Source: a virus
DNA: 34,742 bases
Strand: one strand, 5' to 3'
IMG/VR virus record: IMGVR_UViG_3300036846_000678
Location: 1 to 34,742 of that record
Positions within the stretch are counted from its first letter, which is position 1. The number at the start of each line of letters is the position of its first letter. This document shows, piece by piece, positions 1-34,742 of the stretch. The notes beneath the pieces were generated by a model. The model made no database searches. It saw only the letters and a list, made by a program, of their open reading frames with translations, and had not been told where the DNA came from. The position numbers and the translations under genes were made by a program.

Positions 1-141
1 ATCTTCCATTGCGCTAAGGGATTCGGCAACCTCTAAAGGGTTGCCGTTTTCAAGTACGCTTTCAATGGCTGCCGTTGCCATATCTTTAATATCTGTCTTG
101 GTGAGGCCGCTATAGTCTTTTAAAATTTCTATTGTTTGCAT
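1..141 (-). CDS. Phage protein of unknown function, 5' part only (allele of 33685-34158)
   Basis: Begins with ATG at 141 and runs off the left edge after 47 codons. The visible residues (MQTIEILKDYSGLTKTDIKD..., ending ESLSAMED) match the N-terminus of the complete 157-residue protein at 33685-34158 with a few substitutions such as T11S. It follows the gene at 144-425 by 2 bases. If the genome is circular this is the same gene seen in a second allele, not a separate locus. Function unknown; homologous small proteins sit beside recombination genes in other phages, as here. Confidence 0.85.
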   Translation of the reverse strand, partial: MQTIEILKDYSGLTKTDIKDMATAAIESVLENGNPLEVAESLSAMED

Positions 142-143
142 GT

Positions 144-425
144 TTAAAAAGTTAATTCTGTGATCGTATCAATTTTGTTTTGTAACTGGTTTGTGTGTTT
201 TTGGATGATAGTAAAAGGCTGTTTAGGATTCGCAAGTAATTCATCCCTTATTTTAGCCAGCAATCTTATTTGCGTTTCCAGGCAAATGATTTCGCACTCA
301 TTGGCAGCACCATTATAAAAAGTGCGCGGGCTGCCATATACATCATTCCAGTTGCTGTCAATATTTTCCTGAATAGCGTCCAGCAATTCTTCATTTAAGT
401 CTGATCTTTCTTTAGGCATACGCAT
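144..425 (-). CDS. Small hypothetical protein of the early recombination operon
   Basis: A soluble protein of about 94 residues starting MRMPKERSDLNEELL, with a central NECEIICLETQIRLL segment and a predicted helical C-terminus. The open frame extends upstream to 485, but that part lies wholly over the end of the recombinase gene. The ATG at 425 (or 419) leaves only a short overlap with the recombinase stop at 412. The allele at 34161-34448 is two residues longer near ELLANPKQPF. The family is not recognised; its position between the RecT-like gene and the 157-residue protein suggests an accessory role in recombination or early control, by context only. Confidence 0.75.
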   Translation of the reverse strand: MRMPKERSDLNEELLDAIQENIDSNWNDVYGSPRTFYNGAANECEIICLETQIRLLAKIRDELLANPKQPFTIIQKHTNQLQNKIDTITELTF

Positions 426-1203
426 TGGCTTTTTTAGCAACCTGTTTATTAATAGCTTTCTGCCCTGGATTGTGCATTCCTTCATAGCCTAATTGATTTG
501 CAAGCAGATTTTTCTTTGCTTCCTGGTACTGTTCGCGGGTGTGGTAGCTGTTTATTTTATTAAACAACTTATCCTTTACTTTTTGTTCATACGTACTGGT
601 GCCGAGCAGTGCAAAAAGTTCATCGCGTTCATTATCACCAATTGTAATTTCCGGTTCAGGAATAACTTCTGCAGCCGGGGTGGAGATTACTTCATGGCTA
701 ACATCGTCGGTTTTTTCCGGCACTTCGCCAAATTCTTCCGGTGTATAAACAGGGCCATTGAAAATATCAGGACAAAACCATTTAACGCCGTTGCTGATAG
801 CGCGGGCAAAGAGCATATTTTTAGGAAACTTGTCAAGGTTTTTTGTTTGCGCTTTTTTTGCATCTTCCAGAGTAAAAGAAGAAACGCCGATCAGTTCTTT
901 GCCTTCATAGAATTCCAGTATGCAGGCTTTCTCTGTCATTTCCTTTACCTTATAATCATACTTTACACTGCTCTTTACTTTGGAAGCTATAAGCCCGGCG
1001 CCTATGGTGGGGCGGCCTTGAATTATATGAATCCCTGTCATTGCGGCAAAGGGTGTTATACCAATTTCCTGCCCGGCCTGAATTTTTACGATAGCCTGGG
1101 CAGCGCTTTTAATATCGGGAAACATGCCCGATTCCTGGAAAGCTTTACCCATGCTCATGATCTCATTAATGGGTAATTGCTGTTGTTTTATTAATTCGTT
1201 CAT
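412..1203 (-). CDS. RecT-like single-strand annealing protein
   Basis: A 263-residue protein of the phage RecT-like recombinase group, expected to anneal complementary single strands during phage recombination and replication. Visible signatures are the N-terminal AIVKIQAGQEIGITPFAAM and GIHIIQGRPTIGAG segments (about 37-70), then SFTLEDAKKA (about 105-115), and the strongly conserved NMLFARAISNGVKWFCPDIF segment (about 129-148) followed by YTPEEFG. The C-terminal third is variable and basic. Start at ATG 1203, preceded by an A-rich leader (AACAAAACAAAAAAA) and a hairpin at 1232-1255. No exonuclease partner of the RecE/Exo type is seen; a PD-(D/E)XK nuclease lies further down the same operon. 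A second allele of the C-terminus is at 34435-34742. Confidence 0.82.
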   Translation of the reverse strand: MNELIKQQQLPINEIMSMGKAFQESGMFPDIKSAAQAIVKIQAGQEIGITPFAAMTGIHIIQGRPTIGAGLIASKVKSSVKYDYKVKEMTEKACILEFYEGKELIGVSSFTLEDAKKAQTKNLDKFPKNMLFARAISNGVKWFCPDIFNGPVYTPEEFGEVPEKTDDVSHEVISTPAAEVIPEPEITIGDNERDELFALLGTSTYEQKVKDKLFNKINSYHTREQYQEAKKNLLANQLGYEGMHNPGQKAINKQVAKKANAYA

Positions 1204-1231
1204 TTTTTTGTTTTGTTAGTTTGGAAATAAA

Positions 1232-1255
1232 AGCCCCGCGTGCCACGGCAGGGCT
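1232..1255 (-). terminator. Hairpin with U-tract upstream of the RecT-like gene
   Basis: On the minus strand AGCCC (1255-1251) pairs with GGGCT (1236-1232), followed by TTTTATTT; the centre holds TGCC-GT-GGCA (1241-1250), itself a palindrome. It ends about 28 bases before the start codon at 1203. It could be a weak terminator or attenuator between the small early genes and the recombination genes. The same central 10-mer recurs at 29108-29117 and 29131-29140. Confidence 0.45.
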
Positions 1256-1302
1256 CGCACTATTTATGATACATTAAAGAACTGCCGGGTTGAAGCCGGT
1301 AC

Positions 1303-1458
1303 TTATAAAACATCATCGCTGTAATAATTAAAGTCGTCATTGAAATCTGCATCTTCATTTATCCCGTGAGAGAAGTATAACAATGCCACAATGGTAGCGA
1401 ACAGGTACATAAAGAAACCTACTACAAAACCTACTGTGAATATTGTTATTTCCTGCAT
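1303..1458 (-). CDS. Small single-pass membrane protein
   Basis: A 51-residue protein: MQEITIFTVGFVVGFFMYLF..., a hydrophobic segment at about 5-29, then an acidic tail (NEDADFNDDFNYYSDD). The topology suggests one inner-membrane helix with a negatively charged end. The start codon overlaps the stop of the upstream gene (TGATG at 1460-1456), the tight coupling typical of this operon, which supports it being real. The charge pattern is compatible with a small regulator of membrane proteins or a superinfection factor, but nothing identifies the function. Confidence 0.7.
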   Translation of the reverse strand: MQEITIFTVGFVVGFFMYLFATIVALLYFSHGINEDADFNDDFNYYSDDVL

Positions 1459-1832
1459 CAGCTAACGGGTGTAAAATGATTGGAAATGATGTCAGCTAAG
1501 AACGGGTGAACATCTGTGTAGCGCTCTAAAACAGGATTATCTATTACCTCTTTTTCATCGGCCAGAAAAGCTTTTGCTTCCTCTATCTTTTTCTGTTTAG
1601 CCAAAAGAGCAAAATGATTTTGGGCGGCCTGTTCCGCATCATAATAAGCCTTACGGAAATCTTTTATGTTTAGATAGTCTATTGTAACGGCCAACAGTTC
1701 AAAGGAGACCATTGGCCTGCCATCTGAATACGTGCCTATCATTTGCGAAAGCACATTTAAAAAATGTGTTGTTGTGCCGTTATTTGTATTATCCGCTTCA
1801 ATGTTCAATTGAAAGAAATATGTCTTGTTCAT
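1458..1832 (-). CDS. Hypothetical early protein
   Basis: A 124-residue soluble protein. The N-terminus (MNKTYFFQLNIEADN) looks like a beta strand and the remainder is helical (KDFRKAYYDAEQAAQNHFALLAKQKKIEEAKAFLADEKE). Start ATG 1832 follows the leader CAAAACAAAAAC, the same A-rich leader seen before 1203 and 2265. It is translationally linked to the membrane protein at 1303-1458. No family recognised; it belongs to the accessory genes between the lysogeny switch and the recombination genes. Confidence 0.75.
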   Translation of the reverse strand: MNKTYFFQLNIEADNTNNGTTTHFLNVLSQMIGTYSDGRPMVSFELLAVTIDYLNIKDFRKAYYDAEQAAQNHFALLAKQKKIEEAKAFLADEKEVIDNPVLERYTDVHPFLADIISNHFTPVS

Positions 1833-1849
1833 GTTTTTGTTTTGATTGG

Positions 1850-2029
1850 TTAAATAATTTCCGGTTCATCATTAGGTTGAAAGAATTCACGGTTGCGTTC
1901 ATTGCGTATTTCTTGCGTGATCTCTGCTTCATCCATTTGCTGCCGCATTTCCTGCAATAGTTCCTGAATTGTATAAAGTTTTTCATCGCGGTAAAACATT
2001 GCGCTTGTTGCTGCATCTATTGTTTTCAT
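1850..2029 (-). CDS. Small acidic helical protein
   Basis: A 59-residue protein, MKTIDAATSAMFYRDEKLYT followed by a charged helix (IQELLQEMRQQMDEAEITQE) and an acidic end (PNDEPEII). The start overlaps the preceding stop as ATGA (2029-2026). A longer frame across the same bases (1798-2016) has a poor, Cys/Lys-rich composition and overlaps the next gene, so this frame is preferred. Probably a soluble early protein; function unknown. Confidence 0.72.
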   Translation of the reverse strand: MKTIDAATSAMFYRDEKLYTIQELLQEMRQQMDEAEITQEIRNERNREFFQPNDEPEII

Positions 2030-2265
2030 GCCGTTTGCTTTTTATTGTTTAATAAATGTTGTGGAATGAAAACGTGCCAGCCGAAAGCATCGCGGTAAGC
2101 AATGTCTTGCAGCTTGCCGGAGCGCAGGCTTTGCAGTAGTGAAACTAATTTAACGCCTCTTCCGTTGCGGAAATACGGAGCTGCTTCTTTAGGCGGCAGC
2201 CATACGCCTTCCTGTTTTGTAGCTTGTGCCGGGTGCGCAAGCTGTGTGTTTTTAATCTTTTCCAT
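2026..2265 (-). CDS. Excisionase-like winged-helix DNA-binding protein
   Basis: A 79-residue protein with WLPPKEAAPYFRNGRGVKLVSLLQSLRSGKLQDIAYRDAFGWHVFIP-type organisation: an (I/L)PPKEAA helix at about 22-31, a recognition-like helix, a Gly-Lys turn and a final beta strand. This is the usual layout of small MerR/excisionase-like proteins, which bend DNA or regulate early promoters. In a phage with a serine recombinase it could act as a recombination directionality factor or simply an early regulator; this is inference. It follows the Cro-like gene by 53 bases and overlaps the next gene by 4. The leader is A/C-rich (ACAAAAAACAAAAACAA). Confidence 0.6.
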   Translation of the reverse strand: MEKIKNTQLAHPAQATKQEGVWLPPKEAAPYFRNGRGVKLVSLLQSLRSGKLQDIAYRDAFGWHVFIPQHLLNNKKQTA

Positions 2266-2318
2266 TTGTTTTTGTTTTTTGTTTTTGCTTTTTTGGTGTT
2301 TTCCCGGATAGCAACATT

Positions 2319-2555
2319 TCAGGCCATTACTTTTGTTTCGGCCTTAGAGTTTTCGGTTAATATTTCATCGGGCGTTTTGCCCAGACGTTTAGCCAAAAAA
2401 TTAACTGCATCATGATGAGTCAAGACTTTAGCATTGCGTTCAAAATATTTTGAGAGAGATAAAGCAGAAATACCAATGAGAGTACAGTAATCGGAAATAA
2501 GTTGATTATCTGCCATTATCATCTTTTTTATATCATCTCTTAGTTTACGAGTCAT
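2319..2555 (-). CDS. Cro-like helix-turn-helix regulator, first gene of the early operon
   Basis: A 78-residue basic protein. Residues 18-50 (QLISDYCTLIGISALSLSKYFERN) have helix-turn-helix spacing, and the C-terminal half (HHDAVNFLAKRLGKTPDEILTE) resembles the conserved end of XRE-type DNA-binding domains. It is the first gene on the minus strand, divergent from the repressor at 2694, with a 138-base intergenic switch between them. This is the standard place for a Cro-like antirepressor. It would bind the palindrome or tandem repeats at 2592-2642. Function assigned by fold-like pattern and position. Confidence 0.65.
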   Translation of the reverse strand: MTRKLRDDIKKMIMADNQLISDYCTLIGISALSLSKYFERNAKVLTHHDAVNFLAKRLGKTPDEILTENSKAETKVMA

Positions 2556-2591
2556 TGTTTATAATATTGAAATTGTGTGTAAATTTGGTTG

Positions 2592-2642
2592 TGTCATGAC
2601 AAAAATAAGAAGTAAAAAGATATAAAAAGACATAAAAAAAAA
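2592..2642 (-). promoter_or_regulatory. Lysogeny-switch region: early promoter, palindrome and tandem repeats
   Basis: Three elements lie between the divergent regulators. TATTTTTG on the minus strand (2607-2600) matches the Bacteroidota -7 consensus TAnnTTTG and points at the Cro-like gene. The perfect palindrome TGTCATGACA (2592-2601) overlaps it at the expected transcription start, as an operator should. Upstream, three 10-bp tandem units TAAAAAGATA, TAAAAAGACA and TAAAAAAAAA (2613-2642) are one helical turn apart. No good -33 TTTG is seen. The -7 call is pattern-based. Confidence 0.55.
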
Positions 2643-2693
2643 ATTTAGAAGACTTTTATTTTTTAGCATGTTTTTTTATAGAAAATTCAATAT

Positions 2694-3059
2694 ATGGGCA
2701 AAAGCTTTGGAGAAATTTTAAAAGAGCGAAGAGAATATGCTAATTTGTCTCAGTCAGAGCTTGCAGAAAAGATAGGTTTAGAAATACAGCAAGTTCAGAG
2801 ATATGAGAGAAACAAAGTGAAACCTAAGCCTGGAATATTAACCAAAATTCAAGAGATTTTAAATTTTGATTTTTCTGAAGGTAAATCCATTTCTTTTGAC
2901 AAAGCTCAAATAATAGCGCTATCGGCAAGTGTGCAAATGCTGAATAAAGAAGTAAGTATTTTAAAGGCAAATCTTGAAAAAATATCAATTAAGGAATCTG
3001 CTGAAAACATGAAGCAAACAGTGAATTTACTCGTTGATAAACTTTTTGATGAAGCTTAA
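2694..3059 (+). CDS. XRE-family repressor (CI-like)
   Basis: A 121-residue protein. Residues 5-62 are a clear XRE/HTH_3 domain: GEILKERREYANLSQSELAEKIGLEIQQVQRYERN, then PKPGILTKIQEILNFDF. The C-terminal half (about 75-118) is a coiled-coil-like helix (SVQMLNKEVSILKANLEKIS) that probably mediates dimerisation. There is no LexA-type peptidase domain, so induction would not be by RecA-stimulated self-cleavage; this form is common in Bacteroidota phages. It diverges from the early operon and is the best candidate for the lysogeny repressor. Start ATG 2694; no alternative is needed. Confidence 0.82.
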   Translation: MGKSFGEILKERREYANLSQSELAEKIGLEIQQVQRYERNKVKPKPGILTKIQEILNFDFSEGKSISFDKAQIIALSASVQMLNKEVSILKANLEKISIKESAENMKQTVNLLVDKLFDEA

Positions 3060-3435
3060 TATTTTTTGTACGGTGTTGCAATGTAGTTTTTTTCTTGTGC
3101 TTAGATACATGATTAGAAGGTACATGGTTTTCTTGCAAAGATTTGGCAGTGATGCTCATGGGGGTGCTTTACATGGTTAACAATTATAAATCCTCCCTAT
3201 GAAATAAACAGCGTGCGACATTTCAGAATGGTAAAGAGGTAAGTTGGATTACCCGATCAACCTACTGAAAGCGCACGCCTTAGCGTGGCACCTCATACAG
3301 TTGATCAAAAATTTCCAACTTTTCCTTTACCTGTAGTCAGCACACCGATATTTTTCGGGGACGGATGGTAAAATTGTGGAAAAGGTTGGGAAAAAAAAAG
3401 AATTGTTAATAAAAAATTTTTAGTATAAAACAAAA
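3060..3435. other. 376-base gene-free region with strong inverted repeats
   Basis: No convincing gene lies here. GCGTGCG (3211-3217) pairs with CGCACGC (3272-3278), then TTTCAG (3221-3226) with CTGAAA (3265-3270), and inside GGTAA (3238-3242) with TTACC (3249-3253). An alternative fold pairs CACGC (3274-3278) with GCGTG (3283-3287), enclosed by GATCAAC (3255-3261)/GTTGATC (3300-3306). Further right, 3315-3331 pairs with 3367-3389 (CCAAC/GTTGG, TTTTCC/GGAAAA, TTTACC/GGTAAA with one 5-base bulge). A 9-bp direct repeat TACATGGTT occurs at 3121 and 3170. It may be a regulatory RNA or an attachment/recombination site; neither is proven. Confidence 0.6.
3211..3278 (+). ncRNA. Candidate structured RNA or cruciform element
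   Basis: A nested hairpin with arms of 7 bp, 6 bp and 5 bp separated by small internal loops. It is not a tRNA: the 7-bp outer stem resembles an acceptor arm, but no T-arm, anticodon arm or GTTCRA loop is present. Strand and transcription are not established; no good promoter match lies just upstream. Overlapping alternative pairings to 3306 would allow a conformational switch. Confidence 0.3.
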
Positions 3436-3471
3436 ATGGAAAGTATGAATCACAACAGAAATTTTACAACA

Positions 3472-3684
3472 ATGAAGAAAATGTTTATGGGGCTGATGAT
3501 AATAATAGTATCATTTATCGCCTGCTCTAAAAGCAGTGATGTTTGCTGGCATTGCACTTTTGGAATAGGGCCCAGCGGTGAGACAAGGCCACCTCTTGAC
3601 ACATGCGGAAGCGATAATATAGGAACAATGATATTTTATGACGAATACGGAAACGCATTAAATTCTAATTGCCAGAAAAGATAA
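3472..3684 (+). CDS. Small lipoprotein (possible lysogenic-conversion or exclusion factor)
   Basis: From ATG 3472 the product is 70 residues with a classical lipoprotein signal: MKK, a hydrophobic core (MFMGLMIIIVSF) and the lipobox FIAC with Cys at position 18. ATGs at 3436 and 3445 are in frame but would place the signal internally. The mature part is short (about 52 residues) with four further Cys (CWHC, DTC, NC), suggesting disulfides in an exported domain. It lies between the repressor and the packaging genes, where phages carry genes expressed from the prophage. A lipid-anchored surface or periplasmic protein affecting superinfection is plausible but unproven. Confidence 0.68.
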   Translation: MKKMFMGLMIIIVSFIACSKSSDVCWHCTFGIGPSGETRPPLDTCGSDNIGTMIFYDEYGNALNSNCQKR

Positions 3685-3914
3685 TGAACGCCCTGGCAAA
3701 AGCGCTGCGTGAGCATCGCAAAGAAAAGGGTTTAACGCAAACTGATGTAGCCGTTTTCCTAAACATTACCTTACGCCAGTACATGAATTATGAGAAAAAC
3801 CACTGGCCGCCACATGAGCAACTTTTAAAACTGAATAAATTATTTAACCACAACTTCGAAAAGTATATTTATGATATTAGAACTACCAAACGGGGCAACA
3901 CTGATAACGGGTGA
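3684..3914 (+). CDS. Small XRE-type helix-turn-helix protein
   Basis: A 76-residue protein from ATG 3684, which overlaps the lipoprotein stop as TAATG. An earlier in-frame start would lie inside the lipoprotein gene. Residues 2-55 form an XRE domain: ALAKALREHRKEKGLTQTDVAVFLNITLRQYMNYEKNHWPP, then a C-terminal helix. It could control the packaging/late genes directly downstream or the lipoprotein unit. It overlaps the next frame by 44 bases. Confidence 0.72.
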   Translation: MNALAKALREHRKEKGLTQTDVAVFLNITLRQYMNYEKNHWPPHEQLLKLNKLFNHNFEKYIYDIRTTKRGNTDNG

Positions 3915-4125
3915 TGTATATGCAAAAGAGAGAATTGTTTTTATTATGAAAGGCTTAAGCATGGGCGCTGAAATATTGCCGCCTAATGAGGAACCGCCGG
4001 GCTCTGATGCATGGGCAAACCGTGAGATTGAATTGTACTGCGAGGCGCTGGCAATTGACAGACAAGCGCATGAAGATTTTATAAGAGAGTGTTTGTTTAA
4101 GCAGGTTGAGGGTTTGGTTAAATAG
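3871..4125 (+). CDS. Hypothetical protein upstream of terminase
   Basis: An 84-residue protein, MILELPNGATLITGDVYAKE..., with an acidic, Pro-rich middle (PPNEEPPGSD) and a helical end. The first ATG overlaps the HTH gene by 44 bases; an ATG at 3946 would avoid this but lose a protein-like N-terminus. No family recognised. Position just before the small terminase suggests a packaging accessory or late-control gene, without direct support. Confidence 0.55.
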   Translation: MILELPNGATLITGDVYAKERIVFIMKGLSMGAEILPPNEEPPGSDAWANREIELYCEALAIDRQAHEDFIRECLFKQVEGLVK

Positions 4126-4152
4126 AATATGAAATTTTATTTCATATTTTTG
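4126..4152 (+). promoter_or_regulatory. Perfect 10-bp inverted repeat with -7-like box before the terminase genes
   Basis: AATATGAAAT (4126-4135) and ATTTCATATT (4139-4148) form a perfect inverted repeat around TTT. It contains TGAAA-N5-TTTCA (4130-4144). TATTTTTG (4145-4152), a full match to TAnnTTTG, abuts it, five bases before the GTG start at 4157. Related sites occur at 6547-6561 and 10314-10328, each upstream of a structural gene. Probably an operator/promoter for late genes. Confidence 0.5.
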
Positions 4153-4156
4153 AGGT

Positions 4157-4705
4157 GTGGCTTTGTTGACTAATAAGCAAAAGAAATTTTGTGATGAGTA
4201 CTTAATAGATTTTAATGCTACTCAGGCTGCTATACGTGCCGGATATTCGCAAAAAACCGCAAAAGAACAGGCTGCCCGCTTGTTAACTAATGTTAACCTT
4301 CAGCAATATTTAAACGGTATTCAGCAAAAACTTGCGGAAAAAACAGGGATAGAAAGAGAAAGGATAATTGCAGAATATGCAAAGCTCGCCTTTTTCGATA
4401 TAAGAAAAGTGCTTACAGTTGACGGCGGATTAAAACAGGCATCGGAATGGGACGACGAAAGCGCAGCAGCTATTGCGGGACTTGAAAGCTTTGACGCCAA
4501 GATAAAAGAAACGGGCGAAAAATATGGAACTATACGCAAAATAAAAGTGTCCGACAAAAGGGCTGCCCTTGATAGCCTTTGCCGCGTGCTTGGATATAAT
4601 GCGGCTGAGAAACAAAGATTTGTTGATAAAGACGATAATGATATTAAACCGATAACCTTTGTTTTAGATGACCGTTATAAAGACAACGCCGGTATTTCAA
4701 CGTAA
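4157..4705 (+). CDS. terS: Terminase small subunit
   Basis: A 182-residue protein of the Terminase_2 family, which binds phage DNA and loads the large subunit. The N-terminus LTNKQKKFCDEYLIDFNATQAAIRAGYSQKTAKEQAARLL is the typical helix-turn-helix region, followed by a helical oligomerisation part and a variable C-terminus. No ATG fits: GTG 4157 or the TTGs at 4163/4166 must start it. The inverted repeat and -7-like box at 4126-4152 lie directly upstream, so the transcript may be nearly leaderless. The 3' end overlaps the large subunit by 38 bases in another frame. Confidence 0.9.
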   Translation: MALLTNKQKKFCDEYLIDFNATQAAIRAGYSQKTAKEQAARLLTNVNLQQYLNGIQQKLAEKTGIERERIIAEYAKLAFFDIRKVLTVDGGLKQASEWDDESAAAIAGLESFDAKIKETGEKYGTIRKIKVSDKRAALDSLCRVLGYNAAEKQRFVDKDDNDIKPITFVLDDRYKDNAGIST

Positions 4706-5855
4706 TGCCTGGGCTTATCAAAGCAGCGCCCCGATAATATGTAATGAAGGCGGAAGCCGCAGCGGCAAAACTTACTCTATCATTCAATTGCTTATTGCCA
4801 TTGCGGTAAATGAACCTTTTAAACGGATCTCAATTGTTAGTCATTCGTTACCACATATAAAGCGCGGTGCCTTACGGGATTTCCTTATTATCATGGAAAC
4901 AATTGGCCGGTTTAATATTGATAGCTGGAGTGCCACGAATTTTATTTACACCTTTTCCAATAACAGTTATATAGAACTCTTTGGCCTGGAAGATGAAGGC
5001 AAGGCACGCGGGCCGGGGCGTGATATTCTTTTTATAAATGAAGCTAACATGATAAGTAAAACTTTATTTGATCAGCTTGCCATGAGAACGACGGGAAAGA
5101 TATTTGCTGACTGGAACCCGGCGGACTTCAATAGCTGGGTGTATGAAATGGCAGACAGTGACAGGGCCGTGAACATTCATTCTACTTACCTGGATAATAT
5201 TTACAATCTCTCTCAGCTACAGATTGAATACATTGAAAGCTATAAGCATTTACCTGATGACTTCATGTGGAAGGTTTACGGTTTGGGATTGCGCGGCGCG
5301 GCAAAAGAATTGATTTATACAACGTGGAAAATGGTGCGGGAGCTGCCGGGCAAAGGTGAGGTTATCTATGGCCTTGACTTCGGTTATACGGCACCTTGCG
5401 CAATGGTTAAGATAGAACTTTATGAAGGCTGTATTTATGTAGAGGAATTGCTTTACAGATCGGGCCTGACGATTACGGAGCTGGCAGGGTTTATAAAGCA
5501 GCTTAATATAGGCAAGGCGGAAATTTATGCCGATGCTGCCGAGCCAAAGAGTATTGAAGAAATATACCGCTATGGCATGAATATAAAACCTGCTGATAAA
5601 GATGTATGGGCAGGGATAATAAAAGTGAAGTCTATGCCTTTATATATTGTATCGAACAGCGAGAACTTAAAACAGGAATTGAACGGTTATAAATGGAAGA
5701 AAGATAAGGGTGATAATTTACTGGAGGAGCCGGTGAAGATGAATGATCACTTGCTTGATGCGATGCGCTATGCGGTGTTTACAAAACTATTTAAGCCAAG
5801 AGGTAGATTTGTTGGTGTGATAAGGAGTGCGGGCGAAATGAAGGGCGAGGCTTAG
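4668..5855 (+). CDS. terL: Terminase large subunit (packaging ATPase/nuclease)
   Basis: A 395-residue packaging motor. The ATPase half has Walker A GGSRSGKT (28-35) and Walker B DILFINEAN with the catalytic Glu at 125. The C-terminal RNase H-like nuclease shows its acidic residues in YGLDFGY (D237), IYADAAEP (D289) and NDHLLDAMRY (D364). Length and motifs fit the Terminase_3/PBSX-SPP1-like group, often associated with headful packaging, which agrees with a circularly permuted genome. Start ATG 4668 lies within the end of the small subunit gene, a common overlap. Its stop overlaps the stop of the minus-strand gene at 5852 by 4 bases. Confidence 0.95.
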   Translation: MTVIKTTPVFQRNAWAYQSSAPIICNEGGSRSGKTYSIIQLLIAIAVNEPFKRISIVSHSLPHIKRGALRDFLIIMETIGRFNIDSWSATNFIYTFSNNSYIELFGLEDEGKARGPGRDILFINEANMISKTLFDQLAMRTTGKIFADWNPADFNSWVYEMADSDRAVNIHSTYLDNIYNLSQLQIEYIESYKHLPDDFMWKVYGLGLRGAAKELIYTTWKMVRELPGKGEVIYGLDFGYTAPCAMVKIELYEGCIYVEELLYRSGLTITELAGFIKQLNIGKAEIYADAAEPKSIEEIYRYGMNIKPADKDVWAGIIKVKSMPLYIVSNSENLKQELNGYKWKKDKGDNLLEEPVKMNDHLLDAMRYAVFTKLFKPRGRFVGVIRSAGEMKGEA

Positions 5856-6046
5856 AAATAAACATTGCTTCTGTTTTTTAAGACTTCTTTCAAAACATCA
5901 GCTAATGCTTTGATTGCGGCGCCATGATAGCCAAAATATGCGGCAACCGTCTTGCCGTCAAAAGGTTTGCCGTCGAATTCTCTTGCATCTCTTTCAACAT
6001 CCAAAGCAACCTGTTCACAAATTTTTATTAGCTTATCGACTTCCAT
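5852..6046 (-). CDS. Hypothetical small protein, second gene of a minus-strand pair
   Basis: A 64-residue protein, MEVDKLIKICEQVALDVERDAREFDGKPFDGKTVAAYFGYHGAAIKALADVLKEVL, mostly helical and acidic. It starts 6 bases after the stop of the gene at 6053-6439, so the two form a short operon opposite to the late genes. It is convergent with the large terminase. No family recognised. Orientation and own promoter mark it as a moron-like insertion. Confidence 0.65.
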   Translation of the reverse strand: MEVDKLIKICEQVALDVERDAREFDGKPFDGKTVAAYFGYHGAAIKALADVLKEVLKNRSNVYF

Positions 6047-6052
6047 AATTTT

Positions 6053-6439
6053 TCATTTAATTGTTATATTACGACATAGGGCTTTGATATGCGACTTCCA
6101 CGGCCCCAAATTGCCCGATTTAATATTTTGTTCAATTGCTTCCATTACTGAATATTTGACAATTTCCTGCGGCATGATATGCTCATAATACTCTTTTATA
6201 TCTGCCGCGAAATAATCTGCCTCACCTTCAAGTATGCCTTTAAACATGCATGTGTTTTTTTTCTTATCTTCTACCCATGCATGCGCATAAAATCTGCCTT
6301 CCGGCATTTTACAAATAGCATGCACCAAAATTAATTCATGCTTTAAGTCGTCTTTATCTAAGGGATTATTTAAAATGATCTCGTTGATTAATTCAAAGGC
6401 ATCGTTAAAACATTCATGAGTGGGGAAAAGATCAGCCAT
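6053..6439 (-). CDS. Hypothetical protein, first gene of a minus-strand pair
   Basis: A 128-residue soluble protein. The conserved-looking core is LVHAICKMPEGRFYAHAWVEDKK (about 40-62) followed by a region ending SGNLGPW (about 112-118). Similar HAWVE...GPW patterns occur in uncharacterised bacterial and phage proteins; I do not know their activity. A single Cys and His near the core are not enough to propose a hydrolase. The start ATG 6439 is only 4 bases after a TATATTTG -7 box, suggesting a leaderless message. Likely expressed separately from the late operon, perhaps in the prophage. Confidence 0.68.
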   Translation of the reverse strand: MADLFPTHECFNDAFELINEIILNNPLDKDDLKHELILVHAICKMPEGRFYAHAWVEDKKKNTCMFKGILEGEADYFAADIKEYYEHIMPQEIVKYSVMEAIEQNIKSGNLGPWKSHIKALCRNITIK

Positions 6440-6443
6440 ATAT

Positions 6444-6475
6444 CAAATATAAAAAACCCCTTTGTAAAGCACAAA
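6444..6475 (-). promoter_or_regulatory. Bacteroidota-type promoter for the minus-strand pair
   Basis: On the minus strand TTTG (6475-6472), a 20-base spacer and TATATTTG (6451-6444) match the -33/-7 consensus TTTG-N19-21-TAnnTTTG of Bacteroidota sigma factors. The ATG at 6439 lies just where transcription should start. The -33 element lies in one arm of the hairpin at 6457-6479. Confidence 0.6.
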
Positions 6476-6479
6476 GGGG
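6457..6479 (-). terminator. Stem-loop with minus-strand U-tract
   Basis: CCCCTTTG (6457-6464) pairs with CAAAGGGG (6472-6479) around a 7-base loop. On the minus strand it is followed by TTTTTT (6456-6451), a canonical intrinsic terminator. It would stop minus-strand transcripts arriving from the right just before the promoter of the gene starting at 6439. On the plus strand no U-tract follows. Confidence 0.55.
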
Positions 6480-6546
6480 AACAAAAAAAAGATAAGGAAT
6501 AACACGCACGAAAGAGTTTGCAAAATTATTTATTACCTTCGATATG

Positions 6547-6610
6547 CGAAATTTTATTTCGTGAACCCATTCAAGCTTTAATTGCCTGGCATTTTTAATA
6601 AATTAAAGCT
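6547..6610 (+). promoter_or_regulatory. Two inverted repeats in the portal gene leader
   Basis: CGAAA-N5-TTTCG (6547-6561) has the same architecture, and shares the 13-mer GAAATTTTATTTC, with the site at 4131-4143. Further down AGCTTTAATT (6574-6583) and AATTAAAGCT (6601-6610) form a perfect 10-bp inverted repeat with a 17-base loop, ending 6 bases before the GTG at 6617. The first is probably a protein-binding site, the second an RNA hairpin or operator near the translation start. No convincing -7 box was found here. Confidence 0.45.
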
Positions 6611-6616
6611 GTATAT

Positions 6617-8035
6617 GTGTTTAACCTAATAAGCAGGAAGCAGGTCACTAAAGCCATTGCGCCTCTCATTAATGCCGTTCAGCAATTACAATCACGGGCC
6701 ACATTATCAAACTATAACTATGGCCTCACCGTTTACGGTTATGGTAATACCGGCGAACAGATAAGGGCATACACGGCTATAGATGACCTTTATGCTGTTG
6801 TAAACCGGGTAATGAAAACGGCTGCTTTAATTCCGCTTTATGAATATACTGTTACTAATGCCAAAGCTTTTGGACAGTATAAAATTGAACTGAAACAGTA
6901 TGTAAAGAACCCTACTAATAAAAGGCTGTATGACCTTATAAAACTTCAGAAGAAAGCTTTAGAGCTGGCCGGTGAAGGCAGCGAATTACAAACGTTTTTA
7001 GATAACCCTAATAAATTCCAGAGCAAAGGGCAGTTTTATGAATTGACGTATTTATTCAAACTCTTAACCGGGAATTATTATATCTATAAAGAGATGCTTG
7101 ATGCTGGCGCCAATGAGGGCAAGGTTTATGAGATGTATAATTTACCGCCGAACTGGACTTACCCGATTGCCACGGAAACTTTTCCACGCAGGACCGCGGG
7201 CTACCAGTTTAACCTTTACAGCGTAAATCAGATATTTACGAAGGATCAGATCATTCATGGTAAGTATGCGAACCCTTTGTTTGATTTTGTGGGTAATGAG
7301 CTGGTGGGATTGAGCCCGCTACAGGCTGGGGCAAAAACGCTGACAACGATAAGCAATGAAACGGATTACAGTAACCAGGCTTTAATAAATGCCGGTGCCG
7401 GTGGCGTGATAGTAAATGAAGATCCTACAGATTTTGCCCCGGAGGCATTAGGGCAGATGCGGGATGACGTATTAAGAGACTTGGGAAGTGCCTGGCAGAA
7501 TGGAAGCAATGTGAATGTTAATAAACTCGGTTTCCTTGCCGGCAAATGGAACTACTTAAAGATATTTATTGATCCTGCCAATATGCAATTGCTGGATCAA
7601 AAGAAGCTTTCTTTTAAAAGGCTCTGTAATATCTACGGCGTAAGTGATAAGCTGTTTAATAACGATGAGGGCAGCAAATATGATAACTATGATATTGCGT
7701 TACGTGAATTATATACAAATGCCACGCTGCCGCTTGTCAGTGGCTTATGCGATGATTTTAATATGGGCCTTGTGCAGAATTTTGGCGCTGGTAGTGTTGT
7801 GGGTTATGATGTGAGTGACATACCGGAACTACAGGAAAATATGGCTGATGTGGTGAATAAGTTTGCCACGGCGCCGGCATTCCGCGTGAATGATCTGTAT
7901 GAAGCGATGGGTTACGGCAGGCTTGACGATCCTAACGGGGAAAAGGTGTTAGTTAAATCGGGTTATCAGTTATTAGATGATCTGGCATTGCCGGAGGTGC
8001 CGTTGGCGGGGCTGGATTATACGGGGAGCACTTAA
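6617..8035 (+). CDS. Portal protein (HK97-type)
   Basis: A 472-residue portal subunit, forming the dodecameric ring through which DNA enters the head. The N-terminal AYTAIDDLYAVVNRVMKTAALIPLYEY and later FQSKGQFYELTYLFKLLTGNYYIYKE, LPPNWTYPI, IIHGKYANPL and GLSPLQAGAKTL match the order of motifs in phage portal proteins (Phage_portal family). The C-terminal part is the crown/clip variable region. Start: GTG 6617 gives MFNLISRK; the ATG two bases earlier is out of frame. It follows terminase after the minus-strand island, as expected for the head module. Confidence 0.9.
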   Translation: MFNLISRKQVTKAIAPLINAVQQLQSRATLSNYNYGLTVYGYGNTGEQIRAYTAIDDLYAVVNRVMKTAALIPLYEYTVTNAKAFGQYKIELKQYVKNPTNKRLYDLIKLQKKALELAGEGSELQTFLDNPNKFQSKGQFYELTYLFKLLTGNYYIYKEMLDAGANEGKVYEMYNLPPNWTYPIATETFPRRTAGYQFNLYSVNQIFTKDQIIHGKYANPLFDFVGNELVGLSPLQAGAKTLTTISNETDYSNQALINAGAGGVIVNEDPTDFAPEALGQMRDDVLRDLGSAWQNGSNVNVNKLGFLAGKWNYLKIFIDPANMQLLDQKKLSFKRLCNIYGVSDKLFNNDEGSKYDNYDIALRELYTNATLPLVSGLCDDFNMGLVQNFGAGSVVGYDVSDIPELQENMADVVNKFATAPAFRVNDLYEAMGYGRLDDPNGEKVLVKSGYQLLDDLALPEVPLAGLDYTGST

Positions 8036-8045
8036 AAAATAGTCA

Positions 8046-8264
8046 ATGAGTCAGGGAGTCATTAAGTCAATGAGTGTGGCGGAGATCATAAATATAATGC
8101 TGCCTTTGAAGCGAGAGGATTACCGGTGTGGGTTTAAGATGGCACGCAAGCTGAAGGCGCGGGCGGAAATGATTTTGTTGATAAATGATTATAGGGAGGG
8201 CAAAAATGTTGTGCTGCCTGATGAAGTGAAGGAATTAATGAGTAAAACTATAAATTATGTATAA
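8046..8264 (+). CDS. Small hypothetical head-module protein
   Basis: A 72-residue basic protein, with core EIINIMLPLKREDYRCGFKMARKLKARAEMILLINDYREGKN. ATG 8046 or 8070 could start it; the bases between repeat AGTCAATGAGT. Its 3' end overlaps the next start (8257). Located between portal and minor head protein; function unknown, perhaps an assembly factor. Confidence 0.65.
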   Translation: MSQGVIKSMSVAEIINIMLPLKREDYRCGFKMARKLKARAEMILLINDYREGKNVVLPDEVKELMSKTINYV

Positions 8265-8580
8265 CAACAACAATTTGTATCCCTCCGAACAACCGGCGCT
8301 CACCCCCGTGAACGATAAACGCGAAAGACCGCGGCCATTATTTCATGACATCGTAGAATCTACGCAAAGCTCATTATCCTTAACCGCAGAATTAGTGGCG
8401 AAGATTGATAGCAAAACAAGGGAACTCTATGATGAAAAGCGGGAAGAGGACGCAAACACACAAGCACCGGATCCACCCTTTTTAGGTATAGCCTTTGGTA
8501 TGGCCGTGAATCATATAACGATTGATAAAATAAACAAGATGCTGCGGACTATTGCAGAGAGACTTGATAGGATCATTTAA
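8257..8580 (+). CDS. Hypothetical head-module protein
   Basis: A 107-residue protein: a disordered N-terminus rich in Asn/Pro (MYNNNNLYPSEQPALTPVND), a helix SSLSLTAELVAKIDSKTRELYDEKREED, and a C-terminal helix (TIDKINKMLRTIAERLDRII). It overlaps the previous gene by 8 bases and is followed after 12 bases by the minor head gene. Its size and position suggest a small assembly protein; not assignable by motif. Confidence 0.65.
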   Translation: MYNNNNLYPSEQPALTPVNDKRERPRPLFHDIVESTQSSLSLTAELVAKIDSKTRELYDEKREEDANTQAPDPPFLGIAFGMAVNHITIDKINKMLRTIAERLDRII

Positions 8581-8592
8581 TTTTTATTTGGA

Positions 8593-9420
8593 ATGAATGC
8601 TGACAAACTATGGCATCAATATAACAACTTTAGAAAACGTAAGGTTGCGCAGCACGCGCCGCCTGTTTATAAGGCATTGCAGGCGCAGGTAACTCATTAT
8701 ACGACCACGCGTGATCTTGTTCATTTACCTACACAGCCCCTGCATAATGCGTTACAGCATTTATATAAAGAAACGGGCAGACAATGGGCTTTTAAAACCT
8801 ATTATTCTATTCTTAAAGATGCAGGTTTAAAACATTCAAACCCGCAACTAAGAATTAAAGCTAACGGCGCAATAGGATTGAATGAAGAATTTATTCAGGC
8901 AATAACTGATTTTTTTAATGTTGATCTGTTTAATACCGTTACCAATATCACCGAAACAACAAGGCAATTTCTAAAAGATCAGACTGCAGCCGGTATTGAC
9001 CAGGGCTTAAGCTTAGATGATATTATAAATAACCTTACAACTTCCGACATAACGAAAATGCGGGCTTCGTTAATTGCCCGCACCGAAACGATGAAGGCGG
9101 CAAATGCTGCTGAACAGGTGGGGAGCGATAGAACGGGGCTACAGACAGAGAAGGAATGGATTGCCGTGAGGGATAACCGAACAAGGTTTGATCATGCGGA
9201 GGTTGACGGTAAATTGGCGCCTGACGGCAAAGGGTTTAATGTGGGCGGTTATTTGATGGAAAGGCCGGGAGACACTATAGATGATAACGGGCGTGCTGTA
9301 CCTGCACGCGAAATATGCAACTGCCGCTGTTGTATTGGAAGGCATGTGATGGAGGATGCGGACGGGTTGCCGGTGAGGAAAACGGATAGATTGGATGCAA
9401 GCGGCCGGATAATAATGTGA
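8593..9420 (+). CDS. Minor head / head morphogenesis protein (Mu F, SPP1 gp7-like)
   Basis: A 275-residue protein with the C-terminal signature of the Phage_Mu_F family: LIARTETMKAANAAEQ (about 160-175), KEWIAVRDNRTRFDHAEVDG (about 188-207), GGYLMERPGD (about 217-226) and PAREICNCRC (about 236-245). These proteins sit inside the procapsid near the portal and assist head assembly or DNA exit. The N-terminal half is helical and variable. ATG 8593. A minus-strand gene ends 6 bases after its stop. Confidence 0.87.
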   Translation: MNADKLWHQYNNFRKRKVAQHAPPVYKALQAQVTHYTTTRDLVHLPTQPLHNALQHLYKETGRQWAFKTYYSILKDAGLKHSNPQLRIKANGAIGLNEEFIQAITDFFNVDLFNTVTNITETTRQFLKDQTAAGIDQGLSLDDIINNLTTSDITKMRASLIARTETMKAANAAEQVGSDRTGLQTEKEWIAVRDNRTRFDHAEVDGKLAPDGKGFNVGGYLMERPGDTIDDNGRAVPAREICNCRCCIGRHVMEDADGLPVRKTDRLDASGRIIM

Positions 9421-9426
9421 TAAGTG

Positions 9427-9816
9427 TTATTTCATTCCATTAATACCTACCATAATTGATTCAGGCTTTGGCAGCTCTATACCGACAGGCTTCCAAAGGT
9501 GCAAACAAAATTCATGCTGCGAAACATATTCACTCGTTGCGGGGTGAAATTGAATAACCCATTCATCTTTATTCCAAAAAAGGTCTTTTACAAAACACAT
9601 TTCCGCCCATGTGGGGCAGCGCGTTGCTTCTTTGCGCTTTTCACTTACAGTAACGCTTACGTGCTCCCATCCCATGCCGTCGCTTATTTGGCAGGCTATT
9701 TCATAATTATTAATTCGCCAATGCGGAATAACAAAAAAGCCGTTGTTGCCATAACTGCTATCAGAGCCAAGTAAAGGATGCTTTTTAAGCCTGTATTGTT
9801 CTGGCGCCGGTTTCAT
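9427..9816 (-). CDS. DUF7694-like phage protein
   Basis: 129 residues from ATG 9816 (MKPAPEQYRLKKHPLL). The central motif WEHVSVTVSEKRKEATRCPTWAEMCFVKDLFW and then QFHPATSEYVSQH, FCLHLWKP and PKPESIMVG are highly typical of a small family widespread in phages (annotated DUF7694 in recent Pfam, from memory). Its role is unknown; conserved Trp, Cys and His suggest a compact functional fold. An upstream in-frame start at 9864 would place the N-terminus across the hairpin at 9856-9876, so 9816 is preferred. The gene opposes the late operon and is convergent with the minor head gene. Confidence 0.78.
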   Translation of the reverse strand: MKPAPEQYRLKKHPLLGSDSSYGNNGFFVIPHWRINNYEIACQISDGMGWEHVSVTVSEKRKEATRCPTWAEMCFVKDLFWNKDEWVIQFHPATSEYVSQHEFCLHLWKPVGIELPKPESIMVGINGMK

Positions 9817-9855
9817 ATTTTTTATTAATGAGCAATAAAAAATGCCTTTCAAAGC

Positions 9856-9876
9856 GGGCGGCAACTTAGGCCGCCC
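9856..9876. other. GC-rich hairpin upstream of the DUF7694-like gene
   Basis: GGGCGGC (9856-9862) and GCCGCCC (9870-9876) form a 7-bp stem with a 7-base loop. On the minus strand it would lie in the leader of the gene starting at 9816. No U-tract follows directly on either strand, so a regulatory leader structure is as likely as termination. Confidence 0.5.
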
Positions 9877-9939
9877 TGATTCCGCAACTAAAAAAGATGT
9901 AAAATCTTTCTTATTAACTTAAAGGAAATCTTTAATTTC

Positions 9940-10020
9940 GCAGTAAGGGTTCCATTGCGGAACTTTACTTTGAAAAGCATACTGCAAGGATACAATTTAT
10001 TTTGTATCCTTGTTTTTTTT
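9940..10020 (+). ncRNA. Candidate small RNA or structured leader ending in a terminator
   Basis: AGTAA (9942-9946) and GTTCC (9949-9953) pair with GGAAC (9959-9963) and TTACT (9965-9969); alternatively GCAGTA (9940-9945) pairs with TACTGC (9980-9985). The stretch ends at the strong plus-strand terminator 9985-10020. TAATTTCG (9933-9940) is a one-mismatch -7 box but no -33 element is evident. It may be just the 3' end of read-through from the head genes. Confidence 0.3.
9985..10020 (+). terminator. Intrinsic terminator, plus strand
   Basis: CAAGGATACAA (9985-9995) pairs perfectly with TTGTATCCTTG (10002-10012) around a 6-base loop and is followed by a run of T (10013-10022). This is the strongest terminator in the window. 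It divides the late region between the minor head gene and the protease, so the protease-capsid unit needs its own promoter (see 10314-10344) or antitermination. Confidence 0.88.
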
Positions 10021-10033
10021 TATATAAGCATAA

Positions 10034-10057
10034 TAAAAAAGCGGGTAATAAACCCGC
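10034..10057 (-). terminator. Intrinsic terminator, minus strand, after the RHH gene
   Basis: Read on the minus strand, GCGGGT (10057-10052), loop TTATT, ACCCGC (10046-10041), then TTTTTTATTA. It lies 34 bases after the stop of the ribbon-helix-helix gene at 10091 and closes that single-gene unit. It faces the plus-strand terminator at 9985-10020. Confidence 0.85.
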
Positions 10058-10090
10058 CTTCCTTGTGTATGCTAAGAAAAGAAAAATGAT

Positions 10091-10258
10091 TTACCCCCGT
10101 TCCCCTTTAGTTATTTCTTCGCGCTTCTTTTCCTGCTTTAAAATGGTGTTTACGAGGTTGCCTAATGACCTGTTTTCGTCCTGCATTTTTTGGTAAATCC
10201 ATGGCTTTATTTCTTCATTCAATCTTATGGATGTAGAGTTTTTATACTTCTTTTCCAT
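10091..10258 (-). CDS. Ribbon-helix-helix DNA-binding protein (Arc/CopG-type)
   Basis: A 55-residue protein from ATG 10258. KKYKNSTSIRLNEEIKPWI holds the N-terminal strand (NSTSIRL) and first helix; then DENRSLGNLVNTILKQEKKR gives the turn (RSLGN) and second helix. This is the whole ribbon-helix-helix fold, whose dimers bind palindromic operators with the strand. The gene is monocistronic: its own terminator is downstream, and the 103-base intergenic region upstream is shared with the protease-capsid operon. TTTG-N20-TTACTTTG on the minus strand within 10259-10310 is a plausible promoter. It likely represses that operon and/or itself through the inverted repeat at 10314-10328. Confidence 0.8.
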   Translation of the reverse strand: MEKKYKNSTSIRLNEEIKPWIYQKMQDENRSLGNLVNTILKQEKKREEITKGERG

Positions 10259-10313
10259 CGCCTAAATATAACGTTATTACAAAGTAATTCAAAGTCACAT
10301 TATTCACCAAATG

Positions 10314-10344
10314 TGAAAAAAAATTTCATATTCAGATAGTTTTG
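10314..10344 (+). promoter_or_regulatory. Inverted repeat plus -7 box before the protease-capsid operon
   Basis: TGAAA-N5-TTTCA (10314-10328) matches the architecture at 4130-4144. TAGTTTTG (10337-10344) is a full match to TAnnTTTG, 17 bases before the ATG at 10362. No clear -33 TTTG sits at the right distance, so the repeat may bind an activator or the RHH protein encoded divergently at 10091-10258. Confidence 0.5.
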
Positions 10345-10361
10345 ATAAACCAACTACTCAA

Positions 10362-11141
10362 ATGGAAAAATCTGCCGGTATTGTTTTAGAGTTTAAAGAC
10401 CTTGACACAACTAAAAGAACGGCTGTTATTAAACACGCTGTTTATACTTCCATTGACCGGGTGAAAGATATTTCCACCAAAGGCATGTTTACCAAAAGCT
10501 GGAATGAGAATAAGCCTGATTTTTTATTAAATCATATTGAAGGCAAAGCCGTTGGTATGGTTAAGAAAACCTTTGAAGATGATAACGGCGCTTATACAGA
10601 GGTGAAATTTGGAAACTGGACATTAGGCAATGATGTGTTGGAGATGGCTGATGAAGGCGCTTTAAAGGGTGCTTCATTTGGTTATGTAACAGAGAAAAAA
10701 GATTTTATAAATATAAAAGGGCAGAAAGTAAGAAAGTTGCTTGAGGTAAGGCACATTGAAACGTCTTTATTAACGGTGCCGCCTGCACATCCTGAAGCCG
10801 GAATAATTACACTTAATAAATCGTTAGAGCTTATTGATGAAAATGACATAACAGAACTACTTGCCTGGAATGATGAACAGGTGAAGGCAATGAAAACCTA
10901 TGTACAGAAGATAGAAACCTATTGCCACAAAGCAAAAGCAAGTGATGAAAGCATTATAACACTTCAAAATTCTTTACAGGAATATAAAAAGATAATTTCT
11001 GAATTTGATACCGCAGTCACTCAACTGATCCCTGAGCCGGTTGCCAGCGATGAAGAAGTTAAGACCATAACAAATTTTCTTAACTTATTAAATGTTGAGT
11101 CGTGGAAACTAAAACACTTGAAACCCAGCTTACCGAGTTAA
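10362..11141 (+). CDS. Prohead protease (HK97/U35-type serine protease)
   Basis: A 259-residue protein that matures the procapsid by cleaving scaffold/capsid delta domains. The N-terminal about 160 residues are the Peptidase_S78/U35 domain: DRVKDISTKGMFTKSW, the catalytic His in DFLLNHIEG (H58), the catalytic Ser in LKGASFGYV (S105), and the following VRHIETSLLTVPPAHPEA. The C-terminal 90 residues are helical and may act as an internal scaffold. ATG 10362. The gene overlaps the capsid gene by 40 bases. It is the first gene after the terminator pair, so this operon begins here. Confidence 0.9.
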   Translation: MEKSAGIVLEFKDLDTTKRTAVIKHAVYTSIDRVKDISTKGMFTKSWNENKPDFLLNHIEGKAVGMVKKTFEDDNGAYTEVKFGNWTLGNDVLEMADEGALKGASFGYVTEKKDFINIKGQKVRKLLEVRHIETSLLTVPPAHPEAGIITLNKSLELIDENDITELLAWNDEQVKAMKTYVQKIETYCHKAKASDESIITLQNSLQEYKKIISEFDTAVTQLIPEPVASDEEVKTITNFLNLLNVESWKLKHLKPSLPS

Positions 11142-12361
11142 AGGCGGGGCTGGAAACTTTCACCAAAGAAGAAATAAAAACCTCTCTTGCAAAAATAGAG
11201 GGTGAAATAAAGGCCGTTGCTGATAAGGCTGATAAAACGGAGCTTGAAAAACTAAACACTTCACTTACCGAAATTAAAACCGCATTCGATAAAAATCAGG
11301 TTTGGATTGATGAACAAATTGCCGATGGCAAACGTGGGCGGGTAAAAGGCAATGAAAAGAAATCATTTAACCAGATACTTGCCGAAACCATTGAACGCAA
11401 TGCCGATTCAATTCGCAATTTCAGGCGTAACAACCCGGAATTGAGATTTGATCTTTTACCGGAAGCACCAAAGAATAATGAAGGCAAAGCGGCAGAAGTA
11501 AAAGCCGTGGGTGATATGAGTATGGCCGTAAACTTTCCAGGCGGTTTAGGTTTATACCAGGATGTGCGCGGGCCCGTTATAATGATCCCATATGAACGTC
11601 AGTGGATAGCTGATCTTTTGCCGCAGGGCACAAGCCAGGGGACGCAGGTTATTTACCCGAAAGAAAACGGCATCGACGGCGGCGCAGCTGCCTGGACTGA
11701 TCAGACACAAAACAAGCCGCAGGTAGATTTCAACTTTACAAGCGCGGTTTCTCCTTTTGTGTGGATAGCTGGTTGGGCTGTAGTGCAAAGGGATATGATA
11801 GACGACATCACATGGATGACTTCTTATCTGCAAAACCGTTTACTCGTTTCCTTAAAAACGGCAGAAAATGATTTTGTATTAAACGGCGTGGGTGCTATTC
11901 CGGGATTTCAGGATGTGGCCGTAACGTATAACGGCGGCTATAAAGCTGCAGTAGATAAGATTATGGATGCAGGTTACGGTCAGATACCGGCGGGGACGTC
12001 AGAATTTTATTATCCTACCAATGCTATTATCAACACCCGTGATGTGGTAACGATAGGCTTGAATAAGGCAACGGGCAGCGGTGAATATGATTTGCCTGAT
12101 GGCTCTGTAGCCTTTACAAATGGCGGTTTAACCATTGGTGATCTTAAGGTTTCCGGAACTACATCTTGCGCTTATGGTACATTCTATGTGCTGGATAACC
12201 GGGCAACGATGTTTATTCGCAGGCTGCAGCCGGAACTAAGGATGTTCGAAGATGCAACACTGGCGAAGAAAAACCAGATCATGTTCAGGATTGAAGAAAG
12301 GTCAGCTTTGATAATATTTAATAATTCAGCTATTGTAAAGGGTGTGCTGACGAATAGTTAA
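11102..12361 (+). CDS. Major capsid protein (HK97 fold)
   Basis: A 419-residue protein. Residues 1-75 are a coiled-coil delta/scaffold domain (LETQLTELKAGLETFTKEE...), expected to be removed by the protease. The mature shell part starts after about 130 and shows the Phage_capsid pattern: GLGLYQDVRGPVIMI, RQWIADLLPQGTSQG, AWTDQTQNKPQVDFNF, then KTAENDFVLNG and a terminal RIEERSALIIFN. Start is GTG 11102 inside the protease gene, the only in-frame start that keeps the coiled coil. Two hairpins follow immediately, consistent with a highly expressed gene. Confidence 0.92.
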   Translation: METKTLETQLTELKAGLETFTKEEIKTSLAKIEGEIKAVADKADKTELEKLNTSLTEIKTAFDKNQVWIDEQIADGKRGRVKGNEKKSFNQILAETIERNADSIRNFRRNNPELRFDLLPEAPKNNEGKAAEVKAVGDMSMAVNFPGGLGLYQDVRGPVIMIPYERQWIADLLPQGTSQGTQVIYPKENGIDGGAAAWTDQTQNKPQVDFNFTSAVSPFVWIAGWAVVQRDMIDDITWMTSYLQNRLLVSLKTAENDFVLNGVGAIPGFQDVAVTYNGGYKAAVDKIMDAGYGQIPAGTSEFYYPTNAIINTRDVVTIGLNKATGSGEYDLPDGSVAFTNGGLTIGDLKVSGTTSCAYGTFYVLDNRATMFIRRLQPELRMFEDATLAKKNQIMFRIEERSALIIFNNSAIVKGVLTNS

Positions 12362-12367
12362 GAGCTG

Positions 12368-12444
12368 AAGCCCCACCCTAAAGGGAGTTATTTAAGGCTT
12401 TTTTGTTTTTGCCAAGTAAGGCCTCTTCACCATCGGGAGGCCTT
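12368..12444 (+). terminator. Two hairpins after the capsid gene
   Basis: AAGCC (12368-12372) pairs with GGCTT (12396-12400), followed by TTTTTTGTTTTT: an intrinsic terminator. Inside it CCCTAAAGGG forms a smaller hairpin. The second, AAGGCCTC (12418-12425) with GAGGCCTT (12437-12444), is a perfect 8-bp stem ending 8 bases before the next ATG. Probably partial termination that lowers expression of downstream genes relative to the capsid. Confidence 0.72.
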
Positions 12445-12452
12445 CTTTAAAT

Positions 12453-12680
12453 ATGAAGATAACTTTTATAAAACCGCATTTGGAATGGAACCCCGGCGAT
12501 GAGGCGGAGCTTGATGACGGTATTGGGCTTTATCTTATTCATGCGAGTGTGGCAACGCTTGAAACAGTGGATGAGGCGACAATTGAAAAGGTGCTGATTA
12601 AGAAGCTGAAGGCGGGGCGGCCAAAGAAAGCGGATGTGAAAGAAAAAGAAGTTGTAAAAAGAAAACAGTTTAAAGTTTAA
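12453..12680 (+). CDS. Small post-capsid phage protein (DUF7302-like)
   Basis: A 75-residue protein: MKITFIKPHLEWNPGDEAELDDGIGLYLIHASVA, then a basic tail (KAGRPKKADVKEKEVVKRK). Short proteins of this design (strand, G-D turn, then an acidic helix with LI..GVA) commonly follow major capsid genes; I connect them with the DUF7302 group from memory. Likely a minor virion or head-tail joining component. The basic C-terminal tail could contact DNA or the acidic shell surface. ATG 12453 directly after the hairpin. Confidence 0.65.
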   Translation: MKITFIKPHLEWNPGDEAELDDGIGLYLIHASVATLETVDEATIEKVLIKKLKAGRPKKADVKEKEVVKRKQFKV

Positions 12681-12704
12681 TGGATGAATAGAAATCACAC
12701 AAAA

Positions 12705-12776
12705 ATGATAATATTTTATTCACAAGTTTCCAGTAAAAATATTCATGCATTTTATAAATTATTAATTGACAATTGA
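12705..12776 (+). CDS. Possible 23-residue leader peptide of the glycosyltransferase gene
   Basis: MIIFYSQVSSKNIHAFYKLL and three more residues; its TGA (12774-12776) overlaps the TTG start of the next gene as TTGA. The overlap would allow translational coupling and helps explain use of a TTG start. It is too short for homology or codon statistics, so it may be chance. The near-palindrome TTATTAATTG-A-CAATTGATAA (12759-12779) covers the same junction. Confidence 0.3.
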   Translation: MIIFYSQVSSKNIHAFYKLLIDN

Positions 12777-14296
12777 TAACGTTTAATTCTTTAGGATCTA
12801 TTGGCAGGCTGGGAAACCAGCTCTTTCAGATTGCTTCTGTAATTGGTATTGCTGAAGCACTGGGAACGGAAGCGGCATTTCCTGCATGGCAATATGAACG
12901 CTATTTTAAAAATCCATTACCCAAAACTCAAAACCCAAAACCCGAAACGCAAAACATTAAGATAAAAGAAAGGTTTTTTCATTATGATGAAAGTCTTATA
13001 AACGAATTAAAGGCTCCGATATGCTACGATTTAAACGGCTTCTTTCAGGCGGAAAAATATTGGCGGGCAAGTAAAGAGGCCGTTTTAAAACAGTTTGAAT
13101 TTGAGGCCAATTTTAAAAAGTATGTAAGCGAAAAATATAAAACGGCATTATCAAAAAATCATGTTGCCATATCTATAAGGCGCGGCGACTTTGTGAATAA
13201 CTCAAACTATTTTCAAATACCGGTTACCTGGTATTTAAATGCTTACTATAAATTTTTTGGTGACGATTATAATGTAATAATATTCAGCGATGACTTTGCA
13301 TGGTGCAAGACACATTTTAAGCCATTGCCGAAAGTTTATTTTGCTGATGACCTGAATGATATTGAGCAATTGTGTTTAATGAGCATGTGCGAGAATCATA
13401 TTATTTCAAACTCCACCTTTAGCTGGTGGGGCGCTTACCTAAGTCGCAGCAATTGTGTGATAAGGCCGGAAAAGAATTTTGCGGGCAGGCTGGCAAAGGA
13501 GAACAGCGAAAAAGATTATTGGCCTTACGGCTGGATAATGTGCAATGAATATAAAATTAACTTGTACGATACCACATTTATCATCCCGGTATATTATGAC
13601 CACCCGGACAGGATGCAAAACCTGATGCTTACCGTTGCATTCTTAAACACCTATTTCAACACGAACATATTGATCGGCGAGCAGGGCGGGCAGGCTTTTG
13701 AACAGTTGGCTGATTATGTTGATTATATACAGTTTAATTATGACAGTTTCCACCGGACAAAAATTATTAATGAGCTTATAAAAGTCGCTGATTCCCGCAT
13801 AGTTGTAAACTGGGATTGTGATAATATTTGCGCTCCCGTTCAAATTGCAGAAGCGGTAAATAAGATAAGGGATGGCGCTGATATATGTTACCCTTTCGAT
13901 GGCACCGTACAGCGTACACCCCGATTCTGCCTGCAATATGTTGCTGAAACTTTGGATGTGCATTATATAGCTGAAAAGTACTGCTATGAAAAACAATCTT
14001 CTGTAGGTCATGCCGTGGTGATGAATAAGAAAAGCTTTATGCGGGCAGGCATGGAAAACGAAAACTTTATTAGCTGGGGCCCGGAAGATAGTGAACGGTT
14101 TAACCGCTATAATATTTTAGGGCTCCATGTGGAACGTGTACAGGGGCCTATTTATCATATAGACCATTTTGTAGGTGAGAACAGCAGCGGTAAGAATCCG
14201 CATTTTAAGAATAATGAACGGGAGTTTCTGAAGGTGGTGACAAGGAATAAGGAGCAGATGGAGGAGATGATAAAGGGATGGCCGTGGTGTAATTAG
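12773..14296 (+). CDS. Two-domain glycosyltransferase: GT11 fucosyltransferase-like plus GT-A domain
   Basis: A 507-residue fusion. Residues 1-260 resemble GT11 alpha-1,2-fucosyltransferases: GRLGNQLFQIA (11-21), AISIRRGDF (132-140, the GDP-fucose binding motif; the usual HxRRxD His is replaced by Ser) and NSTFSWWGAYLS (213-224). Residues 265-507 start a second enzyme, TTFIIPVYYDHPDRMQNLM, with a DxD-like WDCD (347-350) and SWGPEDSERF (434-443), as in the C-terminal part of galactosyltransferase-like GT-A enzymes. So one protein could add two successive sugars. Residues 46-65 are encoded by a low-complexity AAACCC repeat. TTG 12773 is the only start compatible with the frame and gives the usual N-terminus. 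Its place between capsid and connector genes suggests virion glycosylation; modification of the host surface is the alternative. Confidence 0.8.
   Translation: MITFNSLGSIGRLGNQLFQIASVIGIAEALGTEAAFPAWQYERYFKNPLPKTQNPKPETQNIKIKERFFHYDESLINELKAPICYDLNGFFQAEKYWRASKEAVLKQFEFEANFKKYVSEKYKTALSKNHVAISIRRGDFVNNSNYFQIPVTWYLNAYYKFFGDDYNVIIFSDDFAWCKTHFKPLPKVYFADDLNDIEQLCLMSMCENHIISNSTFSWWGAYLSRSNCVIRPEKNFAGRLAKENSEKDYWPYGWIMCNEYKINLYDTTFIIPVYYDHPDRMQNLMLTVAFLNTYFNTNILIGEQGGQAFEQLADYVDYIQFNYDSFHRTKIINELIKVADSRIVVNWDCDNICAPVQIAEAVNKIRDGADICYPFDGTVQRTPRFCLQYVAETLDVHYIAEKYCYEKQSSVGHAVVMNKKSFMRAGMENENFISWGPEDSERFNRYNILGLHVERVQGPIYHIDHFVGENSSGKNPHFKNNEREFLKVVTRNKEQMEEMIKGWPWCN
12917..12960. repeat. AAACCC-type repeat inside the glycosyltransferase gene
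   Basis: Units CCCAAAAC, TCAAAAC, CCAAAACCCGAAAC and GCAAAAC encode a Pro/Lys/Gln/Asn linker (residues 49-61) absent from a normal GT11 fold. It is the same repeat as at 15145-15210. It keeps the frame, so the protein probably tolerates it as a surface loop; copy-number change would shift the frame. Confidence 0.7.
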
Positions 14297-14321
14297 CGGC
14301 GCAATTATGCACCAGTTAATG

Positions 14322-14358
14322 AATTGTTAACCTGAAGAAAACGATACACTTAACAATT
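14322..14358 (+). promoter_or_regulatory. Inverted repeat between glycosyltransferase and methyltransferase
   Basis: AATTGTTAA (14322-14330) and TTAACAATT (14350-14358) form a perfect 9-bp inverted repeat with a 19-base spacer. No U-tract follows, so it is more likely an operator or leader structure than a terminator. It lies in the 154-base gap before the methyltransferase start at 14451. Confidence 0.4.
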
Positions 14359-14365
14359 TGAAATT

Positions 14366-14440
14366 ATGAAAGTTATAAAGAAACGAGACACGGAAAGCAC
14401 AGGATATCCTCTTATTATAGGTGCTGTCATTCTGCTGTAA
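14366..14440 (+). CDS. Possible 24-residue leader peptide of the methyltransferase
   Basis: ATG 14366 encodes MKVIKKRDTESTGYPLIIGA plus VILL and stops 10 bases before the methyltransferase ATG. It has a basic start and a hydrophobic end. It mirrors the short frame before the glycosyltransferase. Evidence is positional only. Confidence 0.25.
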   Translation: MKVIKKRDTESTGYPLIIGAVILL

Positions 14441-14450
14441 ATGTGCTGAT

Positions 14451-15089
14451 ATGCATGAGCTGGATATACTTGGTTTAAAGCATGGTACGGATAAGAGCAG
14501 TGAATATCATAATTACTGCGACATCTATGAAAGTTATTTGAAAGATTTAAGGCATTTAAAGCTTGCAATTATTGAGCTGGGTGTTGGAGGTTATGAATAT
14601 ATTGACAGGGGCGGCGAAAGCTTACGGATGTGGTTTGATTATCTGCCAAATGCAAAGATCATAGGCATTGATCTTTATGAGAAGAAAGATATTATAAATG
14701 ATAGAACGGAATTCTGGCAGGGATCGCAGACAGATAAACACCTTTTAAAAGTTATTTTAAGCCGCTGTGCTGATGCGGATAAAAGAATAGTGATAGATGA
14801 TGCCAGCCATAATAACAGGCTGACCATTGAGAGCTTTAATATCATTTTTCCGCTGTTGAAAGGTGGTGACCTGTATTTTGTTGAGGATGTGCAAACAAGT
14901 TATTTTGATGATAAGCTTTATGAAGGCAGCGAGAAGCCGGGCGATAAGGACACAACGATGGAATTTTTTACGCGGCTCACACATCAATTGAACGGCGAAC
15001 ATTTAAAAATGGAGCATCAAAATCAATATTCGTGGATGGTAGAATGGATACATTTTTATAAAGAATTGATTGTAATAAAAAGATTATAA
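14451..15089 (+). CDS. SAM-dependent methyltransferase, sugar O-methyltransferase-like
   Basis: 212 residues from ATG 14451 (MHELDILGLKHGTDKSS); a GTG at 14421 is possible but adds a Cys-rich stretch lying over another short frame. Class I fold motifs: AIIELGVGGYEY (motif I), GGESLRMW, IIGIDLYEK (acidic motif II), and RIVIDDASHNN. The KHGTDKSS/ELGVGG/GGxSLRMW set is that of macrocin-O-methyltransferase/MycE-like enzymes, which methylate sugar hydroxyls. Directly after a double glycosyltransferase it would cap the attached glycan. A plus-strand terminator follows. Confidence 0.82.
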   Translation: MHELDILGLKHGTDKSSEYHNYCDIYESYLKDLRHLKLAIIELGVGGYEYIDRGGESLRMWFDYLPNAKIIGIDLYEKKDIINDRTEFWQGSQTDKHLLKVILSRCADADKRIVIDDASHNNRLTIESFNIIFPLLKGGDLYFVEDVQTSYFDDKLYEGSEKPGDKDTTMEFFTRLTHQLNGEHLKMEHQNQYSWMVEWIHFYKELIVIKRL

Positions 15090-15117
15090 AGAAGCCAGGT
15101 AATTAAAGTAAAAGCAT

Positions 15118-15142
15118 GGGCGGTGAAAGCCCCGCCCTTTTT
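15118..15142 (+). terminator. Intrinsic terminator after the methyltransferase
   Basis: GGGCGG (15118-15123) pairs with CCGCCC (15132-15137) around an 8-base loop, followed by TTTTT. It closes the glycosylation cassette and separates it from the connector genes. Confidence 0.75.
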
Positions 15143-15144
15143 GA

Positions 15145-15210
15145 AAGTTTGGAGTTTAAAGTTTGAAGTTTAGAGTTAAACCCGAAACACTAAACCCAAA
15201 ACCCAAAACA
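15145..15210. repeat. Low-complexity GTTTGG/AAACCC repeat
   Basis: The left half repeats variants of GTTTGGAGTTTAAA, the right half variants of AAACCCGAAACACTAAACCC, so the tract is partly self-complementary. The same AAACCC(A/G)AAAC units occur in frame inside the glycosyltransferase gene (12917-12960). Such tracts are a familiar feature of Bacteroidota genomes and may mark host-derived or recombining DNA around the cassette. Confidence 0.7.
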
Positions 15211-15216
15211 TAAAAT

Positions 15217-16065
15217 ATGTTTGACTATAGAAAAAACAGCGATTATTATCAGAATGCTTATATACAGGCAACGCCGCGTAATGCGGTAATTGATGTTTTA
15301 TTCTCTGATCAGATGCCGGTATCAACGCCGGGCGGCGGCGAGAGCGTATTGACATTGAGCGCTGCAGGCGGTGAATATTCTTTAATAGATAACAGGCTTT
15401 TAGGTGCTGATATAGTACTGCTTTTTAGAGACGGTCTGAACTATTATGAAACACAAAGCAGTTTCACGGGAAACGATAAAGAGTTTCAATTTGACGCTGT
15501 GACCGGAACGATAATATTTCCACCGGCACCTTTTCCGTCACTGCAGCCAAATGAAAAGGTTACTATGACATTTATCGCGGGCGGAAGTGAGGTACTGGTA
15601 ACGGAACCTGTAATGCTGACCCAAGCAAAGGCATGGCTTAAAGTAACATTTACTGATGAAGATGATTTGATAACGGCGCTGATAACAGCAGCAAGGCAGG
15701 TATGCGAAAGCTATACGGCAAAAAGTTTTGTAGAGAGAACGGTGACGGCAGTATTGAGAAATGATTTAGGAAATGTTAAGCTGCCTTACGGCCCGGTGGG
15801 TAATGTAACTGGCGCGGCTGATGTGGACGGCAACAGCATAACAGATTTTGTGGTGACGGGTGTTTTTGATAAGCGCTTATGCAGCCCAATAAGCAGTTAT
15901 GTACAGATCAGTTACACGGCGGGATATTCTGTTTTACCGCAGCAATTTCAAACGGCTTTGCAGATGCAGTTAAGTTGGATGTATTTACATCGCGGTGATG
16001 AGGAACTAACGAATATTGCACCGGACGCAAAAGCAATTCTTTCACCCTTTAGAGCGGTTGTATGA
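15217..16065 (+). CDS. Head-tail connector, gp6-like, with an extra N-terminal domain
   Basis: 282 residues. The C-terminal part from about 130 (TEPVMLTQAKAWLKVTFTDEDDLITALITAARQVCESYTAKSF) is the Phage_gp6-like connector domain that binds below the portal; it ends with QTALQMQLSWMYLHRGDE. The first 120 residues are a beta-rich domain (LTLSAAGGEYSLIDNRLLGADIVLLFRDGLNYYET...FDAVTGTIIF) not found in the minimal connectors, possibly decorating the neck. ATG 15217. It is the first gene of the connector/tail run and overlaps the next gene (ATGA at 16062). Confidence 0.85.
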   Translation: MFDYRKNSDYYQNAYIQATPRNAVIDVLFSDQMPVSTPGGGESVLTLSAAGGEYSLIDNRLLGADIVLLFRDGLNYYETQSSFTGNDKEFQFDAVTGTIIFPPAPFPSLQPNEKVTMTFIAGGSEVLVTEPVMLTQAKAWLKVTFTDEDDLITALITAARQVCESYTAKSFVERTVTAVLRNDLGNVKLPYGPVGNVTGAADVDGNSITDFVVTGVFDKRLCSPISSYVQISYTAGYSVLPQQFQTALQMQLSWMYLHRGDEELTNIAPDAKAILSPFRAVV

Positions 16066-16388
16066 TAGGCGAAATGAATTGTTTGGTAGATGTGCAAAGT
16101 GTTGCGGTTTCGCAGGATGCCGGGACGGGTGATATAATAATAACGCCTTCTGTAGCATGGCAGAGATGGGCTAAGGTTGAACAAGACAGCGGGAACCTTT
16201 TGATAAGCCAGGGTATGACAAATTTTAACGAGAGCTTTCGCCTTCAGATGTGGTATGATACGCAGCGGCCGACAAAGGCAAATTATATTATCACCTATAA
16301 TAATAAAACATTGAAAGTGTATAATGTGAGACTGGATAATGAGGGAAAGAGAATGGTGGAAACGGTGACTTGCTATACATCAAACTAA
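16062..16388 (+). CDS. Head-tail adaptor / head closure protein (SPP1 gp16-like)
   Basis: A 108-residue protein of the Phage_H_T_join type. Typical elements are an N-terminal strand, VAWQRWAKVEQDSG (about 31-44), FRLQMWYDTQRPTKANYIITYNNKTLKVYNVR (about 58-90) and a final strand. It closes the connector after packaging and docks the tail. Start overlaps the gp6-like stop; the HK97 gp10-like gene follows after 4 bases. Confidence 0.82.
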   Translation: MIGEMNCLVDVQSVAVSQDAGTGDIIITPSVAWQRWAKVEQDSGNLLISQGMTNFNESFRLQMWYDTQRPTKANYIITYNNKTLKVYNVRLDNEGKRMVETVTCYTSN

Positions 16389-16392
16389 AATT

Positions 16393-16935
16393 ATGGCAAC
16401 AGGTTTATATATCGATGCGAGCGGGTTAAAAGTGGGCAGGGAACAGCTACAGAAGTTAGCTGAACAAATTCCGGGCAGGGTGAGTGATGTGCTTAATGCG
16501 AGTGCAGAAGCGATAGTAACGGAAGCTAAAAGGAATGCACCGGCAGACAGGGGCCCTTTGCGGCAGGGAATAAGTTATACCGATAGCAAGCCATTACAAG
16601 TAACAATTACCTCACAGGCTCCTTATTCTGCTTATGTGGAATTTGGCACGGGTAAATATGCGGCTGATTATGTGGCAGCATTGCCGGCGGAATTCCAAGC
16701 TTTCGCGGCAACCTTTAAAAGTAGTGAGGGCAAGAGAAGCGTAAAAGGGATGCTTTTTATTTTAATGGATTGGTTTGCGAGGCACGGAATTAAAGACAAA
16801 CAGAAACAATATTTTATAGCAAAGAAAATTGTTATGATGGGAACGCATGCGCATCCGTTTTTATTACCTGCATATTTTAACCGGCAGGCGAAATTAAAAC
16901 AGGATATGGAAACGCTATTAAAGAAACTTAAATAA
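16393..16935 (+). CDS. HK97 gp10-like neck/tail-completion protein
   Basis: 180 residues. Visible hallmarks are EAKRNAPADRGPLRQGISYT (about 52-71), APYSAYVEFGTGKYAADYV (about 76-94) and the C-terminal THAHPFLLPAYFNRQAKLKQDMETL. These define the HK97-gp10-like family of neck/tail completion proteins. A central insertion (about 95-140, including FKSSEGKRSVKGMLFILMDWFARHGI) is common in this family. Its TAA overlaps the next ATG at 16935. Confidence 0.88.
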   Translation: MATGLYIDASGLKVGREQLQKLAEQIPGRVSDVLNASAEAIVTEAKRNAPADRGPLRQGISYTDSKPLQVTITSQAPYSAYVEFGTGKYAADYVAALPAEFQAFAATFKSSEGKRSVKGMLFILMDWFARHGIKDKQKQYFIAKKIVMMGTHAHPFLLPAYFNRQAKLKQDMETLLKKLK

Positions 16936-17357
16936 TGTATTCAGCCAGCGGCATATTAAAAACAGAATATTTCACGGCTTTAAAAAGCGTGTTGCCAAAT
17001 GTTGCAGTGTTTAAGAACTATGTACCTAACCAACTGGAGACAAATGAATATGTTTTGATAAGCAACGTTCAACAGACAGATGAGAGTGTGATAAGTAAAA
17101 ATAATATAAAAGCTTTCGTTACAATAGGTATTTACACGGGGGCGGTAACAGAAAACGGCGGGCAGACGGTGGACACTATTGCGGACGCGATTTATAGCTT
17201 ATATCCTACGCCGCAGAGCTACCCTGAGCTTCCGGGTTACCAGGTTTGCAGCGTACAACTGGAGAGTGATAATGAGCTAACGGTGAGCCTTGACAGCGGA
17301 AGCATATTTATAAACAGGACAATAATTTTTTCTCATATTCTAAACATAATAAATTAA
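16935..17357 (+). CDS. Tail terminator / tail completion protein
   Basis: A 140-residue protein in the position of the SPP1 gp17/lambda gpU-like tail terminator. Features fit: an N-terminal helix (SASGILKTEYFTALKSVLP), a central beta strand region (NEYVLISNVQQTDES...AFVTIGIYTG), a helix with TVDTIADAIYSLYPTPQ, and closing strands. The match is by size, secondary-structure layout and gene order rather than by a diagnostic motif. Confidence 0.68.
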   Translation: MYSASGILKTEYFTALKSVLPNVAVFKNYVPNQLETNEYVLISNVQQTDESVISKNNIKAFVTIGIYTGAVTENGGQTVDTIADAIYSLYPTPQSYPELPGYQVCSVQLESDNELTVSLDSGSIFINRTIIFSHILNIIN

Positions 17358-17363
17358 AGTAAA

Positions 17364-17795
17364 ATGGCTACAGAGAAATTAGTTCCGGCGGCGAGTCAGT
17401 TTATCATGATCGGCCTTGACGGGCAAAGCCAGAAACAGGTTTATTGTATTGTTTCAATAACGCGTAATTATACGCTGAATATTATTGACTCATCCAGCAT
17501 TTGCAATCCGGCGAGCAAAAGCCCCGGCACACAGGATTTCAGCGTTGATATGGCGCTGCAGAGAGCCTGGAACCCGGCTACGTCGCATTACTCAGAAAAG
17601 TTCCTGCATGATGCTTTTATGGCGAGCGCAATTTTAGATTATACCATAGGCCCGGCAGCACCAGTTGCGGGTGATATTGTTGAAACGGGAATAGGGTTTA
17701 TTTCCAAAATGACAAAGGCCGACACGAAAGATAATATCGGAGCTATGGATATAACAATAACATGCAACCAGGCGCCGCTTGCAAACGTAACATAG
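17364..17795 (+). CDS. Major tail tube protein (probable)
   Basis: 143 residues, beta-rich: MATEKLVPAASQFIMIGLDG, YCIVSITRNYTLNIIDSSS, a loop with KSPGTQDFSVDMALQRAWNPA, then VAGDIVETGIGFISKMTKADTKDNIGAMDITI. The ending with an ordered strand pair and short unstructured tail is as in tail tube proteins, and the gene lies between terminator and chaperone, the tube slot. A hairpin just downstream (17807-17818) would let it be expressed more than the following genes. A second, larger tube-like protein lies at 22960-23727. Confidence 0.75.
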   Translation: MATEKLVPAASQFIMIGLDGQSQKQVYCIVSITRNYTLNIIDSSSICNPASKSPGTQDFSVDMALQRAWNPATSHYSEKFLHDAFMASAILDYTIGPAAPVAGDIVETGIGFISKMTKADTKDNIGAMDITITCNQAPLANVT

Positions 17796-17823
17796 TAAGC
17801 CCCCAACCCCTAAAGGGGAGTAA
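17796..17823 (+). repeat. AAGCCCC...CCTAAAGGG hairpin element after the tail tube gene
   Basis: AGTAAGCCCCCAACCCCTAA and AGGGGAGTAA contain the hairpin CCCCT (17807-17811)/AGGGG (17814-17818). The same element (AAGCCCCACCCTAAAGGGAG, 12368-12387) follows the capsid gene. Both sit after the most abundant structural proteins. No U-tract follows here, so it may act on mRNA stability or partial termination. Confidence 0.55.
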
Positions 17824-17833
17824 AGAAAATACT

Positions 17834-18238
17834 ATGAATAAATTGAAAATTGAGTTGGGCGGCAAGGAGCGGACGCTTAAATTCAATATGCTTTTTTTGG
17901 AGGAATTTGAAAAGAAGCGTAAAGAGAACCAGGGTAATGTTAGTAATACGGCATGCATGATATACGCCGCTATTAAGGCAAACAGCGAGCTTACGGATGA
18001 GCCGATGGATTGCACCTATGAAGATTGTTTTGACTGGAGCGAAGAGATGTTATTGAATAACGATGCTGAAACCGTTGGAAAGATATTAGAGGCATACCAG
18101 CAAAGTACGGTGTACAAGTTTACGGTAGAGGCGACAAAAAAAAAGGAAATGGAGAGCATGAATGGACAGACTGGGAAGCCGTTAAACGGTACGCTTTCGG
18201 AGAAATCGGGATCCGGCCTGCCGACTATTACGATTTAA
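17834..18238 (+). CDS. Tail assembly chaperone, short form (gpG-like)
   Basis: A 134-residue protein from ATG 17834 (MNKLKIELGGKERTLKFNML), the first of the two chaperone products that coat the tape measure protein before tube assembly. The N-terminal beta hairpin and following helical region (EEFEKKRKENQGNVS...IYAAIKANSEL, EEMLLNNDAETVGKILEAYQ) fit this family. The frame contains A AAA AAG at 18139-18145, where a -1 shift would join it to the downstream frame ending at 18489. Upstream in-frame codons back to 17762 overlap the tube gene and are not used. Confidence 0.83.
   Translation: MNKLKIELGGKERTLKFNMLFLEEFEKKRKENQGNVSNTACMIYAAIKANSELTDEPMDCTYEDCFDWSEEMLLNNDAETVGKILEAYQQSTVYKFTVEATKKKEMESMNGQTGKPLNGTLSEKSGSGLPTITI
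18136..18145 (+). promoter_or_regulatory. Slippery site for programmed -1 frameshift
   Basis: Nine A then G. In the short-form frame the last heptamer is A AAA AAG (18139-18145), the classical efficient bacterial -1 slippery heptamer. After slipping, reading continues GGA AAT GGA GAG CAT GAA and stays open to the TGA at 18487-18489. Location near the end of a tail chaperone gene just before the tape measure is the conserved position for such shifts. Confidence 0.87.
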
Positions 18239-18489
18239 GCCCGAAAGATTTTAATGCGCTCTGTGAAGGATATGAGAATAAAAAACGTGGGCTACAGGAA
18301 TTGATGAGGCAGCAGACTTTTATTTTGGTTTCGCCCTATATGGATAAAGGCGGCGGCTATGAATTATTTAGAAGCCGCTGGCGGTTTGGATGGGAAACGG
18401 TGAATGTACCGGAATTTGAGCCATTGACAGAGGAAGAAATTGAAGCTATAAAAACAAGACACATGAAATATTTAAAGCCTAAGCAATGA
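18145..18489 (+). CDS. Tail assembly chaperone, frameshift extension (gpT-like part)
   Basis: The -1 frame relative to the short chaperone is open for 114 codons: GNGEHEWTDWEAVKRYAFGE, then IRPADYYDLSPKDFNALCEG, then KRGLQELMRQQTFILVSPYM and a C-terminus PLTEEEIEAIKTRHMKYLKP. The phrase YYDLSPKDFNALCEGYE is the usual form of the T-domain in these chaperones, and it has no convincing start codon of its own before the TTG/ATG at 18301-18306, so it is made as a fusion of about 218 residues. It binds the tail tube/tape complex. Its stop overlaps the tape measure start (ATGA at 18486). Confidence 0.85.
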   Translation, partial: GNGEHEWTDWEAVKRYAFGEIGIRPADYYDLSPKDFNALCEGYENKKRGLQELMRQQTFILVSPYMDKGGGYELFRSRWRFGWETVNVPEFEPLTEEEIEAIKTRHMKYLKPKQ

Positions 18490-20234
18490 CCGTAGCCGAA
18501 ATGGATATAGTAATAGGGGCCAATGTAACCGAAGCTATTGCAGAGCTTGAAAGGCTTGGCTATACTGTTACTAAAACCGGCGAGACGGCGGTAGTAGCCA
18601 CAGAAGAAATGGCAGCGGGCTTTGAGAGTCTTACCGGCGTAATGGAAATAATGACAGCAGTATTAGCGGGCGTTGGCGAAGCTGTGGCCACGCTCGGCAG
18701 GGTTTTCGTTGAGATGCTTGTAATAACAGCTATTGCAGACGGAATAAGGGAGCTGGTAAAATATTTTTTTCAACAAAGCGAGGCGGCAAAAGAAGCAAAG
18801 AAGGCAAATGAAGAGTATCAAAAATCATTAGATAATATTGGCGAAAGTGCTGTCAAAAGTGCAGAAAAAGAGATAGCTAAATTCACTGAGCTTACTGTTC
18901 AGGTACAAGACAGTACCCGCTCTTTAAATGAACGCCTTGCAGCGGCGGGGAAACTGCAGGAGCAGTCAGGATATTTTGCCGCATTAAGCAAAGAACAGAT
19001 TTTATATGGTGACATAAAGAATGCTATTGATCAAACAACGCAGGCTTTAATAAATAATGCTTACGCTCAGGCTGCGACAAGTAAGGCGGCGGAAGCAGGC
19101 GCAAGATTATATGATCTTGATTTAAAAAGAAAAACTGCATTACAAAATCTTAGCGATGCACAAAATGCCTATAACAGAGCTATCAACACGCCCGGAATTG
19201 GTCAGGGAATTGTTGCTTACACTAATACGCTTAACCGTGCAAGGGCTGCTGTAAATACGTTAGAAGATCAATATTTTGAATTGCAACTCGAACAGGCTGG
19301 CTTTTTCGCTGATGCGAATAAATTCGGCAAACTCGCTGATGACATAGATAAAGCCGCCGAGGTAATGGCAAAGCTGAATAATGAAATTACTTCGCTTAAC
19401 CAAAAATCAACGGTTACAGGTGGCAATTTCAATACTGAAAAAATTAATGATTATAAAAAAGCTATAGATGAATTATTGGCTTTACCACAAACGCCGGAAA
19501 CAATAAAAGATATTGATGATCTTATTGCCAAAGTGAAAGCATTAGGCGGCGCTTTTGGTGATGCTGCAAAGAAATCTAAAGAAGTTAAGCTATCTGACTT
19601 CTACAATATCAATACGGAACATATGAAGCATGACTTCAGTACGGCTGTTATTGTTCCGATACAGAATGCTATGGCCGAAACGAAAAGATATTTAGGCCAG
19701 AAGCCCGAAATAGTCGTTCCCTCACCGGATTATAGCAAAGTGATAGCGAACTACGAAATCATGCAGGACAAATTAAAAGAACTCGGGAACATCGCGGGTA
19801 ATTTCGTCACGCCGGCATTTGACGCTATGTTCAACGCGATAGAAGGGGGGCAGAATGCTTTTAAGGCTCTGGAGAAGTCCATTGAACAGATGCTTTTAAA
19901 CATGGTGAAAGCCGTTATTGAGGCGATAGCACTTGCTGCTATTTTCAGCCTTTTGCCGGGCGGTGCGGCCTTCAGCATAGGCTCCATAAAAGGCATTTTT
20001 TCAGGCCTTACGGGGCTCGGCGGCTGGAAGGTTCCCGGCATGGCAGTGGGCGGCATCGTTACAAAGCCGACACTTGCGCTGATTGGCGAAAGCGGGCCAG
20101 AGCGGGTAACACCTTTGGGCTATGAAAGTGCTGCAAGGAACGCAATGAATGGAGAAGTAATATTTACTATCAGCGGCCAAAATCTGCGGGGCATGTTACA
20201 AAGAGCGGATCAAACCGCTTATAATACTTTTTAA
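18486..20234 (+). CDS. Tape measure protein
   Basis: A 582-residue, mostly helical protein that sets tail length and is ejected into the host envelope. Residues 40-95 are a hydrophobic stretch (ESLTGVMEIMTAVLAGVGEA, VFVEMLVITAIADGI); then long coiled-coil helices (AAKEAKKANEEYQKSLDNIG..., LNERLAAAGKLQEQSG). The C-terminus has a second hydrophobic region (LNMVKAVIEAIALAAIFSLL) and the tape measure ending KPTLALIGESGPERVTPLG. At about 0.15 nm per residue the tail would be roughly 85-90 nm. ATG 18486 is coupled to the chaperone stop. Confidence 0.9.
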   Translation: MTVAEMDIVIGANVTEAIAELERLGYTVTKTGETAVVATEEMAAGFESLTGVMEIMTAVLAGVGEAVATLGRVFVEMLVITAIADGIRELVKYFFQQSEAAKEAKKANEEYQKSLDNIGESAVKSAEKEIAKFTELTVQVQDSTRSLNERLAAAGKLQEQSGYFAALSKEQILYGDIKNAIDQTTQALINNAYAQAATSKAAEAGARLYDLDLKRKTALQNLSDAQNAYNRAINTPGIGQGIVAYTNTLNRARAAVNTLEDQYFELQLEQAGFFADANKFGKLADDIDKAAEVMAKLNNEITSLNQKSTVTGGNFNTEKINDYKKAIDELLALPQTPETIKDIDDLIAKVKALGGAFGDAAKKSKEVKLSDFYNINTEHMKHDFSTAVIVPIQNAMAETKRYLGQKPEIVVPSPDYSKVIANYEIMQDKLKELGNIAGNFVTPAFDAMFNAIEGGQNAFKALEKSIEQMLLNMVKAVIEAIALAAIFSLLPGGAAFSIGSIKGIFSGLTGLGGWKVPGMAVGGIVTKPTLALIGESGPERVTPLGYESAARNAMNGEVIFTISGQNLRGMLQRADQTAYNTF

Positions 20235-20243
20235 ATATTGAAT

Positions 20244-20819
20244 ATGGAAGAATGGAGAGATATAAAAAACTATGAAGGATTGTATCAAGTCAGCAATTTA
20301 GGCAACGTAAAAAGCGTAGCAAGAATAATAAAATCATTATCTAATCCTAATTGGAGATATTTAAAGAAAGAACGAATTTTAAAACCAACGAATGATAGAG
20401 GATATTTGAGAGTAATACTTCAAAATAATTCTAAAAACTACCCCTTTGTTGGTATTCATCGTTTGGTAGCAAAAGCATTTTTATCCAATTCACTTAATAA
20501 ACCATGCGTAAATCACATTGATGGCAATCCATCTAATAATAATGTTTCAAATCTTGAATGGTGTACATATGGCGAAAATCTATTGCACGCATATAACATA
20601 CTTGCCAGAAAAGGGCCAACTCATCGCTGTGGGTTGTTTGGCGAACTGCATCCAAATGCTAAAAGAATTTTATGCATAAATAATGGAACAGTTTATTATG
20701 GATTTCATGAAGCTGGAAGAGAACTTAATTTATGTTACAAAAATATTCACGCAGTTTGTAAAGGTAAACAAACACATCATAAAGGTTATTATTTTAAATA
20801 TTTGGAATGTACGGCTTAA
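20244..20819 (+). CDS. HNH homing endonuclease (NUMOD4-HNH)
   Basis: 191 residues from ATG 20244. The N-terminus EEWRDIKNYEGLYQVSNLGNVKS is a NUMOD4 domain. The HNH core is VGIHRLVAKAFL, then PCVNHIDGNPSNNNVSNLEWCTYGEN, with the metal-binding His/Asn pattern intact. A C-terminal NUMOD1-like DNA-binding part follows (RILCINNGTVYYGFHEAGRE). The gene is more A+T-rich than its neighbours and splits the tape measure from the tail-tip gene, as free-standing homing endonucleases do. A TTG at 20238 is in frame but less likely. Confidence 0.93.
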   Translation: MEEWRDIKNYEGLYQVSNLGNVKSVARIIKSLSNPNWRYLKKERILKPTNDRGYLRVILQNNSKNYPFVGIHRLVAKAFLSNSLNKPCVNHIDGNPSNNNVSNLEWCTYGENLLHAYNILARKGPTHRCGLFGELHPNAKRILCINNGTVYYGFHEAGRELNLCYKNIHAVCKGKQTHHKGYYFKYLECTA

Positions 20820-20827
20820 AATATACA

Positions 20828-22960
20828 ATGCGTTTTAAAAACCGCGTACAAAATGACATCTATAAGTGTCAAATATGGCAGAAAGGTTTTTCCGGTTCCG
20901 TATTGCAATTAACGGGTGCGCCAACACCTTTTACTGTTACCTGGCAGGATCAGGAAATTTTAAGCCCTATAAAATCAATAGAATTAACGCTTTCTTTTTT
21001 AACAGATGGCAGTATATCCATTGAAGATTTTTACAGTGATGATGATGAAGAGTTTCGCGTGGATCATTATTTTGAAAGCCTGGCTGATGGCACCGGCACC
21101 GCAAAACTTTTGCACTCAGGTTATTTAATTGAGGACGGTGTTAGCGAGCCGGTGACAGATCGTAAACACATCATCACTTTAAAGGCTACTGATAATATTG
21201 CATTGCTGAAAAATGTAAAGTGGAATGAAATAGATTCCACAGTGTTGCATTATAACAGCAAGTTATCACTATATTATTTTGTAGCGTATTCGCTGAAGGC
21301 AACGGGTTTATTTTCGCCCGATACAACGATAGATCAAAATTTACCCTTACGTATTTATGATAACCTGTTTGAGACTTCTGTAGGAAACCGCGGCGCCAAC
21401 ATATTAAATGATCCTTTCGAAAGCACTGTTTTGAATGCTAACACATTTCAGAATACGGATAATACCTGGCTTGACTGTTATTCTATCCTTGAAAAGATAT
21501 TAACTGATCTCAATGCCTGTTTGCTGCAGGCGGAAGGGTGCTGGACTGTAATGAGGACACCGGAATACAGGCTGTTTACGGACGGCGAAATATTAGGGAC
21601 GGAATATGTAAGCACACCTGCAACAAATGCGGTTACGCTGGCGCCGCTTGTAAATATAGATAGGTTTGGCGCGGATGCTTATCCTGTGAAGGAAGATCAA
21701 AATAAAAGCATGCAGCGGCCTTTGAAATATGTTTTAAATACGTTTAATTATGATCAGCCCGCATCTTTTATAGTGCAGGTTGATTTGCAATTGCCTAAAG
21801 GTGCAACGCCTTACAATACCACAACAAGCGGGGATATTAGATATGATAAATATGATTTAGCAACTTATTTTCCTGCATGGCAACAGCGGCACGGCGATGA
21901 CTCATACCTGCAAACGGAAACCAGCATTTCACAAAAGCGTGAAACGGATCGCTATATAGTAACACCCGGACATGCTAATGAACAGTGCAACGTCTTTTTT
22001 AACCCAATAGATGTGACGAAAGATGATTCGATGAATTTTACTCTACAGTTTAAAATGTTGGCTGCTGATTCTAACACGTTGCGTTTTTTTATTCGCTTTG
22101 AATTAATTACTACTGATGGTAATTTTTATATACTTGTTGATCCTATTGGCGGCGGTGCAGGTAATCCAAAGTGGAACGGCCCAAATAATACAAATACCTG
22201 GGATGTGGGTTTCGGGCCTTATTTTGAGATTGCTGCGGGCTCAACAAAAACAGAATGGACAACTTATGATTTTAATACCATTGCAGCCGTAACGGATCAG
22301 CAGCCGCTTTTAAGATTTCCGGCGGATGGCATATTAATGATCCAGGTTTATGGCACAAATGGCACCAACACATCAAACAGGCAACAAACGGTGTGGAAGG
22401 ATATTAAATTGGATATAACGCAATACATTAATAAATCAACGCAAATAATAGGGCAGACGCATGAGGACGACGGCAACAGCCTGATAAAGGCAACGAGTTT
22501 AAATGATCTTACCATTGACGACAGCCCGCGTAATACCATTGCGGGCACCTTATTCACCAATGCCTTAACAAATTTTGATCATACCGATACCACAACGGGC
22601 GAAGCCACGGGAATAGGAAGCATAGATTTTACGAGGACATTATTCTGGCATCGCACAGGCCTTACAGAAAGTTTAAAGCTGGGTAATATAATAACGCAGG
22701 AACGCCTTGAAATGAGATATACTGCCCGGCTTATTGTGGAAGGCAGTTACAGGACAATAAGGTATGACACGGATAAATTTATAAGTATGCTTTCGCTTTT
22801 CCGCTTTGCTTTTTTTAGCGGTAAAAGCTTTTGTGCAACGGGGTTGACTATTGATTATATGGATTGCAGTTTCCAGGGTAAAATGATTGAGATATTTAAA
22901 GATGTGGAAGATGACTTTGCGGACATCTATACTTTTAATTATTTATATAAAACGGATTAA
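20828..22960 (+). CDS. Tail-tip / baseplate hub protein
   Basis: 710 residues from ATG 20828; an in-frame ATG at 20807 overlaps the homing endonuclease. The N-terminal region (VQNDIYKCQIWQKGFSGSVL, then TVTWQDQEILSPIKSIELTL, FEVDHYF-like strands) resembles the first domain of distal tail/hub proteins in Bacteroidota siphophages. A central beta-sandwich at about 340-540 (FFNPIDVTKDDSMNFTLQFK..., FRFPADG-like strands) looks like a carbohydrate-binding module. The end (RYTARLIVEGSYRTIRYDTD, FSGKSFCATGLTIDYMDC) completes the hub. It probably joins the tube end to the fibre and host surface. Assignment rests on order and domain style. Confidence 0.7.
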   Translation: MRFKNRVQNDIYKCQIWQKGFSGSVLQLTGAPTPFTVTWQDQEILSPIKSIELTLSFLTDGSISIEDFYSDDDEEFRVDHYFESLADGTGTAKLLHSGYLIEDGVSEPVTDRKHIITLKATDNIALLKNVKWNEIDSTVLHYNSKLSLYYFVAYSLKATGLFSPDTTIDQNLPLRIYDNLFETSVGNRGANILNDPFESTVLNANTFQNTDNTWLDCYSILEKILTDLNACLLQAEGCWTVMRTPEYRLFTDGEILGTEYVSTPATNAVTLAPLVNIDRFGADAYPVKEDQNKSMQRPLKYVLNTFNYDQPASFIVQVDLQLPKGATPYNTTTSGDIRYDKYDLATYFPAWQQRHGDDSYLQTETSISQKRETDRYIVTPGHANEQCNVFFNPIDVTKDDSMNFTLQFKMLAADSNTLRFFIRFELITTDGNFYILVDPIGGGAGNPKWNGPNNTNTWDVGFGPYFEIAAGSTKTEWTTYDFNTIAAVTDQQPLLRFPADGILMIQVYGTNGTNTSNRQQTVWKDIKLDITQYINKSTQIIGQTHEDDGNSLIKATSLNDLTIDDSPRNTIAGTLFTNALTNFDHTDTTTGEATGIGSIDFTRTLFWHRTGLTESLKLGNIITQERLEMRYTARLIVEGSYRTIRYDTDKFISMLSLFRFAFFSGKSFCATGLTIDYMDCSFQGKMIEIFKDVEDDFADIYTFNYLYKTD

Positions 22961-23727
22961 TGAGTTTAGTTTTCGGCAATAATGTGATGATTTCATTTTA
23001 TAACGGTAGCGTTTATCTACCGTTTGGCTGTGCGCGTTCTACCACGGTAAACCTGTTATCAGATACGACAGGCAAAAGCACGGTGGGAAGTGGTGACTGG
23101 AAAGAGAAAGAGATAACGGCTCTGGACTGGAATTTTACTTTAGAAGGTGTTATTAGTTTGAATTCAGGCTTAACGGTCTCACCCGGAAATATTACCGCCA
23201 ATGAAATTTACAGGCAATGGTTTACTAAGAATCCCATATTTATTGAATTTGTTGTTACCGCTGACGATGGCACATTTACGATGATGAACGGGGAGGCGCT
23301 TATAACAAATATCTCAACTAACGGAGCCATAAACAGCACATCATCAATCAACATAACAGGTGAAGGAACGGGGCAGCTTACCAGTTCAGTAAATTTTGTA
23401 ATCACTAATGTGCAGGCTAATACACCGGCGGCAGGGCAAACAACGCTAACTTTTGATTTTGATACCACACAGGGCGCTACGGCTTATACGATAAAGCAAA
23501 CGGAATTAACGACAGGCATTGTTACTAACGACACAGCAGCAGGCCCGCCACGTACGCGTATTGTAACCAGCATATATAATTATTCATTTCAGTTGAAGCC
23601 GGAGCCCACGGGTGACTTCGGGCCGCCGATATACTGGCCCGTACCTCAACAGAAAGATAATTATATTATTGATAACGACAGTAACTTAATAAAAGATAAT
23701 GATGGAGCTTTTTTATTTACGAAATAA
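22960..23727 (+). CDS. Tail-tip protein with tube-like fold and Fn3/Ig-like C-terminus
   Basis: 255 residues. Residues 1-145 resemble TP901-1-type major tail proteins: GNNVMISFYNGSVYLPFGCA, SDWKEKEITALDWNFTLEGV-like region (about 44-66), IYRQWFTKNPIFIEFVVTAD and GEALITNISTNGAINSTSSI, ending in the typical GEGTGQL. Residues 146-225 look like one fibronectin-III/Ig-like module (VITNVQANTPAAGQTTLTFD). As it lies after the hub gene, it may be a specialised distal tube ring or the real major tube, with the protein at 17364 a neck ring. Its start overlaps the upstream stop (TAATG). Confidence 0.65.
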   Translation: MSLVFGNNVMISFYNGSVYLPFGCARSTTVNLLSDTTGKSTVGSGDWKEKEITALDWNFTLEGVISLNSGLTVSPGNITANEIYRQWFTKNPIFIEFVVTADDGTFTMMNGEALITNISTNGAINSTSSINITGEGTGQLTSSVNFVITNVQANTPAAGQTTLTFDFDTTQGATAYTIKQTELTTGIVTNDTAAGPPRTRIVTSIYNYSFQLKPEPTGDFGPPIYWPVPQQKDNYIIDNDSNLIKDNDGAFLFTK

Positions 23728-23736
23728 AATTATTAT

Positions 23737-25767
23737 ATGGCAGCGAAATTATTAAATGATGCAAGTATAGCCACGGTAACAACTTTAGTTGATGCCAATT
23801 TTTTAAACTCCGTTGATGCCACCACGGGCGAGATTAGTAAAATAACGTCTGCCAATGCGAAAACATATTTCGGGGCAGGCCCTGCAGGCGGTGACCTTTC
23901 CGGAACATATCCTAACCCGACGGTAGCGAAATTAAATGCGCAGTTGCCAGCGTTTTATTTAAGCCGCGTAAACCATACAGGCACCCAGGCACCGGCAACA
24001 ATTCTTACCGATACCAATAACCGTTTTGTTACGGATGCACAAATAGCACAATGGAATACGACGGGCGGTGCTGGTACGGGTGCAAATACGTTTACAGGTG
24101 CACAGATGGTGCAGTTTGCGGGGCCGGTTAATACCTCACAGGACGGGCTTATATTAAATAATACGGGTACGGCTTTAAATGGAACTTCATCCCAATATGC
24201 GCCGCGCATACATTTTAAAGGAGCTGGTTACAGGACTGCGGCCCCTGCCGGTTCAAAAGTTGTTGAATTTGTCAACGAACTACAGCCCATCTCAGGGGCT
24301 GGCTTTGGTGCAAACCTTTTCTGGCAGGTGGCTTTAGACGGTGCAGCATTTGCAACCGTTGCGACGCTTACCGATATGGGCAATTTTACGACTATAGGTA
24401 TACTTGCCGGTAGCAACTATGCAGAAGCGGGTACGTCCATGCGGTCAGGTACGGGGACGACGATGAACAGCACCAAAAACACTATTATAGGACAGAATGC
24501 AAGCGGTGGCAATGTTAACAGTACTGCCGTGGGTTCGGCCTGTAATGCCGGGCAGGGTGCTACAGTGATAGGAAATGATAATTTCGCGCTCGCTGCAACA
24601 GTGGCTAATTGCATTGTCGTTACTTCCGGGGCAACCAATGTAAAGACAACGGTGGGTAATTGCGTTATTCTTTCACCTGTTTCTTATATCTCTGCCAATG
24701 GCGAAGGCGGTGTTTATATAGGCCGCGATGTAAATGTGACATGCGTCAGCCCTGCAAGCACTTCAGCAAACCAGGGTGTTTATATTGGCAAGGGTGTTGT
24801 GCATACTGGCGCGGCAAATGCTGCTGCAGTTATTATTGGCCGCAGTAACGACGGCAAAGACGGCCTCAACCCCGTTTTGATCGGTTCGGGCATTACGACG
24901 GCAAATGGATTACAAGGTGCTGTGGTAATAGGTGCAAACGCTTCGACACTTGACACGCAAAGCAATACCGTAGTTATCGGGACGGCGGCAAAAGCATATC
25001 TTGACGCCACTTATGGAAGCGCCGGCGATGGCGGCGTGGCTATTGGAAGAAACACCTTTTCAGGTTCATGGCGCGCCACTGCAATAGGTAGTTATGCACA
25101 GGCGCTTGCCGTTTCTACCAATGCAATAGGATATGGAAGTTATGTTAACCAGGCGCATGGTATGGTAATGGGGCGCGGCGGTTATATGGATAAAGGTGGC
25201 AGTACGTTGTTCTATTGCGGGAATAGCGCGAATAACAGGGATTTTTATTTTGGAGCCGTAGCGGCGGCATGGAATAACCCCGCTATGCCAACAAGCGGCG
25301 AAATTGTTGACCAATCGGCGGCCTTAAATGCGGGCACTATTGTTTCGCGCCTGTGGGGAATTTCAGGGCGTGATGCCAATGCAACGCCGACACTTACCAA
25401 CGTGCGGGGCGGACATATAAGACTTTGTGGCGGCATGTCAACCGGTACGGCGCAGGGCGGCGACGTGGATCTGGCGGTGACACTTCCGGGCGGTGCATCT
25501 AATAATACGGAAAATGCAGAAACAGTTGCCATGAAAGTTTTCGGGTTGACGACCGAAATACAGGTGCAGAAGGGCGGTACATATACCTCTATTCCTTCTG
25601 CGATTTTCGCAATCAACAGTATATTGCGCGGTTTTCTGCCGCCGCGTATGACTTCAGCGCAACGAACTGCTATTGCAAGCCCGGCGGTTGGTCTTATGGT
25701 ATATCAAACGGACGCGACAGAGGGTGTTTATGTAAATAAAAGTACAGGATGGGCGATGTTAGCATAG
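23737..25767 (+). CDS. Tail fibre / receptor-binding protein with YadA-like repeats
   Basis: 676 residues. The N-terminus carries GGDLSGTYPNPTVAKLNA (about 51-68), a fibre-shaft motif, and a NHTGTQAPATIL repeat-like unit. The middle (about 240-470) has repeated xAxAIG/xVVIG units such as NTIIGQNA, GVYIGRDV, AVVIGANA, NTVVIGTA, GVAIGRNT, ATAIGSYA and NAIGYGS, as in trimeric YadA-like head beta-rolls. The C-terminus RGFLPPRMTSAQRTAIASPA, then GLMVYQTDATEGVYVNKSTGW is a tip domain frequent in Bacteroidota phage fibres. It likely binds the host receptor as a trimer. High G/A/T content reflects the repeats. Confidence 0.85.
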   Translation: MAAKLLNDASIATVTTLVDANFLNSVDATTGEISKITSANAKTYFGAGPAGGDLSGTYPNPTVAKLNAQLPAFYLSRVNHTGTQAPATILTDTNNRFVTDAQIAQWNTTGGAGTGANTFTGAQMVQFAGPVNTSQDGLILNNTGTALNGTSSQYAPRIHFKGAGYRTAAPAGSKVVEFVNELQPISGAGFGANLFWQVALDGAAFATVATLTDMGNFTTIGILAGSNYAEAGTSMRSGTGTTMNSTKNTIIGQNASGGNVNSTAVGSACNAGQGATVIGNDNFALAATVANCIVVTSGATNVKTTVGNCVILSPVSYISANGEGGVYIGRDVNVTCVSPASTSANQGVYIGKGVVHTGAANAAAVIIGRSNDGKDGLNPVLIGSGITTANGLQGAVVIGANASTLDTQSNTVVIGTAAKAYLDATYGSAGDGGVAIGRNTFSGSWRATAIGSYAQALAVSTNAIGYGSYVNQAHGMVMGRGGYMDKGGSTLFYCGNSANNRDFYFGAVAAAWNNPAMPTSGEIVDQSAALNAGTIVSRLWGISGRDANATPTLTNVRGGHIRLCGGMSTGTAQGGDVDLAVTLPGGASNNTENAETVAMKVFGLTTEIQVQKGGTYTSIPSAIFAINSILRGFLPPRMTSAQRTAIASPAVGLMVYQTDATEGVYVNKSTGWAMLA

Positions 25768-25789
25768 TAAACTAAAAAATAAGTAAACA

Positions 25790-26074
25790 ATGGAATTAAA
25801 CTTAAATTTTCCTATTAAGGGATTGGACGGCGAGCCAATGCTTGACCAGAATAACAGTACTGCTATTGCGGGAAAAGTCTTTGCCAATATCCTGGTAAGC
25901 GGGACGGGCGGCGATGTCATTAAAATGTATGACTGGGCGCTTGCACTGTATAAGGGTGAAGTGATAACACTTGATAATTCAGATGAACAAATGCTAAAAA
26001 AATTCATTACCGAATCTACTTCAATGACTATACTGTTAAAGCATAATTTGCTCGAGTCATTTAATCACAAATGA
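25790..26074 (+). CDS. Hypothetical small protein after the fibre
   Basis: 94 residues: MELNLNFPIKGLDGEPMLDQ, KVFANILVSG, VIKMYDWALALYKGEVITLD, and an end of SMTILLKHNLLESFNHK. Patterns FANILVSG and LYKGEVITLD are typical of small tail-associated or chaperone-like phage proteins in this position, where a gene for fibre assembly is common. It overlaps the next gene by 4 bases (ATGA). Function not assignable. Confidence 0.65.
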   Translation: MELNLNFPIKGLDGEPMLDQNNSTAIAGKVFANILVSGTGGDVIKMYDWALALYKGEVITLDNSDEQMLKKFITESTSMTILLKHNLLESFNHK

Positions 26075-26265
26075 AAAAGGTTTATCATAAATATCCGCTG
26101 AATGAAAGCCATGTAATTACATGCGTTGCCGGTGTGTGGCCCCCAATTCCTTTATGTGTGTGTAAGCCGATAGTAAAAGATGTTGAAAGAAGATATTTTG
26201 AAGTGATACACCGTTCATTTGTGCGGATAAATGAAGCGAATAATTTATTAAAGAGTATTACATGA
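26071..26265 (+). CDS. Hypothetical 64-residue protein
   Basis: MKKVYHKYPLNESHVITCVA, then GVWPPIPLCVCKPIVKDVER and a helical end. No signal peptide or full membrane segment. Three Cys (18, 29, 31) lie in a short Pro-rich stretch. It is coupled to the genes on both sides (ATGA overlap upstream; next ATG directly after the stop) and so may belong to the lysis or fibre module. Confidence 0.6.
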   Translation: MKKVYHKYPLNESHVITCVAGVWPPIPLCVCKPIVKDVERRYFEVIHRSFVRINEANNLLKSIT

Positions 26266-26541
26266 ATGAAAAGCGGCGCCCTTTTGCTGATCATAATTTT
26301 AGTTTCATGTGCAGGGCAGCGAAAGCTTTATAAATTATATGATTCTACGTATATAAAACGGGATTCTTTGAATATTAAAGTAACGAGAGATACAATTAAC
26401 GGTAAAACAGATACGGTGCGTTACTACGTGGCACAGGTTAGCGTTTCAAGGTCGCGCCAATGGTTTTACGCGCGGCAGGGGTTTTGGTATGCTGTTGGGG
26501 CTGTATTCATTATAATTGCTTATTTGTTTTTAAAAAGGTAA
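26266..26541 (+). CDS. Candidate unimolecular spanin (lipobox plus C-terminal TM)
   Basis: 91 residues. N-terminus MKSGALLLIIILVSCAG is a lipoprotein signal with lipobox LVSC and Cys 15, placing it in the outer membrane. Residues about 16-70 are a hydrophilic, strand-prone periplasmic segment (YDSTYIKRDSLNIKVTRDTI...DTVRYYVAQVSV). Residues about 72-88 (GFWYAVGAVFIIIAYLF) form an inner-membrane helix with LKR at the end. Outer-membrane lipid anchor plus C-terminal TM in one short protein is the definition of a u-spanin (as T1 gp11), which fuses the two membranes in the last step of lysis. Terminator directly downstream. Confidence 0.62.
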   Translation: MKSGALLLIIILVSCAGQRKLYKLYDSTYIKRDSLNIKVTRDTINGKTDTVRYYVAQVSVSRSRQWFYARQGFWYAVGAVFIIIAYLFLKR

Positions 26542-26561
26542 ATATCTATTGTTGGGAATTT

Positions 26562-26593
26562 AAGAGGCTGCATGTTTATGCCGGCCTCTTTTG
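26562..26593 (+). terminator. Terminator of the late operon
   Basis: AAGAGGC (26562-26568) pairs with GCCTCTT (26584-26590) across a 15-base loop, followed by TTTTGGTTTTT. It closes the plus-strand late block, 20 bases after the spanin-like gene, and faces the last minus-strand gene at 26610. Confidence 0.8.
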
Positions 26594-26609
26594 GTTTTTC
26601 GGAATGCAG

Positions 26610-26777
26610 TTACATCGTTATGACGCCCAGAAAGTGCAGAAAATAAAGTATGGCAATAAGCAGGATAAGAATATAAATGATATTCTTAAACGGTTCCGGT
26701 ATCGGCAACAGCTTAACAAGATACCAGACGAGGCCTAAAATAATCAGGATAACCACAATTGTAATTAGCGTTGACAT
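26610..26777 (-). CDS. Two-TM small membrane protein (holin candidate)
   Basis: 55 residues from ATG 26777: MSTLITIVVILIILGLVWYL, a short loop VKLLPIPEPFKN, then IIYILILLIAILYFLHFLGV. It has two transmembrane helices with a short polar loop, a common class II/III holin-like layout. The LPIPEPFK loop between the helices is also found in small uncharacterised bacterial membrane proteins (Thivi_2564-like, from memory), so a holin role is an inference from size and location. It is the last gene of the minus block and overlaps the previous gene by 13 bases. Timing would then be early rather than late, unusual for a holin. Confidence 0.6.
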   Translation of the reverse strand: MSTLITIVVILIILGLVWYLVKLLPIPEPFKNIIYILILLIAILYFLHFLGVITM

Positions 26778-27112
26778 AGCTTAGCTTTATTATACCATTT
26801 AATAAATTTAACTATGGCTTTCCATACGTTTAATATCATTGGCTCAAAGCCGCCAAAGTCTGCAATTGCTTTTTCAAAAACATCATCTCTTTCGATATAA
26901 CAAGCCCAATCTCCATGAGATAAGATAGTAACATTAAATTTACCATCTTCAATTTGCGTAATCTTTTCAACAACAGGCATAAGCCAATCCCATGAGGAAT
27001 GATATTTTAATCTATCTGGTGGGAAAAAACTAATACTTGAATCTGATAGACCCATCATAAATTCAGCAATAAGTTTATTTCCTTCTTTGATAGAAACATC
27101 GAGTGTTTGCAT
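26765..27112 (-). CDS. Conserved hypothetical protein
   Basis: 115 residues. The core GNKLIAEFMMG, LKYHSSWDWLMPVVEKI, IERDDVFEKAIADFGGFEPMILNVWKAIVKFIKWYN is a pattern I have seen in many small uncharacterised Bacteroidota proteins of chromosomes, phages and plasmids; the function is unknown. The gene lies between a helical protein and the two-TM protein at the end of the early block. Confidence 0.72.
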   Translation of the reverse strand: MQTLDVSIKEGNKLIAEFMMGLSDSSISFFPPDRLKYHSSWDWLMPVVEKITQIEDGKFNVTILSHGDWACYIERDDVFEKAIADFGGFEPMILNVWKAIVKFIKWYNKAKLCQR

Positions 27113-27115
27113 AGC

Positions 27116-27391
27116 TTACTTTTTATTACTTCCGTAAACTTCCTGATATAATTCATCCACGGCGGCCACATATTCATCAGCCCTGGCAATCATGCTTTGC
27201 GCATAGTCATGGCTTGCTGATTCAAATTGCTGTGCGCTGTCTTTTAACTGCGGATAGATTTCTTCAAATTTCGCCGCTGATTCTTTTACCTCTGTTGCAT
27301 AAGTATCGGTTAATTCTTTGGAGTCTGTCTTAAAATCTTCGGTTAATATTTGCAATCCGTCTGTGAATTGCTTTACCTGATCTACACTCAT
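27116..27391 (-). CDS. Helical/coiled-coil hypothetical protein
   Basis: 91 residues, almost all helix and acidic: MSVDQVKQFTDGLQILTEDF, KDSAQQFESASHDYAQSMIA, ARADEYVAAVDELYQEVYGS. No Cys or catalytic motif. Two long helices could give a dimeric coiled coil. It sits directly after the helicase gene (24-base gap). It could help loading of replication proteins or act as an antitoxin-like factor; nothing specific is visible. Confidence 0.68.
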   Translation of the reverse strand: MSVDQVKQFTDGLQILTEDFKTDSKELTDTYATEVKESAAKFEEIYPQLKDSAQQFESASHDYAQSMIARADEYVAAVDELYQEVYGSNKK

Positions 27392-27415
27392 GATTTTTAG
27401 GTTTTAAATTGTGAA

Positions 27416-28807
27416 TTAAAAGGGTGCATCGTCGTCTTTTTTCTCATAGTAGTTAACAACATTGCTGACATTAGCAGGAAGCTTTATTTCATTACTTTTT
27501 TCTTTGAATGTCATTTGTTCCGCCTGAAAGAGCAAATCAATTGAGCCCGTCCAGCCTTCTTTATTCTTTTCGATAAATAGCGATGCGTCAAATTCTCTGC
27601 CTTGTGTCTTTTCTTCTTTATCTCTATCCCGGTGCAATAACCATATCTTGTCTGCATCCTGTTCAAGTGCACCTGATTCTTTTAAATGATGCATGCGGGG
27701 CGGCTCTTTACCTGCATCCCTGGTTAACTGTGCTAAAGCAATTACAGAAGTGTTCTCTAATTCCATGCAAAGAAGTTTTATTGTGCGGCTGATCTCGTTT
27801 ATCTGAAGCCGCCTGTCAAGGCTGGTGTTTTCTTCCGGTGCAATAAGCTGTATGTAATCAATGAAAATTATAAGATTGCCTTTTGTTTTGCGCCTGAGAT
27901 TGGTTGCTGCTATTCTTATCCCGGTATGGTCAATTGTTGGTTTATCGTAAATGAATATCGGAAGCTGTGACAGCTCAGAGGCTTTTGTATAGAATTTTTC
28001 CGTTTCGTTTTCGCTTAACCTGTTTTTCCATATTTTCCAAAACTCTATGCCGGTGTTTCCGGAAAGCATTCTGGCGGCTAATTTCTCGCCTTTTGTTTCC
28101 AGTGATATAATACCTACACTGTTACCTTTTGAAGCTATATTGCAAGCCATTTGCATTGCCAGGGCTGTTTTTCCCATTGATGGCCGGGCACCCAAAATGA
28201 TGTAATCGCCGATTTCAACAGGTGAACGATCATTAAGTTTTTTAAAAGATGTTTCAACGATGTTATAAAAACCGGGATTTTCCATGCGCTTTGCAAGTTT
28301 TTTGTTTATAGTTTCTTCCAAATTAAACCAGCTATCAGCGGAAGCGATATTGAAAGCTTCTTCAATTTTCTTTTTTGTCTCTAAGGCTGCATCAATAGAA
28401 AATTCATCGCTGTATTTCGCTTCATACAAAAGGCGCTTTATGTGCATTTCACGCAGGAGCAAACAATGCGTTTCGATATTGGCCGATGATGATACAGCAT
28501 TCGTTAGGCCGGTGATGTAATACGGAAGATTATCGGTTGAAATCTTTTCCCATTTCTCAATGCCTTTTTGATAAATGAAATTTGTGACGGTTAAAATGTC
28601 AATGGCATAACCTTTTTTCCACATCCAAACAGTTACCCGGTAAATGAATTTATTTTCAGGATAGTAAAATAAATCTTGCATAAGCAAAGGCATGATGTTG
28701 ACCAGGCAATTTTTTTCGATAAGAATTGCGCCTAAAATAGCGGCTTCAATATCAGGATCAAAGTGTGTGTACCTGCTCAGTGCTTCAACTTTAACAGTGG
28801 CTTTCAT
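27416..28807 (-). CDS. dnaB: DnaB-like replicative helicase
   Basis: 463 residues. The N-terminal domain has DPDIEAAILGAILIEKN (about 17-33), as in DnaB. The RecA-like motor has Walker A GARPSMGKT (206-214), SLETKGEKLAARMLSG (DnaB motif H1a/SLEM position), Walker B LIIFIDYIQLI with D317, then LAQLTRDAG-like motif H3 and RMHHLKESGALEQDADKIWLLHR (H4), the full DnaB set. It unwinds the phage fork as a hexamer. The initiator upstream (28811-29458) is 3 bases away and probably loads it, so the phage has its own replisome entry. Confidence 0.95.
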   Translation of the reverse strand: MKATVKVEALSRYTHFDPDIEAAILGAILIEKNCLVNIMPLLMQDLFYYPENKFIYRVTVWMWKKGYAIDILTVTNFIYQKGIEKWEKISTDNLPYYITGLTNAVSSSANIETHCLLLREMHIKRLLYEAKYSDEFSIDAALETKKKIEEAFNIASADSWFNLEETINKKLAKRMENPGFYNIVETSFKKLNDRSPVEIGDYIILGARPSMGKTALAMQMACNIASKGNSVGIISLETKGEKLAARMLSGNTGIEFWKIWKNRLSENETEKFYTKASELSQLPIFIYDKPTIDHTGIRIAATNLRRKTKGNLIIFIDYIQLIAPEENTSLDRRLQINEISRTIKLLCMELENTSVIALAQLTRDAGKEPPRMHHLKESGALEQDADKIWLLHRDRDKEEKTQGREFDASLFIEKNKEGWTGSIDLLFQAEQMTFKEKSNEIKLPANVSNVVNYYEKKDDDAPF

Positions 28808-28810
28808 GGT

Positions 28811-29458
28811 TTAAAATTTTCTTCTTTCGAATGTTTCAGCGGCTTTTACAGGCTTGTTTAAATCTTGCTTTTTAAGCCAGTCTTTAAAGTGCTGTGTTAC
28901 CTTATCCCGGCTGAAATAACTGCCGCCGGAATACTGGATTTTAAAGGCAGAAAAGAAGTTTTTAATTTCTGAAGGTGTGAGTTCTTTTTGCCGGACGAGG
29001 TGAATATATTCGCCCGCTTCATTCGTTTCAAAATCGGTCAACTGAAAGAAAAGGTTTTCAGACTTTCCTAAAGAAAGAGTTCCAATTCCAATTTCATTAA
29101 AAGGCATTGCCGTGGCAATGCCGTTGTATATGCCACGGCATATGCCATTATTTTCCTCCCATCGTTTTTTAGCTCTTTCAGATTGTTTTAATGAATTCTC
29201 TTTACGCTTCCTTACTTCGGCTGCCAGTCTTTCGTTTAAAAAATTTTTATTCTCGTCCTGCACAAATTTTTCTTTTAAAATTTGCCAGGCAGGAAAATCA
29301 TTGCCGAGAATATTCTTAATTTGTTCAAGCGAAAGGGGTCCGATATGGTACTGCGCTGAAAGCAAATCCATATAACAACCCTTATGAAAGCGGCTCATTC
29401 CAAATGTGCCGCCCGTCCAGTTATCGAAATACCAGTTTATTGCGGGGTCTTTAGACAT
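28811..29458 (-). CDS. Replication initiator-like protein (DUF1376/YdaU-like)
   Basis: 215 residues. The N-terminus DPAINWYFDNWTGGTFGMSR and KGCYMDLLSAQYHIGPLSLE is the DUF1376-type winged helix, usual in phage initiation proteins. Then comes a linker with ERAKKRWEENN (about 93-103). The C-terminal part (LTPSEIKNFFSAFKIQYSGG..., HFKDWLKKQDL) is helical and probably contacts the DnaB helicase encoded next. Residues about 104-119 are encoded by the palindrome cluster 29103-29146, which may be the origin. ATG 29458. Confidence 0.8.
   Translation of the reverse strand: MSKDPAINWYFDNWTGGTFGMSRFHKGCYMDLLSAQYHIGPLSLEQIKNILGNDFPAWQILKEKFVQDENKNFLNERLAAEVRKRKENSLKQSERAKKRWEENNGICRGIYNGIATAMPFNEIGIGTLSLGKSENLFFQLTDFETNEAGEYIHLVRQKELTPSEIKNFFSAFKIQYSGGSYFSRDKVTQHFKDWLKKQDLNKPVKAAETFERRKF
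29103..29146. other. Palindrome cluster inside the initiator gene, candidate replication origin
   Basis: GGCATTGCC-GT-GGCAATGCC (29103-29122) and ATATGCC-AC-GGCATAT (29128-29143) are perfect palindromes with 2-base centres; GGCATATGCC (29137-29146) is a further perfect palindrome overlapping the second. All share GGCAT/ATGCC half-sites, five in 44 bases. Iterated binding sites within an initiator gene recall the origin inside lambda O. AT-rich sequence lies on both sides. Confidence 0.5.
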
Positions 29459-29484
29459 CTATGTGATTTTCAGAATAGGTTAGC

Positions 29485-31068
29485 TTAAGCACTCATGCTT
29501 CTGATAAATTCCAATAGATGAATAAGGGGTTCGATAGAAGTTACATCGGGTCTACCTGATGGAACCTTTTTCATTTTTAATGCCTTTTCATCTATTAGTA
29601 AAAGTTGTTTCTCTCTTAAAATCAAATGGTTATGAGAAAGAAAAGAAATGATATAAGGTGTTCGATAAATGCCTTGCTGGTAGTACAATTGGCTATCGAA
29701 CACCAGCTTTATGAGCTGTTGTTTATTAATGGTGGATGTTTTTTCATATCTATAATTTAAATCGGATAGCTTTTCAATTTGTGTTTCTAATAAAGAATAA
29801 ATTCCGTTTTCGTCTTTCTGTAAAAACTCCATTTCCTGTTTTATCTGGCTACGCTGATCATTGAATTTTGTGTGCCAGCGCTGGTAAGTATCAAAAGCAA
29901 TTTCATTTCTTATATACTTTTCTTCCATGCTTTCGACCTGTTTAATAACATCTTTTAAAGCAGATTGTTTAAGATTTAAAAGTTTATTATTTTCTTTTAA
30001 TTGCTGCTTAAATTTATTTGCGCTTTGTTCGTGAACAGAATTTATCATGCGTTCCGGCAGGCTTAGATATTTCCATACCTCAGATAACTGCGCATGCGCC
30101 TTTATCGCTGAAATATTATTATGGCTGCTCGTTTGACATTTATAGTAATTGTAAGGCTTTTTTAATTTATTAAAAGAAGGTGACCCGGTCAGTGGTCTAT
30201 TGCACCAACATTTTAAAACGCCACGTAAAGGAAGTTCATCGTCAATTGTTTTTACCGGATTTCTTTTTCTTAAAAGAATTTGCGCGGCTTCAAAGGTTGT
30301 GGTATTGATTAAAGGTTCGTGAACGCCTTGCACCCATTCTTCCGGGAAGTCTTTAAAAGCTTTTACGTGAAGCAGGCCGATATATACTTTATTGGTGAGT
30401 ATGCGCGCAATGGCGGCCTTTGCTTTTAAGTTAAAGCCCATTTTAACAGCGGTGCGTTTAATTTCTTCCTGAGGCATTCCTTTAATAAAGGAATTAAAAA
30501 TATAATGAATTATATGAACTTTATTTTCATCGGGCGCAATGCCAGGCTTTCCGTTTTCAAGTTTTACATTTTTATAGCCTAACGGAGCCTTAGCGAGAAA
30601 GCGGCCTTCTCTTTTCTTAGCGGCATAGATGCCGCCGTTTATGTCATTAATGCGTTTTATGTTTTCCGTGTTACCCATTAAAAATTCCAGCGATAACATA
30701 AAATAAGAAGCGTGATCATTCACATCATAAATGGCATTGCGTCCGGCGCTTACAATTTTTATTTTATAATTATCCTGAATGTACTTTACCATCGTCACAG
30801 CTTCGCCCAATTCGCGGGAGAAGCGGGTGAGGTCAGAAACAATTAAATAATCAATTCCGCGATTTGACTTAATAAATTTAAAAAGCTCTTCCACATCCGG
30901 GCGGTCAAAATTTCGGGCGCTTTGTCCTAAATCTTTAAACGGTATGCAAACATCATCGACGTTGTTATTCGTGCGCCAGTTTTCCGTAATTATCTCCTGC
31001 CGTTCAATCGAACTGTTACTTTGCCCGTCCGAGCTGAAGCGCAAGTATGTTATGCTTTTTTTTCTCAT
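29485..31068 (-). CDS. int: Large serine recombinase (integrase)
   Basis: 527 residues from ATG 31068. The catalytic domain has YLRFSSDGQSNSSIERQ with the nucleophile Ser 12, then ARNFDRPDVEELF, DYLIVSDLTRFSRE (the conserved Arg residues) and ends near 140. The Recombinase domain follows (APLGYKN about 161, PDENKVHIIHYIFNSFIKGM, ILTNKVYIGLLH). A zinc-ribbon-like part has CWC (287-289) and YYKC (311). A coiled coil (about 345-450) and a C-terminal tail complete the large serine recombinase layout. It would catalyse integration/excision, or conceivably inversion. The frame extends upstream to 31095, but MRKKSITYLRF is the normal start. It sits inside the early replication operon, not next to the repressor. 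Confidence 0.9.
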   Translation of the reverse strand: MRKKSITYLRFSSDGQSNSSIERQEIITENWRTNNNVDDVCIPFKDLGQSARNFDRPDVEELFKFIKSNRGIDYLIVSDLTRFSRELGEAVTMVKYIQDNYKIKIVSAGRNAIYDVNDHASYFMLSLEFLMGNTENIKRINDINGGIYAAKKREGRFLAKAPLGYKNVKLENGKPGIAPDENKVHIIHYIFNSFIKGMPQEEIKRTAVKMGFNLKAKAAIARILTNKVYIGLLHVKAFKDFPEEWVQGVHEPLINTTTFEAAQILLRKRNPVKTIDDELPLRGVLKCWCNRPLTGSPSFNKLKKPYNYYKCQTSSHNNISAIKAHAQLSEVWKYLSLPERMINSVHEQSANKFKQQLKENNKLLNLKQSALKDVIKQVESMEEKYIRNEIAFDTYQRWHTKFNDQRSQIKQEMEFLQKDENGIYSLLETQIEKLSDLNYRYEKTSTINKQQLIKLVFDSQLYYQQGIYRTPYIISFLSHNHLILREKQLLLIDEKALKMKKVPSGRPDVTSIEPLIHLLEFIRSMSA

Positions 31069-31207
31069 AATATTCTTTAAATACATCTTCCACAATCATG
31101 GTAGAAAGTAAATCTATAAATTGTTTTTCCTCTTCGGTGGTTTCGTTTTTCACAACAGTTAATAAAGTGCTTTTATCAACTGGTTTTAATTTTACTGCCT
31201 GGTGCAT
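31016..31207 (-). CDS. Small protein overlapping the recombinase start
   Basis: 63 residues, MHQAVKLKPVDKSTLLTVVK then TEEEKQFIDLLSTMIVEDVFKEYYEKKK. Similar short ORFs with the IVEDVFKEYYEK-type end commonly precede serine recombinase genes in this phylum (from memory). It overlaps the recombinase by 53 bases, so the two may be translationally coupled. It could be a recombination partner; unproven. Confidence 0.6.
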   Translation of the reverse strand: MHQAVKLKPVDKSTLLTVVKNETTEEEKQFIDLLSTMIVEDVFKEYYEKKKHNILALQLGRAK

Positions 31208-31245
31208 AGGTTGGCATTTTAGTTATTAATTTTTAATTTCTTATA

Positions 31246-31524
31246 TCATAGCCCAATAATATTTTTTATTTCATCAAAATTCTCTGCGGTATTAACCTGG
31301 CCGTTCCATGTGGTAAAGAATTCTTTTTCAGCAGCGGTTAATTTTTTCCGGCTTTTTGATTTATTGCCGTCTTTTAGTTCAATTAAAAAGTTTTGCCCGG
31401 CCCGGCCTATAATGAGATCCGGGAAGCCTTTGCCTACCATGCTGGTAATGGCTACACTGACACCGCAGCGCCGGAGCTGTGTAACTATTAAATTTTGATT
31501 GGTATCTATTTTTTTGGCTCGCAT
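31246..31524 (-). CDS. PD-(D/E)XK nuclease (VRR-NUC/phage resolvase-like)
   Basis: 92 residues from ATG 31524 (MRAKKIDTNQNLIVTQLRRC). The core GKGFPDLIIGRAGQNFLIELKDGNKS (about 33-58) holds the PD...ELK catalytic set (Asp 38, Glu 50, Lys 52), in the small phage VRR-NUC-type fold, which acts on branched or flap DNA. It follows with LTAAEKEFFTTWNG and FDEIKNIIGL, the usual ending. An in-frame start at 31587 would overlap the upstream gene by 55 bases. It is a possible Holliday junction resolvase or the nuclease partner of the RecT-like protein. Confidence 0.8.
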   Translation of the reverse strand: MRAKKIDTNQNLIVTQLRRCGVSVAITSMVGKGFPDLIIGRAGQNFLIELKDGNKSKSRKKLTAAEKEFFTTWNGQVNTAENFDEIKNIIGL

Positions 31525-31532
31525 GAATCTTC

Positions 31533-32210
31533 TTATATCAGTGCTAATTGAAAAGTATTGATATGAATTAATTTTAAAGCCATCCATGTTGTTCGATGAG
31601 AAAGCATATTACCGACAATCAAATGTGTTGCACTCTGAATAAATCTGAAAGCATCTTTATCATGTGCGAATTTGCGCCCATACTCATAAATTCCCCAGTC
31701 ATTATATTGTAGTCGGTGTAAACCGTCAGCATCCTTAAATGTTATTACGGCGGATTTAGAGTGCCCATCTTTAGTGAAATTCATAAAGTCATCCAGTTCA
31801 ACATCTTCAAACATTCCTATTTGATCATTATCTAAAAATCTTTTTTCCGGTTGCCACTGAATTTTATAATCAGTAATCTTTAAAACACCAATACTTTTAT
31901 TTTTTTTGTTTAAAAAATCAACAGATGGAGTCATATAGTTCAACAAGACCTTATTTAAGCTTTCTTTGTTATATCCATTTATAAGATGCATATCACCAAT
32001 TAATTCGTACGATTCCACCCTGGTATCAACCTTTCTTTTTTTTACTTCACAGGTATAAGCATAACCGCTATAAATGCCGGTAATTGGTAACGGATATAAT
32101 CTTATTAATCCCAGCTCAGGTGAAAAACCAATTGAACAGGTATATAACTCTTGGTGTTTGTTATTCCATTCAGGAATTGTTTTTAATATCAGGCAGTATT
32201 TTATTTGCAT
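31533..32210 (-). CDS. Uncharacterised protein paired with the DUF4326 fusion
   Basis: 225 residues from ATG 32210 (MQIKYCLILKTIPEWNNKHQ). Distinctive segments are YTCSIGFSPELGLIRLYPLP, GYAYTCEVKKRKVDTRVESYE and a C-terminal DGLHRLQYNDWGIYEYGRKF. GLIRLYP and DTRVESY look strongly conserved, as if in an active or binding site. I know this pattern only from uncharacterised phage and genomic-island proteins. It overlaps the DUF4326 gene by 10 bases, so the two are probably co-translated and functionally linked. An in-frame start at 32273 lies deep inside that gene. Confidence 0.68.
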   Translation of the reverse strand: MQIKYCLILKTIPEWNNKHQELYTCSIGFSPELGLIRLYPLPITGIYSGYAYTCEVKKRKVDTRVESYELIGDMHLINGYNKESLNKVLLNYMTPSVDFLNKKNKSIGVLKITDYKIQWQPEKRFLDNDQIGMFEDVELDDFMNFTKDGHSKSAVITFKDADGLHRLQYNDWGIYEYGRKFAHDKDAFRFIQSATHLIVGNMLSHRTTWMALKLIHINTFQLALI

Positions 32211-32995
32211 CGTACATCGTTTAGCGCTTTTATTAATGAATCGCAATGGCAACGAAGTGGAGCGCACCAGCAACCGAGTGCCTTTCCTTCCAATTGATAC
32301 AGGTTATTTAACAGTGAAGGTTTATGCGGCAAATAATGTTTTTCATAATTATCACATACTTCATTGCGGGTGCCATCATCAGGAAAAATAAAAGGGTTGC
32401 CCCACTGAGTGTTTCTGTCTGCACGTATGAATTTATTATTCTGTTCTGCCCAATGCATTGCAGCAAGATCAGTTTTCATGTTAATGATTACCGTTTCTTG
32501 CTGTTTTAATTTTTCTATCAGAAAATTATCGTGTTTAGTTAATTGTGCATTTTCTTTTTTGTGTTGCTGTTCATGAATTTTAGCAACATTTAAAATGCGG
32601 GATGTAGTTAACTCATCCTGTTTTGCTTCGGTTAATTGTTGTTCAAAAATATCTTCAGGTAACGAAGCTATTTTTTGAAAAACTGATGATTCGTTTTTTG
32701 TAATCTCATAATGAGATAAGGTGTTAGATGGTTGAATACCTTTACCATCTAAATATCTGTTACCAACATTTTTATTCACTTCATTTTTCTGTAATAATTC
32801 GCCGATCTTTCTTTGCGTTCTTATTTTCTGTTCAGCTATTAAATTTTGAAGTTCAGCGTCTTTCTTTTCAGCCTTTATCCATACTTCAATTGCTTTAACT
32901 TTATTAAGATATTCAATACCGGTTTCAATGGTTTTTATTTCCATCAATTGAGCCTTTGCATTGTCGCGTAATTCTATTGCTGAATTCTCATTCAT
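32201..32995 (-). CDS. Fusion of a phage helical N-terminal region with DUF4326
   Basis: 264 residues. The N-terminal about 180 residues are helical: AKAQLMEIKTIETGIEYLNK, AIEVWIKAEKKDAELQNLIA, RTQRKIGELLQ (59-69) and FQKIASLPEDIFEQQL. In other phage proteins the same region precedes an MT-A70 adenine methyltransferase or a ParB-like part. Here the C-terminus is DUF4326 instead: KFIRADRNTQWGNPF (about 188-202), then GKALGCWCAPLRCHCDSLI (239-255) with the conserved Cys/His/Asp cluster (C242, C244, C249, H250, D252). DUF4326 has no activity known to me; the conserved residues suggest an enzyme or metal site. The N-terminus may target DNA. Confidence 0.78.
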   Translation of the reverse strand: MNENSAIELRDNAKAQLMEIKTIETGIEYLNKVKAIEVWIKAEKKDAELQNLIAEQKIRTQRKIGELLQKNEVNKNVGNRYLDGKGIQPSNTLSHYEITKNESSVFQKIASLPEDIFEQQLTEAKQDELTTSRILNVAKIHEQQHKKENAQLTKHDNFLIEKLKQQETVIINMKTDLAAMHWAEQNNKFIRADRNTQWGNPFIFPDDGTRNEVCDNYEKHYLPHKPSLLNNLYQLEGKALGCWCAPLRCHCDSLIKALNDVRCK

Positions 32996-32999
32996 AATG

Positions 33000-33401
33000 T
33001 TAGTTTGAATAATTCTGCGTTGCCATTTCAGTTTTCAAATAACTTAATGCACTTCTGACTAAATCATTCGTATGCGTTGCCGCCGCATTCGTCCTCTCAC
33101 ACAGTGTCAAATAAGCGTTTTCTTTAGAACACATATCATTACAGTAATCTTTCATCAGCATTGCGCCGATCTTCTTTTCCTGGGCGCCGAGTGAGCCAAC
33201 AAGATTAATATAAGCCTGTTTCCTTGCCAGGTGTAATTGTTCTTTTGCTTCGGCGATTGCTTCGGCTGTAAAGGCTATCCATTGCGTTAACTGGAATGCA
33301 TATTCCAGCAATTTATCAGGGCTTTGAACATCACTGTATGATGTGCCCCGTATTGCTGTGAGTATAGATAATATTTCAGTTTGCTTTTTTATGGTTAGCA
33401 T
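33000..33401 (-). CDS. Helical early phage protein
   Basis: 133 residues, largely helical. The end, ERTNAAATHTNDLVRSALSYLKTEM (about 103-127), is a conserved feature of small proteins near recombination genes in many phages. MLMKDYCNDMCSKENAYLTL holds paired Cys. The start ATG 33401 is about 12 bases after an intrinsic terminator, so this is likely the first gene of a second early transcript. Its role is unknown. Confidence 0.72.
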   Translation of the reverse strand: MLTIKKQTEILSILTAIRGTSYSDVQSPDKLLEYAFQLTQWIAFTAEAIAEAKEQLHLARKQAYINLVGSLGAQEKKIGAMLMKDYCNDMCSKENAYLTLCERTNAAATHTNDLVRSALSYLKTEMATQNYSN

Positions 33402-33413
33402 TTTATAGGTTAG

Positions 33414-33443
33414 AAAAAAAGTCCCGCACCGTAATACGGGACT
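33414..33443 (-). terminator. Intrinsic terminator inside the early block
   Basis: On the minus strand AGTCCCG (33443-33437), a 10-base loop, CGGGACT (33426-33420), then seven T (33420-33414). It lies between the genes at 33476-33688 and 33000-33401. Genes beyond it (nuclease, recombinase, initiator, helicase) therefore need antitermination or another promoter. Confidence 0.83.
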
Positions 33444-33475
33444 TAAGCGGAAACACTAATCAATGAACATTTTAT

Positions 33476-33688
33476 TCACTTTGCCAGTGTTACTTTAACT
33501 ATTTCGTAAACCGTATGAGCCTTATTGTAATAATTACCGGAAGCTAAATCATCATCTTTCCATTTCTGCGCCTCTGCTTCTGTCTGAAACTTTAATATTT
33601 CCATATCCCTCCAACCATTTTCAGGAGTGCCGGTTGTCTTGTCATATACAAGGCTCTTATTTGCGTGGTCGTAAATTGAATAACTCAT
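33476..33688 (-). CDS. Hypothetical 70-residue early protein
   Basis: MSYSIYDHANKSLVYDKTTG, then WRDMEILKFQTEAEAQKWKD and a strand-rich end YEIVKVTLAK. An alternating strand/helix small domain, common in early phage genes; no family recognised. It overlaps the previous gene by 4 bases (ATGA) and precedes the terminator at 33414-33443. Confidence 0.7.
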   Translation of the reverse strand: MSYSIYDHANKSLVYDKTTGTPENGWRDMEILKFQTEAEAQKWKDDDLASGNYYNKAHTVYEIVKVTLAK

Positions 33689-34158
33689 TTTGCTAATGTG
33701 ATTTTATAAGAACTTGTTGAAGATTTTGACGGCGGATAAATGGTTATCAATTCATCGTTATGCCTTATATCTATGCCGCTCGTAGAAACCGTTTTTAAAA
33801 AGTCCTTACGCTTTTTTATCCTATCTGTCAGATCTTCCAAAATGGTTTCAAGCTTTATTAATTCAAGATCATTGCAATTGCTGAAATCATATTTACTACC
33901 CGTCTCAGCAATTTCAATCTTAGCGCCGGAAGGGCTCACAAATGATTTGCCGTATTTAATTGTTTCTTCGCGCACATAATCTGTAAAGCGCTTCTCACTC
34001 TTTACCTGTTTTATAAAATCTTCCATTGCCGACAGGCTTTCGGCAACCTCTAAAGGATTGCCGTTTTCCAGTACGCTTTCTATGGCGAGCGCTGCCATCT
34101 CTTTAATATCCGTTTTAGTTAAGCCGGTATAGTCTTTTAAAATTTCTATTGTTTGCAT
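33685..34158 (-). CDS. Phage protein of unknown function near recT
   Basis: 157 residues. The first 60 are helical (IKEMAALAIESVLENGNPLE, ESLSAMEDFIKQVKS). The second half has FVSPSGAKIEIAETGSKYDF, then SNCNDLELIKLETILEDLTD, a basic KKRKDFLK and PPSKSSTSSYKITLAK at the end. The GSKYDFSNCND...LKR-type pattern and the PP.K.S.S terminus recur in phage proteins next to recombination genes. It may be a recombination accessory. A second allele of its start is at 1-141. Confidence 0.75.
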   Translation of the reverse strand: MQTIEILKDYTGLTKTDIKEMAALAIESVLENGNPLEVAESLSAMEDFIKQVKSEKRFTDYVREETIKYGKSFVSPSGAKIEIAETGSKYDFSNCNDLELIKLETILEDLTDRIKKRKDFLKTVSTSGIDIRHNDELITIYPPSKSSTSSYKITLAK

Positions 34159-34160
34159 GT

Positions 34161-34448
34161 TTAAAAAGTTAATTCTGTGATTGTATCAATTTGATTCTGC
34201 AGGCGGTTGATATTATATTGAATGATAGCAAAAGGATATTTATAATTTGCTTCCATATTTAATTCATCCTTTATTTTACTCAACAATCTTATTTGCGTTT
34301 CCAGGCAAATGATCTCGCACTCATTGGCGCAGCCGGTGTAGAAAGTACGCGGGCCGCCATAAATGTCATCCCAGTCACTATCTATATTTGTGGAAATTGC
34401 TTCCAGCAATTCTTCGTTTAAGTCTGATCTTTCTTTACGCATACGCAT
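34161..34448 (-). CDS. Small hypothetical protein (allele of 144-425)
   Basis: 95 residues from ATG 34448 (MRMRKERSDLNEELLEAIST). It is the same gene as 144-425 with substitutions (P24R, several D/E/N exchanges) and two extra residues in ELNMEANYKYPF. Conserved core NECEIICLETQIRLLSKIKD. It overlaps the RecT-like stop at 34435 by 14 bases. Confidence 0.75.
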   Translation of the reverse strand: MRMRKERSDLNEELLEAISTNIDSDWDDIYGGPRTFYTGCANECEIICLETQIRLLSKIKDELNMEANYKYPFAIIQYNINRLQNQIDTITELTF

Positions 34449-34742
34449 TGGCTTTTTTAGCAACCTGTTTATTAATAGCTTTCTGTCCTGGATTGTGCAT
34501 TCCTTCGTAGCCTAATTGATTGGCGAGTAAATTTTTCTTTGCTTCCCGGTACTGTTCGCGGGTGTGGTAGCTGTTTATTTTATTGAACAGCTTATCTTTT
34601 ACTTTCTGTTCATACGTGGAAGTGCCAAGTAGTGCAAACAGTTCATCGCGTTCATTATCACCAATTGTAATTTCCGGTTCAGGAATAACTTCTGCAGCCG
34701 GGGTGGAGATTACTTCATGGCTAACATCGTCGGTTTTTTCCG
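34435..34742 (-). CDS. RecT-like annealing protein, C-terminal part (allele of 412-1203)
   Basis: The last about 101 codons of the RecT-like gene, cut by the right edge. It covers the region after the conserved RecT core, identical in protein to 412-719 for the last 34 codons and with a few substitutions elsewhere. It proves that the gene order across the edge is the same as at the left end. Confidence 0.85.
   Translation of the reverse strand, partial: EKTDDVSHEVISTPAAEVIPEPEITIGDNERDELFALLGTSTYEQKVKDKLFNKINSYHTREQYREAKKNLLANQLGYEGMHNPGQKAINKQVAKKANAYA

Follow-up and report, generated by a model that had tools for sequence, protein, structure and literature searches.

Linked genes for a fused glycosyltransferase and a MycE-like methyltransferase among the head genes of a tailed phage: a possible cassette for O-methylated virion glycans

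What two sugar-active enzymes might be doing among the head genes of a phage is the question raised by an IMG/VR record of ~34.7 kb, analysed here along its whole length (hereafter the window). It contains an ordinary head module, with genes for a terminase, a portal, a MuF-like protein, a prohead protease, an HK97-type capsid protein, a connector and tail proteins. The two genes in question, ORF 12773-14296 and ORF 14421-15089, sit between the major capsid gene and a gp6-like connector gene, a placement proposed in a first-pass annotation and confirmed by Pfam and PHROG matches on both flanks (table 1). We favour, with a probability of roughly 60%, the reading that the pair is a co-inherited late-operon cassette that would furnish a protein of the virion with a short O-methylated glycan.

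Table 1. Features of the window in and around the two-gene cassette.
Feature	Position	Strand	Evidence and remarks
Major capsid protein, HK97-type	11102..12361	+	Pfam PF05065 1.4e-17, PHROG 10 3e-23
Stable hairpin, weak T tract	12414..12446	+	3' of capsid gene, before 75-aa ORF; z -2.6; not called by terminator scan
75-aa ORF, possibly small head protein	12453..12680	+	Between capsid and cassette; very weak PHROG 829 match, E 0.057
GT11 (alpha-1,2-fucosyltransferase-like) domain, residues 1-256	12773..13540	+	Pfam PF01531 1e-26, PHROG 2644 7e-57
GT-A domain, beta4GalT/chondroitin-polymerase type, residues 262-507	13556..14296	+	Pfam PF02709 8e-7, PHROG 15655 1e-46
MycE/TylE-like metal-dependent sugar O-methyltransferase, catalytic domain only	14451..15089	+	PDB 3SSM 3e-24, 8IA9 2e-21
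Possible terminator: hairpin 15118-15137 plus TTTTT	15118..15142	+	3' of methyltransferase gene; stable, z -2.1
gp6-like head-tail connector	15217..16065	+	Pfam PF05135 6e-7, PHROG 442 6e-21

The first gene encodes a protein of 507 aa, its TTG start lining up with an ATG in a related contig (L003, see below), in which a GT11 domain is joined to a GT-A domain according to Pfam, PHROG, AlphaFold and Foldseek. The Glyco_transf_11 (PF01531) match covers residues 9-251 with 94.4 bits, against a curated cutoff of 23.9, and the R-R-x-D donor motif is present, the motifs of this half reading IRRGDFVNN and NSTFSWW. Among about 40 aligned GT11 rows, R136 occurs in all and R137, D139, S214 and W218 in nearly all. 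Transfer of L-fucose from GDP-fucose is probably the activity of this half. The second half has the GT-A fold, the DxD motif and the E-D catalytic loop of beta4GalT/GT7-like enzymes. It matches Glyco_transf_7C (PF02709) at residues 402-465 (29 bits, cutoff 23) and PHROG 15655 over residues 262-498, and the 507-aa protein is also matched by PHROG 1721, ‘galactosyl transferase’ (4e-13). Its catalytic residues are the DxD (D348-C-D350), R280, WGPED (E438 D439), H462 and H465; D350, R280, H462 and H465 are kept in all 43 aligned GT-A rows. A profile built from 74 relatives retrieves chondroitin polymerase and beta-1,4-galactosyltransferases from the PDB (2z87 1.4e-7, 1tvy 1e-4). The AlphaFold model of the whole protein, computed from a 74-sequence alignment (three sequences gave a pLDDT of 47.5), has a mean pLDDT of 94.7 and a pTM of 0.92. 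The Foldseek matches for the GT-A half of this model are K4CP chondroitin polymerase, beta4GalT1 and GalNAc-T2 (2z86 1.7e-10, 1nmm 2e-9), and the best match to the fusion among viral models is an alpha-1,2-fucosyltransferase. Profiles, model and catalytic motifs thus bear out the earlier proposal of GT11-like and GT-A-like domains in one protein, both halves falling into glycosyltransferase families.

The longest methyltransferase ORF, of 222 aa, runs from GTG 14421 to 15089, and its true start is probably ATG 14451, because this is where L002 and L003 begin in the alignment. The active-site residues of MycE, Tyr208, Asp275, His278 and Asp304 (PMC9275233), are all four kept as Y58, D127, H130 and D156 of the ORF (the 3SSM chain numbering being taken, from the motif register, as the MycE numbering plus 20), and D127, H130, E155 and D156 are unchanged across 10 aligned relatives. 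The alignment to 3SSM thus shows a MycE/TylE-type active site, and the MycE-like methyltransferase first proposed to follow the fusion is real. The macrolide enzymes, of ~400 aa, have an additional N-terminal domain that is absent here, the matches covering only positions 183-331 of 3SSM and 158-341 of 8IA9; the phage enzyme may therefore share the chemistry of the macrolide enzymes but without their substrate site. Since the characterised MycE-class enzymes act on 6-deoxyhexoses, for example 6-deoxyallose and rhamnose (PMC9275233), the deoxyhexose, and not a hexose, may be the sugar that carries the methyl group. Of the glycan with a methyl-hexose envisaged initially, the methyl cap is still the best reading, whereas the placement of the methyl on the hexose was a guess. 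The macrolide substrates of MycE and TylE, together with the promiscuity of a relative of these enzymes towards its acceptors (PMC9275233), might also suggest that the enzymes act on a small molecule, or on some other protein of host or phage that has nothing to do with either the particle or the cell surface. However, biosynthetic genes were not found nearby and the genes to which the pair is linked are head genes, and we regard this alternative as very improbable.

Several smaller elements occur around the two genes. An ORF of 24 residues with a hydrophobic end (14367-14441) lies between them, and in L090 and L091 hydrophobic ORFs of ~70 aa occur slightly upstream of the methyltransferase gene. 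An A/C-rich 39-nt repeat (ACCCAAAACTCAAAACCCAAAACC...) is present in two copies, 82% alike, one in the GT11 coding region (12919-12957), where it falls within a short protein insertion that L002 and L003 do not have, and the other just before the connector start (15180-15218). An HNH endonuclease gene (20238-20819; PHROG 59, 2e-47) is inserted among the tail genes. The pair had been described as bounded by terminators at 12368-12444 and 15118-15142. The downstream one is plausible and the upstream one weaker, its T tract being poor and the 75-aa ORF falling within the bound; the hairpin at 12362-12400 is no more stable than shuffled sequences. Terminator-like sites in the region number five, against 5.3 by chance, and in L003 the gap between methyltransferase and connector genes is too small for a terminator, so bounding terminators can be rejected as a general feature of the cassette.

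Searches of viral contigs revealed the same fusion with a neighbouring MycE-like gene in five other virus contigs (L002, L003, L010, L090 and L091), bringing the fusions found so far to six in all, and in each of the six the glycosyltransferase and sugar-modifying genes are linked to virion genes. The cassette occurs in three unrelated head-gene settings and in both gene orders, its neighbours being portal, capsid or connector genes. In the first setting, the fused gene and the methyltransferase gene follow the capsid gene and precede the connector gene. This is the order in the window and in L003 (portal, MuF, protease, capsid, fusion, methyltransferase, connector), and in part in L002 and L004. 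L002 has the fusion, a 108-aa ORF, the methyltransferase, a small HNH-like gene (2403-2864) and the connector, with 65 and 72% identity to the pair of the window; L004 has the end of the methyltransferase gene and then the connector gene, at the contig edge. In the second setting (L090 and L091) the order is methyltransferase, fusion, portal, and in the third (L010) a Clp-type protease and a capsid-like gene are followed by methyltransferase, fusion, GT25 and portal genes. The fusion and methyltransferase genes of L003 overlap by 19 bp, with the methyltransferase stop 1 bp ahead of the connector start, and in L010 both the methyltransferase/fusion and the GT25/portal overlaps are of 4 bp. These overlaps suggest co-translation, and the embedding of the cassette genes in the head operon of the relatives argues for late expression.

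The association of the two enzymes is also apparent from how the loci were found. In a search with the glycosyltransferase only, all three distinct fused loci had an adjoining methyltransferase gene, against about two of ~77 unfused loci with such a gene within ~3 kb. L090 and L091 came from a methyltransferase search, so that the methyltransferase was there a condition of discovery, but the fused glycosyltransferase and the adjoining portal gene were not. Viral-contig searches with the capsid protein alone gave no matches, and those with the L090 fusion returned L090 only; a scan of genome contigs yielded single-domain homologues, mostly of the GT-A half, and no prophage carrying the cassette. 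Further putative glycan genes accompany it in two contigs, namely a Stealth-CR2-like phosphotransferase gene (L091, 4391-5080) and the GT25-like gene of L010 (7631-8101). In L094 (2142-3556), and likewise in L092 and L093, a 254-aa protein that fits no known family, possibly an unrecognised glycosyltransferase, and then a MycE-like methyltransferase come immediately behind a terminase that is related to the one in the window.

In the domain trees, each half of the fusion forms one clade, with support of 100/97 and 100/98, that is distinct from the unfused cyanophage genes. The simplest reading is a single fusion event, the product of which would since have spread to at least three head-gene settings and two gene orders. 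In the methyltransferase tree the six cassette enzymes do not form one clade, L010 lying outside on a weak branch; co-inheritance is thus firm for the two glycosyltransferase halves and not proven for the L010 methyltransferase. Between the window and its relatives, pN of the cassette genes is 0.17-0.29 and pS 0.70-0.79, the pN of the capsid gene being higher (0.34). Where dN/dS could be estimated it is about 0.07-0.13, values that are rough because synonymous sites are near saturation. The low pN relative to pS and these ratios indicate that the cassette genes are maintained by purifying selection. Relatives without the cassette, in which the capsid gene adjoins the connector gene, are Cellulophaga phage phi12:1 and the Chitinophagaceae locus L153, the latter being the one case with capsid beside connector among the distant prophages that were all a connector search of 299 Chitinophagaceae genomes retrieved. 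As relatives of its capsid and connector occur in Cellulophaga phages and Chitinophagaceae, the phage of the window probably has a Bacteroidota host. A tentative broader view, which we hold somewhat short of an even chance, is that the GT11-beta4GalT fusion and the MycE-like methyltransferase travel as a mobile unit between tailed phages that are unrelated and probably infect Bacteroidota, giving their capsids or necks a coat of a methylated disaccharide that contains fucose.

The glycan, however, might be destined for the cell rather than the particle: in infected cells or lysogens the cassette could alter the surface glycans (LPS or capsule) of the host, and with them the receptors, and so exclude other phages, its position in the head region being an accident of moron insertion. 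Surface-polysaccharide synthesis typically uses GT11 and beta4GalT-like enzymes, the GT-A half is closer in its tree to bacterial than to cyanophage enzymes, and the hairpins flanking the unit could allow its separate expression. A serine integrase gene (29485-31095, on the opposite strand to the cassette) suggests that the phage is probably temperate, which would make modification of the lysogen surface possible, yet this gene is ~14 kb distant. The modelled fusion is globular along its whole length, and among the window proteins scanned there is no gtr-type serotype conversion cassette (gtrA flippase, gtrB bactoprenol glycosyltransferase and membrane gtr near the attachment site) or other membrane glycosylation gene. 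Together with the repeated embedding in head operons, down to the portal overlap and the 1-bp connector gap of the relatives, the lack of membrane gtr-like genes among these proteins weakens the host-surface explanation, which we consider unlikely. The model put forward at first, a methyl-capped glycan on either virion or host surface, stands as to its enzyme classes, supported by profiles and motifs and strengthened by the five further contigs, with the virion as the likelier of the two surfaces.

Under the favoured virion reading, the fused protein, expressed late, would add two sugars in succession, its GT11 half probably a deoxyhexose from GDP-fucose and its GT-A half a hexose or N-acetylhexosamine from a UDP-sugar. 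The MycE-like enzyme would then O-methylate the product using SAM and a divalent metal. The acceptor would most likely be a head or tail protein of the phage from the same operon, the HK97-type capsid protein being a candidate, and the sugar donors would be supplied by the host; no sugar-donor genes and no acceptor motif were found in the phage. The usual acceptors of GT11 and beta4GalT-like enzymes are sugars, and the cassette may thus depend on an initiating enzyme or on a glycan that the host already provides. The benefit might lie in shielding, stability or adhesion of the particle. As phage glycosyltransferases that hypermodify DNA do exist (Pyle et al. 2024, as cited in PMC12619734), and a Mycobacterium prophage glycosyltransferase with a weak match to TET-associated glycosyltransferases adjoins a MycE-like methyltransferase, it might instead be thought that the enzymes add sugars and methyl groups to modified bases in the phage DNA. 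This is made extremely unlikely by the absence of hydroxymethylase, TET/JBP and other base-modification genes among the window proteins scanned, and neither glycosyltransferase half matches a DNA-glucosyltransferase family, while the methyltransferase is of the sugar O-methyltransferase type.

Virion glycosylation has been demonstrated in few phages, mostly mycobacteriophages. A compact two-gene cassette beside the head genes in several phage lineages would suggest that sugar-coated particles are more widespread, and the mobile-unit view, if true, would add an independent sugar coat of virions to those known from mycobacteriophages. With a whole disaccharide-plus-methyl pathway in two genes, the cassette would also offer a simple system for asking what role such a coat plays.

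The initial statement that no phage system of this composition had been described was too strong, since precedents exist in cluster O mycobacteriophages (PMC11600133) and in the chlorovirus protein A064R (PMC9614988), and a virion glycan with a methyl cap is thus not in itself a new idea. According to the account of Freeman et al. 2023 in PMC11600133, cluster O phages have an O-methyltransferase gene beside three glycosyltransferase genes, and their capsid and tail tube are reportedly modified; virion glycosylation is ascribed to the same study, for the cluster O Corndog type and cluster F Che8, in PMC11600133, PMC12363180 and PMC11256854, and glycosylated virions of Che8, Corndog and Myrna are mentioned in PMC12363180. 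The likeness, drawn from described gene content, is that of phage-encoded glycosyltransferases with an adjacent O-methyltransferase; cluster O, however, has three separate glycosyltransferase genes and actinobacterial hosts, whereas the window has one GT11-GT-A fusion, and the phage records with a match to the fusion include no mycobacteriophage. A064R of chlorovirus PBCV-1 is a GT-GT-MT protein, the activities of which were shown experimentally, and it makes the terminal, methyl-capped part of the glycan on the capsid (PMC9614988). It resembles the cassette in composition, in combining two glycosyltransferase activities and a methyltransferase in one unit and in making a methyl-capped disaccharide, but it holds all three domains in one protein, its rhamnosyltransferases belong to other GT families, and its virus infects a eukaryotic alga.

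Closer in some parts are cyanophages (S-T4, S-SM2, S-SSM7 and others), in which homologues of both halves occur side by side with about 28-36% identity; there, however, the genes are separate, unfused and part of large sugar clusters in which a MycE-like gene is rare, and they belong to another clade in both trees. In Mycobacterium abscessus prophages, for example prophiFSAT01-1 (gp45-gp46; L005, 4586-6684), a glycosyltransferase gene overlaps that of a MycE-like methyltransferase (39% identity), the terminase and portal genes lying a few genes further downstream, but the glycosyltransferase is of the GT2/PHROG 1579 type and, by our searches, unrelated to either half of the fusion. Cellulophaga phage phi12:1, which of the isolated phages found has the nearest capsid (32% identity), has a methyltransferase gene overlapping a glycosyltransferase gene within its head genes (gp39-gp40; L007, 2356-4028), yet that pair is of the Methyltransf_24 and TOD1/MUCI70-like types and is flanked by the MuF-like and prohead protease genes; its gp39, annotated as ‘DNA methylase’, is a small Methyltransf_24 protein, and the pair is perhaps another glycan cassette. 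Set against these systems, and within the reach of our searches, what is new is the enzyme combination, the fusion and its spread next to head genes.
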